A stretch of DNA of 64,000 bases from Tepiditoga spiralis (lineage in GTDB: Bacteria; Thermotogota; Thermotogae; Petrotogales; Petrotogaceae): assembly GCF_014701195.1 (NCBI RefSeq), contig NZ_AP018712.1, positions 1,506,501 through 1,570,500 of the forward strand. The letters are read 5' to 3'. This document shows, piece by piece, positions 1 through 64,000 of the stretch. The notes under the pieces are model-generated. The model saw only the letters and a list, made by a program, of their open reading frames with translations, did not search any database and was not told the DNA's origin. Positions within the stretch are counted from its first letter, which is position 1. The number at the start of each line of letters is the position of its first letter. A program made the position numbers and the translations under genes.

Positions 1-1620
1 TAGTTCTTCATTTAAAATTTTAATTACAAGTGGAGCACAAAAACCTCCTTGACATCTTCCCATCCCTGCTCGTACCCTTTTTTTTATTCCATCAACAGTT
101 GTTGCTGGAATTGGTGAATGTATTGCATCTATGATTTCTCCTTTACTTATTTCTTCACATCTACAAATGATTTCACCATAATTAGGATTTTTATGAATTA
201 ATTTGTTTCTTTCTTCAAAGGTCATATCTTTTAAGGTTAATATTTTCTTTCTTTTAGGAATCCAATTCTCTTTTTTTACGACTCTTGTTTTTTCTTTTAA
301 TATATCTATTGTTATTTTTGAAATATCTTCTGCTATTGCTGGAGCGGATGCAAAGCCAGGTGACTGTATTCCCGCAGCATGAACCAAATTGTTTATTTTT
401 TGTGACTTTTCTATTATGAAATCTTCTTTATAAGTCGAAGCTCTTATGCCCGAAAAATAAGTTATAATATCTGTTTTTCTTATCCCTTTTATATTTTTTA
501 AATGTTTGTTTATTATTGCATTTAAACCTTCTGGAGTGGTAGTATAATCTTCTTTAAATGGTTGTTCAATTGCAGTTGGACCAGCAAGTATATTGCCTTC
601 TACTGTTTTTACAAGTCCTCCACCTTTTGTTGTGCTTTTAAAGTTTAAAGAAGGTTTGCTCAATATGGAGTAAAGCATATGTCCTTTCTTTTTATCAAGA
701 AGTGCAATTTCACCTTTTCTTGGATGTATTGTAAAAAATCTGTCTCCAGCCATTTCAGCAATTTCATCTGAAAAAACTCCAGCAGCATTTATTACTATTT
801 TGGGATAAAGTTTTCCTCTGTTAGTTTCAACATACTTTATTTCATTATTTTCTGTAATTATGTTTGTGACTATCGTATCTAAAGAAAATTCAACATCATT
901 TATTGCTGCACTTTCACCAAATGCTATTGTTGTTTTGTATGGAGATACAATTCCTGCATCTGGAAAGATAACACCTCCTTCTATTTCAGCTGATATATAT
1001 TTTTCGCGTTTTTTTAACTCTTTTTTATTTAAAAATTTCATCCTTACTTTATTTTCGTGTGCTCTTATTTTTAATAGAGGAAGAGCAAATTTTAAATACC
1101 ACTTGTCATATAGAATCAAAGAACCAGTTCGGTTGAATTCAATATCCAATTCTTTTGCAAGTTTTGTATACATTTTATTTCCACGAGAATTATAAATTGC
1201 TTTTTTACTTCCAGGTCTTGGAGCTATTCCAGGATGAATCATTCCATCATTTCTTGAAGATGTGTGAACGGCTAAATCATATTCTTTATCCACAAGAAGC
1301 GTTTTTATTTTCCACTTTGAAAGTTCTCTTGCAATAGAACAACCAATTATTCCACCACCAATTATTAAAACATCAACCTTTTTGTTTTGAAGTTTTGTAT
1401 CTTTTAATAGTGGTTTTGAAATTGATGGAAGATTTAAATTTTTTACTTTTAATTTATTTATTACTCCTCTATAAGAAGAGTTGGCAGCAATTTTACCACT
1501 TAAATAAACTTTATTCCAAGTATTTACTTCACCTTCAAGTTTTATTGCTCCATTTTCTTCTGAACATATGATATCTTTTGAAATTTTTTTGGTTAATTTT
1601 TTTTGTATTTTCTTCAACAT
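1..1620 (-). CDS. GlpA-like FAD-dependent oxidoreductase, BFD-type [2Fe-2S] end, partial
   Basis: Runs off the left edge, with about 540 residues visible. After an N-terminal extension of about 95 residues comes a dinucleotide-binding motif (DVLIIGGGIIGCSIARELS) typical of the DAO/GlpA glycerol-3-phosphate dehydrogenase family. Near the window edge is the cysteine pattern CRCEE followed by GRCQGGFC, the BFD-like [2Fe-2S] domain seen in anaerobic GlpA relatives. The likely role is oxidation of glycerol-3-phosphate to dihydroxyacetone phosphate with FAD and an iron-sulfur relay (family knowledge, not proof). The extension reads like a BON domain (ENGAIKLEGEVN ... GVINKLKV). Start: ATG at 1618-1620 lies nine bases after AGGGG; an in-frame ATG at 1627-1629 abuts that site and is less likely. 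Divergent from a GntR gene. A TACAAT -10 (1663-1668, minus) sits beside a palindromic operator. Confidence 0.8.
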   Translation of the reverse strand, partial: MLKKIQKKLTKKISKDIICSEENGAIKLEGEVNTWNKVYLSGKIAANSSYRGVINKLKVKNLNLPSISKPLLKDTKLQNKKVDVLIIGGGIIGCSIARELSKWKIKTLLVDKEYDLAVHTSSRNDGMIHPGIAPRPGSKKAIYNSRGNKMYTKLAKELDIEFNRTGSLILYDKWYLKFALPLLKIRAHENKVRMKFLNKKELKKREKYISAEIEGGVIFPDAGIVSPYKTTIAFGESAAINDVEFSLDTIVTNIITENNEIKYVETNRGKLYPKIVINAAGVFSDEIAEMAGDRFFTIHPRKGEIALLDKKKGHMLYSILSKPSLNFKSTTKGGGLVKTVEGNILAGPTAIEQPFKEDYTTTPEGLNAIINKHLKNIKGIRKTDIITYFSGIRASTYKEDFIIEKSQKINNLVHAAGIQSPGFASAPAIAEDISKITIDILKEKTRVVKKENWIPKRKKILTLKDMTFEERNKLIHKNPNYGEIICRCEEISKGEIIDAIHSPIPATTVDGIKKRVRAGMGRCQGGFCAPLVIKILNEEL

Positions 1621-1644
1621 AAAAGTCATCCCCTAAAATGTATG

Positions 1645-1660
1645 AAATGTACGTACATTT
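1645..1660. promoter_or_regulatory. Perfect 16-bp palindromic operator for the GntR regulator
   Basis: AAATGTACGTACATTT is its own reverse complement. It lies two bases downstream of a minus-strand -10 (TACAAT, 1663-1668), so it would cover the transcription start of the FAD oxidoreductase gene. GntR-family repressors bind short palindromes of this kind, and a GntR gene starts 188 bp away on the other strand. That this protein binds this site is inference. Confidence 0.7.
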
Positions 1661-1700
1661 ATATTGTATAAAAAAATTTAATAAAATAAAAATGCAATTT

Positions 1701-1724
1701 TAAATATTTGTATTCAAATATTTA
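1701..1724. repeat. Inverted repeat, 10-bp arms, in the divergent intergenic region
   Basis: TAAATATTTG and CAAATATTTA are separated by four bases (TATT). It lies between the divergent FAD oxidoreductase and GntR promoters. It could be a second operator or a DNA hairpin; all-AT arms also arise easily by chance in this genome. Confidence 0.4.
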
Positions 1725-1848
1725 GATATAAAGATTATTAGATAAAAAAATTAATTACTTTAATAGATTTAATATACAAAAAAATATTATGGTATAATTA
1801 TTTAACAGTAAAAATAAAAGTTTTTAATAGTTTAAAAGGAGTTTTTGC

Positions 1849-2556
1849 ATGCAATTACCTTTATATATTGAAATATCAGAAAATTTAAAAAATTTTATAC
1901 TTGATGGAAATATAAAAATAGGCGAAAAAATTCCAGGAGACTTTGAATTAATGAAACAATACCAAGTTAGTAGAGACACGATAAGAAAGGCTATAAAAGT
2001 TTTAGTTGATGATGGATATTTAATAAGGAGACCTGGAAAAGGAACTTTTTTATGTAGAAGAAGAAAAGTAGATTCTATAGAAAAGATAATATCGTTTAGT
2101 TCTGAATTGATAGCTCGAGGATATGTTCCATCAACAAAATTAATAAAATTTAAAGAGATTAATGCAACACCTGAGATTTCTGAAATGCTCAAATGTAATC
2201 AAAATGAAGATATTTATTTAATTGAAAGAATAAGATATGCTAGTAAATTACCGATAGCATTTGAAACAACATATTTATTAAAAAAAATAGTAGGGGAAAT
2301 AAAGAAAAATGAACTTCTTGACTCTATGTATGAGTTTTTGTCAAGAGAAAAAAATATTGAATTTATAAAAATGGTACAGGAAATAAAACCTAAAATGTTA
2401 GATTCTAAAGTGGCAAAAATGATGAAAGTTGATATAATGCCAGTAATACATTTATCAAGAATTATATATACAAAAAATAATATGCCATTTTTTGCACTTT
2501 CATTTTTACTCCGTGGAGATAATTATTCTATGAAAAATGAGGTTATTTTAAAATAA
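1849..2556 (+). CDS. GntR-family transcriptional regulator (HutC type, UTRA domain)
   Basis: 235 residues, the usual length for the HutC subfamily. Residues 1-70 form the winged helix-turn-helix (recognition-helix region YQVSRDTIRKAIKVLVDDGY and wing RRPGKGTF). Residues 85-235 match a UTRA effector-binding domain (ERIRYASKLPIAFETTYL, then a C-terminal LSRIIYT segment). Start ATG follows AAAGGAG. A plus-strand -10 (TATAAT, 1793-1798) lies upstream. It is divergent from the GlpA-like gene and probably represses it and itself through the palindrome at 1645-1660. UTRA proteins often sense phosphorylated sugars or amines, so a glycerol-phosphate-type ligand fits the neighbourhood but is not shown. 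Confidence 0.88.
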   Translation: MQLPLYIEISENLKNFILDGNIKIGEKIPGDFELMKQYQVSRDTIRKAIKVLVDDGYLIRRPGKGTFLCRRRKVDSIEKIISFSSELIARGYVPSTKLIKFKEINATPEISEMLKCNQNEDIYLIERIRYASKLPIAFETTYLLKKIVGEIKKNELLDSMYEFLSREKNIEFIKMVQEIKPKMLDSKVAKMMKVDIMPVIHLSRIIYTKNNMPFFALSFLLRGDNYSMKNEVILK

Positions 2557-2572
2557 AGAATAGGAGGTATTA

Positions 2573-2917
2573 ATGAAATATTTATTTAAGTTATTAATAT
2601 CAGCATTAATAATAGTATTTGTTTCTGAATTCAGTAAAAAATTTTCGTGGATAGGTGGATTGATAGCTTCTCTTCCACTTATTTCTATAATTTCAATATT
2701 TTGGCTTTACAATGATACAAAAGATATAGTTAAAGTAACTAACTTATCTTTAAATATTTTTTGGTTTGTAATTCCATCATTAATATTTTTTATTATGTTA
2801 CCTTTTTTCTTGAAATATTTTCCATTTTATTTATCAATGATATTTTCTTCTATAATAACAATTATATTTTATATAATTTTTTCTTATATAATTTCAAAGA
2901 TTGGAGTTAAAATATGA
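2573..2917 (+). CDS. DUF3147-type small membrane protein
   Basis: 114 residues with four hydrophobic segments: near 3-18, 25-45, 57-82 and 88-110. The GGLIASLPLISIISIFWLY stretch resembles the DUF3147 family, for which no function is known. Start ATG follows AGGAGG 16 bp after the GntR stop, so it is probably co-transcribed with it. Its stop overlaps the next start (ATGA). Confidence 0.7.
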   Translation: MKYLFKLLISALIIVFVSEFSKKFSWIGGLIASLPLISIISIFWLYNDTKDIVKVTNLSLNIFWFVIPSLIFFIMLPFFLKYFPFYLSMIFSSIITIIFYIIFSYIISKIGVKI

Positions 2918-3309
2918 ATAGTGGGACTTATTTATTGTTAGTAGAAATAGAAAGAGATATAGAAGTAAAAATAAAAAGAAAAGAAATAAAAATAAAAAAA
3001 GGGAAGTATCTTTATGTTGGATCAGCTATGAAAAACCTTCATCAAAGGGTTGGAAGACATATATCTTTTAAAGAAGGAGATTATAAAAAACATTGGCATA
3101 TTGATTCTTTGCTTGAAAATGGTAAAGTTCTTTTTTCAATTATTATTCCTGATGGTATTTATAAAGAAGAAAAATTTTCAAAAAAGTTTAATAATAATTT
3201 TAATAGCATAAAAAATTTTGGAGCAACTGATTTAAAAACAGACTCCAATTTGTTTATTATAGAAAATACAAAAAAATTTTTTGAATTTTTAAATGAAATT
3301 TTAGTTTAA
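2914..3309 (+). CDS. GIY-YIG nuclease-like protein of the DUF123 family
   Basis: 131 residues. GTYLL near the N terminus, YLYVGSAMKNLHQRVGRH near residue 35, and a later H-W-H-I-D segment match the DUF123 branch of the GIY-YIG fold, which is short, stand-alone and of unknown role in bacteria and archaea. The start codon overlaps the stop of the upstream membrane-protein gene, indicating translational coupling. It converges on the response-regulator gene with only one base between the stops and no visible terminator. Confidence 0.75.
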   Translation: MNSGTYLLLVEIERDIEVKIKRKEIKIKKGKYLYVGSAMKNLHQRVGRHISFKEGDYKKHWHIDSLLENGKVLFSIIIPDGIYKEEKFSKKFNNNFNSIKNFGATDLKTDSNLFIIENTKKFFEFLNEILV

Positions 3310-3310
3310 A

Positions 3311-3715
3311 TTACAAAGCATCTTTAAAAAGATCTGACCATCGTTTTAATTTTTTTTGTGTATTTATTATAATTTCATTTATTGTATTTATATCAAAAGG
3401 TTTAGTTAAATAATCGTCTGCTCCATTTTCAAAAGCATTAATAATTTTATTTAAATCTGAATTTCCTGTTATTATTATTATTTGAGTGAAACTATTTTGA
3501 GATTTTATTTTTTTTAAAAATTCAAAAGAATCCATTCCAGGCATTACAATATCTAAAAAAACTATATGGAAATTAGTGTTTTCAAATAAATAAAATGCTT
3601 CATCAGCATTCTTTGATAGTTCAACATTAATATTTTCAAATTCTTCATTTATGTATTCTTTCAAAACAGTTCTAATATCTTCTTCATCATCAATTATTAA
3701 TAAATTAAACTTCAT
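3311..3715 (-). CDS. Receiver-only response regulator (CheY-like)
   Basis: 134 residues, a single REC domain. The acidic pair (IIDDEED) is near residue 9, the phospho-acceptor Asp lies in VFLDIVMPGM near residue 55, the Thr/Ser switch in IIITGNS, and the conserved Lys in DYLTKPFD. No DNA-binding or enzymatic output domain follows. It lies four bases after the histidine kinase gene and is very likely its phosphorylation partner in a wHTH-kinase-REC operon. Output must be through protein contact or a phosphorelay (inference). Confidence 0.85.
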   Translation of the reverse strand: MKFNLLIIDDEEDIRTVLKEYINEEFENINVELSKNADEAFYLFENTNFHIVFLDIVMPGMDSFEFLKKIKSQNSFTQIIIITGNSDLNKIINAFENGADDYLTKPFDINTINEIIINTQKKLKRWSDLFKDAL

Positions 3716-3719
3716 ATTA

Positions 3720-4988
3720 TCACTCCTCGATAGGAAATATTAAAGTAAAGGTAGTTCCATAATTTTCTTTTGAAATTACAGAAATTTTTATGTTATGAGT
3801 TATACATACAGAACTAACAAAAAAAAGTCCGTGTCCAAGACCATATTTTTGTTTTGTTGTAAAAAATGGGTTAAATATATTATTTAATACATCTTTAGAC
3901 ATACCTATACCATTATCAGAGATTTTTAAAACTACATTTTTTCTGTATTTAAAAGTTGAAATTTGAATTACTCCATCTTTATTATTTTTTATAGCATCCA
4001 AAGCATTAGAAAATAAATTTATCAAAGAAATAATTATTTTGTTAGCATCACCTTTTATATTTACATTTTTTGATTTTTCAATATCCAATATAAATTTTTT
4101 TTGATTATTATTAAATAAAAAGTTATTTGCTTTTAAAATTGCATCATTTAATTTAAAAACTGAAAGAATATTTTCCTTTTTAAAAGCACCTCTAAAAATA
4201 TCTATTATATCTTTAATTCTATAAAATTGATTTGATATTTTTTTAATTCTATCAATGCTATAATATTTTTCGTTTTTTAGAATCATTTCTGTATTCATTA
4301 TACCAATTGTTAATGGATTGTTTATTTCATGAAGCATTCCCATCATCATTTGACCAGCTAGTGAAAATTTTTCAGAATCTAATAATTTTTCATCATAAAC
4401 TTTCATCCTTTTGCATTCATTGAAAAAAATATTGTAAAGAGTAAACATATTTAAAAATGAATTAACTATTATTTCTTCTCCATGAATAGAAGGAATATCT
4501 GAATTATATTTTAATTTTATAGAAAATTCTTCAGTATTTATATTTTTTATTTTAACATTATTTGTTGATTTTCCAACTTTAACTTTATTTTTTTCATCTA
4601 AAATAACTTCTAAAAAATTAAATAAATTACTATTAATAAATATTTTTATTAGTTTTTCTAAAAATTTTAAAGGTTCTAATTTTTCCATAGCAGATATTCT
4701 TATTGTTTCTAGAACTTCAAATCTTATTTGTGGAGTTTTAAATGTTTTAGTAAACTTTAAAAATTCTACTATATAATTATTTTCATAAGAGGTTATTTTT
4801 AAAGTGTAATTGTTAAAATTAAATTCTTTATTTATAACATTACTTTGTATTTTATTTTTTATAAATACTTCAAATTTATTTTTATCAATAAATTTTAAAG
4901 TTTTAAATTTTTTATTTGTATATAAAAGATTTCCATTTTCATTAAATATTGCTATGGCAATAGATAAAGAATCAATTATTTTTTTCAT
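3720..4988 (-). CDS. Soluble sensor histidine kinase
   Basis: 422 residues with no clear membrane segment, so cytoplasmic. Residues 1-80 look like a PAS-type sensor (AIFNENGNLLYTNKKF). The H-box GMLHEINNPLTI puts the phospho-His near residue 220. The C-terminal HATPase_c domain shows the N-box (NLFSNALDAI), G1 (ISDNGIGM) and a final glycine box (KYGLGHGLFFV). Residues 90-190 match no domain I recognise and could be GAF-like. Start follows GGAGTA. It sits between the winged-helix gene and the REC gene with gaps of three to four bases, one operon. Confidence 0.88.
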   Translation of the reverse strand: MKKIIDSLSIAIAIFNENGNLLYTNKKFKTLKFIDKNKFEVFIKNKIQSNVINKEFNFNNYTLKITSYENNYIVEFLKFTKTFKTPQIRFEVLETIRISAMEKLEPLKFLEKLIKIFINSNLFNFLEVILDEKNKVKVGKSTNNVKIKNINTEEFSIKLKYNSDIPSIHGEEIIVNSFLNMFTLYNIFFNECKRMKVYDEKLLDSEKFSLAGQMMMGMLHEINNPLTIGIMNTEMILKNEKYYSIDRIKKISNQFYRIKDIIDIFRGAFKKENILSVFKLNDAILKANNFLFNNNQKKFILDIEKSKNVNIKGDANKIIISLINLFSNALDAIKNNKDGVIQISTFKYRKNVVLKISDNGIGMSKDVLNNIFNPFFTTKQKYGLGHGLFFVSSVCITHNIKISVISKENYGTTFTLIFPIEE

Positions 4989-4991
4989 GTT

Positions 4992-5303
4992 TTACTCCTC
5001 AATATTAAAAAAGTTTTTTAACATATCTTTTTTTAATTTTTGGTTTTCTATTTTTTCTTCAAAATCAAAAAGCTCTTTTAAAATATTTTTATAATAATCA
5101 GAAATAATAAAGTATTTTTTTCTTGGCCCTTCTTCAATAGCTGTAACTACATTGTTTTTAATTAAAGAATCAAGAGAAGCTTTTGTACTTCCTGCACCGC
5201 TTTTTAAAGAATTTTTTATTTCAGAAAATCTGACTTTACCTTTTTTGGAAAGAATTCTTAAAATTTTTATTTTTAATTCTGATCCAAAAGTAATTTCGTA
5301 CAT
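4992..5303 (-). CDS. Winged helix-turn-helix transcriptional regulator
   Basis: 103 residues. It has an ArsR/MarR-like winged-helix core: KIKILRILSKKGKVRFSEI, then SKxxLDSLIKNNVV and the wing IEEGPRKKYFIISDYY. The last 25 residues form a charged helix. No metal-binding cysteines are present. It is the first gene of the kinase/receiver operon and is divergent from a second receiver gene, so it may regulate the shared intergenic region (5304-5446) with its direct repeats. Ligand unknown. Confidence 0.75.
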   Translation of the reverse strand: MYEITFGSELKIKILRILSKKGKVRFSEIKNSLKSGAGSTKASLDSLIKNNVVTAIEEGPRKKYFIISDYYKNILKELFDFEEKIENQKLKKDMLKNFFNIEE

Positions 5304-5367
5304 TTTTCATCTCCTTTCTTGAATTAAATTTTCAATTATGATATAATTGCTAATGCGAACTAATTAA

Positions 5368-5401
5368 TTCTAAAAAAAGACTTTATGTTTCTAAAAAAAG
5401 A
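5368..5401. repeat. Direct repeat of 13 bp, 21 bp apart, inside an inverted TTAATTC/GAATTAA frame
   Basis: TTCTAAAAAAAGA occurs at 5368-5380 and 5389-5401, exactly two helical turns apart. TTAATTC precedes the first and GAATTAA follows the second. It lies midway between the divergent winged-helix and receiver genes, which suggests an operator; the binding protein is not known. Confidence 0.45.
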
Positions 5402-5446
5402 ATTAACATACTTATTATATCATAATAATCATCAGGAGATGAATGT

Positions 5447-5800
5447 ATGAGAATTTTAGTTGTAGAAGATGATTTTGTATCAAGAGAAATCATGAAAGAA
5501 ATTATAGAAAAAAATGTTTACTTTGCTAAATCAGGTAAAGAAGGATATGATATTTTTATTAAAAATTATAACAAAAATAAATTTGATCTAATATTTTTAG
5601 ATGTAATGATGCCTGAAATGAATGGACTTACACTATTAAAAAAAATTAGATCTTATGAAACAGATTTTAAAACAAAAATAATAATGATCTCGGCTTTAGA
5701 TGATATAAAAACAATAAAAGAAGCAAAGAAAATAGGTTGTGATGATTATATTATTAAACCAATAGAACCAAATGAAATAAGAGAAATAATAGGAGGTTAA
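5447..5800 (+). CDS. Receiver-only response regulator (CheY-like), second copy
   Basis: 117 residues, one REC domain: acidic pair VVEDDF at residues 7-8, phospho-acceptor in IFLDVMMPEM near residue 52, switch MISALD, and Lys in DYIIKPIE. No output domain. Start ATG follows AGGAGATGA. Divergent from the winged-helix/kinase/REC operon and only three bases upstream of methylglyoxal synthase, so it is co-transcribed with that gene. It differs clearly in sequence from the REC at 3311-3715, so it is not a recent duplicate. Confidence 0.85.
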   Translation: MRILVVEDDFVSREIMKEIIEKNVYFAKSGKEGYDIFIKNYNKNKFDLIFLDVMMPEMNGLTLLKKIRSYETDFKTKIIMISALDDIKTIKEAKKIGCDDYIIKPIEPNEIREIIGG

Positions 5801-5803
5801 AAA

Positions 5804-6190
5804 ATGATAAATGTAGCATTAATAGCTCATGATAAGAAAAAATTAGATTTAGTAATGTTTACAAGAGAGTGGAAAAAAGTTTTTTCTAAATGTAATTTGT
5901 ATGCAACTAATTCAACAGGAACTTTAATAGAAGAAAAGGTTGGATTAAAAATAACAAAGTTTAAGTCGGGACCATATGGTGGAGATTTACAAATAGGTGC
6001 TTTAATAACTTCTGATGATATTGATTTTGTAATCTTTTTAAGAGATCCACTAACAGCTCAACCTCATGAACCTGATGTATCAGCGCTTTTAAGAGTATGT
6101 GATGTTCATAATATACCTCTTGCAACGAACCTTGCAACAGCTGAAGGTTTAGTTTTAGAAATAGAAAAGAAATTAATAAAAGAGAGCTAA
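5804..6190 (+). CDS. mgsA: Methylglyoxal synthase
   Basis: 128 residues, close to the family norm. It converts dihydroxyacetone phosphate to methylglyoxal and phosphate, a bypass of lower glycolysis. Diagnostic segments are ALIAHDKKK at the N terminus, NSTGTLIEE (phosphate loop), [27 protein letters not shown] holding the catalytic Asp, and [16 protein letters not shown]. It follows the receiver gene by three bases with a strong ribosome site (AGGAGG). Its stop codon lies in the loop of a terminator hairpin. The product of a GlpA-type enzyme upstream would be its substrate, but no regulatory link is shown. Confidence 0.96.
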
Positions 6191-6200
6191 GCTCTCTTTT
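6178..6200 (+). terminator. Terminator hairpin after mgsA
   Basis: AAAAGAGAGCT pairs with AGCTCTCTTTT around a one-base centre that includes the mgsA stop codon region; it is followed by an AT tract. The stem is symmetrical, so it could act on both strands. Confidence 0.8.
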
Positions 6201-6238
6201 ATTTTATAGTAGGTAGCCTGTAAAATTTGGTAGGAGAC

Positions 6239-7828
6239 CATAAAAAAATTTGTGTAAATAAAAAAATGAAAAACCTTCTTCTTGGGATGGTAAAATAAAA
6301 CCAGGAAGGAGGTTTTTAAAATGGCAAGAAGAAAAAAAGAAGAAAAAGAAGAAAGCAACATTGAAAAATTAGCAAGATTAATAGCAAGGGATCCAGAGGT
6401 AAACACAATAAAAGATGTATATGAAAAGATAAAAGAATTAGTGGGACCGTTAATACAAGGGATGTTAGAAGCAGAATTAGAAGATGAATTAGGTTATGGG
6501 AAATATGATAAAGAAAACAAGAAAACAGATAATTCTAGAAATGGGTACAGTTCAAAAAGAGTAAGAACAAGTGTTGGAGAAATGGAATTAAAAATACCTA
6601 GAGATAGAAAAGGTGAATATGAGCCATAGTACCAAAGTATAAAAAAGATATCTCAGATATTGAAGGTAGAATAATAGGTATGTACGGTTTAGGATTAAGT
6701 ACAAAAGATATAGTTAAGAACGTAGAGGACATATATGGTGTAGAATTATCAGCGGAAATGATAAGTAAAATAACTAATAAAATATTACCTGAAATTAGAG
6801 AATGGCAAAGCAGACCTTTAGAAGAAATATATACTTTTATGTTTATGGATGGAATAGTGTTTAAAGTAAAAGATGATGGAGAAATAATAAAAAAGACTGC
6901 ATATGTTGTACTTGGTGTAAATATAGATGGATTTAAAGATGTACTTGGTATATATATAGGTGAAATAGAATCATCAAAATTTTGGTTAAGAGTATTAAAT
7001 GATTTAAAAAATAGAGGAATAAAAGATATATTAATAGCTTCTGTAGATGGATTAACAGGTTTCCCACAAGCAATAAAAACTGCTTTCCCAGATACTATAG
7101 TACAAAGATGTATAATACATCAAATAAGAAATACATTAAAATATGTTAGTTACAAAGATAGAAAAGAACTTGTTAATGATTTAAAAAAAGTATATAAAGC
7201 ACCAAATAAAGATATTGCCTATTCAAACTTACAAGATTTGAAAGAAAACAAATGGACTAAATACAAATTAGCATTAGAAAGTTGGGAAAAACATTGGGAA
7301 ACAATATCTCCTTATTTCGATTATGGCGATGATGTAAGAAAAATAATGTACACAACAAATGTAATAGAATCATTAAATAGGCAATATAGAAAAGCTACAA
7401 AAAATAAAACATCATTTCCAAATGACGATGCATTATTGAAAATGCTTTATTTAGCAACAATAAATGCAACAAAAAGATGGACAGCTCGTTATAGAAATTG
7501 GAGCAATGTCCTAAACGAATTATCCATCTTTTTTAATGAAAGAATTACAAAATATATCTATAATTCCTAACATAAATATACTTTGTAACTTAACAAAAAA
7601 TACCTATAACACACAAAAATGAATATTAAATATTATAATGCTATACCTTGCAATAAAAATTTGCAAAAGGCTATTTATTACAAAAAATTATACTAAAAAC
7701 TTCTAAAATTTACTCTTAAAGCATATTTCTTTATAGTCGATAATTCTTATGGAAATACTTTAAAAATAATAACTAATTTTATTTATTTTTACCTTCCAAG
7801 AAGAGCCGTTTACACAAAATTTTTTATG
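6239..7828 (+). mobile_element. IS256-family element, copy A (old, inactive)
   Basis: About 1.6 kb. The left end CATAAAAAAATTTGTGTAAA (from 6239) and the reverse complement of the right end CATAAAAAATTTTGTGTAAA (to 7828) are near-identical inverted repeats, and the GTGTAAA core is typical of IS256 ends. It contains a frameshifted transposase and an AT-rich 3' tail (7571-7800) without genes. No target duplication is visible and the exact outer ends are uncertain by up to ten bases. Base composition matches the host, which fits long residence. Confidence 0.75.
6321..7570 (+). pseudogene. IS256-family transposase, frameshifted
   Basis: Two reading frames (6321-6629 and a continuation reopening before 6680) together give a near full-length mutator/IS256-type transposase. 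Compared with the intact copy at 8219, four bases are missing after the segment encoding GEYEP (near 6625), bringing a TAG into frame. Beyond it the other frame resumes with VPKYKKDISDIEGRII. The three DDE-type regions are still readable (FMDGIVF, SVDGLTGF, NVIESLNRQYRKATK). Its ribosome site AAGGAGG is preceded by a TGGTAAAATAAAACCAG segment shared with copy B. A sequencing error cannot be excluded. Confidence 0.85.
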
Positions 7829-7908
7829 CTACCACTCTTAATGTTTCCTGAAACGTGGTTTTATTCAGCGTTTTATTTTTTTGGCCCATTTTTCAATTGT
7901 AATTTGGC

Positions 7909-8139
7909 TTATTCTTCACTTGCAAAATACATATCATATTTTTCTTCTTTAATATCCTTTAAACACTTTTCGTATACGTTTGCAGAAATTCTTAGTAAGC
8001 TTTTATACTTATTAAAGTTAGATCTATTATGATATAGTGGTTCTGATTTTAAAGAATAATCATTACTTTTATATCCTACGTATTCTTTTGGATGATCTTC
8101 TAAATATTTAATAAAACCTTCTTTATCATTTCCAAAATA
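7909..8139 (-). pseudogene. 3' fragment of the large unknown gene cut off by IS256 copy B
   Basis: The minus strand reads open from the IS junction at 8139 to a TAA at 7909-7911, ending ...DMYFASEE. It has no start of its own. Deleting the IS (8140-9680) and one target duplication joins it in frame to the reading frame that reaches 9681 from the right, giving KYFGNDKEGF across the junction. It is therefore the C-terminal 76 or so residues of the gene annotated at 9671-11690. The sequence is lysine/asparagine-rich with no recognised domain. A relative of its last codons and 3' flank recurs at 19836-19935. Confidence 0.8.
8132..8139. repeat. Left target-site duplication of IS256 copy B (CCAAAATA)
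   Basis: Identical to 9681-9688. Eight-base duplications are normal for IS256-family insertion. The perfect match indicates a fairly recent insertion. Confidence 0.9.
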
Positions 8140-9680
8140 GAGAGTGTAAAATATTAAGTGTATAAGGAAAAAAAGATACTGATCTGGTGGTAAAATAAAA
8201 CCAGAGGAGGTACGAAAAATGGGAAATGTACTACAGGAAATAATAAAGGAAATGGTAAGAAAAGGAGAAATCCGAACAATAAAGGATATAAAGGAATTAA
8301 CAAAATCACTGACAGGAAATCTGATCCAGGAAGTACTGGAAGCGGAACTCGAAGACGAGCTGGGCTATGGAAAGTATGACAGAGAAAAGAAAAATACAGA
8401 AAATTCAAGAAATGGCTACAGGAAGAAGAATTTAAAGAGTAGTAGCGGTATGATAGAATTAAAGGTACCTCGAGACAGGAAGGGAGAATATGAACCCAAA
8501 ATAGTTCCAAAGTATTCGAATGATATTTCAGAGATAGAGGAAAAAATAATAAGTTTGTACGCAAGAGGAATGACCACCAGGGATATATCTGATCAGATAA
8601 TGGATTTGTACGGATTTGAAGTATCAGCTGAACTGGTGAGCAAGATAACAAATAAGCTTATGCCAGTAATAAAAGACTGGCAAGAAAGGCCATTACACGA
8701 AATATACACCTTCGTTTTCTTGGATGCAATATACTTCAACGTTAGAGAGGACGGAAGGATAGTAAAGAAGGCTGCTTATGTAATAATAGGTGTTGACATA
8801 GATGGAATTAAAGATGTGCTCGGGATATATGTTGGTGAAGTAGAAAGTGCCAAGTTTTGGATGGGAGTACTTAACAACCTCAAAAACAGAGGAGTTAAGG
8901 ACATACTTGTAGCTTCAATAGATGGTCTTTCTGGATTCGAGCAGGCTATAAATGCAACCTTCCCGCAAACTATGATACAAAGGTGCATAATCCACCAGAT
9001 TAGAAACACCCTGAAATATGTTCCTCACAAGGACAGGAAAGAGTTCGCAAAGGACTTAAAGACAATCTATACAGCACTGGATGAAAAGACAGGCTATGAT
9101 AATCTAACCAATGTAATAAACAAATGGGGAGACAAGTATTACGCTTCATTGAGGAGCTGGGAGAAAAATTGGCACCTATTATCCACCTTCTTTCAGTTCT
9201 CAGACGGGGTAAGGAAGATTATGTACACCACGAACATCATAGAGTCACTTAACAGGCAATTCAGGAAGGCTACCAAGACCAAATCAATATTCCCTAATGA
9301 CGATGCTGTCCTTAAAAGTTTATACCTTACTACCAAAAACGTGACAAAAAAATGGACAGCACGGTTTCACAACTGGAACGCTGTTATTTCCGAACTGGCC
9401 ATCCTTTTCGAGGATCGTCTTAAAGACTACCTCTGAAAGTAGCTTGTAATCCTTAAAAAATCTATACTTTGTACCGCGCAGATGGGTTGTCGCCCTTTCA
9501 GTCATTGCAGTTTTTTACTGTAAAAGGTTGGTTTTACCAATTTTGCCTTATTTAATTCATACTATTCAGGAACATTTTTTTCATTTTCAAATAACTACAT
9601 TTTTTTAAGATTTTTGTCGTTGTTTTCCAATATTTATATGCTACCAGATATATCTAATACACACTAATCTTTACAGACTC
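8140..9680 (+). mobile_element. IS256-family element, copy B (intact)
   Basis: 1541 bp bounded by an exact 8-bp target duplication. The left end GAGAGTGTAAAATATTAAG and the reverse complement of the right end GAGTCTGTAAAGATTAGTG are imperfect inverted repeats. It carries one intact transposase and a 244-bp 3' tail (9437-9680) with no gene but a GTAAAAGG/GGTTTTAC-type hairpin near 9520. It is visibly richer in G and C than the host, a sign of recent arrival. Insertion broke the minus-strand gene now split between 7909-8139 and 9681-11690; the IS end supplies that gene's new stop codon. Confidence 0.92.
8219..9436 (+). CDS. IS256-family (mutator type) transposase
   Basis: 405 residues, normal length, uninterrupted. 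N-terminal DNA-binding part with ELEDELGYGKYDRE, then the DDE catalytic core: Asp in FVFLDAIYFNV, Asp in ASIDGLSGF, and Glu in NIIESLNRQFRKATKTK, with the family signature RCIIHQIRNTLKYV between them. Start ATG follows AGGAGG directly after a short CTGGT...ACCAG inverted repeat also present in copy A. The product is about two-thirds identical by eye to the broken copy A, so the two elements are separate arrivals, not one duplicating locally. Confidence 0.96.
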   Translation: MGNVLQEIIKEMVRKGEIRTIKDIKELTKSLTGNLIQEVLEAELEDELGYGKYDREKKNTENSRNGYRKKNLKSSSGMIELKVPRDRKGEYEPKIVPKYSNDISEIEEKIISLYARGMTTRDISDQIMDLYGFEVSAELVSKITNKLMPVIKDWQERPLHEIYTFVFLDAIYFNVREDGRIVKKAAYVIIGVDIDGIKDVLGIYVGEVESAKFWMGVLNNLKNRGVKDILVASIDGLSGFEQAINATFPQTMIQRCIIHQIRNTLKYVPHKDRKEFAKDLKTIYTALDEKTGYDNLTNVINKWGDKYYASLRSWEKNWHLLSTFFQFSDGVRKIMYTTNIIESLNRQFRKATKTKSIFPNDDAVLKSLYLTTKNVTKKWTARFHNWNAVISELAILFEDRLKDYL

Positions 9681-9688
9681 CCAAAATA
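9681..9688. repeat. Right target-site duplication of IS256 copy B (CCAAAATA)
   Basis: Exact copy of 8132-8139 on the other side of the element; together they define the insertion point within the disrupted gene. Confidence 0.9.
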
Positions 9689-11623
9689 TTTGAATCCCAT
9701 ACCCATTTTTTCAGTTCTTTCATCAAAATATCTTTCTATTAGAGTTTTAGCAACCATTTTCACATCTTCATTATTGTTATTGTTTTTACTGCCATATGCA
9801 GCTTCACCGCCTGTTATTGTAGCCACTTTATCCAATTGCCATACTGGTATATCATTTCTTTTTGCAAAATTTACTACATCTTCTAATTTTTCTAATACGT
9901 ATTCTCCATATGAATTATACTTATTTTTATTATTCTTATATTCAGCATCAAACTCTTTATAACCAGTATAATATTTAATTAGATCATTCTTAATTTTATT
10001 GTATTCATTAGTTCCTTTTCCATATTTTGATAATAATTCAAGTAATTCACCAGTCTTATATGATTGATTAGTTTTTGAAACTTTACTGTATTGTGTACCA
10101 TTAATCGTTATATCTTTTAAAGCTATATCAAAATCTAAATTGTCTTTTCCAAGCCACTTCTTTTCAAGTTTTTTCATATCTGTTTCTTTTATACTTCCTT
10201 TTTTTAATATGAATAGCGTATCACCTATTTTTGTTGGTTCATCTATTATTTTTTCTACTTTGTTAAAGATTGCCATATATTTGAGCATCTCTTCTTTGTT
10301 TTCCACATTCAAACTTTTTATTTTTTTTGAATGTTCCTTATATTCTTCTGTTAATTCTATATAATTACTATCTTTTTTTATTATTCTATTAAATTCATCA
10401 TTATAGTAATTATTATTGTATCCTTTTGTTAATGTTTCGATTTCTTTTTTATTGTCTATTCCTTTTCCATGTATTGCTTTTGCTATGTTTGTAACTCTTA
10501 CAAATTTATTGAAATTACTTTCTTTTAACTTTGATACTAAATCTACATATTTTTTTGTTATTTCATCTGCATAAAGATCTGTTTCTATCGATATACTGTT
10601 TATTAATGATGGATCTTTTAATAATGAATTATTTTTATTAAATTCATTTTTTAATTCATTTGAAGTTTTATATTAGTTGTATATTGAGTTTTAAGATTTT
10701 TTATCATTAGCCTTTTTTCATAATTTCCAAATATCTCTATTGCTTTATTTTTTGTCAATGATTCCATTCCTTCTGTATTATTAAATATTTTAAAGTATAT
10801 ATTTTTATTATTATTTGCCATTTCATTAGTAAAAGTATTATTTTTTAATATAGTTTTATTTCCTGTTGAAGTTATTTTTATATCTAATTTATTCATTTCT
10901 TTCCCATAGATCATCTTTTCAATTTGTTGATTTTTGGTATAATCAACTTCATCATATTCTAAACTCTTAAATTTACTTTTACTTTCAAAATAAATTGCTC
11001 CTCCACTCAAATCTCCTCCTATATTATTAAATGCTTTACTAGAATCTATGTATGCTTTTACAAAATTTAATAATTTTTTTGCTCCTAATACAGTTAATCC
11101 TTTATTTATTTTTTCTTCTTCGTATCTTCCTACTGATATTTGTCTTTTATAATATGTAACCAGAAATTCTATCTTTGCACTTCCATACTTTTCATATCCA
11201 TTTGTTTCTGATAACGATGAGCTCCCTATTAAATGTCTGTTCTTATTTAAAATTAAAAATTTTTTATACTCATCTGTTTTATTATAAAATCTATTATCTA
11301 ATGTATCTGCTAATATTCTTTTTTCTTCATCACTCAATTGACTATTTCCATAAACTACTTTTGCTATTTCTAATACTTTAGCATGATTTGCACCGTTTTT
11401 AGTTTTTAATTCTTCGTATTGTTCCCAGTAGTTTTCTTTTCCTAACTTTACTAATGCAGATTTAATATCCTTATCACTTATTTTAGCTAAACTTACAGTT
11501 TCTATTTTTGCAACTATAGTATTTTTAGGTTTATTTGGGAAAGTAGGAAAATTTACCTTTATTGGAGTTATACCATCATCTATTAAATGTTTTGATGGGG
11601 TTTCTCCTGTGTGTTCAGGTAGA

Positions 11624-11653
11624 GTGAGTTGAGGTGAGTTGAGTTGAGTTGAG
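11624..11653 (-). repeat. Pentanucleotide tandem repeat near the start of the large broken gene
   Basis: Read on the minus strand: CTCAA x3, CTCAC, CTCAA, CTCAC, six units of five bases. It begins 12 codons after the ATG at 11690. Five is not a multiple of three, so each gain or loss of a unit switches frame. Removing one unit from the present sequence joins the start codon to the long downstream frame. Confidence 0.85.
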
Positions 11654-11778
11654 GCATTGCAGAATCAATTGTTGGTTTTCTTATTTTCATTTTTCTCCTC
11701 CATATATATAGTATTTTTAACCAATAATATTTTTTCTAATAAATAATTTAATAAATAATGTTTTTTAATACAAATGAA

Positions 11779-11807
11779 ATTATATCAAAAAATTTACTAT
11801 TTCACAA
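11779..11807 (-). promoter_or_regulatory. Sigma-A type promoter of the large broken gene
   Basis: On the minus strand TTGTGA (11802-11807) and TATAAT (11779-11784) are separated by exactly 17 bases. It is followed by an AT-rich leader of about 85 bases to the GGAGGAG ribosome site. The rest of the 11691-11902 gap is AT-rich with nothing else recognised. Confidence 0.7.
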
Positions 11808-11902
11808 TAAAAAAATCCTATTTTTTACTCAAATGTAATATAACGCGTTTAATTTATATCATTGCTTTTATTTTTTTAGTTTATTAATCGAATATTAAGA
11901 TT

Positions 11903-11938
11903 AAACAAATAAGAGAGCTAAAGCTCTCTTATTTGTTT
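11903..11938. terminator. Bidirectional terminator with 17-bp stem
   Basis: AAACAAATAAGAGAGCT pairs perfectly with AGCTCTCTTATTTGTTT around an AA loop. It overlaps the last codons of the small Cys-protein gene and ends the purine-operon transcript on the minus strand; the GAGAGCT core is the same as in the mgsA terminator. Confidence 0.85.
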
Positions 11939-12129
11939 TTTAAATCATAATTTATAGTACCATCTGGCATCATATAATCTTCATGATATATTCCTGCTTC
12001 TTCTTTTTGATATCTAATACATTCTTTCCAGTTTCCTTTACAGTATTGATTAATAACTTCATCGTTTACTAAACTAAGTTTGTTGTATCTGTTCATTGGA
12101 CAAACTATATACCATTTACAAGTTTTCAT
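11929..12129 (-). CDS. Small conserved four-cysteine protein, function unknown
   Basis: 66 residues from the ATG at 12129 (an in-frame GTG at 12138 lies inside the ribosome site AGGTGAG and is rejected). Four cysteines in a fixed pattern (TCKWYIVCPMNRY ... QYCKGNWKECIRYQ) suggest a metal or iron-sulfur site. It ends with an acidic HEDYMMPDGTI segment. I recall similar short proteins in anaerobes, sometimes labelled uracil-DNA glycosylase without support. It follows yjbQ with a one-base gap, so it is the last gene of the purH-purD-yjbQ unit. Confidence 0.65.
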   Translation of the reverse strand: MKTCKWYIVCPMNRYNKLSLVNDEVINQYCKGNWKECIRYQKEEAGIYHEDYMMPDGTINYDLKNK

Positions 12130-12130
12130 A

Positions 12131-12547
12131 TTACTCACCTATTATTTTAACTAAAACTCTTTTTTTTCTTTTTCCATCAAATTCGCCGTAAAATATTTGT
12201 TCCCAAGGACCAAAATCTAACTTACCATCTGTTATTGCAACAACAACTTCTCTTCCCATTATTTGTCTTTTTAAATGTGCATCTGCATTATCTTCAAATC
12301 CATTGTGATTATATTGAGAGTAAGGTTTTTCTGGAGCTAATTTTTCAAGCCAATTTTCAAAATCTTGATGTAAGCCACTTTCATCATCATTTATGAAGAC
12401 GCTTGCAGTTATGTGCATTGCATTACACAATAATAATCCCTCTTTTATACCACTTTCTCTTAAACACTCTTCAATTTGAGGAGTAATGTTTATAAATTCT
12501 CTTCTGTTTTTAGTATTAAACCAAAGTTCTTTTCTGTAGCTTTTCAT
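12131..12547 (-). CDS. yjbQ: YjbQ / UPF0047 family protein
   Basis: 138 residues. The family signature is visible: [20 protein letters not shown], then [20 protein letters not shown] and a C-terminal [16 protein letters not shown] segment. The conserved His residues form a metal site. Family members have weak thiamine-phosphate-synthase-like activity in complementation tests, but the true role is unsettled. Its start overlaps the purD stop (ATG within 12544-12547), so the two are translationally coupled. Confidence 0.9.
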
Positions 12548-13788
12548 GATATACCTCCTATATCTTTTCTGTAATATATTCCTTCAAAAGATATTTCTTT
12601 TATATCATTATAAGCTTTTTTTATTGCTTTTTCAAGTGTTTCTTCAGTTGAAACAACTGATAAAACTCTACCCCCAGATGTAATTAATTCATTATCTTTA
12701 AAAGAAGTTCCAGCATAAAATATTTTTGATTCGATATTATTTTTTAGGTTTATTTTATAGCCTTTTTCATATGTTTCTGGATATCCATTTGAAACAGCAA
12801 CAATACAACAACTACTATTATTTTTTAGTTTTATTTTTAGTTTATCAATTTTGTTTTCTATAGTTTTTTCAGATATTTCCAACATGTTAGTTTCTAAAAG
12901 TGGCATAATTGCTTGAGTTTCAGGGTCTCCAAATCTAACATTGTATTCAAGAAGATAAGGTTCTTCACTTTGAACTATAATTCCAAAAAATAACACTCCA
13001 TTGTATTCCATATCTTCATGTTTTATTCCATTTAATGTTGGAATCATTATTTTGGTTTCAAACTTTTGTAAAATTTCTGTTGTTAATTGTGGATGTGGAC
13101 ATATTGCACCCATTCCACCAGTATTTAAACCTTTTTCACCATCTAATATTTTTTTATGATCTTTTGCAGAAGTTATAATTTTTATATTTTCTCCATCTGT
13201 TAAGGCAAAAATAGAAGCTTCAAATCCTTGTAAAAACTCTTCTATTACTACTTTTTTTCCAGCTTCACCAAATTTATTTTTTTTCATTATTTCACATAAA
13301 AAATCTTTTCCTAATTTAAAAGTTTCAGCAATAAAAACACCCTTTCCAGCAGCAAGTCCATCTGCTTTTATAACTATTGGAAACTTTGAATTTTTTAAGT
13401 ACTCTAATGCATTTTCATAACTTTCAAAGATTTCATACTTTGCAGTTTGTACTCCATACTTTTTCATAAACTCTTTAGAAAATCCTTTACTGGCTTCAAG
13501 TTTAGCTCCATTTTTTGATGGGCCAAATATCTTTAATTTATTTTTTTTAAATTCATCAACAATTCCATCTACAAGAGGCTGTTCTGGTCCTACAAAGGTT
13601 ATGTCTACATTTTTTTTAGCAAAATCTATTAATTCAGTATCTTTAAGAGTTAAATTTTCACATTTGTTTTCAAATGCAGTCCCAGCATTTCCTGGTACAC
13701 AAAAAATTTTATTAACTTTTTCAGATTGTGAAAAATTCCAAGCTAATGCATGTTCCCTTCCTCCACTACCTAAAATCATTATATTCAT
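12544..13788 (-). CDS. purD: Phosphoribosylamine-glycine ligase
   Basis: 414 residues, full length. ATP-grasp enzyme of purine synthesis joining glycine to phosphoribosylamine. Seen: N-terminal [14 protein letters not shown], the [14 protein letters not shown] segment, [16 protein letters not shown] (ATP-binding loop), [14 protein letters not shown] and [17 protein letters not shown] near the C terminus. It follows purH by ten bases with ribosome site AGAGGTGA. Two-gene purH-purD order is common in anaerobes; the other pur genes are not in the window. Confidence 0.97.
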
Positions 13789-13798
13789 ATATTCACCT

Positions 13799-15295
13799 CT
13801 AATGTTTAAAATGGCGCATTCCAGTAAATACCATTGCTATTTTATTTTCATTACATGCTTTTATAGAATCTTTATCTCTAATAGATCCTCCAGGTTGAAT
13901 TATTGCTTTTATATTGTATTTTGCAGCTTCTTTTACAACATCATCAAATGGGAAAAATGCATCAGAAGCCAAAATAACTCCATCTCCTGCTCTTTCAAGA
14001 GCTTGTTGTGCTGCCCATATTCTATTTACTTGTCCACCGCCAATTCCAATTGCTTGTCCATCTTTTACTACTACAATTGCATTTGATTTAGTAAATTTTA
14101 CTACTTTATATGCAAAGATTAAATCATCCATCATATCAGAATTTATTTTTGTTTCAGTAACGGTTTTTAATTCATTGAATAACTCTTTATCAGTTTCTTG
14201 AACTAAAATTCCACCATCTACAGTAACTCCTTCAAATTTTTCATTAGCTTTTGAAAACATCTTTAATACTCTTAAGTTTTTCTTTTTCTTTAAAATTTCT
14301 AATGCATCTTCATCATATTCTGGTGCCATAATTATTTCTAAAAAGATTTCTGACATTTTTTTTGCTGTTTTAGCATCTATTTTTGTGTTTGATGCAGCAA
14401 TTCCGCCGAAAATCGATATTGGATCACATTCATATGCCTTTACATATGCATCATAAACATTATTTCCCTTTGCAACTCCACAAGGAGTGTTGTGTTTTAA
14501 TCCACAACAAACAATTTCTTCAAAAGAACTAACAACTTTCCAAGCAATATCAGCATCTCTTAAATTATTATAAGACAAAGGTTTTCCATTTAATTGTTCA
14601 AAATTATTAAATATTCCATTTTTTATAGTTTTTGTATAAAAGGCAGCTGATTGATGTGGATTTTCTCCATATCTCAAATTTATTTTCTTTTCATAAGATA
14701 TAGTGTGATACTTAGGGAAGTTGTTTCCTGTTAAATTATTTAAATATTCTGAAATTGCACTATCATATGCAGCAGTTAAGTTAAAAGCTTTTGCAGCTAA
14801 TTTTAATCTTGTATCTTGAGATATTTCACCATCATTTAATTCTTTTTCTATTAATTCAAAATCATTGTTATCTGTAATCACTACTACATCTTTAAAATTT
14901 TTTGCAGCGGACCTTATCATAGTTGGTCCCCCAATATCTATAAATTCAATTAATTCTTCTAATTTTAAACCTTCATTCACCTTTTCAAAAAAAGGATATA
15001 AATTAACAATAACCATATCTATTTGAGGAATATTTAATTCTGCCATTATTTTTTCATCTTTTCCACGTCTTGCAAGAATTCCTCCATGAATTTTTGGATG
15101 AAGCGTTTTTACTCTTCCATCCATTATTTCAGGAAATTTTGTAATATCACTGACTTTTAAAACCTTTATCTCATTTTCTTTTAATAATTTATATGTTCCA
15201 CCAGTTGATAGTATTTCTACACCTTTTGATTCTAAAAATTTTGAAAATTCAATAATTCCATCTTTGTAATAGGTACTTATCAATGCTCTTTTCAT
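13799..15295 (-). CDS. purH: Bifunctional AICAR transformylase / IMP cyclohydrolase
   Basis: 498 residues, full length; last two steps to IMP. The N-terminal MGS-like cyclohydrolase domain ([20 protein letters not shown], then [15 protein letters not shown]) is followed by the transformylase domain with [27 protein letters not shown] and [11 protein letters not shown]. The C terminus FTGMRHFKH is typical. Start ATG follows GGGGGAG. The 230-bp gap upstream (15296-15526) is AT-rich with no riboswitch fold visible and only the promoter of the next, divergent gene recognised. Confidence 0.97.
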
Positions 15296-15499
15296 TTTCT
15301 CCCCCTTTTATTATGAGTTTAAGATTCTACTTAAATTTTCATTCAAAAATAGTTTTTATAATTTGAATTTATGTAACTTTTAGATTAAAAAAAGGAATTA
15401 AAGATAAAGTGATTTTAATTTAGTTTTTATTATAAATAGAGATTTTTTTATAAAATAAATTTATTAAATTTTTATGCTACGATCTAAAATGATGTATTG

Positions 15500-15508
15500 T
15501 GTTATAAT
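15500..15508 (+). promoter_or_regulatory. Extended -10 promoter of DUF1703 copy 1
   Basis: TGT then TATAAT, 15-20 bases before the ribosome site. The surrounding segment from about 15484 (CTAAAATGAT...) to the start codon is repeated before copy 2 (from about 17688), so the promoter and leader were duplicated with the gene. No good -35 is seen, as expected for the extended -10 class. Confidence 0.55.
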
Positions 15509-15526
15509 TGAAACGAGGTGATCAAA

Positions 15527-17236
15527 ATGAAAAAAGTGCCATATGGACTTCAAAATTTTGAAGATTTAATATTGGAAAATTATTATTATGTAGATAAAAC
15601 TAAATATATAGAAGTATTAGAAAATATGCCTGAAAAATATATATCATTTTTAAGACCAAGAAAGTTTGGTAAGAGTTTGTGGCTAGATACTATAAGTAAA
15701 TACTATGATGTTAAATATTCAGATAAGTTTGATACTATCTTTAAAGATTTGTACATTCAAAAACATCCAACACCTAAAAAGAGTAGTTATCATATTTTAG
15801 AGTTTAATTTTTCTGGATTGAATACAGACAGTAAAGAAGAGTTGAAGTATGGATTTAAAGATGAAATTTATGAAAAATTAGATACTTTTATATATAAGTA
15901 CAACTTAAATATTACATTAGACAAAAGTAAAAATGAACCTTCAGAACTTTTTAGAGAGTTTATAAACAAGTATAATAAACAAAACTTAAAAACAAAAATA
16001 TACTTATTAATAGACGAATACGACCATTTTGCAAATGAACTTTTGAGTTTTAAACTCGATGAATTTAAAAATATCGTTAGTAAAACAGGATTTGTTAGAA
16101 AGTTTTATGAAGTAATAAAAGAAGGAACACGATCTGTTATAGACAGACTATTCATAACAGGAGTAGCACCAATAACCTTAGATAGTTTAACGAGTGGATT
16201 CAACATCTCAAAAAACATGTCAACAACATTAGAGTTAAATGAAATGATGGGATTCACTGAAAGTGAAGTCAAAGATATTCTCAAAGAGTATCAAATAAAT
16301 GATGATATTTTACAAGACATGAAGTTCAGCTACAATGGATACATGTTCAATGAACGTGCAAGTAAAAAAATTTACAACAGCGATATGGTCTTATACTTCA
16401 TTTCTGAATACAACAGAGAAAAGAGAAAACCAAAAGATGTAATAGATATGAACATAGCAAGTGATTATAAAAAAATACAAAATTTATTCAAACTTGGTGA
16501 AGTTGTTGGAATAAATAATATAGACAATGAAAAAGAAGCAATAGGAAACCTTTTAAATGAAATATTAATGACAGACAAAACAGAAATAGAAGAGTTAACA
16601 AGAGCATTTAACCTTGAAAGAAAGATGGAAATAGACGATGTTAAAACCTTACTCTTTTATTTAGGCTTTTTAACAATAGAATCAAAAGGGTTTGTAATGA
16701 ACTTAAAAATACCAAACTATTCAATAAAAAAGATATACTCAGAATACTTCTTAGAAATGATAAAAACAAGAGCAAAAAACTATATAGATACAGGAAAGAT
16801 AAAGATAGCAATAAGAAAGTTGTTAGTAGATGGAAATATAAACTCGTTAGCAAGTGAAATAGAAGATGTATTAAAAAAACTATCAGACAGAGACTTTCAA
16901 AGCTTTAGTGAAAAGCACATAAAGATGCTACTGTTTAGTTATTTAATCTTAACACCATGGGCATACGTTAAAAGTGAGTATCCAGTAGAAGGAGGATACA
17001 TAGACTTAGCAATGTTTAAAAGATACGAAGAAGTACCATACAATGCAATAATAGAGTTAAAATACATAAAGAAAAAAGATTATACAGAAAAAGTATATCA
17101 AGAAAAGATAAAAGAAGCAGTAAATCAAATAAAGAGATATGAAAAAACTATAAACAAAGAGTTCAATGGACCATTAAAAAAAGTAGTGATGGTCTTTGTT
17201 GGCAGAGAGTTAAAGTATCTTGATGAAGTTGATTAA
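15527..17236 (+). CDS. AAA-ATPase-like / PD-(D/E)XK nuclease (DUF1703) protein, copy 1
   Basis: 569 residues from ATG 15527; an upstream in-frame GTG (15518) overlaps the GAGGTG ribosome site and is rejected. The N-terminal AAA-ATPase-like domain opens with KKVPYGLQNFEDL and VDKTKYIE, then a Walker A-like FLRPRKFGKSLWLD and Walker B-like YLLIDEYDHF. The C-terminal DUF1703 nuclease-like region has GGYIDLAMF followed by AIIELKYIK, the D...ExK arrangement of PD-(D/E)XK enzymes. The family is often multicopy in gut and subsurface anaerobes; a defence or mobile-DNA role is suspected, none proven. It is almost identical to the gene at 17730 except residues 104-156. Confidence 0.88.
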   Translation: MKKVPYGLQNFEDLILENYYYVDKTKYIEVLENMPEKYISFLRPRKFGKSLWLDTISKYYDVKYSDKFDTIFKDLYIQKHPTPKKSSYHILEFNFSGLNTDSKEELKYGFKDEIYEKLDTFIYKYNLNITLDKSKNEPSELFREFINKYNKQNLKTKIYLLIDEYDHFANELLSFKLDEFKNIVSKTGFVRKFYEVIKEGTRSVIDRLFITGVAPITLDSLTSGFNISKNMSTTLELNEMMGFTESEVKDILKEYQINDDILQDMKFSYNGYMFNERASKKIYNSDMVLYFISEYNREKRKPKDVIDMNIASDYKKIQNLFKLGEVVGINNIDNEKEAIGNLLNEILMTDKTEIEELTRAFNLERKMEIDDVKTLLFYLGFLTIESKGFVMNLKIPNYSIKKIYSEYFLEMIKTRAKNYIDTGKIKIAIRKLLVDGNINSLASEIEDVLKKLSDRDFQSFSEKHIKMLLFSYLILTPWAYVKSEYPVEGGYIDLAMFKRYEEVPYNAIIELKYIKKKDYTEKVYQEKIKEAVNQIKRYEKTINKEFNGPLKKVVMVFVGRELKYLDEVD

Positions 17237-17390
17237 AAAATAAAATTTAAATCTATAACCATTTATAAAAATATGGTATCAAAAAAGTCAATGACCAAAG
17301 AAATTTAGAAAATTTTTTTAAGTCAAAAGAGTGAAAAAAATAAAAAAGACAATAGAATTGAATAAAAGGAAGTAGATCAGAATTTAAAAA

Positions 17391-17580
17391 TATGACTTAA
17401 TTATAATAGATAAATTAGGATATATTTCTTTTGACAAAAAATGTTCGAAACTATTATTTACCAATTTATTTTTTGATAGCTGGGAAGAAGTTTTTTAAGA
17501 TTCTGCACTAACTCGATGGCAGATAGACTTGCACACAAAGATTTTATGTTTAATATAAATGGGTACTTTAGAATAAAAAA
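17391..17580 (+). pseudogene. Remnant of an IS21-family IstB ATPase
   Basis: From 17391 the reading DLIIIDKLGYISFDKK matches the Walker B region of IstB helper ATPases. It continues with LLFTNLFFDSWEEVF (residues lost between LLF and TNL) and, after a stop and frame change near 17498, ADRLAHKDFMFNINGYFR, the IstB C-terminal region. No start, no Walker A, no istA. The rest of the 17237-17729 gap is AT-rich debris, ending with the promoter and leader of copy 2. It marks a dead IS21 insertion between the two DUF1703 genes. Confidence 0.75.
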
Positions 17581-17729
17581 ACTCAAGATAGGATTGTTTT
17601 TCAATGGTTTTCTTAATTTTTTAACCTTAGTGGTACATTTTTCGAATGATATCTAATACATTTTTTGCTAGATATTAAACTATTACCTAAAATGATATAT
17701 TGTGCTATAATTGAAACGAGGTGATCAAA

Positions 17730-19439
17730 ATGAAAAAAGTGCCATATGGACTTCAAAATTTTGAAGATTTAATATTAGAAAATTATTATTATGTAGATAA
17801 AACTAAGTATATAGAAGTACTTGAAAATATGCCTGAAAAGTATATATCATTTTTAAGGCCAAGAAAGTTTGGAAAAAGTTTGTGGCTCGACACTATGAGT
17901 AAATACTATGATGTTAAGTATTCAAATGAGTTTGATACTATCTTTAAAGACTTGTATATACAAAAACATTCAACACCTAAAAAAAATAGTTATCATATTT
18001 TAGAGTTTAATTTTTCTGGTTTAAATACAGATAGTAAAGAAGTATTAAAGTATGGATTTAAAAATAAGGTTTTTAATAGTTTAAATTTTTTTATTAAACA
18101 TTATAATTTAAAAATAAAATTAAATACAGATTTAAAAGAACCTGCTGATTTATTGAGTAATTTTATAAATCAGTACAAAGAACAAAACTTAAAAATAAAA
18201 ATCTACTTATTAATAGACGAATACGATCACTTTGCAAATGAACTTTTGAGTTTTAAACTCGATGAATTTAAAAATATCGTTAGTAAAACAGGATTTGTTA
18301 GAAAGTTTTATGAAGTCATAAAAGAAGGAACACGATCTGTTATAGACAGACTATTCATAACAGGAGTAGCGCCAATAACCTTAGATAGTTTAACGAGTGG
18401 ATTCAACATCTCAAAAAACATGTCAACAACCTTAGAATTAAATGAAATGATGGGATTCACTGAAAGCGAAGTCAAAGATATTCTCAAAGAGTATCAAATA
18501 AATGATGATATTTTGCAAGACATGAAGTTTAGCTACAATGGATACATGTTCAATAAACGTGCAAGTCAAAAGGTTTACAACAGCGATATGGTCTTATACT
18601 TCATTTCTGAATACAATAGAGAAAAAAGAAAACCAGAAGATGTAATAGATATGAACATAGCAAGTGACTATAAAAAAATACAAAATTTATTTAAACTTGG
18701 TGAAGTTGTTGGAATAAATAATATAGATAATGAAAAAGAAGCAATAGGAAACCTTTTAAATGAAATATTGATGACAGATAAAACAGAAATAGAAGAGTTA
18801 ACAAGAGCATTTAACCTTGAAAGAAAAATGGAAATAGACGATGTTAAAACCTTACTCTTTTATTTAGGTTTTTTAACAATAGAATCAAAAGGATTTGTAA
18901 TGAACTTAAAGATACCAAACTATTCAATAAAAAAGATATACTCAGAATACTTCTTAGAAATGATAAAAACAAGAGCAAAAAACTATATAGATACAGGAAA
19001 GATAAAGATAGCAATAAGAAAGTTATTAGTAGATGGAAATATAAACTCGTTGGCAAATGAAATAGAAGATGTATTAAAAAAACTATCAGACAGAGACTTT
19101 CAAAGCTTTAGTGAAAAGCACATAAAGATGCTACTGTTTAGTTATTTAATCTTAACCCCCTGGGCATACGTTAAAAGTGAGTATCCAGTAGAAGGAGGAT
19201 ACATAGACTTAGCAATGTTTAAAAGATACGAAGAAGTGCCATACAATGCAATAATAGAGTTAAAATACATAAAAAAGAAAGACTATACAGAAAAAGTATA
19301 TCAAGAAAAGATAAAAGAAGCAGTAAATCAAATAAAGAGATATGAAAAAACCATAAACAAAGAGTTTAATGGACCATTAAAAAAAGTAGTGATGGTCTTT
19401 GTTGGTAGAGAGTTAAAGTATCTTGATGAAGTTGAATAA
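17730..19439 (+). CDS. AAA-ATPase-like / PD-(D/E)XK nuclease (DUF1703) protein, copy 2
   Basis: 569 residues from ATG 17730 (GTG 17721 rejected for the same reason as copy 1; extended -10 CTATAATTG upstream at about 17705). Same domains and motifs as copy 1: FLRPRKFGKSLWLD, LIDEYDHF, D...IIELKYIK. By direct comparison only 11 of about 519 residues differ outside one block, but 27 of 53 differ within residues 104-156 (nt 18039-18197), with no length change. That pattern suggests recombination with another family member or local diversification. It ends at a strong terminator (19455-19486). A tail of a third copy lies at 19931-19985. Confidence 0.88.
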   Translation: MKKVPYGLQNFEDLILENYYYVDKTKYIEVLENMPEKYISFLRPRKFGKSLWLDTMSKYYDVKYSNEFDTIFKDLYIQKHSTPKKNSYHILEFNFSGLNTDSKEVLKYGFKNKVFNSLNFFIKHYNLKIKLNTDLKEPADLLSNFINQYKEQNLKIKIYLLIDEYDHFANELLSFKLDEFKNIVSKTGFVRKFYEVIKEGTRSVIDRLFITGVAPITLDSLTSGFNISKNMSTTLELNEMMGFTESEVKDILKEYQINDDILQDMKFSYNGYMFNKRASQKVYNSDMVLYFISEYNREKRKPEDVIDMNIASDYKKIQNLFKLGEVVGINNIDNEKEAIGNLLNEILMTDKTEIEELTRAFNLERKMEIDDVKTLLFYLGFLTIESKGFVMNLKIPNYSIKKIYSEYFLEMIKTRAKNYIDTGKIKIAIRKLLVDGNINSLANEIEDVLKKLSDRDFQSFSEKHIKMLLFSYLILTPWAYVKSEYPVEGGYIDLAMFKRYEEVPYNAIIELKYIKKKDYTEKVYQEKIKEAVNQIKRYEKTINKEFNGPLKKVVMVFVGRELKYLDEVE

Positions 19440-19454
19440 AATGTATAAAAATAT

Positions 19455-19486
19455 AAAAATGGTGATTATAAAAAATCACCATTTTT
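19455..19486 (+). terminator. Terminator after DUF1703 copy 2
   Basis: AAAAATGGTGATT pairs with AATCACCATTTTT over a six-base loop and is followed by a T-rich tract. The same hairpin recurs at 19994-20026 behind the third gene tail. Confidence 0.88.
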
Positions 19487-19671
19487 ATTTATATTTATAC
19501 TATTACAAACGAAACTCTAAAAAATTTAACTAAAAATAACATTTTTGCAAAAAAAAAAAGAAATATATATTTAACATTAAAAGTGTTATAATGCTTGTGA
19601 AGTTTTACAAAATAAAAATAAAAAGATATATAAAGTATACATTAAAAACATTTTTGTAATATTAAGGTTGT

Positions 19672-19800
19672 AAGTAAAATAGTTAAAAAATATTAGTTTA
19701 AAATCATTTGAAGAAAAATTCACAATATTGATGGTGTAAGTGAATAAGTAAAATAGTTAAAAAATATTAATTTAAAGTTATTCGAAGATATTTTCACAAT
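19672..19800. repeat. Tandem 74-bp noncoding repeat, two imperfect units
   Basis: Unit 1 starts at 19672 and unit 2 at 19746, both with AAGTAAAATAGTTAAAAAAT; each closes with TTCACAAT (ending near 19727 and 19800). No reading frame is conserved. It lies in the 590-bp gap after copy 2, upstream of the gene-tail scar. Unknown origin; possibly debris of a mobile element. Confidence 0.6.
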
Positions 19801-19835
19801 GTTTTTTATAAAAATAATAAAAAAAACAAATGCCT

Positions 19836-19935
19836 GTATTTTGCAAGTGAAGAATAAGCTAAATTATAATTGAAAAATGGTCCAAAAAAATAAAATGTTG
19901 AAAACATCTACATTTTGAGTAGGTAACATAAAAAG
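19836..19935 (+). pseudogene. Tail of a relative of the large unknown gene (ends YFASEE)
   Basis: TATTTTGCAAGTGAAGAATAA (19837-19857) encodes YFASEE and a stop, the same end as the gene at 7909-8139 read on the minus strand. The following 60-80 bases also match the 3' flank of that gene, including the GAAAAATGG.CCAAAAAAATAAAA stretch and a GAGT.GGTA.CATAAAAA end. Nothing upstream of the YFASEE codons is recognisable. It fuses directly to a DUF1703 tail at about 19931. Confidence 0.7.
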
Positions 19936-19985
19936 TAATGATGGTCTTTGTTGGTAGAGAGTTAAAGTATCTTGATGAAATTTAA
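19931..19985 (+). pseudogene. Tail of a third DUF1703 gene
   Basis: Encodes VMMVFVGRELKYLDEI and a stop, matching the last 16 residues of copies 1 and 2 (VVMVFVGRELKYLDEV). It is followed by the same terminator hairpin. Only these codons remain, so a third copy was lost or a tail was pasted here by recombination. Confidence 0.8.
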
Positions 19986-19993
19986 TTAAATAT

Positions 19994-20026
19994 AAAAAAT
20001 GGTGATTATAAAAATCACCATTTTTT
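19994..20026. terminator. Duplicate of the DUF1703 terminator, also serving the convergent gene
   Basis: AAAAAATGGTGATT pairs with AATCACCATTTTTT over a short loop, with T tracts on both sides. It lies five bases beyond the stop of the convergent minus-strand 815-codon gene, so it can end transcripts from both directions. Confidence 0.8.
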
Positions 20027-20030
20027 ATAT

Positions 20031-22478
20031 TTAAAAGCTTTTATTATATTTATATATTGGAATAGAAATTGGAATATCTTGATAAAACATTCTTTCTCCA
20101 ATTGTTATTAATAATGAAATAGAATATTTTTTATTAGTAAAATCATATGAATTATCAACTGTAAGATTTAAGTTATTTATTCCAGTTTTTCCATCATTAA
20201 AATATAAATTTAAATCAATCAATGGTATTTCAAATGTTGTTCCAACAGACAAACTTGCTGTATACAAGCCTTCATAAACAATCCTTGGGGTAATTTTAGA
20301 GTTAAAAATAAAAAATGGTTTATTTAAAATCATTTTATATTCTAAAGTATTATTTAATAAATTAGAGTTCAAGCTTAAATTCATTCCAAAATCATACATT
20401 TGAAAATCATTTATAGTATATGGGTTGTTAATAAAAGCTGTATTAAAATAAACAGAATTTAAATCTATATTTTTAAATTCTACATTTAAAACAGGTTGTA
20501 TATACATTTTATTTTTTAAGTTTATATCAAAAGTGTTTGAAATTCCATAATCGAAATAGAATGTAGGTTTATTGAGAAAGTCTGTAAGTTTTATGGATAT
20601 ATTATGGTTTATATAGTAATCAAAGTTAAAAGACAAAGTTGTTGTTTGAAGACTATTTATATCAAATGTTCCAGTTATATTTCTTGATTTATTATTAAAC
20701 ATAAGAAATAAACCATAATAATATGAATCAGTTGAATTTGGTGTATTTAAAACATATGGAAAACCAAAAAGATCTGTTGGCATGTCAATATAATCTTTTT
20801 TATCTTTTATTTTAGTAAAATCAAACTTTTGTTTTGTTTCTATAGCTTTATTTAAAATTTCAATAGTTTTTTCTTCTTTTGTTTCTTCTAAATTTTTAAA
20901 GGTTAAGTGATATCCATTATAATCATAAAATAAATGATACAATTTATTGTTTATAATTACAGGATTAAAGCCACCAGTATAATACTTTGTATAAGTTTTT
21001 ATTTTATTAGTTTTTAAGTTCAAAGATCTTATATTGTATATCCCATCATAATCAGCAGAATAAAATAATTCATCGTTGTATAAAAATAAATTTATTTCAT
21101 TATATTTATCATTTGTGATTTGAATTAGTTTTCCATCATATACATAAATATCTGTTTGATTGTTTCTTGACATAGAAAAATAAATTTTACCATTATTTCC
21201 TGTAATTGAATTTATTGAATACTTTCCATATTCTATTATTTTTTTAATACTATTATTTTTTAAATCGTATTCAAAAAGACCTATCAATCCTTTTTCAGTT
21301 TTTGAATATACAATTTTTGAGTTGTCAACAAAGCCAAATTCTATAACTCTTGTATCTATTAGTGTATCTTTTATAGGACAAGTACACTTTAAATATAATT
21401 TATTTAGATATTTTCCATATTCATTTGATGTATCTAAATATATTATTTTTCCATCGTTTGAAATATCAAATTTTGATACATTGTTTTTAATTAATTCATT
21501 TTCTTTATAGAGACCATTAATTTCATTTGGAGAATTTTTTATGTAATAAAAATATTTTCCATCTGTTCTCAAATTTGAAGTTTTATGATAAGAGTTATTT
21601 GTTTTATTCCATAGCATTGTATATCCTTTAGATAGTTTATCTTCTTTATCTTTAATATATTCATTTTTTATTTTTAATAAAAAATCATACCAATTATCTT
21701 TTGTAACTGCTTTAAATGAAGTGCTTATGGTAGTAAAATAATTACTATTCATATATATTATTATCTTTTTTAGTGTATCTTCACTATAATATTCTTTTAT
21801 TTTTTTTGTAATTAATGCACCATATGTATAGTTAAAACCAGCTATAGTGAAATTGTTACTATCTCTTTTTGTATTTAAATAATATCTAGGAAATTTGTTT
21901 GAGATAACTTCTGATCTAACATACGTATTAAACAGTGTATCTTCGTACCTTCCACCAAAGTGTTTACTTTCCATGAAAACAGATAAACCTTCATGTAAAT
22001 AACTTGGCTCATAGATAAGAAAGTTTAGTGTTTTTTTAACACTTGAAAAAGGGATTGTTTTTAATAATGGATTAAAAACAGCGTTACCATAAAAAATATG
22101 ATTTAATTCATGTGAAAAAACAAACTTAATCCAATTTGAGATATTTTTTCCAAGACCTATATTTGAATTTGGAGGAACTATATATAGTCTAATAACATTG
22201 TGCACAATATCAGCAAATGAGTTTACAAAATCCACATCATCTAAAAGGTACACTGTTATGCTACCAGCATTTGTTTCATAAAAATTACTGTATTCAGAAT
22301 ATAAATTTTCAGCTTCTTCATTTAATTCTTGAACTAAATAATCCAAACCATCTTCAAAAATAAAATCAAAGTTTTTTGTTTTTATATGTTTCATATTGGC
22401 TGGTGGAGTATAGTATATTCCAGAAAACATAAATATTGACATCAACAAAATTAAAAATAGAGTTATAACTTTTTTCAT
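20031..22478 (-). CDS. Exported peptidase-like surface protein: gluzincin, beta-propeller and barrel-like end
   Basis: 815 residues. Signal peptide at 1-19 (KKVITLFLILLMSIFMFSG). Residues 30-290 resemble a gluzincin (MA-type) metallopeptidase: HELNH near 128, where the second metal His fits HExxH with Glu at the second position, and YLHEGLSVFMES about 34 residues later supplying the downstream Glu. Residues 300-550 are beta-rich repeats (GKIYFSMSRN, DELFYSADYDG) like a TolB-type propeller. From 590 on, alternating aromatic beta-strands ending in Phe suggest an outer-membrane barrel. Likely an outer-sheath (toga) protein. Substrate unknown; single gene between terminators. Confidence 0.65.
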   Translation of the reverse strand: MKKVITLFLILLMSIFMFSGIYYTPPANMKHIKTKNFDFIFEDGLDYLVQELNEEAENLYSEYSNFYETNAGSITVYLLDDVDFVNSFADIVHNVIRLYIVPPNSNIGLGKNISNWIKFVFSHELNHIFYGNAVFNPLLKTIPFSSVKKTLNFLIYEPSYLHEGLSVFMESKHFGGRYEDTLFNTYVRSEVISNKFPRYYLNTKRDSNNFTIAGFNYTYGALITKKIKEYYSEDTLKKIIIYMNSNYFTTISTSFKAVTKDNWYDFLLKIKNEYIKDKEDKLSKGYTMLWNKTNNSYHKTSNLRTDGKYFYYIKNSPNEINGLYKENELIKNNVSKFDISNDGKIIYLDTSNEYGKYLNKLYLKCTCPIKDTLIDTRVIEFGFVDNSKIVYSKTEKGLIGLFEYDLKNNSIKKIIEYGKYSINSITGNNGKIYFSMSRNNQTDIYVYDGKLIQITNDKYNEINLFLYNDELFYSADYDGIYNIRSLNLKTNKIKTYTKYYTGGFNPVIINNKLYHLFYDYNGYHLTFKNLEETKEEKTIEILNKAIETKQKFDFTKIKDKKDYIDMPTDLFGFPYVLNTPNSTDSYYYGLFLMFNNKSRNITGTFDINSLQTTTLSFNFDYYINHNISIKLTDFLNKPTFYFDYGISNTFDINLKNKMYIQPVLNVEFKNIDLNSVYFNTAFINNPYTINDFQMYDFGMNLSLNSNLLNNTLEYKMILNKPFFIFNSKITPRIVYEGLYTASLSVGTTFEIPLIDLNLYFNDGKTGINNLNLTVDNSYDFTNKKYSISLLITIGERMFYQDIPISIPIYKYNKSF

Positions 22479-22505
22479 GTAATCCTCCTCGTTTATTTAT
22501 ATAAT

Positions 22506-22540
22506 AAAGATAAAATAGTACATTGTACTATTTTATCTTT
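22506..22540. terminator. Hairpin with 16-bp stem between fprA and the surface-protein gene
   Basis: AAAGATAAAATAGTAC pairs with GTACTATTTTATCTTT around ATT. It lies just beyond the fprA stop and before the downstream minus-strand gene. The T tract is better on the plus strand, but the position indicates it separates the two transcripts. Confidence 0.7.
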
Positions 22541-22548
22541 TTTTATAG

Positions 22549-23796
22549 TTATTTTTTATTTTTTCTAATAAATTCTAAGAATGATTTTCCATACTCTTTT
22601 GAATTTTTTAAGTCTTCTTCTGTTGGATAAAACTTAACTTTTATTGGAGGGATATCTTCAAAAGTTTTTAATCTCATCATTTTTAATCTTTCAGTTAAAA
22701 ATTTAACTGCTTCTCCACTCCAACCATAAGAACCAAAAGCAGAGTAAACTTTATTTTTCCTTTCATTTACAACTGCTAATAAACCTATTGCTTCCCATAT
22801 ATACATTAGTGCATCATTATTTATTGTTGGTGAACCATAAAGTATACCATCGGCCCATTCTTGTTTTGAAACAAGAACATCTAATTTCTCATTTTCTGGA
22901 ACTTCTACCATATCAAAAAGTTCAACTTCTCCACCAGCTTCTTTTATACCTTCTGCCATAGCTTTTGCTAATTTTTCTGTATTTCCATAAGCTGAAACAT
23001 ATAAAATAAGAACTCTTGGTATTCCGTGTTCATCTTTTTTTGCCCATTCTTTATATAAATCTATGTGTTTATTTATAAATTCTCCTCTGTGTATAGGACC
23101 ATGGCTTGGAGCAAGTGTTTTTATATCTAAATTTTTTATTTTTTCAAGTGTTTTTCTTGTGTTTTCTTTAAAAGGTCCCATTATATGGACATAATAATAA
23201 AACATAGCTTCTAAATATTTAGCATAAGTTTTTTCATCTAATTTATCTATAAACATTCTTTCATCTGCAAAATGAGCACCAAATCCATCACATGTAAATA
23301 ACATTTTGTCTTCTTTTAAATATGTGAACATTGTGTCTGGCCAATGCCAATATGGGCTCATTATAAAGTTTAGTGTTTTCCCACCTAAATCAATTTCTAA
23401 ATCTTCAGTAGCTAATAAATGATTAAAAGGTCCATTTACAATTTCTTCTAAAAATTTTTTTGCAGGAGCAGTTGAAACAATTGTGATGTTAGGATTTAAT
23501 TCTAATAACTTAAAAATTGCTCCAGAATGATCCGGTTCTGTATGATTTACTATTATATATTCTATTTTAGAAAAATCTCCATTAATAAGGTTTGATAACT
23601 TTTCCATATACAAGTCAATAAATTTATCATGAGATCCATCAATCACAGCATATTTTTCTTTACCTTTTACTAAATAAGAATTGTAAGAAGTTCCATATTC
23701 TGTTTTCATTATTACATCAAAGACTCTCAATAATGGATTTAAAATACCATTCCAATATACACCATTTTCAAGTTTTATACTTCTAGTTCCATCCAT
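22549..23796 (-). CDS. fprA: Flavodiiron protein (A-type flavoprotein)
   Basis: 415 residues from ATG 23796, set by GGAGGAAAAATT; the reading frame is open 36 codons further but lacks a start signal. Residues 1-250 form the metallo-beta-lactamase-like diiron domain (NHTEPDHSG, then SPYWHWPDTMFTY, FGAHFAD and SHGPIHRG). Residues 260-400 form the flavodoxin domain with ILYVSAYGNTEKLAKAMA. It reduces O2 (or NO) to water using electrons passed by rubredoxin. The rubredoxin gene is immediately upstream, but a terminator (23872-23893) lies between. TTACAGTGTAA, a short palindrome at 23840-23850, is a possible operator. Confidence 0.95.
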   Translation of the reverse strand: MDGTRSIKLENGVYWNGILNPLLRVFDVIMKTEYGTSYNSYLVKGKEKYAVIDGSHDKFIDLYMEKLSNLINGDFSKIEYIIVNHTEPDHSGAIFKLLELNPNITIVSTAPAKKFLEEIVNGPFNHLLATEDLEIDLGGKTLNFIMSPYWHWPDTMFTYLKEDKMLFTCDGFGAHFADERMFIDKLDEKTYAKYLEAMFYYYVHIMGPFKENTRKTLEKIKNLDIKTLAPSHGPIHRGEFINKHIDLYKEWAKKDEHGIPRVLILYVSAYGNTEKLAKAMAEGIKEAGGEVELFDMVEVPENEKLDVLVSKQEWADGILYGSPTINNDALMYIWEAIGLLAVVNERKNKVYSAFGSYGWSGEAVKFLTERLKMMRLKTFEDIPPIKVKFYPTEEDLKNSKEYGKSFLEFIRKNKK

Positions 23797-23871
23797 AATT
23801 TTTCCTCCTAAGTGAATTTTATTACATTGATTTAATAAGTTACAGTGTAATTTTAACACAAAAAATATAAA

Positions 23872-23893
23872 TAAAAAAGGGGTTTCCCCCTTT
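23872..23893 (-). terminator. Terminator between rubredoxin and fprA
   Basis: On the minus strand AAAGGGG and CCCCTTT flank a short purine loop, followed by TTTTTATTTAT. It ends the rubrerythrin-SOR-rubredoxin transcript, allowing fprA its own promoter. Confidence 0.8.
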
Positions 23894-23896
23894 ATA

Positions 23897-24058
23897 TTAT
23901 TCAACTACTTCAAAATCATCTTTTCCAACACCACAAAGTGGGCATACCCAATCATCTGGTAAGTCATTAAACGAAGTACCAGCCTTTATTTCATTATCAG
24001 GATCTCCAATTTCAGGATCATAAATATAACCACATACTGTACATCTATATTTTTTCAT
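23897..24058 (-). CDS. Rubredoxin
   Basis: 53 residues. Two CxxC pairs, [12 protein letters not shown] and [13 protein letters not shown], bind one iron. The standard [13 protein letters not shown] linker is present. It is a one-electron carrier to superoxide reductase, rubrerythrin and flavodiiron protein, all encoded beside it. Start ATG 24058 with GGAGGTGTAATTT overlaps the end of the superoxide reductase gene. Short but unambiguous. Confidence 0.97.
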
Positions 24059-24061
24059 AAA

Positions 24062-24421
24062 TTACACCTCCACTTTGATTTCTTTTGAATTTTCCCAAAC
24101 GCCATGTTTATTACAATAAGAAACTGCTATTAATTTTCCACTTTTTGCTAATTTTATTTTTGTTTTAATTATTGGTTCATTTATAGATGGTCCAAAATTA
24201 TATCTTCCTATGTGTAGTGTATTTGGATCTTCATCATATTGAATATATAAATCTATCCATTTTATATGATGCTCTATAGTATTAGGGTGAGGAATTTCTT
24301 TTCCAACTGAAACTTCAACTTCAAAAAGTTCTTCTGATTTAATTTTTTCAGGAGCTTCAATAACAGGAGCGTGTTTTTCTGTTTTAAAATCAGCTGATTT
24401 AATAACTTCTCCAAATTTCAT
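24062..24421 (-). CDS. Superoxide reductase (neelaredoxin type)
   Basis: 119 residues, class II (no N-terminal desulforedoxin domain). Iron ligands are visible: EKHAP (Glu/His), HPNTIEHHI (His residues) and CNKHG (Cys and His) near the C terminus. It reduces superoxide to peroxide without making oxygen, suiting a strict anaerobe. It lies between rubrerythrin and rubredoxin with gaps of 13 and three bases, one operon. Confidence 0.96.
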   Translation of the reverse strand: MKFGEVIKSADFKTEKHAPVIEAPEKIKSEELFEVEVSVGKEIPHPNTIEHHIKWIDLYIQYDEDPNTLHIGRYNFGPSINEPIIKTKIKLAKSGKLIAVSYCNKHGVWENSKEIKVEV

Positions 24422-24434
24422 TTTTACACCTCCA

Positions 24435-24944
24435 TTAAAATTTTACAAAATTATCTTTACCAGCACCACAAACAGGACATTTTTCAGGTAAAGAATCTTC
24501 GGTAGTATATCCACAAACATTACATATATATATTTCTTTTTCGTCTAAATCATCATTTTTTTCTATTTTTTCAATTGCATCTTTATACATTGAAGAGTGA
24601 ATTTTTTCTGCTTCTATTGCAAAATGAATACTTCTTAATGCTTCTTTTTCATTTTGAAGTTCTGAAACAACATTATATGCTGGATACATTTCTTCTATTT
24701 CAAAATTTTCACCATCTAAACTTGCTTTTAAGTTTTCTCCATTTGTTCCTAAATAACCTAAAGCTTTAAAGTGATTTCTTGCATGAGTAAATTCTGCATG
24801 AGCTATTGCTCTCCACATTTTAGCTAAGTTTATATTTCCACTTTTTTCTGCATTTTCAGCAAAAATTAGGTATTTCATATGAGCTTTTGATTCACCTGCG
24901 AATGCATCTTCTAAGAATTGTCTTACCATAGGTCTTTTTACCAT
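24435..24944 (-). CDS. Rubrerythrin
   Basis: 169 residues. The N-terminal four-helix diiron domain shows FAGESKAHMKYLIFAE, HAEFTHARNHF and AIEAEKIHSSMY. The C-terminal rubredoxin-like domain has ICNVCGY and CPVCGAGKDNFVKF. It reduces hydrogen peroxide to water with NADH-derived electrons. It is the first gene of the oxygen-defence operon. A TATAAT -10 (24976-24981, minus) and an adjacent TTTACAC motif lie upstream. Confidence 0.96.
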   Translation of the reverse strand: MVKRPMVRQFLEDAFAGESKAHMKYLIFAENAEKSGNINLAKMWRAIAHAEFTHARNHFKALGYLGTNGENLKASLDGENFEIEEMYPAYNVVSELQNEKEALRSIHFAIEAEKIHSSMYKDAIEKIEKNDDLDEKEIYICNVCGYTTEDSLPEKCPVCGAGKDNFVKF

Positions 24945-25077
24945 TTTTTCGCCCCCTAAAATTATTTCTGTGTAAATTATAACATTGTTTTTTTACAAAA
25001 TTATATCTAAAACATATCTTTTATGTTAAAAGAGGTTATGAAAACAATTATACTATATATATTATTTCAAATTTTAT

Positions 25078-25914
25078 TTAGAATTTTTTTGGTATTTTGA
25101 AAAATTTTAATAACAATGAATCAAAGGTATTATCATTTAATAATCTTCTTAAAAATAATAACATTTTTGCTTGAAAGGGAACGGCATAACGGGCCTTAGG
25201 TTTATTTGATTTTATAGATTTAATTATTACTTCAGCAACTTTGTCTGAAGAAAGCCCACTTTTTTTTACTTCATATATATTATAAAAACTGTCTGCAATA
25301 ATATTTGCTATTTTTTTGTAAGCTCCATTTTCGGATCTTTTTCTAAGATTATCAACGGTAATTTTTCCCCAAGAAGTATTAATTGCTCCGGGTTCAATTA
25401 ATATAGCATTAATTCCAAATTGTTTTATTTCATTTCTTAAACAGTCGGTAAATCCTTCAACTGCATGTTTACTTGCATGATACCATGTTCCCATAGGCAT
25501 CCAAATTTTTCCACCGACAGAGCTTATATTTATTATTTTACCAGATCTTTGTTGTCGCATTATTGGTAAAACTAATTGTGTCATTCTTGCTAATCCAAAA
25601 AGATTAACTTCGAACTGTCTTTTTGCTTCTTCTATGGGAACATCTTCAACAGCTCCATAAGATCCATAACCAGCATTATTAATTAAGATATCTATTCTTT
25701 TTTCTTTTGAAATTACTTTTTCAACAAACTTTTTCATTGTTTCTTCTTGTGTAACATCTAGAAAAGATATTTTTGCACCTTTTTTTTCAATATCTTTCAT
25801 TTTATCTATATTTCTTGCACCAGTATATACAGTAAAATTATTTTCTAATAATTTTAATACAGTTGACTTTCCTATTCCAGAAGAACCTCCAGTTATTATT
25901 ACTACTTTTTTCAA
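25078..25914 (-). CDS. Short-chain dehydrogenase/reductase
   Basis: 278 residues from TTG 25914, chosen because AAGGGGTGG sits just upstream; a GTG at 25923 is inside that site. The classic SDR motifs are present: cofactor loop TGGSSGIG, LINNAGYGSYG, catalytic Ser in NISSVGGK and YHASKHAVEG with Tyr and Lys. After NAG the variant EPGAINTSW fits oxidoreductases acting on sterol or acyl-type substrates, but the true substrate is unknown. Monocistronic, divergent from ugpB. Confidence 0.85.
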   Translation of the reverse strand: MKKVVIITGGSSGIGKSTVLKLLENNFTVYTGARNIDKMKDIEKKGAKISFLDVTQEETMKKFVEKVISKEKRIDILINNAGYGSYGAVEDVPIEEAKRQFEVNLFGLARMTQLVLPIMRQQRSGKIINISSVGGKIWMPMGTWYHASKHAVEGFTDCLRNEIKQFGINAILIEPGAINTSWGKITVDNLRKRSENGAYKKIANIIADSFYNIYEVKKSGLSSDKVAEVIIKSIKSNKPKARYAVPFQAKMLLFLRRLLNDNTFDSLLLKFFKIPKKF

Positions 25915-26039
25915 ATTAACCACCCCTTATTATAATTTTATCATAATCAAATATGAATTTAACATAAATTAATAAAAAATAATATATATTAATATAAATT
26001 AACATAAATTAATTAAACTTAATTTTTTTTAATAAAACT

Positions 26040-26068
26040 TTGCAATAACTAATAAAATATGTTATAAT
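26040..26068 (+). promoter_or_regulatory. Promoter of the ugpBAE operon
   Basis: TTGCAA (26040-26045) and TATAAT (26063-26068) with 17 bases between. Directly downstream, TTTACGTACCGTTAA carries the ACGTAC core of the GntR palindrome at 1645-1660. Upstream, AACATAAATTAAT occurs twice 40 bases apart (25961 and 26001). Confidence 0.75.
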
Positions 26069-26106
26069 ATATTTACGTACCGTTAATTTATAAAGGGGGA
26101 AGGAAA

Positions 26107-27399
26107 ATGAAAAAATGGCTAGTTGTTTTAGTTGTTGTTTTTAGTGTTTTTATGTTCTCAAAAACTACTGTTGAATTTTGGCATGCTATGAGTGGAGATA
26201 GGATAGCTTTGATTCAAAGTATGGCTGAAGACTTTATGAAGCTACACCCTGATATAGTAATTAAAGCACAATATACCGGTAGTTATAGAGATACATTAAA
26301 TAAATTAACTACATCTATAAAATCAGGAAAATCTCCTAATTTAGTACAAGTTTATGATATAGGAACAAGAGCAATGATTGATGGTGATGTTGCCTTACCA
26401 ATGCAAGATATGATTGATAAAGATCCAAATTTTGATAGTGCATTATTTTTAGATCAAGTTTTAAATTATTACAGAGTAAATGGAAAATTATATTCAATGC
26501 CATTTAATTCTTCAAATGCAGTTTTATTTTATAATAAAACATTATTTAAAAAAGCTGGTTTAGATCCAAATAAACCACCAAAAACTTATGAAGAATTAAT
26601 AGATTATAGTAGAAAATTAGCAAAAATTGGAGTAGCAGGATTAACTTGGCCAACACATTCATGGTTCTTTGAACAATTACTTGCTGCACAAGATGCATTA
26701 TTTACAGATAATAATAATGGAAGAACAGGAAAAGCTGAAAATGCAGTATTTAATAGTGAAGCTGGAAGAAAAATATTTCAATTACTTGATACAATGACAA
26801 AAGAAAATCTGATAATAAATACAAAAAGAGAAGATTGGTCAGGTGCAAGACAAATATTTTTATCAGGAAAAGCAGCTATGGTTTTATTCTCAACATCAGA
26901 TGCAAAAGCTTTTTATGAAATGGGAAAAGAAAATGGCTATGATGTAGGCGCAGCATTTTTACCTGTACCAAAAGGTTCTGCAAAAGGTGGAGTTATTATT
27001 GGTGGAGGAAGTTTATGGATGATTAAAGGACATTCTAATGCTGAAAATAATGCTACTTGGGAATTTGTAAAATTTATGGCTGAACCAGCACAACAAATAA
27101 AATGGCATTTGGGTACAGGATATTTTCCAGTTAGAAAAGATGCTATCGAACAATTGTTAGACAGTAATTTTTATTCAAAAAATCCAGTTTATTTAGGAAC
27201 TATAATGCAACTTCTTATGTCAAAACAAGATTATAGTACCATGGGAGCTGTAATAGGTGTATTCCCTCAAGCAAGAGACCAAATTGAAACAGCTTTTGAA
27301 AAAGTTATTAACAATCAAGAAGATTATAAGAAAGCACTTGAAGAAGCAGAAAAATCTGTTACTGAGTCCATAAAAGAATATAATGATTTATATAATTAA
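26107..27399 (+). CDS. ugpB: UgpB-type glycerol-3-phosphate ABC transporter, substrate-binding protein
   Basis: 430 residues with a signal peptide (KKWLVVLVVVFSVFMFS). It resembles E. coli UgpB more than other family-1 binding proteins: VEFWHAMSGDRIALI, LVQVYDIGTRAMI, SMPFNSSNAVLFYNKTLFKKAGLDP and PPKTYEELIDY. It captures sn-glycerol-3-phosphate or a glycerophosphodiester outside the membrane. Very strong ribosome site (AAAGGGGGAAGG). It is followed by a terminator before ugpA, which favours extra expression of the binding protein. A general oligosaccharide-binding role is possible but less likely. Confidence 0.85.
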   Translation: MKKWLVVLVVVFSVFMFSKTTVEFWHAMSGDRIALIQSMAEDFMKLHPDIVIKAQYTGSYRDTLNKLTTSIKSGKSPNLVQVYDIGTRAMIDGDVALPMQDMIDKDPNFDSALFLDQVLNYYRVNGKLYSMPFNSSNAVLFYNKTLFKKAGLDPNKPPKTYEELIDYSRKLAKIGVAGLTWPTHSWFFEQLLAAQDALFTDNNNGRTGKAENAVFNSEAGRKIFQLLDTMTKENLIINTKREDWSGARQIFLSGKAAMVLFSTSDAKAFYEMGKENGYDVGAAFLPVPKGSAKGGVIIGGGSLWMIKGHSNAENNATWEFVKFMAEPAQQIKWHLGTGYFPVRKDAIEQLLDSNFYSKNPVYLGTIMQLLMSKQDYSTMGAVIGVFPQARDQIETAFEKVINNQEDYKKALEEAEKSVTESIKEYNDLYN

Positions 27400-27404
27400 A
27401 ATAT

Positions 27405-27432
27405 AAAAGTTGGACGATTTCGTCCAACTTTT
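27405..27432 (+). terminator. Intra-operon terminator between ugpB and ugpA
   Basis: AAAAGTTGGACG pairs with CGTCCAACTTTT over ATTT; the T tract continues into TAGTTTTAGG. Partial readthrough would set ugpB expression above the permeases. Confidence 0.85.
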
Positions 27433-27452
27433 AGTTTTAGGAGGAAAATTAA

Positions 27453-28325
27453 ATGAAGATAAGAAAATTTACACCGTATATTCTGTTAATACCAACATTT
27501 ATTATAATAACAATCTTTATTTATATTCCAACTGTTTATTCATTTAGATTGAGTTTTTTCCGTCAATCACCTTTTGGAAACAGAGAAATATATGTTGGAA
27601 TTAAAAATTTTACTAAATTATTTACGGATCCAAATTATTATAGAGCTTTTGGTATAAATATTTTGTATGCACTTATAACTGTTACTGCAACAATTTTTTT
27701 CGCTTTTTTATTAGCACAATTATTAAATCAAAAAATACCTGGAACACGTTTTTTTCGTTTATTTATATTTTCTCCATATGCTATATCTCCAGCCATTGCA
27801 GGAGTTTTATGGTCTTTTCTTTTGAATCCTGTTGTTGGACATATTAATTATGTTTTTATGAAACTTTTTGGACTTCATGTTGAATGGCTTACACAAACAC
27901 CATTTGCATTTATTTCAATTGTTATGGCAAGCATTTGGAAAATGTTGCCATTTAGTCTTATTTTTTACTTAGCAGGACTTCAATCTATACCCGACTCATT
28001 GATTGAAAGTTCTTTAATAGATGGAGCAAACCTTTGGACGAGAATGTGGAAAATAAAATTTCCTCTTTTATCACCAATTACTTTTTATCTTGTTATAATG
28101 ACATTAACTTCATCAATGTTTTCATCTTTTGGAATTATAGATATTATGACAAAAGGTGGTCCAGTTGGATCTACAACAACATTAATTTATAAACTTTATT
28201 TAGATGCTTTTGCATATCAAAAAACAGGATTAGCAGCAGCACAAAGTATAATAATGTTTTTAATAATGGGAATAGTAACTTATATTTATTTTAAAAATGT
28301 AGAAAAAAATGTACACTATCAATGA
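27453..28325 (+). CDS. ugpA: UgpA-type ABC transporter permease
   Basis: 290 residues, six membrane segments, MalF/UgpA branch. The EAA loop that contacts the ATPase is SSLIDGANLWTRMWKIKFPL. FSPYAISPAIAGVLW is typical of the subfamily. Start ATG after AGGAGG, 20 bases past the terminator; nine bases before the next permease. No ATPase (ugpC) gene is nearby; a shared MsmX/UgpC-type ATPase elsewhere is presumably used. Confidence 0.88.
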   Translation: MKIRKFTPYILLIPTFIIITIFIYIPTVYSFRLSFFRQSPFGNREIYVGIKNFTKLFTDPNYYRAFGINILYALITVTATIFFAFLLAQLLNQKIPGTRFFRLFIFSPYAISPAIAGVLWSFLLNPVVGHINYVFMKLFGLHVEWLTQTPFAFISIVMASIWKMLPFSLIFYLAGLQSIPDSLIESSLIDGANLWTRMWKIKFPLLSPITFYLVIMTLTSSMFSSFGIIDIMTKGGPVGSTTTLIYKLYLDAFAYQKTGLAAAQSIIMFLIMGIVTYIYFKNVEKNVHYQ

Positions 28326-28334
28326 GGTGATTAT

Positions 28335-29174
28335 ATGAAACTTAGTACAAAGAAAAAAATGTCTTTTATTACGTCTGAAGTATTATTAGTTATAATTTCT
28401 TTAATTGTAATGTTACCAGTAATATTAGCAATTTCAATGAGCTTTATGAAACCAGAAGAAGTTTTTTCATTTCCACCAAAATTAATTCCTTCTACTTTGC
28501 ATATTCAAAATTATATTGAAGCAATGCAACTTGTGGATTTTAAAAGAATGTTATTAAATTCAACAATAATAGCTTTTTTTATAACTTTAGGTAAATTAAT
28601 AACAGGAACATTAGCGGGATATGCTTTTGCAAGTTTTAATTTTAAAGGTAAAAAAATATCGTTTGGATTATTATTTATAACTTTATTTTTACCTGCTGAA
28701 ACAGTTATGGTACTTCCATTGTTTTTAATAGTTAAAAATTTTGGTTGGGTAAATACTTTTTGGGCTTTAATAATACCATTTACAGCTTCAGCAACTAATG
28801 CATTTTTAATGAGACAACATTTTATGACAATACCAAAAGAACTTGAAGATGCTGCTAAAATAGATGGAGCAACTTCTATGGAATATTTTTGGAAAATATT
28901 GATACCATTATCTAAACCTATGATAGGTGGAGCTGCTCTAATTAATTTTGTTTATGCGTGGAATTTATATTTGTGGCCTCTTATAGTAACTATGGAAGAT
29001 AAAATGAAAACTGTACAAATTGGTGTAAAAATGTTGATTGATGGTCAAGGATCAAATAATTGGGGAGTAATAATGGCTGGTACAATAATTGCATTAGTTC
29101 CAACATTACTGATATTTTTTGCAATTCAAAATGTTTTTGTTAAGAGCCTCGTTAGTTCGGGATTAAAGGGATAG
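28335..29174 (+). CDS. ugpE: UgpE-type ABC transporter permease
   Basis: 279 residues, six membrane segments, MalG/UgpE branch. The EAA loop is DAAKIDGATSMEYFWKILIP and the C terminus SLVSSGLKG is usual for MalG relatives. Partner of the preceding permease in one heterodimeric channel. Ends the operon at a strong terminator (29190-29245). Confidence 0.88.
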   Translation: MKLSTKKKMSFITSEVLLVIISLIVMLPVILAISMSFMKPEEVFSFPPKLIPSTLHIQNYIEAMQLVDFKRMLLNSTIIAFFITLGKLITGTLAGYAFASFNFKGKKISFGLLFITLFLPAETVMVLPLFLIVKNFGWVNTFWALIIPFTASATNAFLMRQHFMTIPKELEDAAKIDGATSMEYFWKILIPLSKPMIGGAALINFVYAWNLYLWPLIVTMEDKMKTVQIGVKMLIDGQGSNNWGVIMAGTIIALVPTLLIFFAIQNVFVKSLVSSGLKG

Positions 29175-29189
29175 TATAGTAATTTAAAT

Positions 29190-29245
29190 AAAAATATCTC
29201 CACATTAAAAGATAATTAATCTTTTTTATATTGGAGATATTTTTT
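29190..29245. terminator. Bidirectional terminator between ugpE and sbcC
   Basis: AAAAATATCTCCA pairs with TGGAGATATTTTT; an inner AAAAGAT/ATCTTTT stem extends it. T tracts on both strands serve the convergent ugpE and sbcC genes. Confidence 0.85.
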
Positions 29246-29261
29246 TATTAAGAATGTTATA

Positions 29262-32200
29262 TTAAGAGTGTTCTATTTTTACTTTTGATCCATTATTTCC
29301 AGGGTTTGCAGAAGTTATTAATAATTTTGTTGGAACTCTATCTTTTAATTCATCAATATGAGATATTATTCCAACTGATAATTTTTCATTACGAAGTTTT
29401 TCTAAAGAATTCATAACAGTATCTAAGAGTTCATTGTCAAGAGTTCCAAATCCTTCATCTAAGAAAAAAAACTCGAGAGGTATTTTTCCTTTTAATTGTA
29501 TTTGTGAGGATAATGCAAGAGCTAAAGATAAAGAAGCAAGAAATGTTTCTCCACCAGATAAGCTTTTTGGATCTCTTCTTGTGCCACCATTTCCATCATC
29601 TCTTATAATAAAATTGCTTTCATTATCGATTTCAAGTGCATATCTTTCATTTGTAATTTTTTTAAGACGCTGTGAAGCATCTCTTGTAATATGATTCATT
29701 TGCATTGATGAAATAAATTTTACAAATTTTTTTCCTTCAAATAATTTACTTAATTCTTCATAAATATCTTTTTTTTGAATATATATTTTTAATTTTTTTA
29801 ATAAAGAATTTTTGATTTTTATTTTTTCAATATTTTCATTAATTTTATTTTTTAATAAAAATTCTTCTTTTTTTATTTTTTCTAAATGGATATTTAAAGT
29901 ATCTTTTTTTGTTTTTATTTCTTGATATTCTTTTTCTGTAATAGATTTTCCATTTAATTCATTTTTTAAATTTTCTAAAGTGCCATTTATTATAGTCAAA
30001 TCTTTTTTATAATTTTCTACAATTATTTCAAGTTTATTTATTTCTTCTGTGTCTAAATAATATTTTTTAATATCGTCTTTATCTTTAAATGGAGTTTCTT
30101 TTAATAAATTTTTTAAAAATTCATCTTTATTTTTTATTTGAGAAGACAGGTTATTTAAAGTTGATTTTTCAGATGAATATTTATTTTTTAAATCATTTAA
30201 AAAATTAAAGCTTTTTTCTAATTCTTCTTTTAAATTTTTTTCTTTTTCAATAAATTCTTTCAATTTATTTTTTGTATTTTTTAATTCATTTTTTAATGAA
30301 GGGTTTTTAGTTATTGAATTAAGTTTATTTGTTGTAATTTCAATATCTTCTTTTAAAGATGTAATTTTTGAAGTTAATTCAGTTTTTCTAATATCTAGAT
30401 TATATATTTCTTTAGTTATATTTTCATTTTCTTCTTTTTTTAGAGTAAATATTTCATTTAATTTATTAATTTCATCTTCTAATTTTTTATAAATTTTTTC
30501 TGAATTTTTAATTTCTTCAAATTTTTTATGAGGGTTTTCTATTTTTATAAGTTTATTTCTTGAATTGTATTCATTACTTTTCTTTTTTAATTCAATATTT
30601 AATTCTTTTATATGTTCATTTTTTTCGGATATTAAGTCTTTTAAATTTCTTAATTTTTGATTAGTAGAAGAAATTTTTTCTTTTAAGTTTATAAAGTCTT
30701 CATTTTTTCTTTTAATTTTTATTTTTAAATTTTCAATTTTTAAGTTATTTTTTTGATTTATCTTTTTTTGATTTTCATATAAATCATTTGATTTTCTGTA
30801 ATTTTCATTTAATTTTTTAAGGTTAAATTCATTTAATAAATCATTTAATGGCTTAATATCATTTTTTATTAAGTTTATTTTTGTATTTAAAACTGCTTCT
30901 TTCTTTACAATATCTTCTTTTTTAAAATTTAATTCTTTAATTATATTTTTTATATTCTCTTCATTTTTAATATCAATATCAATAATTTCTTCAAATTTTG
31001 CAGGGTTATCATGATGTTTTGAACCACAAACAGGACAAGGTTCATTTTCTTTTAGTGTTTTTGCTATTTTTGCATATAAATTTTTTATATTTATTTCATT
31101 AATTTTATTTAAGATCTTTTCATTTTCTTCAAGGGAATTTACAATATCTTTTTGTAATAAATAATAATTGCTTTTTTCATTTTCAAGTTTTTCTAATGCG
31201 CTTTTTAAGTTTTTAAGTTTTAATTTTTTTTCTTCTATATCATTTAATTGGTTTTCAGATTTCTTTAATTTTTCATAGAATTCTTGTAATTTTTCATAAT
31301 TTATTTCATTAGATAATGAAGCTTTTTCATTTTCAAGTTTTTTTATTTCAACATTCATGGATTCATTTTCTTTATTAAGTTCTTTTATTAAATTATTGTT
31401 TTTATAGAGATCATTTTCAAGTTCTTCTTTTTTTGTTTGTGTATTATTTAATTCAATCTTTATTTTATTTTTTTCTTTATTTATTTCTAATAATTTTAAA
31501 AGTATTTCTTTAACTTCAGGTTTTATTATTTCTTTTATGTTTTCTTTCTTTTGTATCAAAGTTTTTAAAAGTTTAGAATTAGAATTAATATCATTATTTA
31601 TATTTTTGCTTTTATCTAATAATATTTGTTTATTTTCAATAATTTTATTAAGTTCTTTTTCTAACTTGTTTTTTTTAGTTTTATTAGTTTTATTATTTTC
31701 TTCAAATATTAATCCATCTTTTAGTTTTTCAATATATTTAATTAAATATTCATAATTTGATTCTTTTTCTCTTAAAGCAAGTTTATAATTTTTATTAATT
31801 TTATTAAATTCATTTTCTTTTTCAATAATTTTATTTTTTAAATCATTTAAATATTCATTTTTTTTCATAAAAATTTCGTTTAATTTTTCATATTCTAATA
31901 TGTTTGGTTTTATATTTATAGCTTTTTTGGCTAAAATTATTTGTTTTTTATATAATTCTATTTTATCCTTATTCTTTAATAATTCAATTAATTTTTTTTC
32001 TTCTTCAAATAATTTATTTTGATTATTCCATAATTTTTGATATTTTTCAAAAGCTATAGAAGTAAGTTCTTTTTGAATACTTTCTTTTTCTTTATTTATT
32101 TTTAAAAGTTCATTTTCTAAAAATTTTAATTTTTCTTCGTTAATATTTTCATAAGCATTTAATTCTCCGTTTAATTCATTTATATTACTTAATAAATCAT

Positions 32201-32750
32201 TTTTTTTATTTTTTAATTCGTTATAAAGTTTATCTCCATATTTTTCAAGCATAAATATTCTTTGAAGCATTTCAGCTCTTTCTGTACCTTTGGTTTGAGT
32301 TAATAATTCGTTAAATTTCCCTTGAGGAAGAACAACACATCTCAAAAAATCTTTATCATTTAATCCTATTATGTCTTTTATAACTTTTTTTGCTTCAGAT
32401 GTATTTTCTGCAATAGTTATTTGTTTATTTAAATTTTTTACAGAACATTTGTGACTTAATATTCCATTTTTATTTCTTTTAAACTCTCTTTCAATTCTAT
32501 ATTTATTTTCTCCTATTGCAAAAGTATAATTTACAGCTGTTTTTTGTGATGAAGAGTTTATAAATTCTTTTGTGTTTCTTGGTATAATACCGTAAAGTGA
32601 TAGTACTATTGCGTCTAAGATGGTTGATTTGCCACTTCCTGTTTTGCCAAATATTCCAAAAAAACCATACTTTGTTAGTTCTTCAAAGTTTATTACTTGT
32701 TTTTCTTGGAAGCTATTTAAACCTTCTATTTCAAGTAATAGCGGTTTCAT
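29262..32750 (-). CDS. sbcC: SbcC-type exonuclease ATPase subunit (Rad50-like)
   Basis: 1162 residues from ATG 32750 (GGTGAATAAAATG; an in-frame GTG upstream lies within the ribosome site). The N-terminal ATPase lobe has GKTGSGKSTILDAIVLSLYG. A very long Lys/Glu-rich coiled coil is broken mid-protein by the zinc hook CPVCGSKHH. The C-terminal lobe carries the signature SLSGGETFLASLSLALALS and Walker B FFFLDEGFGTLD. With SbcD it opens and trims hairpins and blocked DNA ends. The start overlaps the sbcD stop region. Confidence 0.96.
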   Translation of the reverse strand: MKPLLLEIEGLNSFQEKQVINFEELTKYGFFGIFGKTGSGKSTILDAIVLSLYGIIPRNTKEFINSSSQKTAVNYTFAIGENKYRIEREFKRNKNGILSHKCSVKNLNKQITIAENTSEAKKVIKDIIGLNDKDFLRCVVLPQGKFNELLTQTKGTERAEMLQRIFMLEKYGDKLYNELKNKKNDLLSNINELNGELNAYENINEEKLKFLENELLKINKEKESIQKELTSIAFEKYQKLWNNQNKLFEEEKKLIELLKNKDKIELYKKQIILAKKAINIKPNILEYEKLNEIFMKKNEYLNDLKNKIIEKENEFNKINKNYKLALREKESNYEYLIKYIEKLKDGLIFEENNKTNKTKKNKLEKELNKIIENKQILLDKSKNINNDINSNSKLLKTLIQKKENIKEIIKPEVKEILLKLLEINKEKNKIKIELNNTQTKKEELENDLYKNNNLIKELNKENESMNVEIKKLENEKASLSNEINYEKLQEFYEKLKKSENQLNDIEEKKLKLKNLKSALEKLENEKSNYYLLQKDIVNSLEENEKILNKINEINIKNLYAKIAKTLKENEPCPVCGSKHHDNPAKFEEIIDIDIKNEENIKNIIKELNFKKEDIVKKEAVLNTKINLIKNDIKPLNDLLNEFNLKKLNENYRKSNDLYENQKKINQKNNLKIENLKIKIKRKNEDFINLKEKISSTNQKLRNLKDLISEKNEHIKELNIELKKKSNEYNSRNKLIKIENPHKKFEEIKNSEKIYKKLEDEINKLNEIFTLKKEENENITKEIYNLDIRKTELTSKITSLKEDIEITTNKLNSITKNPSLKNELKNTKNKLKEFIEKEKNLKEELEKSFNFLNDLKNKYSSEKSTLNNLSSQIKNKDEFLKNLLKETPFKDKDDIKKYYLDTEEINKLEIIVENYKKDLTIINGTLENLKNELNGKSITEKEYQEIKTKKDTLNIHLEKIKKEEFLLKNKINENIEKIKIKNSLLKKLKIYIQKKDIYEELSKLFEGKKFVKFISSMQMNHITRDASQRLKKITNERYALEIDNESNFIIRDDGNGGTRRDPKSLSGGETFLASLSLALALSSQIQLKGKIPLEFFFLDEGFGTLDNELLDTVMNSLEKLRNEKLSVGIISHIDELKDRVPTKLLITSANPGNNGSKVKIEHS

Positions 32751-32751
32751 T

Positions 32752-33957
32752 TTATTCACCAACCTTATTTATTAATTCTAAAAATGTTTGAACTAATTCA
32801 TTTTTTGGTTCAATATTGTTTATACTTTTATAATACATTTTAAATAGTTCTAAATCTGTATAAGTTTTTTCAAATTCTTGTTCAGTTTTTTCTTTAAGTA
32901 TATCTGTAAATATTGGTTTTATTTCTAATAGATCCTTTTTATATTTTTTAAGTTCCTTTATTTCTTCACCAGTAAGAGGGTTTTTTGTTTTTATTTCAAG
33001 ATAAGCCCATACATTTTTTTCTGAATTTTTTTTACACAAATTAATTGCTTCATCAATTGAATTAGTTTTCCAGATTTCAATAGGTTTATAATTTTTTAGC
33101 ATTATTTTTTCTATATTTACTTTTTTATTTTTTTGTATTTCAACAAAAAGAACTCCTTTTATATGATTTGATTCACTTTTACTGTATTGAATTGGAGAAC
33201 CAGAAAAAAATGCATTTTTATGTTTTGAAACTTTTTGTTGATTATGAAGATGTCCAAGTGCAATATAATCTGCATTTTTAGGAAGATGCTCTGGATTTAT
33301 TGTATAAATTCCACCAAGTTCAATGTTTCTTTCTGATTCCGTTGAAGAACCACCATTGACAAAAAAATGAGAAACAAGTATATTTATTGTATCTTTTTTA
33401 AAATATTTTTTGGATAAATTATTAAATAATTCTCCTATTCTTTCAGAGTACGTTTTTTGAAAATCTTTATCATTTATTTTTTTTTCAAAGATTTCATTTA
33501 GTCTTTTTTCACTTGGATAAGGTAAAGCAATTATTGCTGCTTTTTCATTATCTTTTAGTATTTCAATATAGCTTTCTTCTGAATTAATAACTGAAAATCC
33601 TTTATAATAAGTGTATTCAGTTTTACTTTTTGGTGTTCCAAATATCAAGACACCAAATTCATTTGCTAAAGGTTTAATACTTTCAAGTCTCTCTGGACTA
33701 TCGTGGTTTCCTGCTATTATAATTACAGCTCTTTTTCCTTCTTCTGAGATATTTTTTATTGCATAATTAAATAAGTATTCAGCTTCTGATGGAGGATTAT
33801 AAGTATCAAAAATATCTCCTGCTATAATTATTAAATCTGGATTTTTTCTTTTAACTATTTCTATAAATTCATTGATAAATTCTCTTTGTTCATTTATTCT
33901 ACTGTATCCTTCAAGCATCTTTCCAAGATGCCAATCTGCAGTATGTAATATTTTCAT
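32752..33957 (-). CDS. sbcD: SbcD-type exonuclease nuclease subunit (Mre11-like)
   Basis: 401 residues from ATG 33957, set by GAGGTGC; the frame is open 41 codons further but without a start signal. Mn-dependent phosphoesterase motifs: KILHTADWHLGK, IIAGDIFDTYNPP, IIAGNHDSPERL, LVSHFFVNGG and IALGHLHNQQ. Forms the nuclease half of SbcCD. Its stop lies one base before the sbcC start, so expression is coupled. Confidence 0.96.
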   Translation of the reverse strand: MKILHTADWHLGKMLEGYSRINEQREFINEFIEIVKRKNPDLIIIAGDIFDTYNPPSEAEYLFNYAIKNISEEGKRAVIIIAGNHDSPERLESIKPLANEFGVLIFGTPKSKTEYTYYKGFSVINSEESYIEILKDNEKAAIIALPYPSEKRLNEIFEKKINDKDFQKTYSERIGELFNNLSKKYFKKDTINILVSHFFVNGGSSTESERNIELGGIYTINPEHLPKNADYIALGHLHNQQKVSKHKNAFFSGSPIQYSKSESNHIKGVLFVEIQKNKKVNIEKIMLKNYKPIEIWKTNSIDEAINLCKKNSEKNVWAYLEIKTKNPLTGEEIKELKKYKKDLLEIKPIFTDILKEKTEQEFEKTYTDLELFKMYYKSINNIEPKNELVQTFLELINKVGE

Positions 33958-34023
33958 TATGCACCTCATATATTTAAAAGTATTTTTATGGTATACTAAA
34001 ATAAAAACAAATTGGGGGTAATT

Positions 34024-34653
34024 ATGATGATAGATAATAATATACTTAATTTTTTTAAACAAAAAAAAATTAGAATTCATATTGAAGGAAATATTGGTTG
34101 TGGAAAAACAACACTTGCTAATGCTTTATTTGAAAAATTAAACGCTGATGAATTGATTTTAGAAGAATTTGAAAATAATCCTTATCTTCCTTTATTATAT
34201 CAAAAAAAAGATGTTGGTTTTCAAACTGAAATGTTTTTTTTAGTTTCACGATTTAAACAGTATAAAAATGAATTGCAAAATAAATTTATAATTTCAGATT
34301 ATGATATGTTGAAAAATAAAATATTTGCTGAAATAACTATAAAAGATGAAAATGAAAAAGATAAGTTCTTAAAAATATATGATATTTTAAATGAAGAGAT
34401 AAGGAGTCCAGATGTTTTAATATATATAGATATAAATACAGAAGTAGCAATACAAAGGATAAAAAAAAGAAGTAGAAGTATAGAAAAAATTATAGAAAAA
34501 GACTATTTAGAAGTAGTTAATAATAGTTATAAAAAATATTTTAAAAAACAAAAAAATTATATAAAAATTGATGGAAATACTTTCAATGTTTTTGAAGAAA
34601 AAGAATTAAATGAATTGATTTTAAAAATAAAAAAATTTGTAGAAAAAAACTGA
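34024..34653 (+). CDS. Deoxynucleoside kinase family protein
   Basis: 209 residues from ATG 34024 (ribosome site GGGGG at 34014-34018; a TTG at 34012 overlaps it). P-loop HIEGNIGCGKTTLANALFEKL near residue 20, then the family EEFENNPYLPLLYQ, the FQTEMFFLVSRFKQY substrate-site helix with Gln and Arg, and the lid RIKKRSRSIEK. It phosphorylates deoxynucleosides (salvage); dG/dA kinases of Firmicutes are closest by memory. Specificity is not readable. Divergent from sbcD. Confidence 0.88.
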   Translation: MMIDNNILNFFKQKKIRIHIEGNIGCGKTTLANALFEKLNADELILEEFENNPYLPLLYQKKDVGFQTEMFFLVSRFKQYKNELQNKFIISDYDMLKNKIFAEITIKDENEKDKFLKIYDILNEEIRSPDVLIYIDINTEVAIQRIKKRSRSIEKIIEKDYLEVVNNSYKKYFKKQKNYIKIDGNTFNVFEEKELNELILKIKKFVEKN

Positions 34654-34674
34654 TAAAGTATTTTTTAAAAAAGT

Positions 34675-34703
34675 TTGCATTGCGTACTAAAATAATGTAT
34701 AAT
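34675..34703 (+). promoter_or_regulatory. Promoter of the amidohydrolase gene
   Basis: TTGCAT (34675-34680) and TATAAT (34698-34703) separated by 17 bases; followed by the GGGGGTG ribosome site. Confidence 0.7.
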
Positions 34704-34733
34704 TAAAATGAATAATTTTTTGGGGGTGAAAAA

Positions 34734-35885
34734 ATGAATTTGTTAATAAAAAATGTGAATATTTATTCTATTAGTTCAGAACCATTTGTTGGAGATGTTT
34801 ATATTGAGAACGGTAAAATAGAAAAAGTTGGTAAAGATTTAAAATATGATGTTGAAACAATAGATGCTACTGGTAAATTTTTATTGCCAGGTTTTGTAGA
34901 TCCTCATTCACACATAGGATTATTTGAAGAAGGTGTTGATGGAATACATCAAGATGGAAATGAAATGACAGATCCTGTTACACCTCAAGTTAGAGCAATA
35001 GATGCATTTGTAACTAATGATCCTTCTATTAAAAGAGCTTTAGCTGGTGGAGTTACTACGGTTATGATTGTTCCAGGAAGTGGAAATTTAATAGGTGGTC
35101 AAGGAGCAATTATAAAGTTTAGATCAAATATAATAGATGAAATGATTGTTAAAGAACCAGCAGGATTAAAAATGGCTCTTGGTGAAAATCCAAAAAGAGT
35201 ATATAATTCTAAAAATAAAATGCCTTCTACAAGATTAGGAAATGCGGCTGTTATAAGAGAATACTTCATTAAAGTACGAAATTATATTAATAAAAAAGAA
35301 GAAGTTATTAAAGAAGGAAAAATTTTTAAAGATATAGATATAAAAATGGAAATAGGAGAAAAAGTATTAAAAAGAGAAATTCCAGCAAGAATACATGCTC
35401 ATAGAAAAGATGATATATTAACTGCAATAAGACTTTCAGAAGAATTTGATTTTGATCTTGTTATAGAACATGCAACTGAATCATATAAAATTGCAGATTA
35501 TATAGCAAAGAAAAAAATACCTGTTATTCTTGGCCCTTTATTTGGATTTAGGACAAAGCTTGAATTAAAAGATATGACATATGAATCAGTAAAGATAATT
35601 AATGAAAATAATATTTTAGCAGGTATAATGTGTGATCATCCAGTTATACATTTAGAACATGCAAATATACATGCGGGAACAGCTTTAAGATATGGAGCAA
35701 ATGAAGAAGATATACTAAAAATGTTAACAATAAATGGAGCAAAAATTTTAAAACTTGAGGATAAAATTGGAACTATTGAAGAAGGTAAAGATGCAGATAT
35801 TGTAATATGGTCGCATCATCCATTTGATTTAAGAGCAAAAGCCGAAAAAGTATTTATTGAAGGTAAAAAAGTTTTTGAAATATAA
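34734..35885 (+). CDS. Amidohydrolase (imidazolonepropionase-like)
   Basis: 383 residues. Metal-dependent hydrolase with an N-terminal composite beta domain (IENGKIEKVGKDLKYD), GFVDPHSHIGLFEEGVDG with the HxH metal pair, HAHRKDDI and VIEHATES metal histidines in the barrel, DHPVIHLEHANIH and a C-terminal GTIEEGKDADIVIW. Usually hydrolyses a cyclic amide or a dipeptide-like substrate; the substrate is unknown. Alone between its promoter and a terminator. The pyroglutamyl peptidase gene converges on it. Confidence 0.88.
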   Translation: MNLLIKNVNIYSISSEPFVGDVYIENGKIEKVGKDLKYDVETIDATGKFLLPGFVDPHSHIGLFEEGVDGIHQDGNEMTDPVTPQVRAIDAFVTNDPSIKRALAGGVTTVMIVPGSGNLIGGQGAIIKFRSNIIDEMIVKEPAGLKMALGENPKRVYNSKNKMPSTRLGNAAVIREYFIKVRNYINKKEEVIKEGKIFKDIDIKMEIGEKVLKREIPARIHAHRKDDILTAIRLSEEFDFDLVIEHATESYKIADYIAKKKIPVILGPLFGFRTKLELKDMTYESVKIINENNILAGIMCDHPVIHLEHANIHAGTALRYGANEEDILKMLTINGAKILKLEDKIGTIEEGKDADIVIWSHHPFDLRAKAEKVFIEGKKVFEI

Positions 35886-35909
35886 AAAAGAGCCTTTAGG
35901 CTCTTTTTT
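35884..35909. terminator. Bidirectional terminator between amidohydrolase and pcp
   Basis: AAAAAAGAGCC pairs with GGCTCTTTTTT over TTTA; A and T tracts give termination from both sides. It starts in the amidohydrolase stop codon. Confidence 0.92.
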
Positions 35910-35910
35910 G

Positions 35911-36552
35911 CTATATAATGCTACCTTCAATTGTTTTTATATCTTTTTTAACAGTTATTGATGTTTTTATTGCAATTAATAATGATTTAGATATATTTTC
36001 TAAAGACATACTTGGCATATTTGATTTGTTTAAAACTTGTTCTGGTATGTAAGGAACGTGAATAAATCCACCTTTTTTATTTTTAAATTTTGTATTTATT
36101 AAGTATAACAGTCCGTACATGATATGATTACAAACAAATGATCCAGCAGAATTTGAAATTGAAGCTGGTATTTTATTTTTTTTAATATTTTCAACTATAG
36201 ATTTTATAGGTAAATTTGAAAAATAAGCATTTTCTCCGTTTTTAAAAATTGGTTCATCTATAGGTTGATTACCTGCATTATCCTTTATTCTTGCATCATC
36301 AATATTTATTGCAACACGCTCTACTGTAATTTTAAATCTACCTCCAGCTTGTCCAACACATATAATTATATCTGGATCTATTTCTATTATTTTTTTTTCT
36401 AAAATTTCAATAGATTTATTAAAAATAGTAGGTAGTTCTAATTTAATTATATTTGAGTTAAGTACTTTATTTGGTAATAATTTTATTGCTTCAAATGCAG
36501 GATTAATTGATTCATTTCCAAATGGGTCAAATCCTGTTATCAATACTTTCAT
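35911..36552 (-). CDS. pcp: Pyroglutamyl-peptidase I
   Basis: 213 residues from ATG 36552 (GAAGG upstream; frame open 11 codons further without a signal). Removes N-terminal pyroglutamate from peptides. Cysteine peptidase C15 triad visible: Glu in [12 protein letters not shown], Cys in [16 protein letters not shown] and His in [13 protein letters not shown]-terminal [15 protein letters not shown] is diagnostic. Cytoplasmic. Five bases after a small membrane-protein gene. Confidence 0.96.
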
Positions 36553-36556
36553 AAAA

Positions 36557-36733
36557 TTACCTTCGTTTATTTTGAAAGTAGTCACGTGCTTTAAATACTA
36601 AAAATATTATTAATGCAAGTGGTAAAACATAAATAAAAATTTTAAAGGCTATATAAAGCAAAAATGCAGAAATTATTATTGCTATTGCAATATAAATAGA
36701 AATAGTAAAATAACTTTTATCCCTCATATTCAT
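36557..36733 (-). CDS. Small membrane protein of 58 residues, unknown
   Basis: Starts ATG 36733 after GGAAGTG and ends five bases before pcp. Residues 9-48 are almost wholly hydrophobic ([20 protein letters not shown], then a second stretch [11 protein letters not shown]) with a basic end (FQNKRR). Two membrane helices are likely. The ribosome site of pcp overlaps its last codons. No family recognised. It is kept because of the spacing and start signal. Confidence 0.5.
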
Positions 36734-36748
36734 AAGAACACTTCCTTT

Positions 36749-37078
36749 TTAATAGTTTTTGTTTAAATTTTTAGTAAGAGTATAGTTTAATATAGTTCTA
36801 AGAGCAATAATAGCTGCTAATTTTCCTATATCGTCCCATGTAGGAGCAAAGGTTGTTTTTAAAATACTTGCTCCTATTAAAAATGATAATGCAAGTGAAA
36901 ATGCATGTCCCATTTCCATTCTGCTTTCGGACATGGAAGCCATAGATTCGTTTTTTAAAACTGAATCTTTAAAAAATAAGTATATTGATTTGAACATAGC
37001 AACAGTTATAACTACTATTGCGAATAATTGAGCAATGTAAGAAACATAATTATTTAAAAAATCTACAAATTCAAACAT
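36749..37078 (-). CDS. DUF1622 membrane protein
   Basis: 109 residues with three hydrophobic segments. The family stretch RMEMGHAFSLALSFLIGASILKTTFAPTW spans the window; in pieces: GHAFSLALSFLIGA and TWDDIGKLAAIIALRTILNY. Function unknown. Start ATG follows GAGGTG. It is 15 bases upstream of the 58-residue membrane-protein gene, making a small three-gene operon with pcp. Confidence 0.8.
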   Translation of the reverse strand: MFEFVDFLNNYVSYIAQLFAIVVITVAMFKSIYLFFKDSVLKNESMASMSESRMEMGHAFSLALSFLIGASILKTTFAPTWDDIGKLAAIIALRTILNYTLTKNLNKNY

Positions 37079-37122
37079 GATGCACCTCGTCTTCTATTAA
37101 ATAAATTATACCATAAAAAATA

Positions 37123-37146
37123 AAAGACGTTGCAATCAACGTCTTT
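37123..37146 (-). terminator. Terminator after the ECF transporter gene
   Basis: AAAGACGTTG pairs with CAACGTCTTT around a four-base loop; the minus-strand tail is TTATTTTTT. It overlaps the last codon of the ECF gene. Confidence 0.88.
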
Positions 37147-37903
37147 ATAAATTTTCTTTATTTTTATTTATATTTTTTATACCCAAAACAATTATAAATG
37201 CTAAAATTATTCCAGTAATAAATTGTAATATATTCCAAGGAATGCCAAAAATTGGAGTTATCCAACTATGATAAATTATTACTTCAGCAAAATAATATCC
37301 AAATACCATCCATAATCCTGCAATTGTCATACCTATAATATTACTAAAACTAAATAACTTTGAATCTTTATTTCTAAATATAAAAGATATTAAAATTGCT
37401 ACAATTGGAATTAAAATAATAGCCCAAAATAATGGAGTTTGAACATTTGATATTTTATTTTGTAATTCTTGTACATTTGTAACTTCTAAAGTTTTCATTA
37501 GTGAATCAGTTGCATTATTTTTTAAATTTGAAAGAACGGTATTCAATGTTCCACCAAAGATGATCCATATTATCATACTAATTGAATTTATTATAATTCC
37601 AGTTTTTTTATTATTTTTTAAATCATGGGCAAAATATCCAACTATTGCTCCCATTATTGCTTTAATTATTAAAGTTGGAATAACATATATACCATATCCA
37701 CCAACTAAGTCTGACATAGCTGATCCCAAACCGCCAGCAAGAGCTCCAACTTTCCAACCAAATAAGATAGCTGCAACAAAAATCATGCTATCTCCTGGGT
37801 GCACATATCCAAGACCTGGAATAGGTATTTTAATACTGAATGTTGCAACAAAGACTAAAGCAATCATTAAACCGGAATAAATAATACGTTTTGTTTTTGT
37901 CAT
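37145..37903 (-). CDS. ECF transporter S component
   Basis: 252 residues, six or so membrane helices, longer than the usual 180-200. N-terminal KRIIYSGLMIALVFVATFS and GYVHPGDSMIFVAAILFG, then GWKVGALAGGLGSAMSDLVGG, match vitamin-binding S components; the Ala-rich GLGSAMSDL motif contacts the shared T component. Vitamin unknown. An inserted soluble-looking loop lies near residues 120-150. It follows the U32 gene by 20 bases. No riboswitch space upstream. EcfA/EcfT must lie elsewhere. Confidence 0.85.
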   Translation of the reverse strand: MTKTKRIIYSGLMIALVFVATFSIKIPIPGLGYVHPGDSMIFVAAILFGWKVGALAGGLGSAMSDLVGGYGIYVIPTLIIKAIMGAIVGYFAHDLKNNKKTGIIINSISMIIWIIFGGTLNTVLSNLKNNATDSLMKTLEVTNVQELQNKISNVQTPLFWAIILIPIVAILISFIFRNKDSKLFSFSNIIGMTIAGLWMVFGYYFAEVIIYHSWITPIFGIPWNILQFITGIILAFIIVLGIKNINKNKENL

Positions 37904-37923
37904 AATTCACCCCTTATATATAA

Positions 37924-39132
37924 TTATTGTTTTTTTCTCATTAAATCAAAACAACTTAATTCTTCATCGAATTTCATTTCTATTAACATATTTGGGTTTG
38001 CTTTATTTATTATTTCGCCTGTTTTGTAGTTGATCATTTCTGGAATTTTTATTTTTATATTTTCACCTTGTTTTTTTATTAAATCAACTGTATCTCCAAC
38101 TTCTAATTTATTTCTTGCTTCAATTAAATAATTACCATTATCTAATTTTTTTAATACTTTTCCAACTAGTATGTGTGTGTGTTTATATCCAGAAGTATCA
38201 TAATTGTGATCTTCTTTTCCAGGCTTTTTAAAATAAAATCCACTTGTATAATTTCTGTGGCTTATAGTACCTAATTCTTCAAGCCAATTTTTATTGTATT
38301 TAAAGTTTCCACCATAGTAATTATCAATAGCTTCTCTATACATTTTTACTGTTGTTGCTGCATAATAGATACCTTTCATTCTACCTTCTATCTTTAAACT
38401 ATCTAAACCAACGTCTAATATTTTATCTAAAAATTCTATTGTACATAAATCTTTAGAATTCATTATATAAGTTCCATGTTCATCTTCTTGAATTGGGAAA
38501 TATTGTCCAGGTCTTGTTTCTTCTACTAAGTGATATTTCCATCTACATGGTTGAGCACAAGCTCCTCTATTTGCATCTCTTCCAGTTAAATAATTACTGA
38601 GTAAACATCTTCCAGAGATTGACATACACATTGCACCATGTATAAAAACTTCTAATTCAACATCTGGAACTTTATTTCTGATTTCATGAAGTTCTTTTAA
38701 TGAAACTTCTCTTGCAAGAATAACTCTTTTTGCACCTAGTTTTTTCCACATTCTAACACTACGCCAATTAGTATTACTTGCTTGTGTACTAACATTTATT
38801 GTTAAATTTGAATGTTCTTTAACAAGTTCAAAAACACCTAAATCTGCAACAATTACACCATCAACACCAATTTTTTCTAAATATTTTACATATTCTGGCA
38901 TTAATTCAAGTTCTGCATTATGAGCTATTACATTTAAAGTAACATAGACTTTTTTATTTAAAGAATGAGCATATTTAACAGCTTTTTCAAGTTCATCTTC
39001 ATCAAAATTTCCAGCTAGCGCTCTTAAATTAAACAATTTGCCTCCCATATAAGCTGCATCTGCACCAAAATTCAATACTGTTTGAAGTTTTTCAAAATTT
39101 CCTGCTGGTGCTAATAATTCTGCTTTTTTCAT
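37924..39132 (-). CDS. Peptidase U32 family protein (TrhP/RlhA type)
   Basis: 402 residues. U32 core: KKAELLAPAGNFEKLQTVLNFGADAAYMGG, EVFIHGAMCMSISGRCLLSNY, GRDANRGACAQPCRW, and SKDLCTIEFLDKILDVGLDSLKIEGRMK with the family cysteines. The family hydroxylates tRNA U34 (TrhP) or rRNA C2501 (RlhA), using prephenate-derived electrons and iron-sulfur clusters; which one here is not decided. It has a C-terminal barrel domain (VGDTVDLI). Upstream 188 bp (39133-39320) is AT-rich with a hairpin for the next gene. Confidence 0.92.
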   Translation of the reverse strand: MKKAELLAPAGNFEKLQTVLNFGADAAYMGGKLFNLRALAGNFDEDELEKAVKYAHSLNKKVYVTLNVIAHNAELELMPEYVKYLEKIGVDGVIVADLGVFELVKEHSNLTINVSTQASNTNWRSVRMWKKLGAKRVILAREVSLKELHEIRNKVPDVELEVFIHGAMCMSISGRCLLSNYLTGRDANRGACAQPCRWKYHLVEETRPGQYFPIQEDEHGTYIMNSKDLCTIEFLDKILDVGLDSLKIEGRMKGIYYAATTVKMYREAIDNYYGGNFKYNKNWLEELGTISHRNYTSGFYFKKPGKEDHNYDTSGYKHTHILVGKVLKKLDNGNYLIEARNKLEVGDTVDLIKKQGENIKIKIPEMINYKTGEIINKANPNMLIEMKFDEELSCFDLMRKKQ

Positions 39133-39306
39133 GTATAAACTCCTTTCATCATTTTCAAAAGATTATATCACATAATTTTTTAATTCTGTATATACAAAAT
39201 TAAACAATTATGTTTTGAAAAATTTTTAAAGAAAAACATTATTATTTTATAGTATCAAAAAAACAATTTAAAAAGGCACTATATAAATATGATATCAATA
39301 AAATAA

Positions 39307-39336
39307 ATCAAAAGCACGTATTAACGTGCTTTTGAT
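39307..39336 (-). terminator. Terminator after the J-domain gene
   Basis: ATCAAAAGCACGT pairs with ACGTGCTTTTGAT around ATTA; 13-bp stem that includes the stop codon and last codons of the J-domain gene. On the minus strand it is followed by TTATTTTATT. Confidence 0.85.
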
Positions 39337-39755
39337 AGTTCTTCATAGGCTTCAATTATTTCTTTGTATTTTTCTTCATAATATTCTTTGTTTTCACTAT
39401 TTTTATCTGGATGATACAATTTTGTTTTTTCTCTAAATTTTTGTTTTAATTCTTCTTTAGTAAAATTTCTTGATACTCCCATTATATTACAATAATAATC
39501 ATATTTTTGAGATGAATTATTTTGAAAATTATTTTTGTTTTGGTAGTATTTTTGATAATTAGTATTTTGATATGTTCTGTATTTAAAGTTTTTAAATTTT
39601 GACTTTGTTAAAAAGAACAATATTATAAAAAATGCAATAAAAAACAGTGGAAACTTTAGAAATAATAAAAAAAATCCTATAATTATTTTAAAAATAAGTT
39701 TAAAAAAGAAAATAGTTAAAATTAAAATAAAAAAAAGAGATAATATTAGTTCCAT
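39321..39755 (-). CDS. Membrane-anchored J-domain protein
   Basis: 144 residues. Residues 1-50 are strongly hydrophobic (two helices: LILSLFFILILTIFFFKLIF and LLFLKFPLFFIAFFIILFF), a Asn/Tyr/Gln-rich linker follows, and residues 85-144 form a J-domain with the HPD motif (KTKLYHPDKNSE). J-domains stimulate DnaK. A membrane-anchored, linker-separated J-domain suggests recruitment of DnaK to the membrane. The order relative to DjlA is similar, but it lacks TerB. 12 bases after the Nif3-like gene. Confidence 0.8.
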   Translation of the reverse strand: MELILSLFFILILTIFFFKLIFKIIIGFFLLFLKFPLFFIAFFIILFFLTKSKFKNFKYRTYQNTNYQKYYQNKNNFQNNSSQKYDYYCNIMGVSRNFTKEELKQKFREKTKLYHPDKNSENKEYYEEKYKEIIEAYEELSKAR

Positions 39756-39767
39756 AATACACCTTCT

Positions 39768-40499
39768 TTAAATTTCATTGTAAATATCTATGAATACAGT
39801 TTTTACATTAAATTTTTCTTCTAATAATTTTGCAAGATTTTTAACACCAAAGGTTTCTGTTGAATAATGGCCTGCATTTATAAAATTTATTTTTAATTCT
39901 TGAGCATAAGCTTTTGAATATTCTTTTGTTTCTCCAGATATAAAGGTATCAACTTTATTTTCTAATAATTCAATAGTATTTGCAGAGTCTCCAGAAATAA
40001 TACATACTTTTTTTACAAAATCATTATTTTTATAAATTTTTAATTCTTGATTTTCAAAAACTTTTTTTAAATTATTTTTAAACTCTTCAAAAGATATTTT
40101 TTCTTCATAATTTCCAATAAATCCAAAATTAAAAGGAACTGGATTTAATAAATTTAACTTTTTTAGAATAGAAATGTTATTTCCATATTCTTCATGAGAA
40201 TCTAAAGGTAAATGATAACCCATTAAAGTCATATCATTTTTTATAACCTTTTCAATTCTTTTTTTTTGAAATCCTGTTAATTTAAAAAAATTTTTTCCAA
40301 AAATTCCATGATGTACAAGCATCATTTGACAATTTTGTTTTATTGCTTCATTTAAAAATTCTTCATTAAAAGAAACACCTATGGCTATTTTTTTTACTTC
40401 ATGAGTTCCTTCAATTTGTATTCCATTGTGGCAAAAATCATTAAAAGTTTCTACTTTTAAAATTTTATTTAAATAGTTTTCAGCTTCAAATATATTCAT
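39768..40499 (-). CDS. Nif3-like dinuclear metal-centre protein
   Basis: 243 residues. NIFEAENYLN, FCHNGIQIEG, MLVHHGIFG (metal histidines), LMGYHLPLDSHEEYGN and a C-terminal FINAGHYSTETFGV mark the Nif3/DUF34 family, a hexameric toroid with two metals. Often annotated GTP cyclohydrolase I type 2; cellular role still unclear. Four bases after the adenosine-specific kinase gene. Confidence 0.92.
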   Translation of the reverse strand: MNIFEAENYLNKILKVETFNDFCHNGIQIEGTHEVKKIAIGVSFNEEFLNEAIKQNCQMMLVHHGIFGKNFFKLTGFQKKRIEKVIKNDMTLMGYHLPLDSHEEYGNNISILKKLNLLNPVPFNFGFIGNYEEKISFEEFKNNLKKVFENQELKIYKNNDFVKKVCIISGDSANTIELLENKVDTFISGETKEYSKAYAQELKINFINAGHYSTETFGVKNLAKLLEEKFNVKTVFIDIYNEI

Positions 40500-40503
40500 A
40501 GCT

Positions 40504-40989
40504 TCATCTCTTGTATCCAGTTATATTTCTTAAAAAATCATATTTTTCTTTTTTTGCTTTTTCATCTTCTACTCCTTTGGGTGAATATCCATCTATTACA
40601 CCCATTATTCCCCTTCCAAGATTTGTTTCTGCAATTATTACCTGTAATGGATTTGCTGTTGCGGCATATATGTGAGTAACTTCTTGTACATTTTTTATTT
40701 GATTTAGTATATTAATTGGAAATCCATTTTTCATGACTATTGTAAATGTATGTCCTGCTCCAATATTTTTTATGTTTTCTATTGCACTTTGAATTAATTC
40801 TTCATCGTTCCCATCATATCTAACTAAACAAGGCCCAGATGCTTCATTAAAGGCTACACCAAATTTTATGTTTGAATTTGTTGTTACTATTGTTTCGTAT
40901 AAGTCTTCTACTGTTTTTATAAAATGAGATTGTCCAAGAATTACATTGGCATCTTTTGGTAAATTAAAATCAATTACTTTTAGTTCCAT
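40504..40989 (-). CDS. Adenosine-specific kinase family protein
   Basis: 161 residues, full length for the family (PF04008, by memory). [53 protein letters not shown] and [17 protein letters not shown] are strongly conserved. Named from an archaeal structure with adenosine; biological role uncertain. Start ATG after AAGGAG. Precedes the Nif3-like gene; the suf genes upstream end 70 bases away. Confidence 0.88.
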
Positions 40990-41061
40990 AGTATCAACTC
41001 CTTAATTTTTTAGTATTCAAATTATATTATACTATAAAACATATAATGAAAAAAGTTCCCG

Positions 41062-42018
41062 TTATACGAGAACTCCTTTTATTATTAATTCTGTTGCTTC
41101 ATCTTCTGATAATCCTTTTGACATTAATGTCTCGAGTTGTCCTGGATTTATTCTTCCTACAGATGCTTCATGAGTCAATTCAGATAGTTCGTTTCTAACC
41201 CTTAAAAGTGGTATTGTTTGAACATCTACTTTGTTTCCATCGACTATTTCAGTACATTCAATATGCCCAACAGAGTAGTCTCCATCACCATATGCCTCAT
41301 TTACAATTTTTGCATAACTTTCATCTTGAGCTATTACATAAGATTTTGCTATTCCTGATGATTTTGTTCCAGTTAATCTAATTATTTCATTTACTTCTAA
41401 TCTATCATCTTTTTTGGCTTTTACTTTTGTTTCAAGATATGTTTTAGCATTTTCTTCTAGATTTACATCCATTAAGACTTTCATATTTCCTATTCTTGTT
41501 TTTACTAATTTAAATCTACTATCGTATACCGAATTTTTTCCAACATTTGCATAATACTTTGTATCTAAGGTTACAAGTCCTTCTTCATTATGAAAATGTA
41601 TGTCTTCAAAACTAACTTTTGAGTTTTCTCCTATTTTTAAATTTGCAGTCATTTCATGTAAAATATCTTTTGCTGCAGGGAAAGTACAATGAGATAAGAA
41701 GTTTAATGAACAATCATTTCCTATATTAAATTCATATTCAAGGTGTTGTTCACCAAATTTTTCAAGATATCCAACACACAAATGAATTTGTTTTTTTAAT
41801 TTTACTCCATCTTTTGCAGTAAAAATTACTTTTACAAAGTTATCTTTTATTTCTGATTTTAAATCAATTCCTTCAACTGTATTTCTTCCAAGAATTTTAT
41901 TTCCACTAATTATTATTGAAACTATGTCTTTTGATAGTAGTTTACTTACATCTCCACCAGATTTTTCATATGCTTTTGATATATATTCAAATTCTTTTGA
42001 TTGATTTTTTTCTATCAT
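41062..42018 (-). CDS. sufB: SufB/SufD-type Fe-S scaffold protein
   Basis: 318 residues from ATG 42018, set by GAGGTGAAC and the ATGA overlap with sufC; open frame extends 16 codons into sufC without a start signal. The C-terminal SufBD beta-helix core shows VSFEDIHFHNEEG, SRFKLVKTRIG, VNEIIRLTGTKSSGI, HIECTEIVDGN, and RNELSELTHEASVGRINPGQLETLMSKGL. Shorter than E. coli SufB (about 495). With no second SufB/D gene nearby it resembles the minimal SufBC (Sms) set proposed for early-branching anaerobes. Confidence 0.9.
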   Translation of the reverse strand: MIEKNQSKEFEYISKAYEKSGGDVSKLLSKDIVSIIISGNKILGRNTVEGIDLKSEIKDNFVKVIFTAKDGVKLKKQIHLCVGYLEKFGEQHLEYEFNIGNDCSLNFLSHCTFPAAKDILHEMTANLKIGENSKVSFEDIHFHNEEGLVTLDTKYYANVGKNSVYDSRFKLVKTRIGNMKVLMDVNLEENAKTYLETKVKAKKDDRLEVNEIIRLTGTKSSGIAKSYVIAQDESYAKIVNEAYGDGDYSVGHIECTEIVDGNKVDVQTIPLLRVRNELSELTHEASVGRINPGQLETLMSKGLSEDEATELIIKGVLV

Positions 42019-42755
42019 TTTAAGTTCACCTCTATGTCTTCTATTGGTGCATTTATATGAGAACATGTATCACACATACTTTTATAAACAAAACTTACAA
42101 CTTCAGGGTCTCCTTCTTTATGAATTTTACCTCCACACAATAATAAAGCTTTATCTGCAATTAAGGCTATTTCTTCTCTGTGAGTTATCGAAATTGTTGT
42201 TCCTCCATTTGCTTTTGTTTTGTTTATTACGTTTTCAATTATTGCATTTGACATCATATCAATACCAGAATCTGGTTCATCAAGTATTACTAATTTTGGT
42301 TTTAATATCAAAATAGATGCCATTTCAATTCTTTTTCTTTCTCCTCCACTTAATGTTTTATCAACATTTCTGTGTAAATAAAATGGATTTAATCCAACTT
42401 CTTTTAATATATCTGTTAATTCTTTTTCTGTTTTTTTATACTTTCCACCAAGAGTTAAGTAATCTTTAACTCCTATTCCTTCAAATCTTACTGGTTCTTG
42501 CCAGGCCATAGTTATTCCAAGTTTTGCCCTTTCTGAAACAGACATTTCAGTTATATCAATGTTATTAAAGTACAATAAGCCTCCATGTTTGTTTTTGTAT
42601 CCTTCTAATCCCATTATTATTTTTGAAAGAGAAGATTTTCCAACACCGTTATTACCTAAAACAGCATAAGATTTACCTTCTTCAAAGTTATAAGTTACAT
42701 TTTCTAAGATTTTTCGTTCATTTGCATAAAATGAAATTTCTTTTAATTCAAGCAT
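42015..42755 (-). CDS. sufC: SufC, ATPase of Fe-S assembly
   Basis: 246 residues. ABC ATPase with Walker A GNNGVGKSSLSKIIMG, signature LSGGERKRIEMASI, Walker B LVILDEPDSGIDM and ISITHREEIA. Works with SufB in assembling iron-sulfur clusters. Start after GGAGG; stop overlaps sufB (ATGA). No sufS or sufU is seen beside it. The adenosine-specific kinase and Nif3-like genes lie downstream. Confidence 0.95.
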   Translation of the reverse strand: MLELKEISFYANERKILENVTYNFEEGKSYAVLGNNGVGKSSLSKIIMGLEGYKNKHGGLLYFNNIDITEMSVSERAKLGITMAWQEPVRFEGIGVKDYLTLGGKYKKTEKELTDILKEVGLNPFYLHRNVDKTLSGGERKRIEMASILILKPKLVILDEPDSGIDMMSNAIIENVINKTKANGGTTISITHREEIALIADKALLLCGGKIHKEGDPEVVSFVYKSMCDTCSHINAPIEDIEVNLK

Positions 42756-42768
42756 TTTTAATCCTCCA

Positions 42769-43236
42769 TTAGTAATGGTATTTTTCGTTTTTTATAATTT
42801 TATTTGCTCTGTAAATTTGTTCTAAAGTTAACAAGACTGCCATTTCATGAGTAAAAGTCATTTTAGATAGTCCAAGTAATAAATTGGCGTGATTGTACAT
42901 TCTTTTATCATGACCTAAAGGACCACCTATAAAGAAGTTTATGTGTTTTTTTCCAGATAAATAAAAACTTTCAATTTTTTTGGAAAATTCTATTGAGGAT
43001 ATTAATTTTCCTCTTTCATCTAAAACTATATTAATTGTGTCTTGAGAAATATATTTTGAAAATTTTTTATAATCTTTATCTTTGTATTCTTTAGCAGTCA
43101 TGTTATTTAAATTTCCAGATAAGTTTATTTGAATTAATTCAGTTTTATGATATGGTTGTACCCATTTTAAATATTGATTTACACCATTTATTATAAACTT
43201 ACTTTTTAACGGTCCTATTACGATAACTTTTATCAT
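42769..43236 (-). CDS. rlmH: 23S rRNA (pseudouridine-1915-N3)-methyltransferase
   Basis: 155 residues, SPOUT fold. VIGPLKSKFI, INIVLDERGKLISSIEFS, FFIGGPLGHDKR and LSKMTFTHEMAVLLTLEQIYRA are the RlmH signature, including the knotted SAM-binding C terminus and YHY end. Acts on helix 69 of assembled ribosomes. Start ATG follows GGAGG that overlaps the rodA end. Confidence 0.96.
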   Translation of the reverse strand: MIKVIVIGPLKSKFIINGVNQYLKWVQPYHKTELIQINLSGNLNNMTAKEYKDKDYKKFSKYISQDTINIVLDERGKLISSIEFSKKIESFYLSGKKHINFFIGGPLGHDKRMYNHANLLLGLSKMTFTHEMAVLLTLEQIYRANKIIKNEKYHY

Positions 43237-43248
43237 GTTATGCCTCCG

Positions 43249-44340
43249 TTAAGTATTTTTATTAATCATTAATCCTTTTGTTGCAATGCCAAGCAAAATT
43301 GAAAATGAAAGCATCGGACTTCCTCCAGCTGTTAAAAAAGGTAATGGAATTCCTGTAACTGGCATTATTCCCATATTCATTCCTATATTTTCAAATACAT
43401 GGAAAAAAATTAAAAATGCTGATAATATATAAAAATATTTCCAAAAATCATCGTTGCTTTTTTTATATCCAATGTACATTCTCCAAATCAACAATGAATA
43501 TAATAATATAACGATAAAGATACCAATAAAGCCTAGTTCTTCTCCTATAACTGATATAATGAAATCAGAATGATCTTCAGGAACATAATTTCCTAAATTC
43601 ATATAACCATTCATGTATCCATTCCCAAATAAACCACCAGATCCTATAGCCCTCATTGATTGAACTGTATTATAAGAAATTCCAGATGCATTTTTATTAG
43701 GATTTAAAAAACCTGTTATTCTTGCTAATTGATAGCTTTTCATAAATAATAATGAAAAAGGTGATATAGTTAATCCAGAAAAAAAGGTTATTTTCCATAA
43801 TCTTTCGTGTTTTCCTGAAATGAATGTTATTATAAACCAAAGTGAAAGAACTATTAATGTTGTTCCTAAATCTGGTTCTTTGAAAATTAATATAGAAGAA
43901 AATAATATTAAAAGTGATACAATATAGTATGACTTATTTGTTTTGGATGAAAGTGCATAACTTAAAAATAGTATTTCTATTACTTTATAAAATTCAGATG
44001 GTTGTAAACTAAAAGGTCCAACAGAGATCCATCTTTTTGCTCCATATATTACATTCCCTTTTATTAAAACGAAGCCAAGCAAAAAAATAAAAAAGTAAAA
44101 TACCCATGGTATTAAAGTTTTTAAGGTCCTTTCAGGAAGAAATACCATGAAAAAATATAATATTAATCCAATTGATGAAAATATTAATTGTTTAAGTACT
44201 ATAGACTCTCTGGGGGTATTTAGTGTAGCACTTTTAACTGAAAAAAAACCAATTATCATAAGTAATAAATATACAATAAATACAATAAATTCTATTTGTT
44301 TTATTCTTTCACGAGAATCATTAGATTTTAATAAAGACAA
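43249..44340 (-). CDS. rodA: Rod shape-determining SEDS protein RodA
   Basis: 363 residues, TTG start set by AAGGAGTG. About ten membrane segments. SEDS glycosyltransferase marks: GAKRWISVGPFSLQPSEFYK, LLKEPDLGTTLI (here IFKEPDLGT), VQSMRAIGSGGLFGNGY, VPEDHSDFIISVIGEELG and FLTAGGSPMLSF. It polymerises peptidoglycan strands for elongation with a PBP2. RodA rather than FtsW from the PEDHSDF and final segments, though the two are alike. Divergent from the DUF2520 gene. Confidence 0.92.
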   Translation of the reverse strand: MSLLKSNDSRERIKQIEFIVFIVYLLLMIIGFFSVKSATLNTPRESIVLKQLIFSSIGLILYFFMVFLPERTLKTLIPWVFYFFIFLLGFVLIKGNVIYGAKRWISVGPFSLQPSEFYKVIEILFLSYALSSKTNKSYYIVSLLILFSSILIFKEPDLGTTLIVLSLWFIITFISGKHERLWKITFFSGLTISPFSLLFMKSYQLARITGFLNPNKNASGISYNTVQSMRAIGSGGLFGNGYMNGYMNLGNYVPEDHSDFIISVIGEELGFIGIFIVILLYSLLIWRMYIGYKKSNDDFWKYFYILSAFLIFFHVFENIGMNMGIMPVTGIPLPFLTAGGSPMLSFSILLGIATKGLMINKNT

Positions 44341-44398
44341 TTAAATGCACTCCTTAATATTAATTTACAAGAACAATTATATCACAGGAGGTTTTATA

Positions 44399-45133
44399 AT
44401 GAAAGTTAATTTAATAGGCCCTGGTAAAGTTGGAAGAAGTGTTTTAAATTATTTTTATAAAAATGGTTATGAAAAAGGTTTAATTATAGAGAAAAATAAA
44501 ATAGATTATAAAAATTTTTTATTTGAAGGAATTATTTTAATAGGTGTACCTGATGACATTATTCCAAATATATGTTATAATTTAAAGAAGTCTTCTTTTA
44601 AAAATGTAGAAGCATTAATTCATTTTTCGGGATTTGTTGATAGTTCTTGCTTTAAAGATCTTTCTTCAAAGTATAAATTTTCTTTACATCCAAATCAATC
44701 ATTTAATAAAGTTAAAGATATTTCAAATATTACTTGGGGAATAGATGGAATAGATGAAAAAAGTATTAATTATGCTAAAAAATTAGTTAATATGTTTAAT
44801 GGAAGAAGTTTAATAATTCCAAAAGGTGAAAAAAATGCATATCATCTGGCAGCTGTTATTGCTTCTAACTTTTCTTATGCTTTAAACTTTATGAGTAATA
44901 AAATTTATGATAGTTTAAATATAAAAGAAAGAGAACATTTAATAGATTTGGCTATTAATTCACTGAATAACATAAAAGAAAAGGGATTAAAAGAATCATT
45001 GACAGGACCAGTTGCAAGAAAAGATACTAATACTATTGCTGAAGAAAGAGATGCGTTTAATAAATATTTTGGAGATAAAGTATGTGTTTATGATTTTTTT
45101 GTGGATTTACTGAAAAAAATATCTGAAAATTAA
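44399..45133 (+). CDS. Rossmann-like DUF2520 protein
   Basis: 244 residues from ATG 44399 (AGGAGG six bases upstream; frame open 18 codons further without a signal). N-terminal dinucleotide fold starts VNLIGPGKVGRSVLNYF, then IILIGVPDDIIPNI and LIHFSGFVD. The C-terminal helical DUF2520 part has HLAAVIASNFSYALNFMS and LTGPVARKDTNTIAEE. Looks like a ketopantoate/pyrroline-5-carboxylate-reductase relative. It is commonly placed next to panB, as here (20 bases), so a coenzyme A-related reductase role is likely but unproven. Confidence 0.82.
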   Translation: MKVNLIGPGKVGRSVLNYFYKNGYEKGLIIEKNKIDYKNFLFEGIILIGVPDDIIPNICYNLKKSSFKNVEALIHFSGFVDSSCFKDLSSKYKFSLHPNQSFNKVKDISNITWGIDGIDEKSINYAKKLVNMFNGRSLIIPKGEKNAYHLAAVIASNFSYALNFMSNKIYDSLNIKEREHLIDLAINSLNNIKEKGLKESLTGPVARKDTNTIAEERDAFNKYFGDKVCVYDFFVDLLKKISEN

Positions 45134-45153
45134 AGTTCTTTGGAGGAAAGAAT

Positions 45154-45954
45154 ATGTTGAGTATTTCAAAAATTCTTAAAAAGAAAAATAAAGAAAAAAT
45201 AACAATGATTACTGCATACGATGCTCCTTCTGCTAGAATAGCTTATGATGCAAAAATAGATATGATTTTAGTTGGAGATTCTATTGCAAACACAATCTAT
45301 GGATATAAAGACACTTTAAAAATAGAACTTGAAGATATGATAAAACACGCTCAAAGTGTTAAGAGAGGAGCGACAGATGCTTTTGTTGTTGGTGACTTAC
45401 CATTTTTGAGTTATCAAGTTTCAACAGAACAAGCGATTGAAAATGCTGGTAAAATGTTAAAGTATTCTGGAGTTAATGCAATAAAATTAGAAGGTGGAAG
45501 TTTTGTTTGCGATAAAGTTTTTAAAATTGTAAATTCTGGGATACCTGTTATGGGACATATTGGTTTTACTCCACAATCATATAATCAAATAGGAATAAGA
45601 TCAAGAGGGAAAAATGATATAGAAGCAGAACGTTTAATAGAAGATGCTAAAAAATTAGAAGATGCTGGAGCATTTTCAATAGTGCTTGAAATGGTTACAG
45701 AAGATGTAGCAAAAAAAATAACAGAAAGTATAAGTATTCCAACGATTGGAATAGGTTCTGGAAAATATTGTGATGGTCAAGTTTTAGTATGGCATGATTT
45801 GCTTGGAATGAATCCAGATTTTTCTCCAAAATTTTCAAAAAAATATTTAGACGGTTATGGTATAATTAAAGAGGCAATAAAAAATTATATAAAAGATGTA
45901 AAATCTGAAAAGTTTCCTTCAGAAGAAAATACATTTAAAAGGAAATTAGTATGA
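45154..45954 (+). CDS. panB: 3-methyl-2-oxobutanoate hydroxymethyltransferase
   Basis: 266 residues. First committed step to pantothenate: ITAYDAPSARIAYDAKID, LVGDSIANTIYGYKDT, AIKLEGGSFVCDKVF, PVMGHIGFTPQS and TIGIGSGKYCDGQVLVWHDLLGM, all conserved metal- and substrate-site segments. Start follows GGAGG. Overlaps birA by four bases (ATGATTGG at the join). panC/panD are not in the window. Confidence 0.96.
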   Translation: MLSISKILKKKNKEKITMITAYDAPSARIAYDAKIDMILVGDSIANTIYGYKDTLKIELEDMIKHAQSVKRGATDAFVVGDLPFLSYQVSTEQAIENAGKMLKYSGVNAIKLEGGSFVCDKVFKIVNSGIPVMGHIGFTPQSYNQIGIRSRGKNDIEAERLIEDAKKLEDAGAFSIVLEMVTEDVAKKITESISIPTIGIGSGKYCDGQVLVWHDLLGMNPDFSPKFSKKYLDGYGIIKEAIKNYIKDVKSEKFPSEENTFKRKLV

Positions 45955-46682
45955 TTGGAGATAGAACTGTATTTTTTCAAAAAATTAATTCTACAAACAC
46001 TTATTTAAAAGAAAATTATCAAAAATTTCCGTCGGAATCAGTTGTTTGGGCCGAAGAACAGACTTCGAGTTATGGAAGACGAGGTAATTCTTGGACTTCA
46101 AGCAAAGGAGGATTATGGTTTTCCACAATTTTCAAACCCAAAAAAAGGCCTATGAATCCTTGGCATTATGTTAGATTGTATTCTCTTACTATATATGATA
46201 TTATAACTAAGTACAATGTAAATTGTAAAATAAAATGGCCAAATGATATTTTAATAGATAATAAAAAAGTTTGTGGAATATTAAGTGAAGCAATTTATAA
46301 AGGTAAGAATATAGAAGCTATTATTGTTGGAGTTGGATTAAATGTTAATAATAAAATTGATGGAGATTTAAAAAATATAGGGATATCTTTATCAGAAATT
46401 ACTAGTAGAGAGTTTAATTTAAAAAAGTTATTGAGCGAAATTAATCATAAAGCTTATTATACTTATTATTTAAAATATTTAAAGGATAAATCAGTATCGG
46501 TTATAACTAAAAAATGGATTTCGGCGCTTAATATAAAGATCAATGATGAAGTTAAAATAAAAAAAGTTGATGGTAATATTATTTATGGTAAAATAAAAAG
46601 AATAAATCCAGATTATATTGAAATAACAGATGAAAATTTTGAAGATAAAATAATGTATGCAGGTGAAATAAGTGTTAGATAA
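45951..46682 (+). CDS. birA: Biotin-protein ligase (no HTH domain)
   Basis: 243 residues. Catalytic core without the DNA-binding domain, so it is not a repressor: FFQKINSTNTYLKEN, EEQTSSYGRRGNSWTSSKGGLWFS (biotinyl-AMP loop GRRGN), KIKWPNDILIDNKKVCGIL and GVGLNVNN. Small C-terminal SH3-like domain (VDGNIIYGKIKRI). Overlaps panB start-to-stop; one operon. Confidence 0.95.
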   Translation: MIGDRTVFFQKINSTNTYLKENYQKFPSESVVWAEEQTSSYGRRGNSWTSSKGGLWFSTIFKPKKRPMNPWHYVRLYSLTIYDIITKYNVNCKIKWPNDILIDNKKVCGILSEAIYKGKNIEAIIVGVGLNVNNKIDGDLKNIGISLSEITSREFNLKKLLSEINHKAYYTYYLKYLKDKSVSVITKKWISALNIKINDEVKIKKVDGNIIYGKIKRINPDYIEITDENFEDKIMYAGEISVR

Positions 46683-46703
46683 TAATTTTTTGGAGGTATT
46701 GTA

Positions 46704-47225
46704 ATGGATATTGAAAATATTAAAGTTTTAATTTCGGAAGAAGAATTAGATAATAAAATAAGAGAGCTTGGAAAAAATATTACACAACATTATAAACCAA
46801 TGACAGATGAAATAGTTGCCATTTGTGTTTTAAAGGGATCAATAAATTTTTTTAGTGATTTAGTAAAGAGAATAGATATGAATGTTTTTTATAATTTTAT
46901 ACAAGTTTCTAGTTATTCAGGAACAAACACAACAGGTAAAATAAAGGTTAAAAGTTGGTTAGAAGAATCTTTAGAAGGAAAACATGTTTTAATAGTTGAA
47001 GATATTGTTGACACAGGAAATACATTAAAATATGTTATTAAATATATTGAAAGGCAAAAACCAGCTTCAATTGAAGTTGCTTCAATAGTAGTAAAAGATG
47101 TTCATGAACATGGTATTGATGTGAAATTTCCTGGTTTTACTATAGGAGATTACTTTATTATAGGTTATGGCCTTGATTATGATCAAAGTTATAGAAATAT
47201 ACCATTTATTGGATACGTAGAATAA
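46704..47225 (+). CDS. hpt: Hypoxanthine phosphoribosyltransferase
   Basis: 173 residues. PRT fold: IVAICVLKGSINFFSDL, and the PRPP loop VLIVEDIVDTGNTLKYV. C-terminal DYFIIGYGLDYDQSYRNIPFIGYV is typical. Salvages hypoxanthine/guanine to IMP/GMP. Start follows GGAGGTA. Next gene is purine-nucleoside phosphorylase, which supplies its bases. Confidence 0.96.
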   Translation: MDIENIKVLISEEELDNKIRELGKNITQHYKPMTDEIVAICVLKGSINFFSDLVKRIDMNVFYNFIQVSSYSGTNTTGKIKVKSWLEESLEGKHVLIVEDIVDTGNTLKYVIKYIERQKPASIEVASIVVKDVHEHGIDVKFPGFTIGDYFIIGYGLDYDQSYRNIPFIGYVE

Positions 47226-47241
47226 TAAAGGAGGATTTTTT

Positions 47242-48075
47242 ATGAGAATGAGTATAGTTGAATACAAAGAAAGAGTAAAAAAATCAGTTGATTTTATAAA
47301 TGAAAAAATAGGTAAAAAACCTGAAGTTGCAATAGTTTTAGGGACTGGATTGCACCTTATTTCAGAAAGTTTAAAAAATCCAATTCACATACCTTATTCT
47401 GAAATACCAGAATTTCCAATTTCAACTGCTCCAGGGCACAAAGGAGAATTAATTTTTGGGGAAATTTCTGGAAAGTTTGTTATGTTAATGAATGGTAGAT
47501 TCCATTATTATGAAGGTTATACAATGAAAGAAGTTACTTTCCCAATTAGGGTTATGCAAGAGTTAGATGTAAAAACATTAATTGTTACTAATGCTGCTGG
47601 TGGAATGAATCCTAATTTTAGTAGAGGTGTTCCTTGTATAATAACAGATCATATAAATTTCTTTGGCGATAATCCTTTAATAGGTCAAAATAATGATGAA
47701 TGGGGACCAAGATTTCCAGATATGTCTGAGGTTTATACAAAATCATTAATAGAGGAAACTTTAAGATCAGCAAAAAAATTAGAAATACCTGTGTTTACAG
47801 GTGTGTATCTTGGTATTACAGGACCTACTTTTGAGACACCATCGGAATTAAGAATGATGAGAAACTTTGGAGCTGATCTTGTTGGTATGTCTACTGTTCC
47901 TGAAGTAATAGTTGCTAGACATGCTGGTATGAATGTTTTAGGTATTTCAGCTGTAACAGATATGGCAATAGCTGAAGGACTTGAACCAGTTACAGAAGAT
48001 GAGGTTATAAAAATAGCAGAACAAACAGGTTTGAATATGGCTAAAATAATAATAGATGTTTTGGAAAGAATTTAA
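47242..48075 (+). CDS. Purine-nucleoside phosphorylase (trimeric PNP type)
   Basis: 277 residues. PNP family 2 features: VAIVLGTGLHLISE (GTG with phosphate-site Ser variant), TAPGHKGELIFGE, GRFHYYEGYTMKEVTFPIRVM, TNAAGGMNPNF, GPTFETPSELRMMRNFGADLVGMSTVPEVI. Cleaves inosine/guanosine with phosphate. 16 bases after hpt with AAAGGAGG; with it forms a salvage pair. Confidence 0.93.
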   Translation: MRMSIVEYKERVKKSVDFINEKIGKKPEVAIVLGTGLHLISESLKNPIHIPYSEIPEFPISTAPGHKGELIFGEISGKFVMLMNGRFHYYEGYTMKEVTFPIRVMQELDVKTLIVTNAAGGMNPNFSRGVPCIITDHINFFGDNPLIGQNNDEWGPRFPDMSEVYTKSLIEETLRSAKKLEIPVFTGVYLGITGPTFETPSELRMMRNFGADLVGMSTVPEVIVARHAGMNVLGISAVTDMAIAEGLEPVTEDEVIKIAEQTGLNMAKIIIDVLERI

Positions 48076-48087
48076 TTGGAGTTTTTA

Positions 48088-49071
48088 ATGAAAAAAAATT
48101 TTTTACTATTTATTATTGTTATTATTTTTAGCATAGTTCATTTTTCATTTGATTATTTAACATTGTTTAAATCACCAGGTTTATCATTTTCCTATTCATA
48201 TTTTAATAATAATGAAATTAACTTTTCTTTTAGATATGGTGGAAAGTATAAAATTATGAATAGTTCTGAATTGTTAAAAAAAGTATGGTCTCAAGATAGA
48301 ACATTAATTGGTGGACAAATGAAAGTTGAGTCTTCAAACTATACTCATGCTATTTCTCCATCAAAAGCAATGGGATTATTTCAAATAAAGTATCCTACTG
48401 GGAATGATATTTATGTTTTGAATTTATTTGAACCATATGATAATTTAAAAGGCGCTCTTGAATATCATGGATACTTAAGAAAATTGTTTGATAATGAAAA
48501 AAAACAAATTGCAGCTTATCATGAAGGACCTGGAACTATAAAAAATAATGGTATGACAAAAAATGGAGAATTATACTATAATAAAGTAAAATTAGCTCAA
48601 AAAGAGTATAAAAATTCACCTGTTTTTTCACCATTAATATTAGACTTTAATGGTAAAATGTATGGTAAAAACATTGAATACAATTTAGATTTATCATTAG
48701 CTTATGAAAAGATAGAAATTTATTTTGGAAATTCAGGAAATATAGAAAAAACAAATAATAATATTATTTTTAAAAATAATGGTATAAATTTTTCAATTGT
48801 ATATTGTCCTACTACAATACTTTCGTTTGGGTTTGGAAATAATTATGGATTAATTAGATTGGGACTCCCATGGCAAAATTTTATAATTAAGTATTTAAAT
48901 AGTCCAGAATTTACATATTATTATGGAGATCAGTATTTTTATTTTTTAAATATAAAAGATAAAAATATTAAAATAGGTGTTGGACTTAATGTTTATAATT
49001 TAAAATTTAGTCTTAATTATAATTTAAGTGGAGTGTATGGTCTTCAAATTGGACTGAGAGGTGCTTCATAA
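48088..49071 (+). CDS. Exported lytic-transglycosylase-like protein with beta-strand C-terminal part
   Basis: 327 residues from ATG 48088 (TTGGAG upstream; a TTG at 48076 is inside that site). Signal peptide KKNFLLFIIVIIFSIVHFS. Residues 65-170 resemble an SLT domain: catalytic Glu in QMKVESSNYTHAISPS, AMGLFQIKYPTG and AAYHEGPGTI. Residues 190-327 are aromatic beta-strands (FSLNYNLSGVYGLQIGL) like a small outer-membrane barrel. Probably cuts peptidoglycan. It ends one base into the fliF start, implying a role in placing the flagellar base through the wall. Confidence 0.7.
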   Translation: MKKNFLLFIIVIIFSIVHFSFDYLTLFKSPGLSFSYSYFNNNEINFSFRYGGKYKIMNSSELLKKVWSQDRTLIGGQMKVESSNYTHAISPSKAMGLFQIKYPTGNDIYVLNLFEPYDNLKGALEYHGYLRKLFDNEKKQIAAYHEGPGTIKNNGMTKNGELYYNKVKLAQKEYKNSPVFSPLILDFNGKMYGKNIEYNLDLSLAYEKIEIYFGNSGNIEKTNNNIIFKNNGINFSIVYCPTTILSFGFGNNYGLIRLGLPWQNFIIKYLNSPEFTYYYGDQYFYFLNIKDKNIKIGVGLNVYNLKFSLNYNLSGVYGLQIGLRGAS

Positions 49072-50627
49072 TGCAAGACTTTATTAATAATTTTTTAGAA
49101 TGGTGGAAAAATTTAAATAAAAAAAATAAAGTAATATATTCATTGACTATTAGTGTAAGTATAATAATAATTATTATATTATTTTTTATAATAAGTGCAC
49201 CTAAATATAAGTTTTTAATATCTGGTGTAAGTGAAACATCTTCTGGTTCAATAATTCAAAAATTAGAGGAATTAAATATTCCTTATAAAGTAACAAGTGG
49301 TGGAAGTATTTATGTAGCAAAAACCGATCCAAATGCATTAAGAATGAAATTAGCTACTAATGGTTCTCTTGGTGGAAGTGTAAAAGGTTATGAGCTTTTA
49401 AAAGATCAAGGATTTGGTACAACAAGTTATGATAAACAAGTCAATTATCAAATAGCTCTTGAAGGAGAATTATCAAGAAGTATTTCCACATTAAATGGCG
49501 TTCAAAATGCAAGAGTTCATTTAGTAATACCACCAAAAACATATTATAATCCCGGTCAAGAAGTTAAACCAAAAGCTTCGGTTTTAGTAATGTTGAATCC
49601 AGGAACAACTTTATCAAAAGAACAAATTAGAGGTATAATACAGTTAGTTTCAGGAGCTGTACAAGGATTAACAGCTGATAATATAAAGGTTGTTGATAAT
49701 TTTTCAAGAGATTTAAGTAGTTCGGTTATTTCTGATGGAAGTGTTGGCTTTGCAAGTACAAAATTTCAATTAAAAAAAGAAATTGAAGATTATTATTCTG
49801 AAAAAATACAGAAAAATCTTCAAGCTGTTTTTGGATTTGGAAATATAGTTGTTATATCAGAAGTTGAATTAAATTGGCAAAAATTGGAAGAACAGCAAAA
49901 GCAATTAGTTCCAACAAATAAAACAAATGGTATAATTTTAAGTCAACAAACAGAACAAGAACAGTCGAAAAATTATGATAATTCAGCAAATGGTGTACCT
50001 GGAACAACTTCTAATATACCACCATTTAGTAATCAAACCACTAATGGAAATACTTCAAGTGATTATTTAAAGAGTAAAACTATAACAAATTATGATGTTG
50101 GTGAGATAATAAAAAAGACAACTGAAGATAAAAATGGAGAAATATCTAAAAAAAGTTTTACAGTTTTTATTGATTTTAAAAATGCTAATATTACAGAAAA
50201 TGATACAATAAAAAAGCAAATTCAAGAAGCAATTTCGACAGCAACAGGTGTTGAAACAAAATTAGTATCTATAGTTCCTCTAAAATTTAACAGACAAATT
50301 GAAAATATGAGATCAAAAATTGAGGAAGAGCAAAAGAACAAACAAAGATTAACAGTTTTAATATTTATATTTATGTTGGTCGTTATTTTTGCTACATTAA
50401 CGATGTTTATGTTTGTAAAATATTCGAAAAAGAAAAAAGTTTATAATCTTGTTGAACAAAGAAAGAGGAAGTTAGAAGATAGAGTAAAAGAGGTTGTTGG
50501 TGAAGTGGAAGAAGAAGTTGAAGAATATAATCCAGCTGTGGAAACACAAAGAAAGATTGAAAATATTGTTGATACTAGAATAGAAGACGTTGTTGAAATA
50601 ATAAAAATTTGGATGAATAGTCAATGA
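49071..50627 (+). CDS. fliF: Flagellar M-ring protein FliF
   Basis: 518 residues. N-terminal membrane helix (VIYSLTISVSIIIIIILFF), ring-building motif EELNIPYKVTSGGSIYV, SYDKQVNYQIALEGELSRSI, RVHLVIPPKTYYNP and KPKASVLVMLNPGTTLS. A low-complexity Gln/Asn/Thr stretch (near residues 285-330) and a second membrane helix near 430-450 are followed by the charged FliG-binding tail. Forms the MS ring. Start ATG shares a base with the preceding stop. First of fliF-fliG-fliH-fliI. Confidence 0.96.
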   Translation: MQDFINNFLEWWKNLNKKNKVIYSLTISVSIIIIIILFFIISAPKYKFLISGVSETSSGSIIQKLEELNIPYKVTSGGSIYVAKTDPNALRMKLATNGSLGGSVKGYELLKDQGFGTTSYDKQVNYQIALEGELSRSISTLNGVQNARVHLVIPPKTYYNPGQEVKPKASVLVMLNPGTTLSKEQIRGIIQLVSGAVQGLTADNIKVVDNFSRDLSSSVISDGSVGFASTKFQLKKEIEDYYSEKIQKNLQAVFGFGNIVVISEVELNWQKLEEQQKQLVPTNKTNGIILSQQTEQEQSKNYDNSANGVPGTTSNIPPFSNQTTNGNTSSDYLKSKTITNYDVGEIIKKTTEDKNGEISKKSFTVFIDFKNANITENDTIKKQIQEAISTATGVETKLVSIVPLKFNRQIENMRSKIEEEQKNKQRLTVLIFIFMLVVIFATLTMFMFVKYSKKKKVYNLVEQRKRKLEDRVKEVVGEVEEEVEEYNPAVETQRKIENIVDTRIEDVVEIIKIWMNSQ

Positions 50628-50653
50628 TACAGTCAGTAAGGAGGGAGTAAATA

Positions 50654-51664
50654 ATGTCTAAAGAACCCGAACTTACCGGGCTGAGAAAGTCTGCAATTCT
50701 TTTAATTTTAATGGGGCATGAAAGAGCCGGTAGAGTTTTAAAAAAATTAAATGATTCACAAGTAGAACAATTAACACTCGAAGTTGCAAATATGGGACAA
50801 GTTGATGAGGCAATAAAAAATACTGTTACATCAGAATTTTTTGAGCTTGCAAAGATAAAAGAATTTATAAATAAAGGTGGAGTTGACTATGCAAAAGAAC
50901 TCCTTGAAGAAGCTTTTGGGCCTGAAAAAGCAATTGAAATTATAGAGAAATTAGTTTCTAATTTACAAGTAAAACCATTTGATTTTTTACGGAAAATAGA
51001 TGTTTCGCAAATGGTAAATGTCTTGCAAAATGAACATCCACAAACTATTTCTTTAGTTTTATGCTATTTACCTCCATCTACTTCTTCTCAGATAATAGCT
51101 GGATTACCAGAAACTTTGCAAGTAGATGTTTTAAAAAGAATTTCAATAATGAATTCTGCTACTCCTGATATAGTAAAAGAAATAGAATCAAAAATGAAAG
51201 ATAGACTTTCTACATTTACAGTTCAAACTTTTTCACAAGTTGGTGGAATTGAAGTTTCTGCTGAAATAATGAATAATATTGATAGAGTTGTTCAAAAAAA
51301 TATTTTTGATAGAATGTCAGAAAGAGATCCAAAGCTTTCTGAAGAAATTAGAAAGAGAATGTTTGTTTTTGAAGATTTAGTAAAATTAGATAATAGAGCA
51401 ATTCAAAGAATAAATAGAGAAATTGATACCAAAGATTTAACTATAGCATTAAAAGGAGCTTCAGAAGAATTAAAAGAAATCATATTTAGTAATATGTCTA
51501 AGAGGGCTGCTCAAATGATAAAAGAAGAATTAGAATTTATGGGACCAGTTAGAGTTAAAGATGTTGATGAAGCACAGCAAAGAATAGTTAATATTGTTAG
51601 AAAATTAGAAGAAGCTGGCGAAATAATAATCGGCGGCGGAGGAGGAGAGGAGTTAATTGTATAA
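50654..51664 (+). CDS. fliG: Flagellar motor switch protein FliG
   Basis: 336 residues. N-terminal SAILLILMGHERAGRVLKKL, middle EHPQTISLVLCYLPP (EHPQ motif), and C-terminal MFVFEDLVKLDNRAIQRINREID with the charged torque helix near LKGASEELKEIIFSNMSKRAA. Connects FliF to the C ring and stator. Start ATG after GGAGGGAGT. The last codons run into fliH. Confidence 0.97.
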   Translation: MSKEPELTGLRKSAILLILMGHERAGRVLKKLNDSQVEQLTLEVANMGQVDEAIKNTVTSEFFELAKIKEFINKGGVDYAKELLEEAFGPEKAIEIIEKLVSNLQVKPFDFLRKIDVSQMVNVLQNEHPQTISLVLCYLPPSTSSQIIAGLPETLQVDVLKRISIMNSATPDIVKEIESKMKDRLSTFTVQTFSQVGGIEVSAEIMNNIDRVVQKNIFDRMSERDPKLSEEIRKRMFVFEDLVKLDNRAIQRINREIDTKDLTIALKGASEELKEIIFSNMSKRAAQMIKEELEFMGPVRVKDVDEAQQRIVNIVRKLEEAGEIIIGGGGGEELIV

Positions 51665-52352
51665 TAAAAGAATTATACATAATCAATATGTAGTACTTGA
51701 CTCTCCTAAAGATATAAATATTGAAAAAGATCATGTAATAAATGATTCTGAAGAAAAAGATACTGCAGAACAAATAATAAAAGAAGCAGAAAAACGTGCA
51801 GAACAAATAATAAAAGAAGCAGAAAAACGTGCAGAACAAATAATAGAAGAAACACGTAAAAAAGTAGAAGAAGATAAACAAGAAATAATAAAAGAATTTA
51901 AAATTAATCTAGAAAAACAACAAGAAGAATATATTGTTAATGCAAGTAAATCTATTGAAAATGTTATAAAAAATATAGATTTATATGCTGAAAAATATAT
52001 TGGAATTGCAAATGAATTTATTGTTGAAGCAATAAAAACTATATTAAAAAAATATATAAAAGAAGAAATTTTTAATAAACCACAATGGATAAACGAAGTA
52101 TTAATGGAAGTGAGAGATAAAATAAATTCTTTTAAGCAGATTGTATTAAAAATGAATTCTAAAATGGTACAGAATTACGGATATTTATTTGAGAATATAA
52201 AAAGTGATTCTTTTATTATAAAAGAAGATAACACATTGAATGAAAATCAAATAAATGTTGAAACTGAAGTTGGAACATATGAAATTTTTCCAGAAAATTA
52301 TATTAATGAAATAGTAAAATCTTTGGAGGATTCTTTTAATGAAAGCACTTGA
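51657..52352 (+). CDS. fliH: Flagellar assembly protein FliH (regulator of FliI)
   Basis: 231 residues from TTG 51657, with AGGAG just before; the start overlaps the fliG stop. The centre is a long Glu/Lys/Ala helix with an exact 11-residue repeat (AEQIIKEAEKR), then a V-type ATPase-stalk-like C-terminal domain (IANEFIVEAIKTILKKY). No better start is seen. It links FliI to the export gate and inhibits it. Overlaps fliI by 14 bases. Confidence 0.88.
   Translation: MYNKRIIHNQYVVLDSPKDINIEKDHVINDSEEKDTAEQIIKEAEKRAEQIIKEAEKRAEQIIEETRKKVEEDKQEIIKEFKINLEKQQEEYIVNASKSIENVIKNIDLYAEKYIGIANEFIVEAIKTILKKYIKEEIFNKPQWINEVLMEVRDKINSFKQIVLKMNSKMVQNYGYLFENIKSDSFIIKEDNTLNENQINVETEVGTYEIFPENYINEIVKSLEDSFNEST
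51765..51857 (+). repeat. 33-bp in-frame tandem repeat in fliH
   Basis: GCAGAACAAATAATAAAAGA starts units at 51765, 51798 and (shorter) 51831. Two units of 33 bp are essentially identical and a third is partial. Each encodes AEQIIKEAEKR, so changes of copy number would lengthen or shorten the stalk helix without breaking frame. Confidence 0.85.
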
Positions 52353-53670
52353 TTTTGAAAAGGTACTTTCAATATTTAAAGAAAAAATAAATAAAAAAGA
52401 AATACTATCCCTTGAAGGAAAAGTAGTAAGAATTGTTGGTGTTACAATTGAAGCTATAGGTCCAGATGCTGCTGTTGGAGATTTATGTTCAATTAAGTTA
52501 AAAGATAAAAATGAAGCTTTAGCAGAAATGGTTGGCTTTTCTGATAACAGAACGCTTTTAATGCCTTTTGAAGAGATAAATGGATTGTATGTTGGAGCTT
52601 CTGTAAAGAAAAAAGATGAAAGAGTTTCAGTAAAAGTTGGAGAAAATATATTAGGAAAAGTATTAGATGGACTTGGAAGACCTATTGATGGAAATAGTAT
52701 AAAATCAAAAGAGGAAAAAAGTATATATGATTCACCACCAAATCCTTTAATAAGAAAAAGGATTGATTCGCCTCTTTCTGTTGGAGTTAGAGCAATCGAT
52801 GGAATGATGACTTTGGGAAAGGGACAAAGAATTAGTATAATGGCTGGAAGTGGTGTTGGAAAAAGTACGCTTTTAGGGATGATTGCAAGAAATACAGAAG
52901 CCGACATAAATATAATAGGATTAATTGGAGAACGTGGAAGAGAAGTTAGAGAATTTATTGAAAGAGATCTGGGAGAAGATGGATTGAAAAAATCTGTTGT
53001 AATTGTATCTACTTCAGATCAACCAGCTTTAATGAGAGTTAAAGCATTATATACTGCTACTACAATGGCTGAATATTTTAGAGATAAAGGAAAAAATGTT
53101 TTATTAATGGTAGACTCTTTAACAAGGTGGGCTATGGCTCAAAGAGAAATTGGATTATCTATAGGTGAACCTCCTGCAACAAGAGGATATACACCAAGTG
53201 TTTTTGCTAATCTTCCTAAAATTCTTGAAAGAGCTGGTAATTCATCTGTAGGAACTATGACGGGTATATACACTGTATTAGTTGAAGGGGATGATATGAA
53301 TGATCCTATTGGAGATGCTGTAAGAGGAATTGTTGATGGACATATTGTATTATCAAGAAAACTTGCTGATTCAGCTCATTATCCTGCAATAGATATTCTT
53401 TCAAGTGTTAGTAGACTTATGAGTAGTGTTTCTTCAAAAGAACATTTAGAGGCTATGAGAAAGATAAAAGATTTATATGCAACATATAAAGAAGCAAAAG
53501 ACTTAATAGAAGTTGGGGCATATAAAAGCGGTATGAATAAAAAAATAGATGCATCAATTTTGGAAATAGAAAATATTAATAATTTTTTAACTCAAGGGGT
53601 AAATGAATATGACTCATTTGATAATATAGTAAATAAATTAATAACTATTTCTAATAGATGTAATATTTAA
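52339..53670 (+). CDS. fliI: Flagellum-specific export ATPase FliI
   Basis: 443 residues, F1-beta-like. Walker A is AGSGVGKSTLLGMIARN, then GLIGERGREVREFIE, Walker B NVLLMVDSLTRWAMAQRE and GEPPATRGYTPSVFA. Powers flagellar protein export. GGAGG precedes the start. The next gene is a sugar permease, so fliJ is not at its usual place. Confidence 0.97.
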   Translation: MKALDFEKVLSIFKEKINKKEILSLEGKVVRIVGVTIEAIGPDAAVGDLCSIKLKDKNEALAEMVGFSDNRTLLMPFEEINGLYVGASVKKKDERVSVKVGENILGKVLDGLGRPIDGNSIKSKEEKSIYDSPPNPLIRKRIDSPLSVGVRAIDGMMTLGKGQRISIMAGSGVGKSTLLGMIARNTEADINIIGLIGERGREVREFIERDLGEDGLKKSVVIVSTSDQPALMRVKALYTATTMAEYFRDKGKNVLLMVDSLTRWAMAQREIGLSIGEPPATRGYTPSVFANLPKILERAGNSSVGTMTGIYTVLVEGDDMNDPIGDAVRGIVDGHIVLSRKLADSAHYPAIDILSSVSRLMSSVSSKEHLEAMRKIKDLYATYKEAKDLIEVGAYKSGMNKKIDASILEIENINNFLTQGVNEYDSFDNIVNKLITISNRCNI

Positions 53671-53698
53671 TATATTTTATGGTTGGAGGTATTGAAAA

Positions 53699-55063
53699 AT
53701 GGGGATTCCTGCAGAATGGACTATATTAATAGTCACTTTATCTATTGCGTTTTTACTTTTTTTAACGCAAAAGGTATCAAAAAAAGTTTTGAGTAGAGGA
53801 AAGTATAGAAAAGTTAAAGAAAGTACAGAAGCATATTTATATCTTTTGCCTTCTATGGTTGTTTTAGCTATATTTGTATTTTGGCCTGTAATTTATTCTT
53901 TTATTTTAAGTTTTTATAAATGGGATTTTCAAAATCAGGCAAATCCTATTTTTATAGGATTAAAAAATTATACGAAGCTTTTTACTTTAAAACATAGTAT
54001 TGATATAAGTTTTAATACAGCTTTTTTTAATACACTATTGGTTTTAATGACTTATATATTTTTGATGCATTGGATTTTTGATATAAAAAAAATAAAAGAA
54101 AATACATATAGAAAAATGATAATTTCTATGTCGTTATTAGGAATTATAGGTGTTTTTTTAAGTAATTTATTATTTATAGCTGCTGTTATTATTTCTTTAA
54201 TTATGGTATTTTTATATACATATCTTTCAGCAAAAAAATTTGCATATAATACAAATGATAAACTTATGGGAAGATTAATACTTTTTGCAATAGTTTATAC
54301 AATTTCTGTAAAAATAGGTGTTGTTGAGATAATTAATTTTTTAAATGCAGCTAAAGAAGAATCTGATTTTATAAAATCTATTTGGAATACTTCATATTAT
54401 GTTTTGCTATCTACTCCTATAACAATATTTTTAGCTCTATTAATTGCACTTTTGTTGAATAGAAAACTATTTGGCAAAACAGTTTTTAGAACTATTTATT
54501 TTATTCCTTTTGTAACAAGTGTTGTAGCAGTATCTCTTGTTTGGCAATGGATATTTAATGATAATGGTTTATTAAATTATATTTTAGGATTTTTTGGATT
54601 ACAAAAAACCTTATGGCTAAAAGATGCTAAGTATACAATTCCGACTGTTGCAATAATATCAATATGGAAATTAGTTGGATATTATTCGGTTATATTTCTC
54701 TCAGGTCTTCAAAATATTGATAAATCATATTATGAAGCTGCAGAAGTTGATGGGGCAAACACATGGCATCAATTTAAATTTATTACTTGGCCGTTATTAT
54801 CCCCAACCACATTTTTTATATTGATTGTATCTATGATAGGTGCTTTTAAGGTTTTTTCAGAAATTTTTGTTTTATATTCGGGAATGCCTGGTCCTTACAA
54901 CAATAGTGGACTTACTGTCGTGTACTATATCTATGATAAATTTTATAGTGAACAAAGAATGGGAGAAGCCAGTGCTGCTGCATATGTACTGTTTGGTATA
55001 ATTCTTATGTTTACATTTATACAGATAAAGGCCGGCAAAAATAAAGTTCATTATGATAATTGA
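53699..55063 (+). CDS. MalF-like sugar ABC transporter permease
   Basis: 454 residues, longer than usual (about 300). N-terminal membrane helix, then a conserved LPSMVVLAIFVFWPVIYSF helix, extra membrane helices at about 100-215, and the standard core with EAA loop YYEAAEVDGANTWHQFKF and SMIGAFKVFSEIFVLYSGM. Partner of the following MalG-like gene. No binding protein or ATPase gene is next to it. Start ATG after GGAGGTATTG, 28 bases past fliI. Confidence 0.85.
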   Translation: MGIPAEWTILIVTLSIAFLLFLTQKVSKKVLSRGKYRKVKESTEAYLYLLPSMVVLAIFVFWPVIYSFILSFYKWDFQNQANPIFIGLKNYTKLFTLKHSIDISFNTAFFNTLLVLMTYIFLMHWIFDIKKIKENTYRKMIISMSLLGIIGVFLSNLLFIAAVIISLIMVFLYTYLSAKKFAYNTNDKLMGRLILFAIVYTISVKIGVVEIINFLNAAKEESDFIKSIWNTSYYVLLSTPITIFLALLIALLLNRKLFGKTVFRTIYFIPFVTSVVAVSLVWQWIFNDNGLLNYILGFFGLQKTLWLKDAKYTIPTVAIISIWKLVGYYSVIFLSGLQNIDKSYYEAAEVDGANTWHQFKFITWPLLSPTTFFILIVSMIGAFKVFSEIFVLYSGMPGPYNNSGLTVVYYIYDKFYSEQRMGEASAAAYVLFGIILMFTFIQIKAGKNKVHYDN

Positions 55064-55077
55064 GGAGGACTACTAAT

Positions 55078-57309
55078 ATGGATTATAAAAAATTTTGGAA
55101 AACAATTAGTTCAACATTTATATATTTATTGGTTGCAGGTGGAGCCGTAGTTATGATATTACCATTTGCATGGATGATAATGACATCATTAAAAACAGAT
55201 GGTGAAGTTAACTCTTGGCCACCATCTTGGATTACAAAAAATTTTAAAAGTGAAAATATTGTGAATGTAATCCCTGAATCATCAACATTTTCATCTAAAG
55301 GAACTCTAAGTTTGGCGGAATTTAGAACATTATCAAAAAAAATTGAGTATAATCCTTACAAAGTAAATTATTTTATTGATGATGATCCATTGAGAAGAGG
55401 TGTTGTAACTCTTAAAATAAATAATCTTACTTATACCGATAATGAAAAACTTAAAGTTTTAATGAATAAAATATTTGAATATTTAAATGTAAATGACGTT
55501 AGAAAAGATTTAAAAACAAAGATTATAGATAAAGATTTGACTTCTGAAAACTTTGAAAAAATTTATTTTTCTCTTTTTTCAAAAGAAGATGGTTATTATA
55601 AAAAAACTAATATTATAAAGAATATTTTATTAGATTTAAATAAAAGCTCTAAATTTTTAGAAATATTGGAACAAAAAAACATAAATAGATTACCTCAATT
55701 TAGATTAAAATCAAATATGACACAAGAAGAAAAAGATGAAATAAATTCTTCAAAAGATAAATTTAAGAGTTATATAATAAGTTTAAATGATAAAATAAAA
55801 AAAGTATCAAAAGACATTGAAGAGTATTCAAAAGGATTAGGAATTATTAAATTTGAAACATCTAAATCAATTGAGTTAGAATTAAAAAATCTTTCAAATA
55901 ATTTCATAAAATATAATGATAAAATTTTATCTAAAACTAATTTGTTAATGAGTAAAAATATATATAATAAAGTAAATGAAAATATTTTAACTTTAAATTT
56001 TTATAATGAATTTTTTACATTATACAAAAAAATTCAAAATAAAAATGTAAATGATTTTGTAGTAAAATTTGTTATACCTCAAAAAAAGGATATGTATAAC
56101 AATATAATATCTAATATTAAAATTTCGGATTTTCCAAAATATTTTAAGGATAAAGTAATAGAATTAGCTTCTGTCAGCAAAATTTTGAAATTAAAAGATA
56201 ATGTGGTTAATTATTATGAAAATTCAATAATAAATGAAATAAAAAATAATTATATAAGAAATTCAGATGAGCTATCAAAAATTATAGAGATTTTAAGAAC
56301 TCTTTCTAAAAATAATGCAAATTTATCAAATGCAAATTTATATATTTCAAAAAATGATTTAAGTTTGTTAAATAAAAATATAAAAGGAAAAGAAGAAGAA
56401 TTTTTACAGACTTTAAATAAAAGAAGAGAATATGATTCATTATTTGAAAAATTTGGAACTTTTTTTGAAAATAATATATCAAAGGCAAAAATATTAGAAG
56501 GAAATGATTATATAAAAGAAGTTTTATTTAAAAATAATTCTAATATAGTATTTTATACAAAAAATATGTATTCTTCGTGGTTGTTTGATGAAAAGCCTGA
56601 AGTTAAAGTTAAATATACTTTTTCACAAGTAATAGCTAATATATTTCAAAATTATGTAGATGCTTGGAATGCTGCACCATTTTCTAAGTATTATGCGAAT
56701 ACAGTTTTAATGGCATCAATGACTACTATACTTGAAATAATATTTGCATCTATGGCTGCATTTGCATTTGCAAAATTTAATTTTTTTGGAAAAAACTTTA
56801 TATTTTCATTATTTCTTGCTACTATGATGGTTCCTGGTGAAGTAATGCTTGTCCCAAATTATATTACAATAAGTAGATTTCAATGGATAGATACTTATTA
56901 TGCTCTTATAGTACCTTGGATAGTAAGTGTTTTTGCAATTTTCCTATTAAGACAGCAATTTATGACTATACCAAATGATTTATGGGATGCTGCAAAAATT
57001 GATGGTTCTTCGAGCTGGAGGTTTTTATGGACAGTAATGGTACCATTAAGCAAACCATCAATTGTAACTGGAGCTTTACTAAAGTTTGTTGGTAGCTGGA
57101 ATGCTTTTTTATGGGTTTTAATAGTTACAAAAACACCAGAGATGAGAACTCTTGCCGTTGGATTACAAACTTTTAGATCTGAGTCAGGAGATATTTATAA
57201 TCTTATGATGGCAGCATCAACATTTTCTGTGTTACCAATTGTAATAATATTTATTTTACTGCAAAAATATTTTGTTGCTGGAATTTCAAGGTCTGGATTG
57301 AAAGGCTAA
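55078..57309 (+). CDS. MalG-like permease with a very large extracytoplasmic insert
   Basis: 743 residues from ATG 55078 (GAGGAGG just upstream; the frame is open six codons further). A normal MalG has about 280-300. The first helix (residues 12-36, AGGAVVMILPFAWMIMTSL) is followed by roughly 440 residues, Lys/Asn/Glu-rich and helical, before the permease core resumes at FSKYYANTVLMASMTTILE. The EAA loop (DAAKIDGSSSWRFLWTVMVP) and the end GISRSGLKG are intact. I recall long MalG proteins in Thermotoga, so this is a lineage trait. The insert probably contacts the binding protein or substrate outside. Confidence 0.85.
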   Translation: MDYKKFWKTISSTFIYLLVAGGAVVMILPFAWMIMTSLKTDGEVNSWPPSWITKNFKSENIVNVIPESSTFSSKGTLSLAEFRTLSKKIEYNPYKVNYFIDDDPLRRGVVTLKINNLTYTDNEKLKVLMNKIFEYLNVNDVRKDLKTKIIDKDLTSENFEKIYFSLFSKEDGYYKKTNIIKNILLDLNKSSKFLEILEQKNINRLPQFRLKSNMTQEEKDEINSSKDKFKSYIISLNDKIKKVSKDIEEYSKGLGIIKFETSKSIELELKNLSNNFIKYNDKILSKTNLLMSKNIYNKVNENILTLNFYNEFFTLYKKIQNKNVNDFVVKFVIPQKKDMYNNIISNIKISDFPKYFKDKVIELASVSKILKLKDNVVNYYENSIINEIKNNYIRNSDELSKIIEILRTLSKNNANLSNANLYISKNDLSLLNKNIKGKEEEFLQTLNKRREYDSLFEKFGTFFENNISKAKILEGNDYIKEVLFKNNSNIVFYTKNMYSSWLFDEKPEVKVKYTFSQVIANIFQNYVDAWNAAPFSKYYANTVLMASMTTILEIIFASMAAFAFAKFNFFGKNFIFSLFLATMMVPGEVMLVPNYITISRFQWIDTYYALIVPWIVSVFAIFLLRQQFMTIPNDLWDAAKIDGSSSWRFLWTVMVPLSKPSIVTGALLKFVGSWNAFLWVLIVTKTPEMRTLAVGLQTFRSESGDIYNLMMAASTFSVLPIVIIFILLQKYFVAGISRSGLKG

Positions 57310-57318
57310 GGTGATATA

Positions 57319-57681
57319 GTGCCATATATAAGTTTAAATAATGGTAATATTGAAAATAATAAAAAAAATAAAAAAAGTTATAAACCACGGAAATTATCCG
57401 TGGTTTTTCTGGCAATTATTTTAATTTTTTTAATATTTCAAATTTTTAGAATGATTAATACATATAATGAATTACAATTAAAATATTCAGAACAAAGTAA
57501 AAAATTAAAAGCAGTGAATAAAATTTATATTGAAAAATTAAAAATACTAGAAAATTTAAAAGATAAATTAAGTGAAAGAGGTGTTGGAATAAATGGAAAA
57601 TCAATCTATGAAGTGGATATTCACAACGTCGCACAAACCAGCCAAGCAACAAGTACTAAAAGCACAACACCTAGCAACTAA
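57319..57681 (+). CDS. FtsB/DivIC-like septum protein
   Basis: 120 residues, GTG start after GGTGATAT. One membrane helix at about 29-47 (VVFLAIILIFLIFQIF) then a coiled coil (ELQLKYSEQSKKLKAV), the FtsB/DivIC layout. From residue 90 the tail (GKSIYEV... QTSQATSTKSTT) is Ser/Thr/Gln-rich, unlike the family, and is encoded by the same bases as the start of the next gene, 89 nt in another frame. The real family region ends before that. Assignment rests on topology, not on sequence signatures. Confidence 0.55.
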   Translation: MPYISLNNGNIENNKKNKKSYKPRKLSVVFLAIILIFLIFQIFRMINTYNELQLKYSEQSKKLKAVNKIYIEKLKILENLKDKLSERGVGINGKSIYEVDIHNVAQTSQATSTKSTTPSN

Positions 57682-58372
57682 ATATTCTGGAAGATATATT
57701 TCAAGAAGACATGTTGGAAAATATATTGATGAAAAAGGATTTTATTTTGTTGTTGAAAAGGATATGAGTTTAAGTGCTAAATGGAAAGGTGGAAGCTTTT
57801 TTTATCATCCATCAATTTCTAAAATAAAAATGAAAACATATACTAAGACGGGTCATGATTTTTTAATTGAATCAATAGCGCCATCTAGTGATGATAAAGT
57901 TTTAGATTTAACAATGGGATTGGGGAGTGAAGCTTTATTAATAGCTAATTTTGCTAAAGAAGTTATAGGAGTAGAAGGTGCATTTCCAACATATCTTGTA
58001 GTAAAAGAAGGATTAAAAAATTATAAATATAAAGAAAATTGGATGATAAAAGCATCAAAAAAGATAAAAATTATAAATAATAATTATAAAAATTATATTA
58101 GACTTTTTAAAGATAATAGTATTGATATTGTTTATTGTGATCCAATGTTTGAAAATCCAAATTATAAGTCAAGTTCTTTAAATCCATTGAGAAGATTTGC
58201 AGTTTATGATTTATTAACTCAAGAAGATATAAATGAAATGGTTAGGATTTCTAAAAAAAGGGTTATAATAAAAGCAAGAGATATTGATAGTATTTGGAAT
58301 AGAATAAAAGTAGAAAAAAAGATGGGTAGTAAAAGAAGTGGGATAATTTTTGGAGTGATTGAAAAAAAATGA
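57593..58372 (+). CDS. RsmJ-like SAM-dependent methyltransferase
   Basis: 259 residues. SAM loop VLDLTMGLGSEALLIANF, VEGAFPTYLVVKEGL and catalytic-type DPMF (VYCDPMFENPNY) match the RsmJ (16S rRNA m2G1516) family better than general methyltransferases; N-terminal FTTSHKPAKQQVLKAQ is shared in Thermotogota relatives. Start ATG 57593 lies inside the FtsB-like gene. A GAGGTG site is nine bases upstream. Its stop overlaps miaA (ATGA). The true RNA target is not established. Confidence 0.8.
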   Translation: MENQSMKWIFTTSHKPAKQQVLKAQHLATKYSGRYISRRHVGKYIDEKGFYFVVEKDMSLSAKWKGGSFFYHPSISKIKMKTYTKTGHDFLIESIAPSSDDKVLDLTMGLGSEALLIANFAKEVIGVEGAFPTYLVVKEGLKNYKYKENWMIKASKKIKIINNNYKNYIRLFKDNSIDIVYCDPMFENPNYKSSSLNPLRRFAVYDLLTQEDINEMVRISKKRVIIKARDIDSIWNRIKVEKKMGSKRSGIIFGVIEKK

Positions 58373-59298
58373 AAATTCCTATAATTACTGGACCAACTGC
58401 TGTTGGAAAAACAAATATAGTTTTAAAATTGGCAAAAAAAATGAATGCTGAAATAGTATGTATGGATTCAAGGCAAATCTATAAAAAAATAAATATAGGA
58501 ACTGCAAAACCAACACCTGATGAAATGAAAATTGTTGATCATCATCTTTTTGATTTTGTTGAACTTGAAAATAATTATAGTGCCTATGATTATAGAAAAG
58601 ATGCGTTAGAAACTATAAAAAAAATAATGAAAAAAAATAAAACTCCAATGTTAGTTGGAGGTACTGGTCTTTATATAGATGCTCTTATAAAAGGATTTTT
58701 AAATGTTTCATCTGATTATGGATTAAGAACTTATTTAAAAAAATTAGAATTTTCAAATCATGGAATACTTAGAAGTATATTAAAAGATATAGATCCGGAA
58801 TCTTATATGAAAATTCATGAAAATGATTTAAAAAGAACAATAAGAGCATTAGAAATTTATATAAAAACAGGAAAAAAAATGTCTTATTTTTTTAATAAAA
58901 AAATAAACGATAATTATTATGAATATGTTATAATAGTTTTAGATAGAGATAGAAAAGAATTGCATGATAGAATAAATTTAAGAACAGAAAAAATGTTAGA
59001 AAATAAATTCATTGATGAAGTGAGAAACATACTTTTAACATTAAAAACAAAAAATTTAAATTCATTAAATACAATAGGATACAAAGAAGTGATAGAATAC
59101 CTTGAAGGAAAAATAAATTATGATACAATGGTACATTTAATAAAAAGAAATACTAGACGTTATGCAAGAAGACAAATTATTTATTTTAGAAAATTGCAAG
59201 GCGCACATTGGTTAAATATTTCTAATTTAACCGAAAAGGAAATTATAGAAAAAATACTAAATATTTATGGGGGGAAAAAAGATGCCAGAGAAATTTAA
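58369..59298 (+). CDS. miaA: tRNA dimethylallyltransferase
   Basis: 309 residues. Transfers a dimethylallyl group to A37 of tRNAs reading U-starting codons. P-loop GPTAVGKTNIVLKLA, CMDSRQIYKKINIGTAKPT, VGGTGLYIDALIKGF, and TIGYKEVIEYLEGKI, RNTRRYARRQIIYFRKL are intact. The stop lies 17 bases inside hfq, the widely conserved miaA-hfq pair. Confidence 0.97.
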   Translation: MKIPIITGPTAVGKTNIVLKLAKKMNAEIVCMDSRQIYKKINIGTAKPTPDEMKIVDHHLFDFVELENNYSAYDYRKDALETIKKIMKKNKTPMLVGGTGLYIDALIKGFLNVSSDYGLRTYLKKLEFSNHGILRSILKDIDPESYMKIHENDLKRTIRALEIYIKTGKKMSYFFNKKINDNYYEYVIIVLDRDRKELHDRINLRTEKMLENKFIDEVRNILLTLKTKNLNSLNTIGYKEVIEYLEGKINYDTMVHLIKRNTRRYARRQIIYFRKLQGAHWLNISNLTEKEIIEKILNIYGGKKDAREI

Positions 59299-59515
59299 TT
59301 TACAAGACAGATTTTTGAACATTTTAAGAATTAACAAAACAGAAGTAAAAATTTATTTTGATGGTGGATTTCAAATTAGTGGCTATATTAAATCATTTGA
59401 TAATTTTACTGTACTTATTGAAAAAAATGGACAGCAATCTCTTGTTTATAAACATGCCATAAAAATGTTAACACCAACTAAATATGTTAAGTTATTCCAA
59501 TTAAATGAAGAATAA
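59282..59515 (+). CDS. hfq: RNA chaperone Hfq
   Basis: 77 residues from ATG 59282 (GGGGG at 59271-59275; an ATG at 59267 precedes that site). Sm1 motif VKIYFDGGFQISGYIKSFDN and Sm2 YKHAIKMLTP (the YKHA RNA-binding motif) are intact. Proximal-face Gln and Lys are present. The C-terminal tail is short. Implies small-RNA regulation. It starts inside miaA. Confidence 0.96.
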   Translation: MPEKFNLQDRFLNILRINKTEVKIYFDGGFQISGYIKSFDNFTVLIEKNGQQSLVYKHAIKMLTPTKYVKLFQLNEE

Positions 59516-59526
59516 TTAAAACAATT

Positions 59527-59547
59527 CCAGGATCTAAAAGATCCTGG
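59527..59547 (+). terminator. Hairpin after hfq
   Basis: CCAGGATC and GATCCTGG around TAAAA, followed by TTCTGTATT rather than a pure T tract. It ends 15 bases before the ribosome site of the M23 peptidase gene; it may be a weak terminator or mRNA stabiliser. Confidence 0.6.
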
Positions 59548-59568
59548 TTCTGTATTGGAGGTGCACAA

Positions 59569-60552
59569 GTGAAAAAAATAATTCTATTAATGTTTATTGT
59601 AATTGTTTCTGTTTTTGTATTTTCTGAAATATTTATGGTTCCTATTAAAGGATCGTATATAACCTCATCTTTTGGTGAATATAGAAATACAGGAAATAAT
59701 CCTCATTTTCATTTGGGAGTTGATTTTTCTACATTTAATAGAGAAAATATAGATGTTTATGCTTCGGCACAAGGAAATTTGTATAAAATTTGGATAAATG
59801 ATCCAGTTTATGGCAATACTATATTTTTAAAACATGATGATTTATCTTTGATAACAGATTATGCACATTTAAATAGTTTTTCTGAAAAAATAAATAAATA
59901 TGTTGACATTATAAAAAAAGAATTTGGTGATAAAAAAAGAATGGAAATAGTTTTTCCAGATAATTCAGTTAATATTAAAACTGGAGAAATAATAGCACTT
60001 TCTGGAAGTACAGGAGAAGCTGAAGCACCTCATTTACATTTTGAAGTTAGAGAAGAAATAAATGGAACTGAAATGATTAGAAATCCATTGGAGTATTTAG
60101 AGTATAAAGAAAATAGGAAAAAAACATTAGAATTATTAAGTGTTAGGGTAAATGGAAAGTATATTGATATAAACAATTCTGATTTAAATACAATAGAATT
60201 TTCTGGAGATTATCCTAAAATTGATGTTAGAGTAAGGGAAAGATTGGGAAATAATACAGTAATAATGGTAAAGAGTGTTTCAATATCATTAGATAATTCT
60301 TTAATGTATAAAATAGATTTTTCAAGTTTACCAGAAAGTGTTGGATATAAACCACAACCAGTTTATGGATATGGTTCTACGTCAAGTATTTATTGGTTAA
60401 AAATGTATTCTATCGAGTCTTTATATCCTATAAAAGATAATAATTGGTCTCAATTGATAGGTAGTGATAAGAGTAGTTATAAAGGGGAAATAGTACTTGA
60501 AGATTTTTGGGGGAATAAAAAAGTTTATAACTTTAATTTTATTAAAAATTAA
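59569..60552 (+). CDS. M23 (LytM-type) peptidase
   Basis: 327 residues, GTG start right after GGAGGTG. Signal peptide LLMFIVIVSVFVFSE. M23 core: PIKGSYITSSFGEYR, HFHLGVDFS (HxxxD metal site), DHxxLxTDYAHL, and HLHFEVRE (second HxH). Residues 190-327 form a beta-rich C-terminal domain. Zinc endopeptidase cutting peptidoglycan cross-links, or a pseudo-enzyme; metal ligands look complete. Lies alone between hfq and metK. Confidence 0.9.
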   Translation: MKKIILLMFIVIVSVFVFSEIFMVPIKGSYITSSFGEYRNTGNNPHFHLGVDFSTFNRENIDVYASAQGNLYKIWINDPVYGNTIFLKHDDLSLITDYAHLNSFSEKINKYVDIIKKEFGDKKRMEIVFPDNSVNIKTGEIIALSGSTGEAEAPHLHFEVREEINGTEMIRNPLEYLEYKENRKKTLELLSVRVNGKYIDINNSDLNTIEFSGDYPKIDVRVRERLGNNTVIMVKSVSISLDNSLMYKIDFSSLPESVGYKPQPVYGYGSTSSIYWLKMYSIESLYPIKDNNWSQLIGSDKSSYKGEIVLEDFWGNKKVYNFNFIKN

Positions 60553-60642
60553 TAATGATATTTACGGTACAAAAATTTAACCAAAAAAGTACAAATTTTT
60601 AATAAAAAAAGGTATAAAATAAAAGTTAGAGTACTTATTTTT

Positions 60643-60651
60643 TGATATAAT
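60643..60651 (+). promoter_or_regulatory. Extended -10 promoter of metK
   Basis: TGA then TATAAT, about 10-15 bases before GGGAGG. The 60553-60673 leader is too short and lacks the stems of a SAM riboswitch. Confidence 0.55.
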
Positions 60652-60673
60652 AAACGGCAAGGGAGGAATTCAG

Positions 60674-61882
60674 ATGTACAAAAGATTATTCACAAGTGAA
60701 AGTGTTACAGAAGGACATCCAGATAAAGTTGCTGATCAAATTTCGGATGCTATATTAGATGCTATATTAGAAAAAGAATCTGAAGAAAATAGAATAAATG
60801 CAAGAGTTGCAGTTGAAACCCTTGTAACGACAGGAACAGCTTTTATAGCTGGTGAAATAAGAACAAGTGCTTATGTTGATGTTCCTAAAATTGTTAGAAA
60901 AACAATAAAAGAAATAGGATATGATAGAGCAAAATATGGTTTTGATGCAGATACATGTGGGGTAATAGTATCAATAGATGAACAATCATCCGATATTGCC
61001 ATGGGAGTTGATGAATCGCTTGAAATAAAACAAAATGGTGATGGAAAAGATCCATATGAACATATTGGAGCTGGTGATCAAGGTATAATGTTTGGATATG
61101 CTACAAATGAAACAGAAGAATACATGCCTATGCCAATTGTTTATGCACATAAACTTGCTCAAAGACTTACAAAAGTTAGAAAAAATAAAATTTTAGATTT
61201 TTTAAGACCTGATGGAAAAACACAGGTAACAATTGAGTACGATGAAAATAATAAGCCTGTTGCAATAGATACAGTTTTGATTTCAACACAACACGATCCT
61301 AATGTTACAAGAGAAGAAATAGAAAAAGCATTAATAGAACATGTTATAAATCCTGTTATGCCAAAAGAACTCATGAAAAAAGATACAAAAATTTTAGTTA
61401 ATCCTACTGGAAGATTTGTACTTGGAGGTCCACACGCAGATACAGGTTTGACAGGTAGAAAAATAATAGTAGATACATACGGAGGTTGGGTTCCACATGG
61501 AGGAGGAGCTTTTTCAGGAAAAGATCCTTCAAAAGTGGATAGATCAGCTCATTATATGGCAAGATACGTTGCTAAAAATGTTGTTGCTGCTGGGTTAGCA
61601 GATGAATTAATGATTCAGTTAGGTTATGCAATTGGCGTTGCAGAACCAGTTTCATTACTCATTGATACAAAAGGTACTGCTAAGGTTGAGGAAGAAAAAC
61701 TTAAGAAAGTTATAACAGAAATATTTGACTTCAGACCTGGTGCAATAATAAAACATTTAGACCTTTTACAACCAGTTTACAAAAAAACAGCTGCATATGG
61801 ACATTTTGGACGTGACGATTTTGAGTTTACATGGGAAAAACTCGATAAAGTAAATGAGCTTAAAGCAGCCTTTGGTATCTAA
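60674..61882 (+). CDS. metK: S-adenosylmethionine synthase
   Basis: 402 residues. Makes SAM from methionine and [54 protein letters not shown] and [25 protein letters not shown] (P-loop and metal sites) are conserved. Start ATG after GGGAGG. SAM feeds RlmH, TrmB and the RsmJ-like enzyme encoded nearby. Confidence 0.98.
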
Positions 61883-61902
61883 AAAATAAATAGGAGGGAA
61901 AC

Positions 61903-62190
61903 ATGCCAAACGTAAAATCAGCAAAAAAAAGAGTAAAAACAAATGAAAAAAGAAGAATTATTAACAGAAGTTACAAAACAAAGTTTAAGAATTCTATAAA
62001 GAAAGTAGTTCTTGCTATGGAAAAGAAAGTAGAAAGAGAAGAAGTTTTAAATCTTTTATCAAATGCTTTTAAAGCAATTGATAAAGCTGCTTCAAAAGGG
62101 GTTATTCATAAAAATCAAGCTGCTAGAAGAAAATCAAGAATACATATAAAAGTAAAAAAATATCTTGGTGAAACAGCAGAAAATAATTAA
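61903..62190 (+). CDS. rpsT: Ribosomal protein S20
   Basis: 95 residues. [20 protein letters not shown] start, basic three-helix bundle, [10 protein letters not shown] near the end. Binds 16S rRNA in assembly. AGGAGGG upstream and a strong terminator downstream. Confidence 0.97.
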
Positions 62191-62197
62191 ATCAATG

Positions 62198-62227
62198 TCC
62201 CGGCTCATTTTTGCCGGGATTTTTTTT
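62198..62227 (+). terminator. Terminator after rpsT
   Basis: TCCCGGC pairs with GCCGGGA over an eight-base loop followed by TTTTTTTT; the strongest GC stem in the window. Confidence 0.95.
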
Positions 62228-62250
62228 AAGAAAGTTTTAGGAGGAATTTT

Positions 62251-63186
62251 ATGAAATATTTAAAATATTCTATAGATCCAAGAAAAGAAAAAAATGTTCC
62301 AATAAATTGGGAAAAAATTTTTGAAAAAAAAGGTGAATTATACGTTGAAATAGGTTTTGGCGGTGGTGAATATATGGCTGAAATGGCTAAAAAAAATCCA
62401 GAAGCTAATTTTATAGGATTTGAAACATCACTTACTGCTTGTGATAGAGCTCAAAAAAAGTTTTATAATTATAATTTAAACAATGTTAAAATTATAAATC
62501 ATGATGCAAGATTTTGTATAAGAGAATTATTTGCCGATAATACGATTTCAAAAATAATAGTTAATTTTCCATGTCCTTGGCCAAAGAAAAAACATGAAAG
62601 TAGAAGAATTTTTGTTGAAAAATTTAGAAAAACTTTATCTTCAGTATTGATGATTAATGGAAGTATGGAACTTGCAACTGATGTGGAATGGTATGCTAAA
62701 GAAGTTTATGAAAACTTTAAATTGGATGATCATTTTGAAGTCGAAGAAATAGTAGAAAATTTTAATAGGCCAATTAAGACAAGATACGAAAAAAAATGGG
62801 AAGAAGATAATAGAAATAAATATTTAGTTAAAATAAAAAAGATAAAAAATGGAAATGAAAACAGAATTATTTTGGAGGAAAATGATATGCCACATAGACA
62901 CATAAAAGATATAAATATAGAAAAAATAACAGAATTATTAAATAAAAAGTTTCAATTTGAAAATGAAACATTTGTCATAAGAGAAATTTTTGAAAGTAAA
63001 ATAAAAGAAAGATATGTTTTGAAAGTATTTACATCGGATGATGATTTTACACAAGATTTTTTTGTTAATATAGTCAAAAGAGAAGAAGAATGGTTAATAA
63101 AATTAGAACAAATAACAACACCTTATAGAACACCTGCAGTAAAGTATGCAATTAATAAAATAGCAGAAGAAATTGAGGTGAAATAA
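62251..63186 (+). CDS. trmB: tRNA (guanine-N7-)-methyltransferase with C-terminal extension
   Basis: 311 residues against a usual 210-240. SAM-binding LYVEIGFGGGEYMAEMAKK, NFIGFETS, then NFPCPWPKKKHESRRI and TDVEWYAKEV (guanine-site). The core ends near residue 200; the last 100 residues (after RPIKTRYEKKW) hold a beta-rich extension (KERYVLKVFTSDDDF), seen also in Thermotogota homologues as I recall. Modifies G46. Six bases separate it from the gpsA start codon, with GAGGTG within its last codons. Confidence 0.93.
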   Translation: MKYLKYSIDPRKEKNVPINWEKIFEKKGELYVEIGFGGGEYMAEMAKKNPEANFIGFETSLTACDRAQKKFYNYNLNNVKIINHDARFCIRELFADNTISKIIVNFPCPWPKKKHESRRIFVEKFRKTLSSVLMINGSMELATDVEWYAKEVYENFKLDDHFEVEEIVENFNRPIKTRYEKKWEEDNRNKYLVKIKKIKNGNENRIILEENDMPHRHIKDINIEKITELLNKKFQFENETFVIREIFESKIKERYVLKVFTSDDDFTQDFFVNIVKREEEWLIKLEQITTPYRTPAVKYAINKIAEEIEVK

Positions 63187-63187
63187 T

Positions 63188-64000
63188 TTGAAGATAGCTA
63201 TTATTGGAAGTGGAAGTTGGGGTAGTGCCATGGCAAAATTACTTTCAATTAATGGACATAACGTAAAAATTTGGACTACAGATAAAAATGTATATAATAA
63301 TATTTTAAATGGAGAAAATCCAACGTATTTACCTGGAATTTCATTACCAAAATCAATAAAACCAATGTTTGATTTGGATAAAACAGTAGAAGATGTAGAT
63401 ATCATTGTTTTAGCTATTCCTTCACAAGCAATGAGAGAAGTTGTAGCTAAAATAAAAAATAGAAATGCAATTTTTGTTAGTTTAGCAAAAGGATTAGAAA
63501 TAAAAACAGGAAAATTAATGAATGAAATAATAAAAGATGAACTTGGAAATGTTAAGTATTGTGCATTAAGTGGACCAAGTCATGCAGAAGAAGTTGCAAG
63601 AGATATACCAACTAGTATAGTGGCTTCTGGAGAAAAAAAAGTAGTTGAAATTATTCAAAAAGAATTTAGTAATGTATCTTTTAGAGTTTATACAAATGAA
63701 GATTTAAAAGGTGTTGAACTTTGTGGTGCAGTAAAAAATGTTTATGCAATTGCATCAGGAGTAATAGATGGAATAGGTGGTTGGGATAATACAAAAGCAG
63801 CACTTATAACAAGATCATTAGTCGAAATTTCAAGATTTGTGGAAGCTTTAGGCGGAAAAAAAGAAACTATAATGGGCCTTGCTGGAATAGGAGATTTAAT
63901 AGTTACATGTACTAGTCAACATTCAAGAAACAGGCATGTTGGTGAATTTATTGGAAAAGGATATTCATTAGAAAATATATTAAATGATTTGAAAATGGTT
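63188..64000 (+). CDS. gpsA: Glycerol-3-phosphate dehydrogenase [NAD(P)+], partial
   Basis: First 271 residues visible; runs off the right edge. TTG start with GAGGTG at the trmB end. MKIAIIGSGSWGSAMAKLL dinucleotide loop, SGPSHAEEVA, LCGAVKNVYAIASGVIDG (catalytic Lys in AVKN), and TRSLVEISRF, GLAGIGDLIVTCTSQHSRNR are standard. Makes sn-glycerol-3-phosphate for lipids from DHAP. Complements the GlpA-like oxidase and UgpBAE importer elsewhere in the window. Confidence 0.97.
   Translation, partial: MKIAIIGSGSWGSAMAKLLSINGHNVKIWTTDKNVYNNILNGENPTYLPGISLPKSIKPMFDLDKTVEDVDIIVLAIPSQAMREVVAKIKNRNAIFVSLAKGLEIKTGKLMNEIIKDELGNVKYCALSGPSHAEEVARDIPTSIVASGEKKVVEIIQKEFSNVSFRVYTNEDLKGVELCGAVKNVYAIASGVIDGIGGWDNTKAALITRSLVEISRFVEALGGKKETIMGLAGIGDLIVTCTSQHSRNRHVGEFIGKGYSLENILNDLKMV

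Follow-up and report, generated by a model that had tools for sequence, protein, structure and literature searches.

The product of positions 55078..57309 of the window, the 64,000-nucleotide stretch of Tepiditoga spiralis DNA analysed here, is a CUT1 MalG/UgpE-type ABC permease in which an insert in the P1 loop, between the first transmembrane helix and the core, most likely folds into a genuine extracytoplasmic domain. A UgpB-like binding protein encoded far from malFG probably works with this permease pair, and we tentatively propose that the insert helps to dock it. The features on which the analysis draws are as follows.

53699..55063, plus strand: malF-like permease partner of the UgpA/MalF type, 454 aa, immediately upstream of malG.
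55078..57309, plus strand: malG-like permease with a giant insert, 743 aa from an ATG preceded by GAGGAGG.
55102..55191, plus strand: transmembrane helix 1 (TM1) of the malG product (hydropathy; helix 3-37 in the predicted model).
55225..56619, plus strand: the insert, in the TM1-TM2 loop (P1 loop) of MalG (alignments, hydropathy, predicted models).
55252..55434, plus strand: N-terminal strands with a DDPxxRG motif (predicted secondary structure, conserved columns; mean pairwise identity 0.34).
55441..56031, plus strand: first helical excursion, fast evolving (predicted secondary structure; insert residues 73-269).
56041..56073, plus strand: strand separating the two helical excursions (predicted secondary structure).
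56083..56478, plus strand: second helical excursion, fast evolving (predicted secondary structure; insert residues 287-418).
56488..56613, plus strand: C-terminal strands (predicted secondary structure; identity 0.33).
56713..57306, plus strand: permease core, highly conserved, with a DAAKIDG (EAA-type) motif and a C-terminal GLKG tail.

The open frame of malG spans 55060-57309 from a TTG start (749 aa), and the ATG at 55078 is its likely start, since GAGGAGG lies directly 5' of it and the position agrees with the starts of orthologues. Hydropathy places the first hydrophobic segment at residues 15-44 and the second from residue 548 (749-aa numbering), with five such segments in the core C-terminal to the insert. 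Pfam family PF00528 (BPD_transp_1) spans residues 560-743 only (78.6 bits, Pfam cut-off 26.4), and motifs of the EAA type, a hallmark of this permease type, were read in both subunits (DAAKIDG in MalG, EAAEVDG in MalF). The best NCBIfam models for MalG, MalF and the UgpB-like protein were those of the UgpBAEC system, all scoring far below their equivalog cut-offs: UgpE (138.6 bits against 297), UgpA (94.9 against 335) and UgpB (88.7 against 411), respectively. A frame error as the source of the long MalG was ruled out, because most orthologues also show a long open frame and the insert can be aligned across the phylum. Between malG and the methyltransferase/miaA genes, positions 57319-57681 of the window encode a small protein whose single hydrophobic segment is accompanied by a charged tail, and short frames resembling it occupy the equivalent place in several relatives.

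MalF had also been described as long, which holds for its 454 aa, the surplus consisting largely of hydrophobic N-terminal segments and not of a soluble loop. It was found in 97 of the 103 genomes of the class, being missing in G030, G031, G041, G073, G036 and G094. At several loci (L068, L080; G092, contigs C13 and C6) malG follows an mnmA-like gene with malF elsewhere, so that the permease genes are separable. We take TM0595, TM0596 and TM0598 to be names of Thermotoga genes.

The original prediction of about 440 extra residues between helix 1 and the core of MalG was borne out by a count of about 465, and its description of them as charged and helical stood in part: the net charge is +19 (14.9% Lys, 12.8% Asn, no Cys or His), whereas strands are predicted at both ends and in one stretch of the middle. 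No segment between residues 44 and 548 (749-aa numbering) exceeded the hydropathy threshold used, in agreement with the claimed lack of a membrane segment, and the P1 loop of MalG-type permeases is extracytoplasmic by the usual topology of the family. Nor does the insert have a counterpart in the UgpE of the window, the core of which starts at about residue 53 of 279 aa, compared with 519 of 743 in MalG (BLAST starts). Modelling with AlphaFold2 from 29 sequences gave a pLDDT of 78.5 for the whole of MalG and, for the insert alone, a pLDDT of 87.3 and a pTM of 0.75, with pLDDT below 50 at 20 of 478 residues. In the predicted insert, strands from both ends and one middle strand flank the two helical excursions, the longest helices reaching 36 residues; we read these strands as one base, judging from the printed secondary structure rather than from an output of the sheet itself. 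An all-helical insert was dropped as an interpretation since the models contain strands, and disordered filler was dropped in view of the confident model.

Across the 29 sequences, mean pairwise identity was 0.75 in the core, 0.33-0.34 at the ends of the insert and 0.185 in its helical part, whilst insert length ranged from 459 to 542 residues. Comparison of the insert alone with the PDB by Foldseek returned nothing at E<=0.001 (best E-value 0.2). A second structural aligner retrieved mostly helical bundles, including the TorS and McpS sensor domains, with Z up to 10.1, a level common for helical bundles, and the best 50 matches of the full-length MalG model were permease cores and helical bundles. 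These searches of solved structures, which also bear on a possible MalF-P2 fold, thus gave no confident match to the insert. The one weak Pfam match, RPAP3_C, scored 18.1 bits, below its cut-off of 23.

As the sole query, the insert found relatives in 63 of 121 genomes. Whole MalG had matches in 98 of the 103 genomes of the class, some of them core-only or on short or broken frames (G020, G035, G036, G078), together with two short relatives outside the class (G114, G115). Named loci with a long MalG included those of Marinitoga, Petrotoga, Fervidobacterium, Thermosipho, Pseudothermotoga, Mesoaciditoga and Kosmotogales, amongst others. Broken malG frames were detected in G015 (a TAG), G078, G081 and the draft genome G020; in G081, the long MalG is spread over two frames, 150 and 545 aa in length (L163:5427-7513), and it is whole in two other genomes of the genus. 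Disorder together with absence from close relatives had been set beforehand as the outcome that would count against the original prediction; on both points the opposite was found, the insert being predicted well folded and kept across the phylum. In family f5, a second MalG of 566 aa is matched by the insert HMM chiefly at the ends of the insert, with little of the helical part, suggesting that the helices may be dispensable in this copy. Two f5 genomes read gene by gene carry a second operon in which the 566 aa MalG is accompanied by two or three binding proteins of the same broad family (L165:1743-8639; L166:3766-9297).

Consistent with the earlier observation that no binding protein adjoins malFG, none was found at any of 31 named Thermotogota loci: no frame had one of the genome's own binding proteins as its best match at E<=1e-6, in a scan of up to 10 kb per side with several loci cut by contig ends. 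The search for the cognate protein by genome context, as had been suggested, yielded a separate UgpB-like protein of 431 aa (G000:C1:788102-789394 = L051:4103-5398), located about 770 kb from malFG, downstream of what by eye are pgi-like and coaE-like genes, with no permease adjoining. The genome holds eight SBP_bac_8 matches, five of which adjoin CUT1 permeases, and the five other CUT1 MalG genes found (279, 323, 404, 444 and 868 aa) each stand beside a binding protein. Two further SBP_bac_8 proteins stand apart from permeases, one visible by its start only (L045) and one (L046:1342-2541) directly after a regulator that by eye looks to be of the sigma-54 type, and the latter may serve in sensing and not in transport.

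Three lines of genomic evidence indicate that the UgpB-like orphan probably works with malFG. Orthologues of it occur in 96 of 103 genomes and are missing, along with MalF and MalG, from G030, G031, G041 and G073. Scoring MalG against the orphan across the 103 genomes gave 95 with both, four with neither, three with MalG only and one with the binding protein only, where G048 (best match 31% identical) was scored as without the binding protein and G047, G048 and G101 are only 71-79% complete; the Fisher p of 3.9e-5 ignores kinship and overstates the association because the genomes are related. As a control, the orphan was set against the MalG1-type insert, which showed no clear association (81 both, 3 neither, 4 MalG1 only, 15 binding protein only; p 0.10). 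In all seven genomes of genus g30, the UgpB-like gene and malG lie on the same contig at most about 1.5 kb apart, and gene-by-gene reading of three of them shows the UgpB-like gene next to malF and divergently transcribed. Finally, all seven inspected sister-group permease loci of other phyla (L093, L095, L106, L107, L108, L110 and L123) stand beside homologues of the orphan, two members of the UgpB-like family tying as the neighbour's best match at L107. Four other loci were mixed (UgpB-like family as best match at L101 and L082, a different protein at L127, none seen at L086), all such assignments of neighbouring binding proteins having been made by best match against a reference set of only about ten.

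The importer therefore looks complete, with its genes merely scattered. As the genome has a single OB_MalK match, and so one MalK-type ATPase, which lies outside the malFG operon, this ATPase would be shared with other importers. The importer seems to be decaying in places within genus g24, where the binding protein is broken in G091 and not found in G095, and MalF is short in G050 (L170:3940-5204; L169; G050:C1:278993-279958); G095 keeps a long open MalG and has no binding protein at E<=1e-30. Binding proteins share a mean identity of 0.55 over 32 orthologues, a genome set other than that giving 0.75 for the core. The lipobox pattern was present in none of 38 aligned binding proteins, 32 of which are these orthologues. 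Among the relatives in other phyla, which have no such domain, two from Bipolaricaulota likewise have binding proteins lacking a lipobox, indicating that the insert does not merely stand in for a lipid anchor.

The closest solved relative of the orphan is the protein of PDB 7c14/7c0f (118 bits, against 76-79 for the two best UgpB entries), which we take to be the U3G dinucleotide binder of Thermus thermophilus; the orphan differs from it in that the position equivalent to Ser266 is Ile or Val in 29 of the 32 orthologues, and from UgpB in having no tryptophan clamp (alignment, by eye). Binding of U3G by a Thermus protein is described in PMC12718374, where the account of the UgpB/GPC/U3G group has phosphate contacted by two Tyr and two Ser. 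Three of these four positions, transferred by motif via the window's own UgpB, are kept in the orphan (Tyr in 31 of 32 with one gap, Ser in 32 and Tyr in 32), whilst the second Ser is present in 2 of 32, with Thr in 1. Continuation of the malFG operon of genus g30 with a CehA/McbA-type metallohydrolase was also observed, and neighbours at L110 and L095 encode enzymes of the metallo-beta-lactamase fold, one of them scoring as RNase J-like, though far under the cut-off. A phosphodiester is a possible ligand, and these residues and neighbours hint, weakly, at a phosphate-containing ligand akin to glycerophosphodiesters or dinucleotides, a suggestion we rate as somewhat improbable though far from fanciful.

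For the insert itself, our preferred reading is that of an accessory docking cradle for the UgpB-like protein, which by analogy would serve as MalF-P2 does in E. coli; we hold it tentatively, at slightly under an even chance. An old CUT1 importer would consist of MalF, MalG, the genome's single MalK-type ATPase and the soluble UgpB-like protein, with the insert standing beside the docking surface for the latter and capturing or orienting it. The working face would be formed by the better conserved strand-rich ends, and the variable helices would act as a spacer or make a second contact. What favours this reading is the combination of a folded domain in the P1 loop with a soluble binding protein encoded far away. 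Precedents are found in titles: that of Daus 2007, cited in PMC3150292, has E. coli MalG P1 contacting MalE, and those in PMC3328499 have the large extracytoplasmic MalF-P2 domain, likewise part of a CUT1 permease, interacting with the binding protein. The role would, however, be built into the other subunit, as MalF-P2 comprises 180 aa between MalF helices 3 and 4 according to the section concerned in PMC2246101, whereas the insert lies between helices 1 and 2 of MalG and bears two helical excursions. A strict version of docking is disfavoured: the helical part evolves far faster than the core, suggesting no strict docking face on the helices, and the reduced f5 copy and the MalG proteins of G095 and G091 without an intact binding protein also speak against it. 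Relatives in other phyla, moreover, manage without such a domain.

The original prediction had allowed for a built-in docking or binding part, and these two halves fared differently, docking being reasonable and a built-in binding protein unlikely now that a separate, co-occurring UgpB-like protein has been found. Most families have no binding protein beside malFG, as would be expected of a substrate-binding domain that replaced one, but the existence of the separate protein, together with the empty Foldseek search and the mostly helical-bundle matches of the second aligner, makes this highly improbable. An envelope tether or recruiting domain, reaching peptidoglycan, the outer toga or a hydrolase and positioning the importer without touching the binding protein, would suit the long helices of the model, their fast evolution and variable length, and the metallohydrolase gene into which the g30 operon runs on. 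The Pfam search of the insert nevertheless gave no known cell-wall-binding domain, and the better conserved parts are the ends joining the membrane helices and not the helices of the insert, which leaves a tether unlikely. We also doubt, to about the same degree, that P1 is an expandable loop that tolerates insertions without special function, the domain being a stabiliser of a thermophilic complex or baggage. The same loop is enlarged in three other MalG proteins of the genome and, by 70-104 residues, in 4 of 51 related permeases of other phyla; conversely, the insert is kept in nearly all Thermotogota tested, conserved motifs mark its ends, and broken frames are few (G015, G078, G081 and the draft G020), which is unexpected of 1.4 kb of neutral baggage.

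Those enlargements support the view that the P1 loop may accept domains. The 444 aa MalG (L050:4181-5515 = G000:C1:980183-981514) carries a PDZ domain there (PF13180, 41 bits), and its matches in 76 other genomes are frames of 192-310 aa, so that the PDZ insertion looks recent and lineage-specific. In the 404 aa MalG (L048:7500-8714), encoded beside an N-acetylglucosaminidase (PF07555), about 130 extra residues without a Pfam match occupy the loop, an addition kept in 28 other genomes (frames of 392-425 aa), and the 868 aa MalG has about 580. Outside the Thermotogota, the distance from TM1 to the core was at most 10 residues in 47 of 51 permeases from 48/49 loci, taken from frames of every length, against 474 here. 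The remaining four, at 70-104 residues, comprise one Bipolaricaulota locus and three of Opitutaceae (L118, L120 and L126, about 104 residues each), so the loop is enlarged outside the phylum too. The P1 loop has probably been enlarged more than once.

An oversized MalG has been known since 2008, when MalG1 and MalG2 of Thermotogales were described as having some 500 hydrophilic residues of unknown function between transmembrane helices 1 and 2 (Noll et al. 2008, PMC2246101), the one paper on the long MalG among those that literature searches listed. A MalG-type permease with a hydrophilic insert between helices 1 and 2 is common to both cases, and the same loop, similar size and same phylum would suit a single insert; that the present one is the published insert is nonetheless very unlikely. 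MalG1 and MalG2 belong to malEFG operons and to an enteric-like Mal lineage (PMC2246101), whereas the MalG described here falls in a UgpE-like clade and mostly has no adjoining binding-protein gene. The malG gene at 55078 is not part of malEFG: the genome carries that operon elsewhere, with the 868 aa MalG representing the long form described in 2008 (L047:3969-6575), and none of the 31 named loci showed a binding protein, the one adjoining malFG in genus g30 being of the UgpB-like kind. In a FastTree core tree of 15 of the 29 sequences, one Thermotoga copy and 8 MalG1 cores, the insert-bearing clade was monophyletic (support 0.86), included the second f5 copies, and grouped with G114 and with Bipolaricaulota and Firmicutes permeases having no such insert, while the MalG1 cores formed a separate, far-off clade. 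Alignment of the insert profiles with hhalign covered 100 columns, only at and just after TM1, at a probability of 75%, and the insert HMM found none of nine MalG1-type proteins, two of which are cut. The simplest account would be one insertion on the stem of the Thermotogota clade, independent of that in MalG1, although the short core alignment and poorly conserved insert leave doubt, and the two inserts may yet be distantly homologous. On this comparison of sequences, the MalG described here looks like a separate, independent case.

More broadly, the P1 loop of MalG could be a plug-in site of the Thermotogota, an idea we consider speculative and rather unlikely. Several importers sharing one ATPase would bear different domains there, be it PDZ, a shorter one of about 130 residues, strands topped by helical towers or a long helical one, and each would capture or gate its cognate binding protein. 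The insert described here would then serve as a docking platform which, by securing the pairing, allowed the genes of a scattered, phylum-wide importer to drift apart. If the account of the insert and its importer given here is right, it would name the parts of an importer kept by nearly every tested Thermotogota genome, mostly without a revealing gene neighbourhood, and would indicate that oversized MalG loops arose more than once, calling for a common reason. It would also offer a direct test case for whether a MalG-borne domain does the job of MalF-P2, and would bear on how a single shared ATPase serves several importers in Thermotogota.
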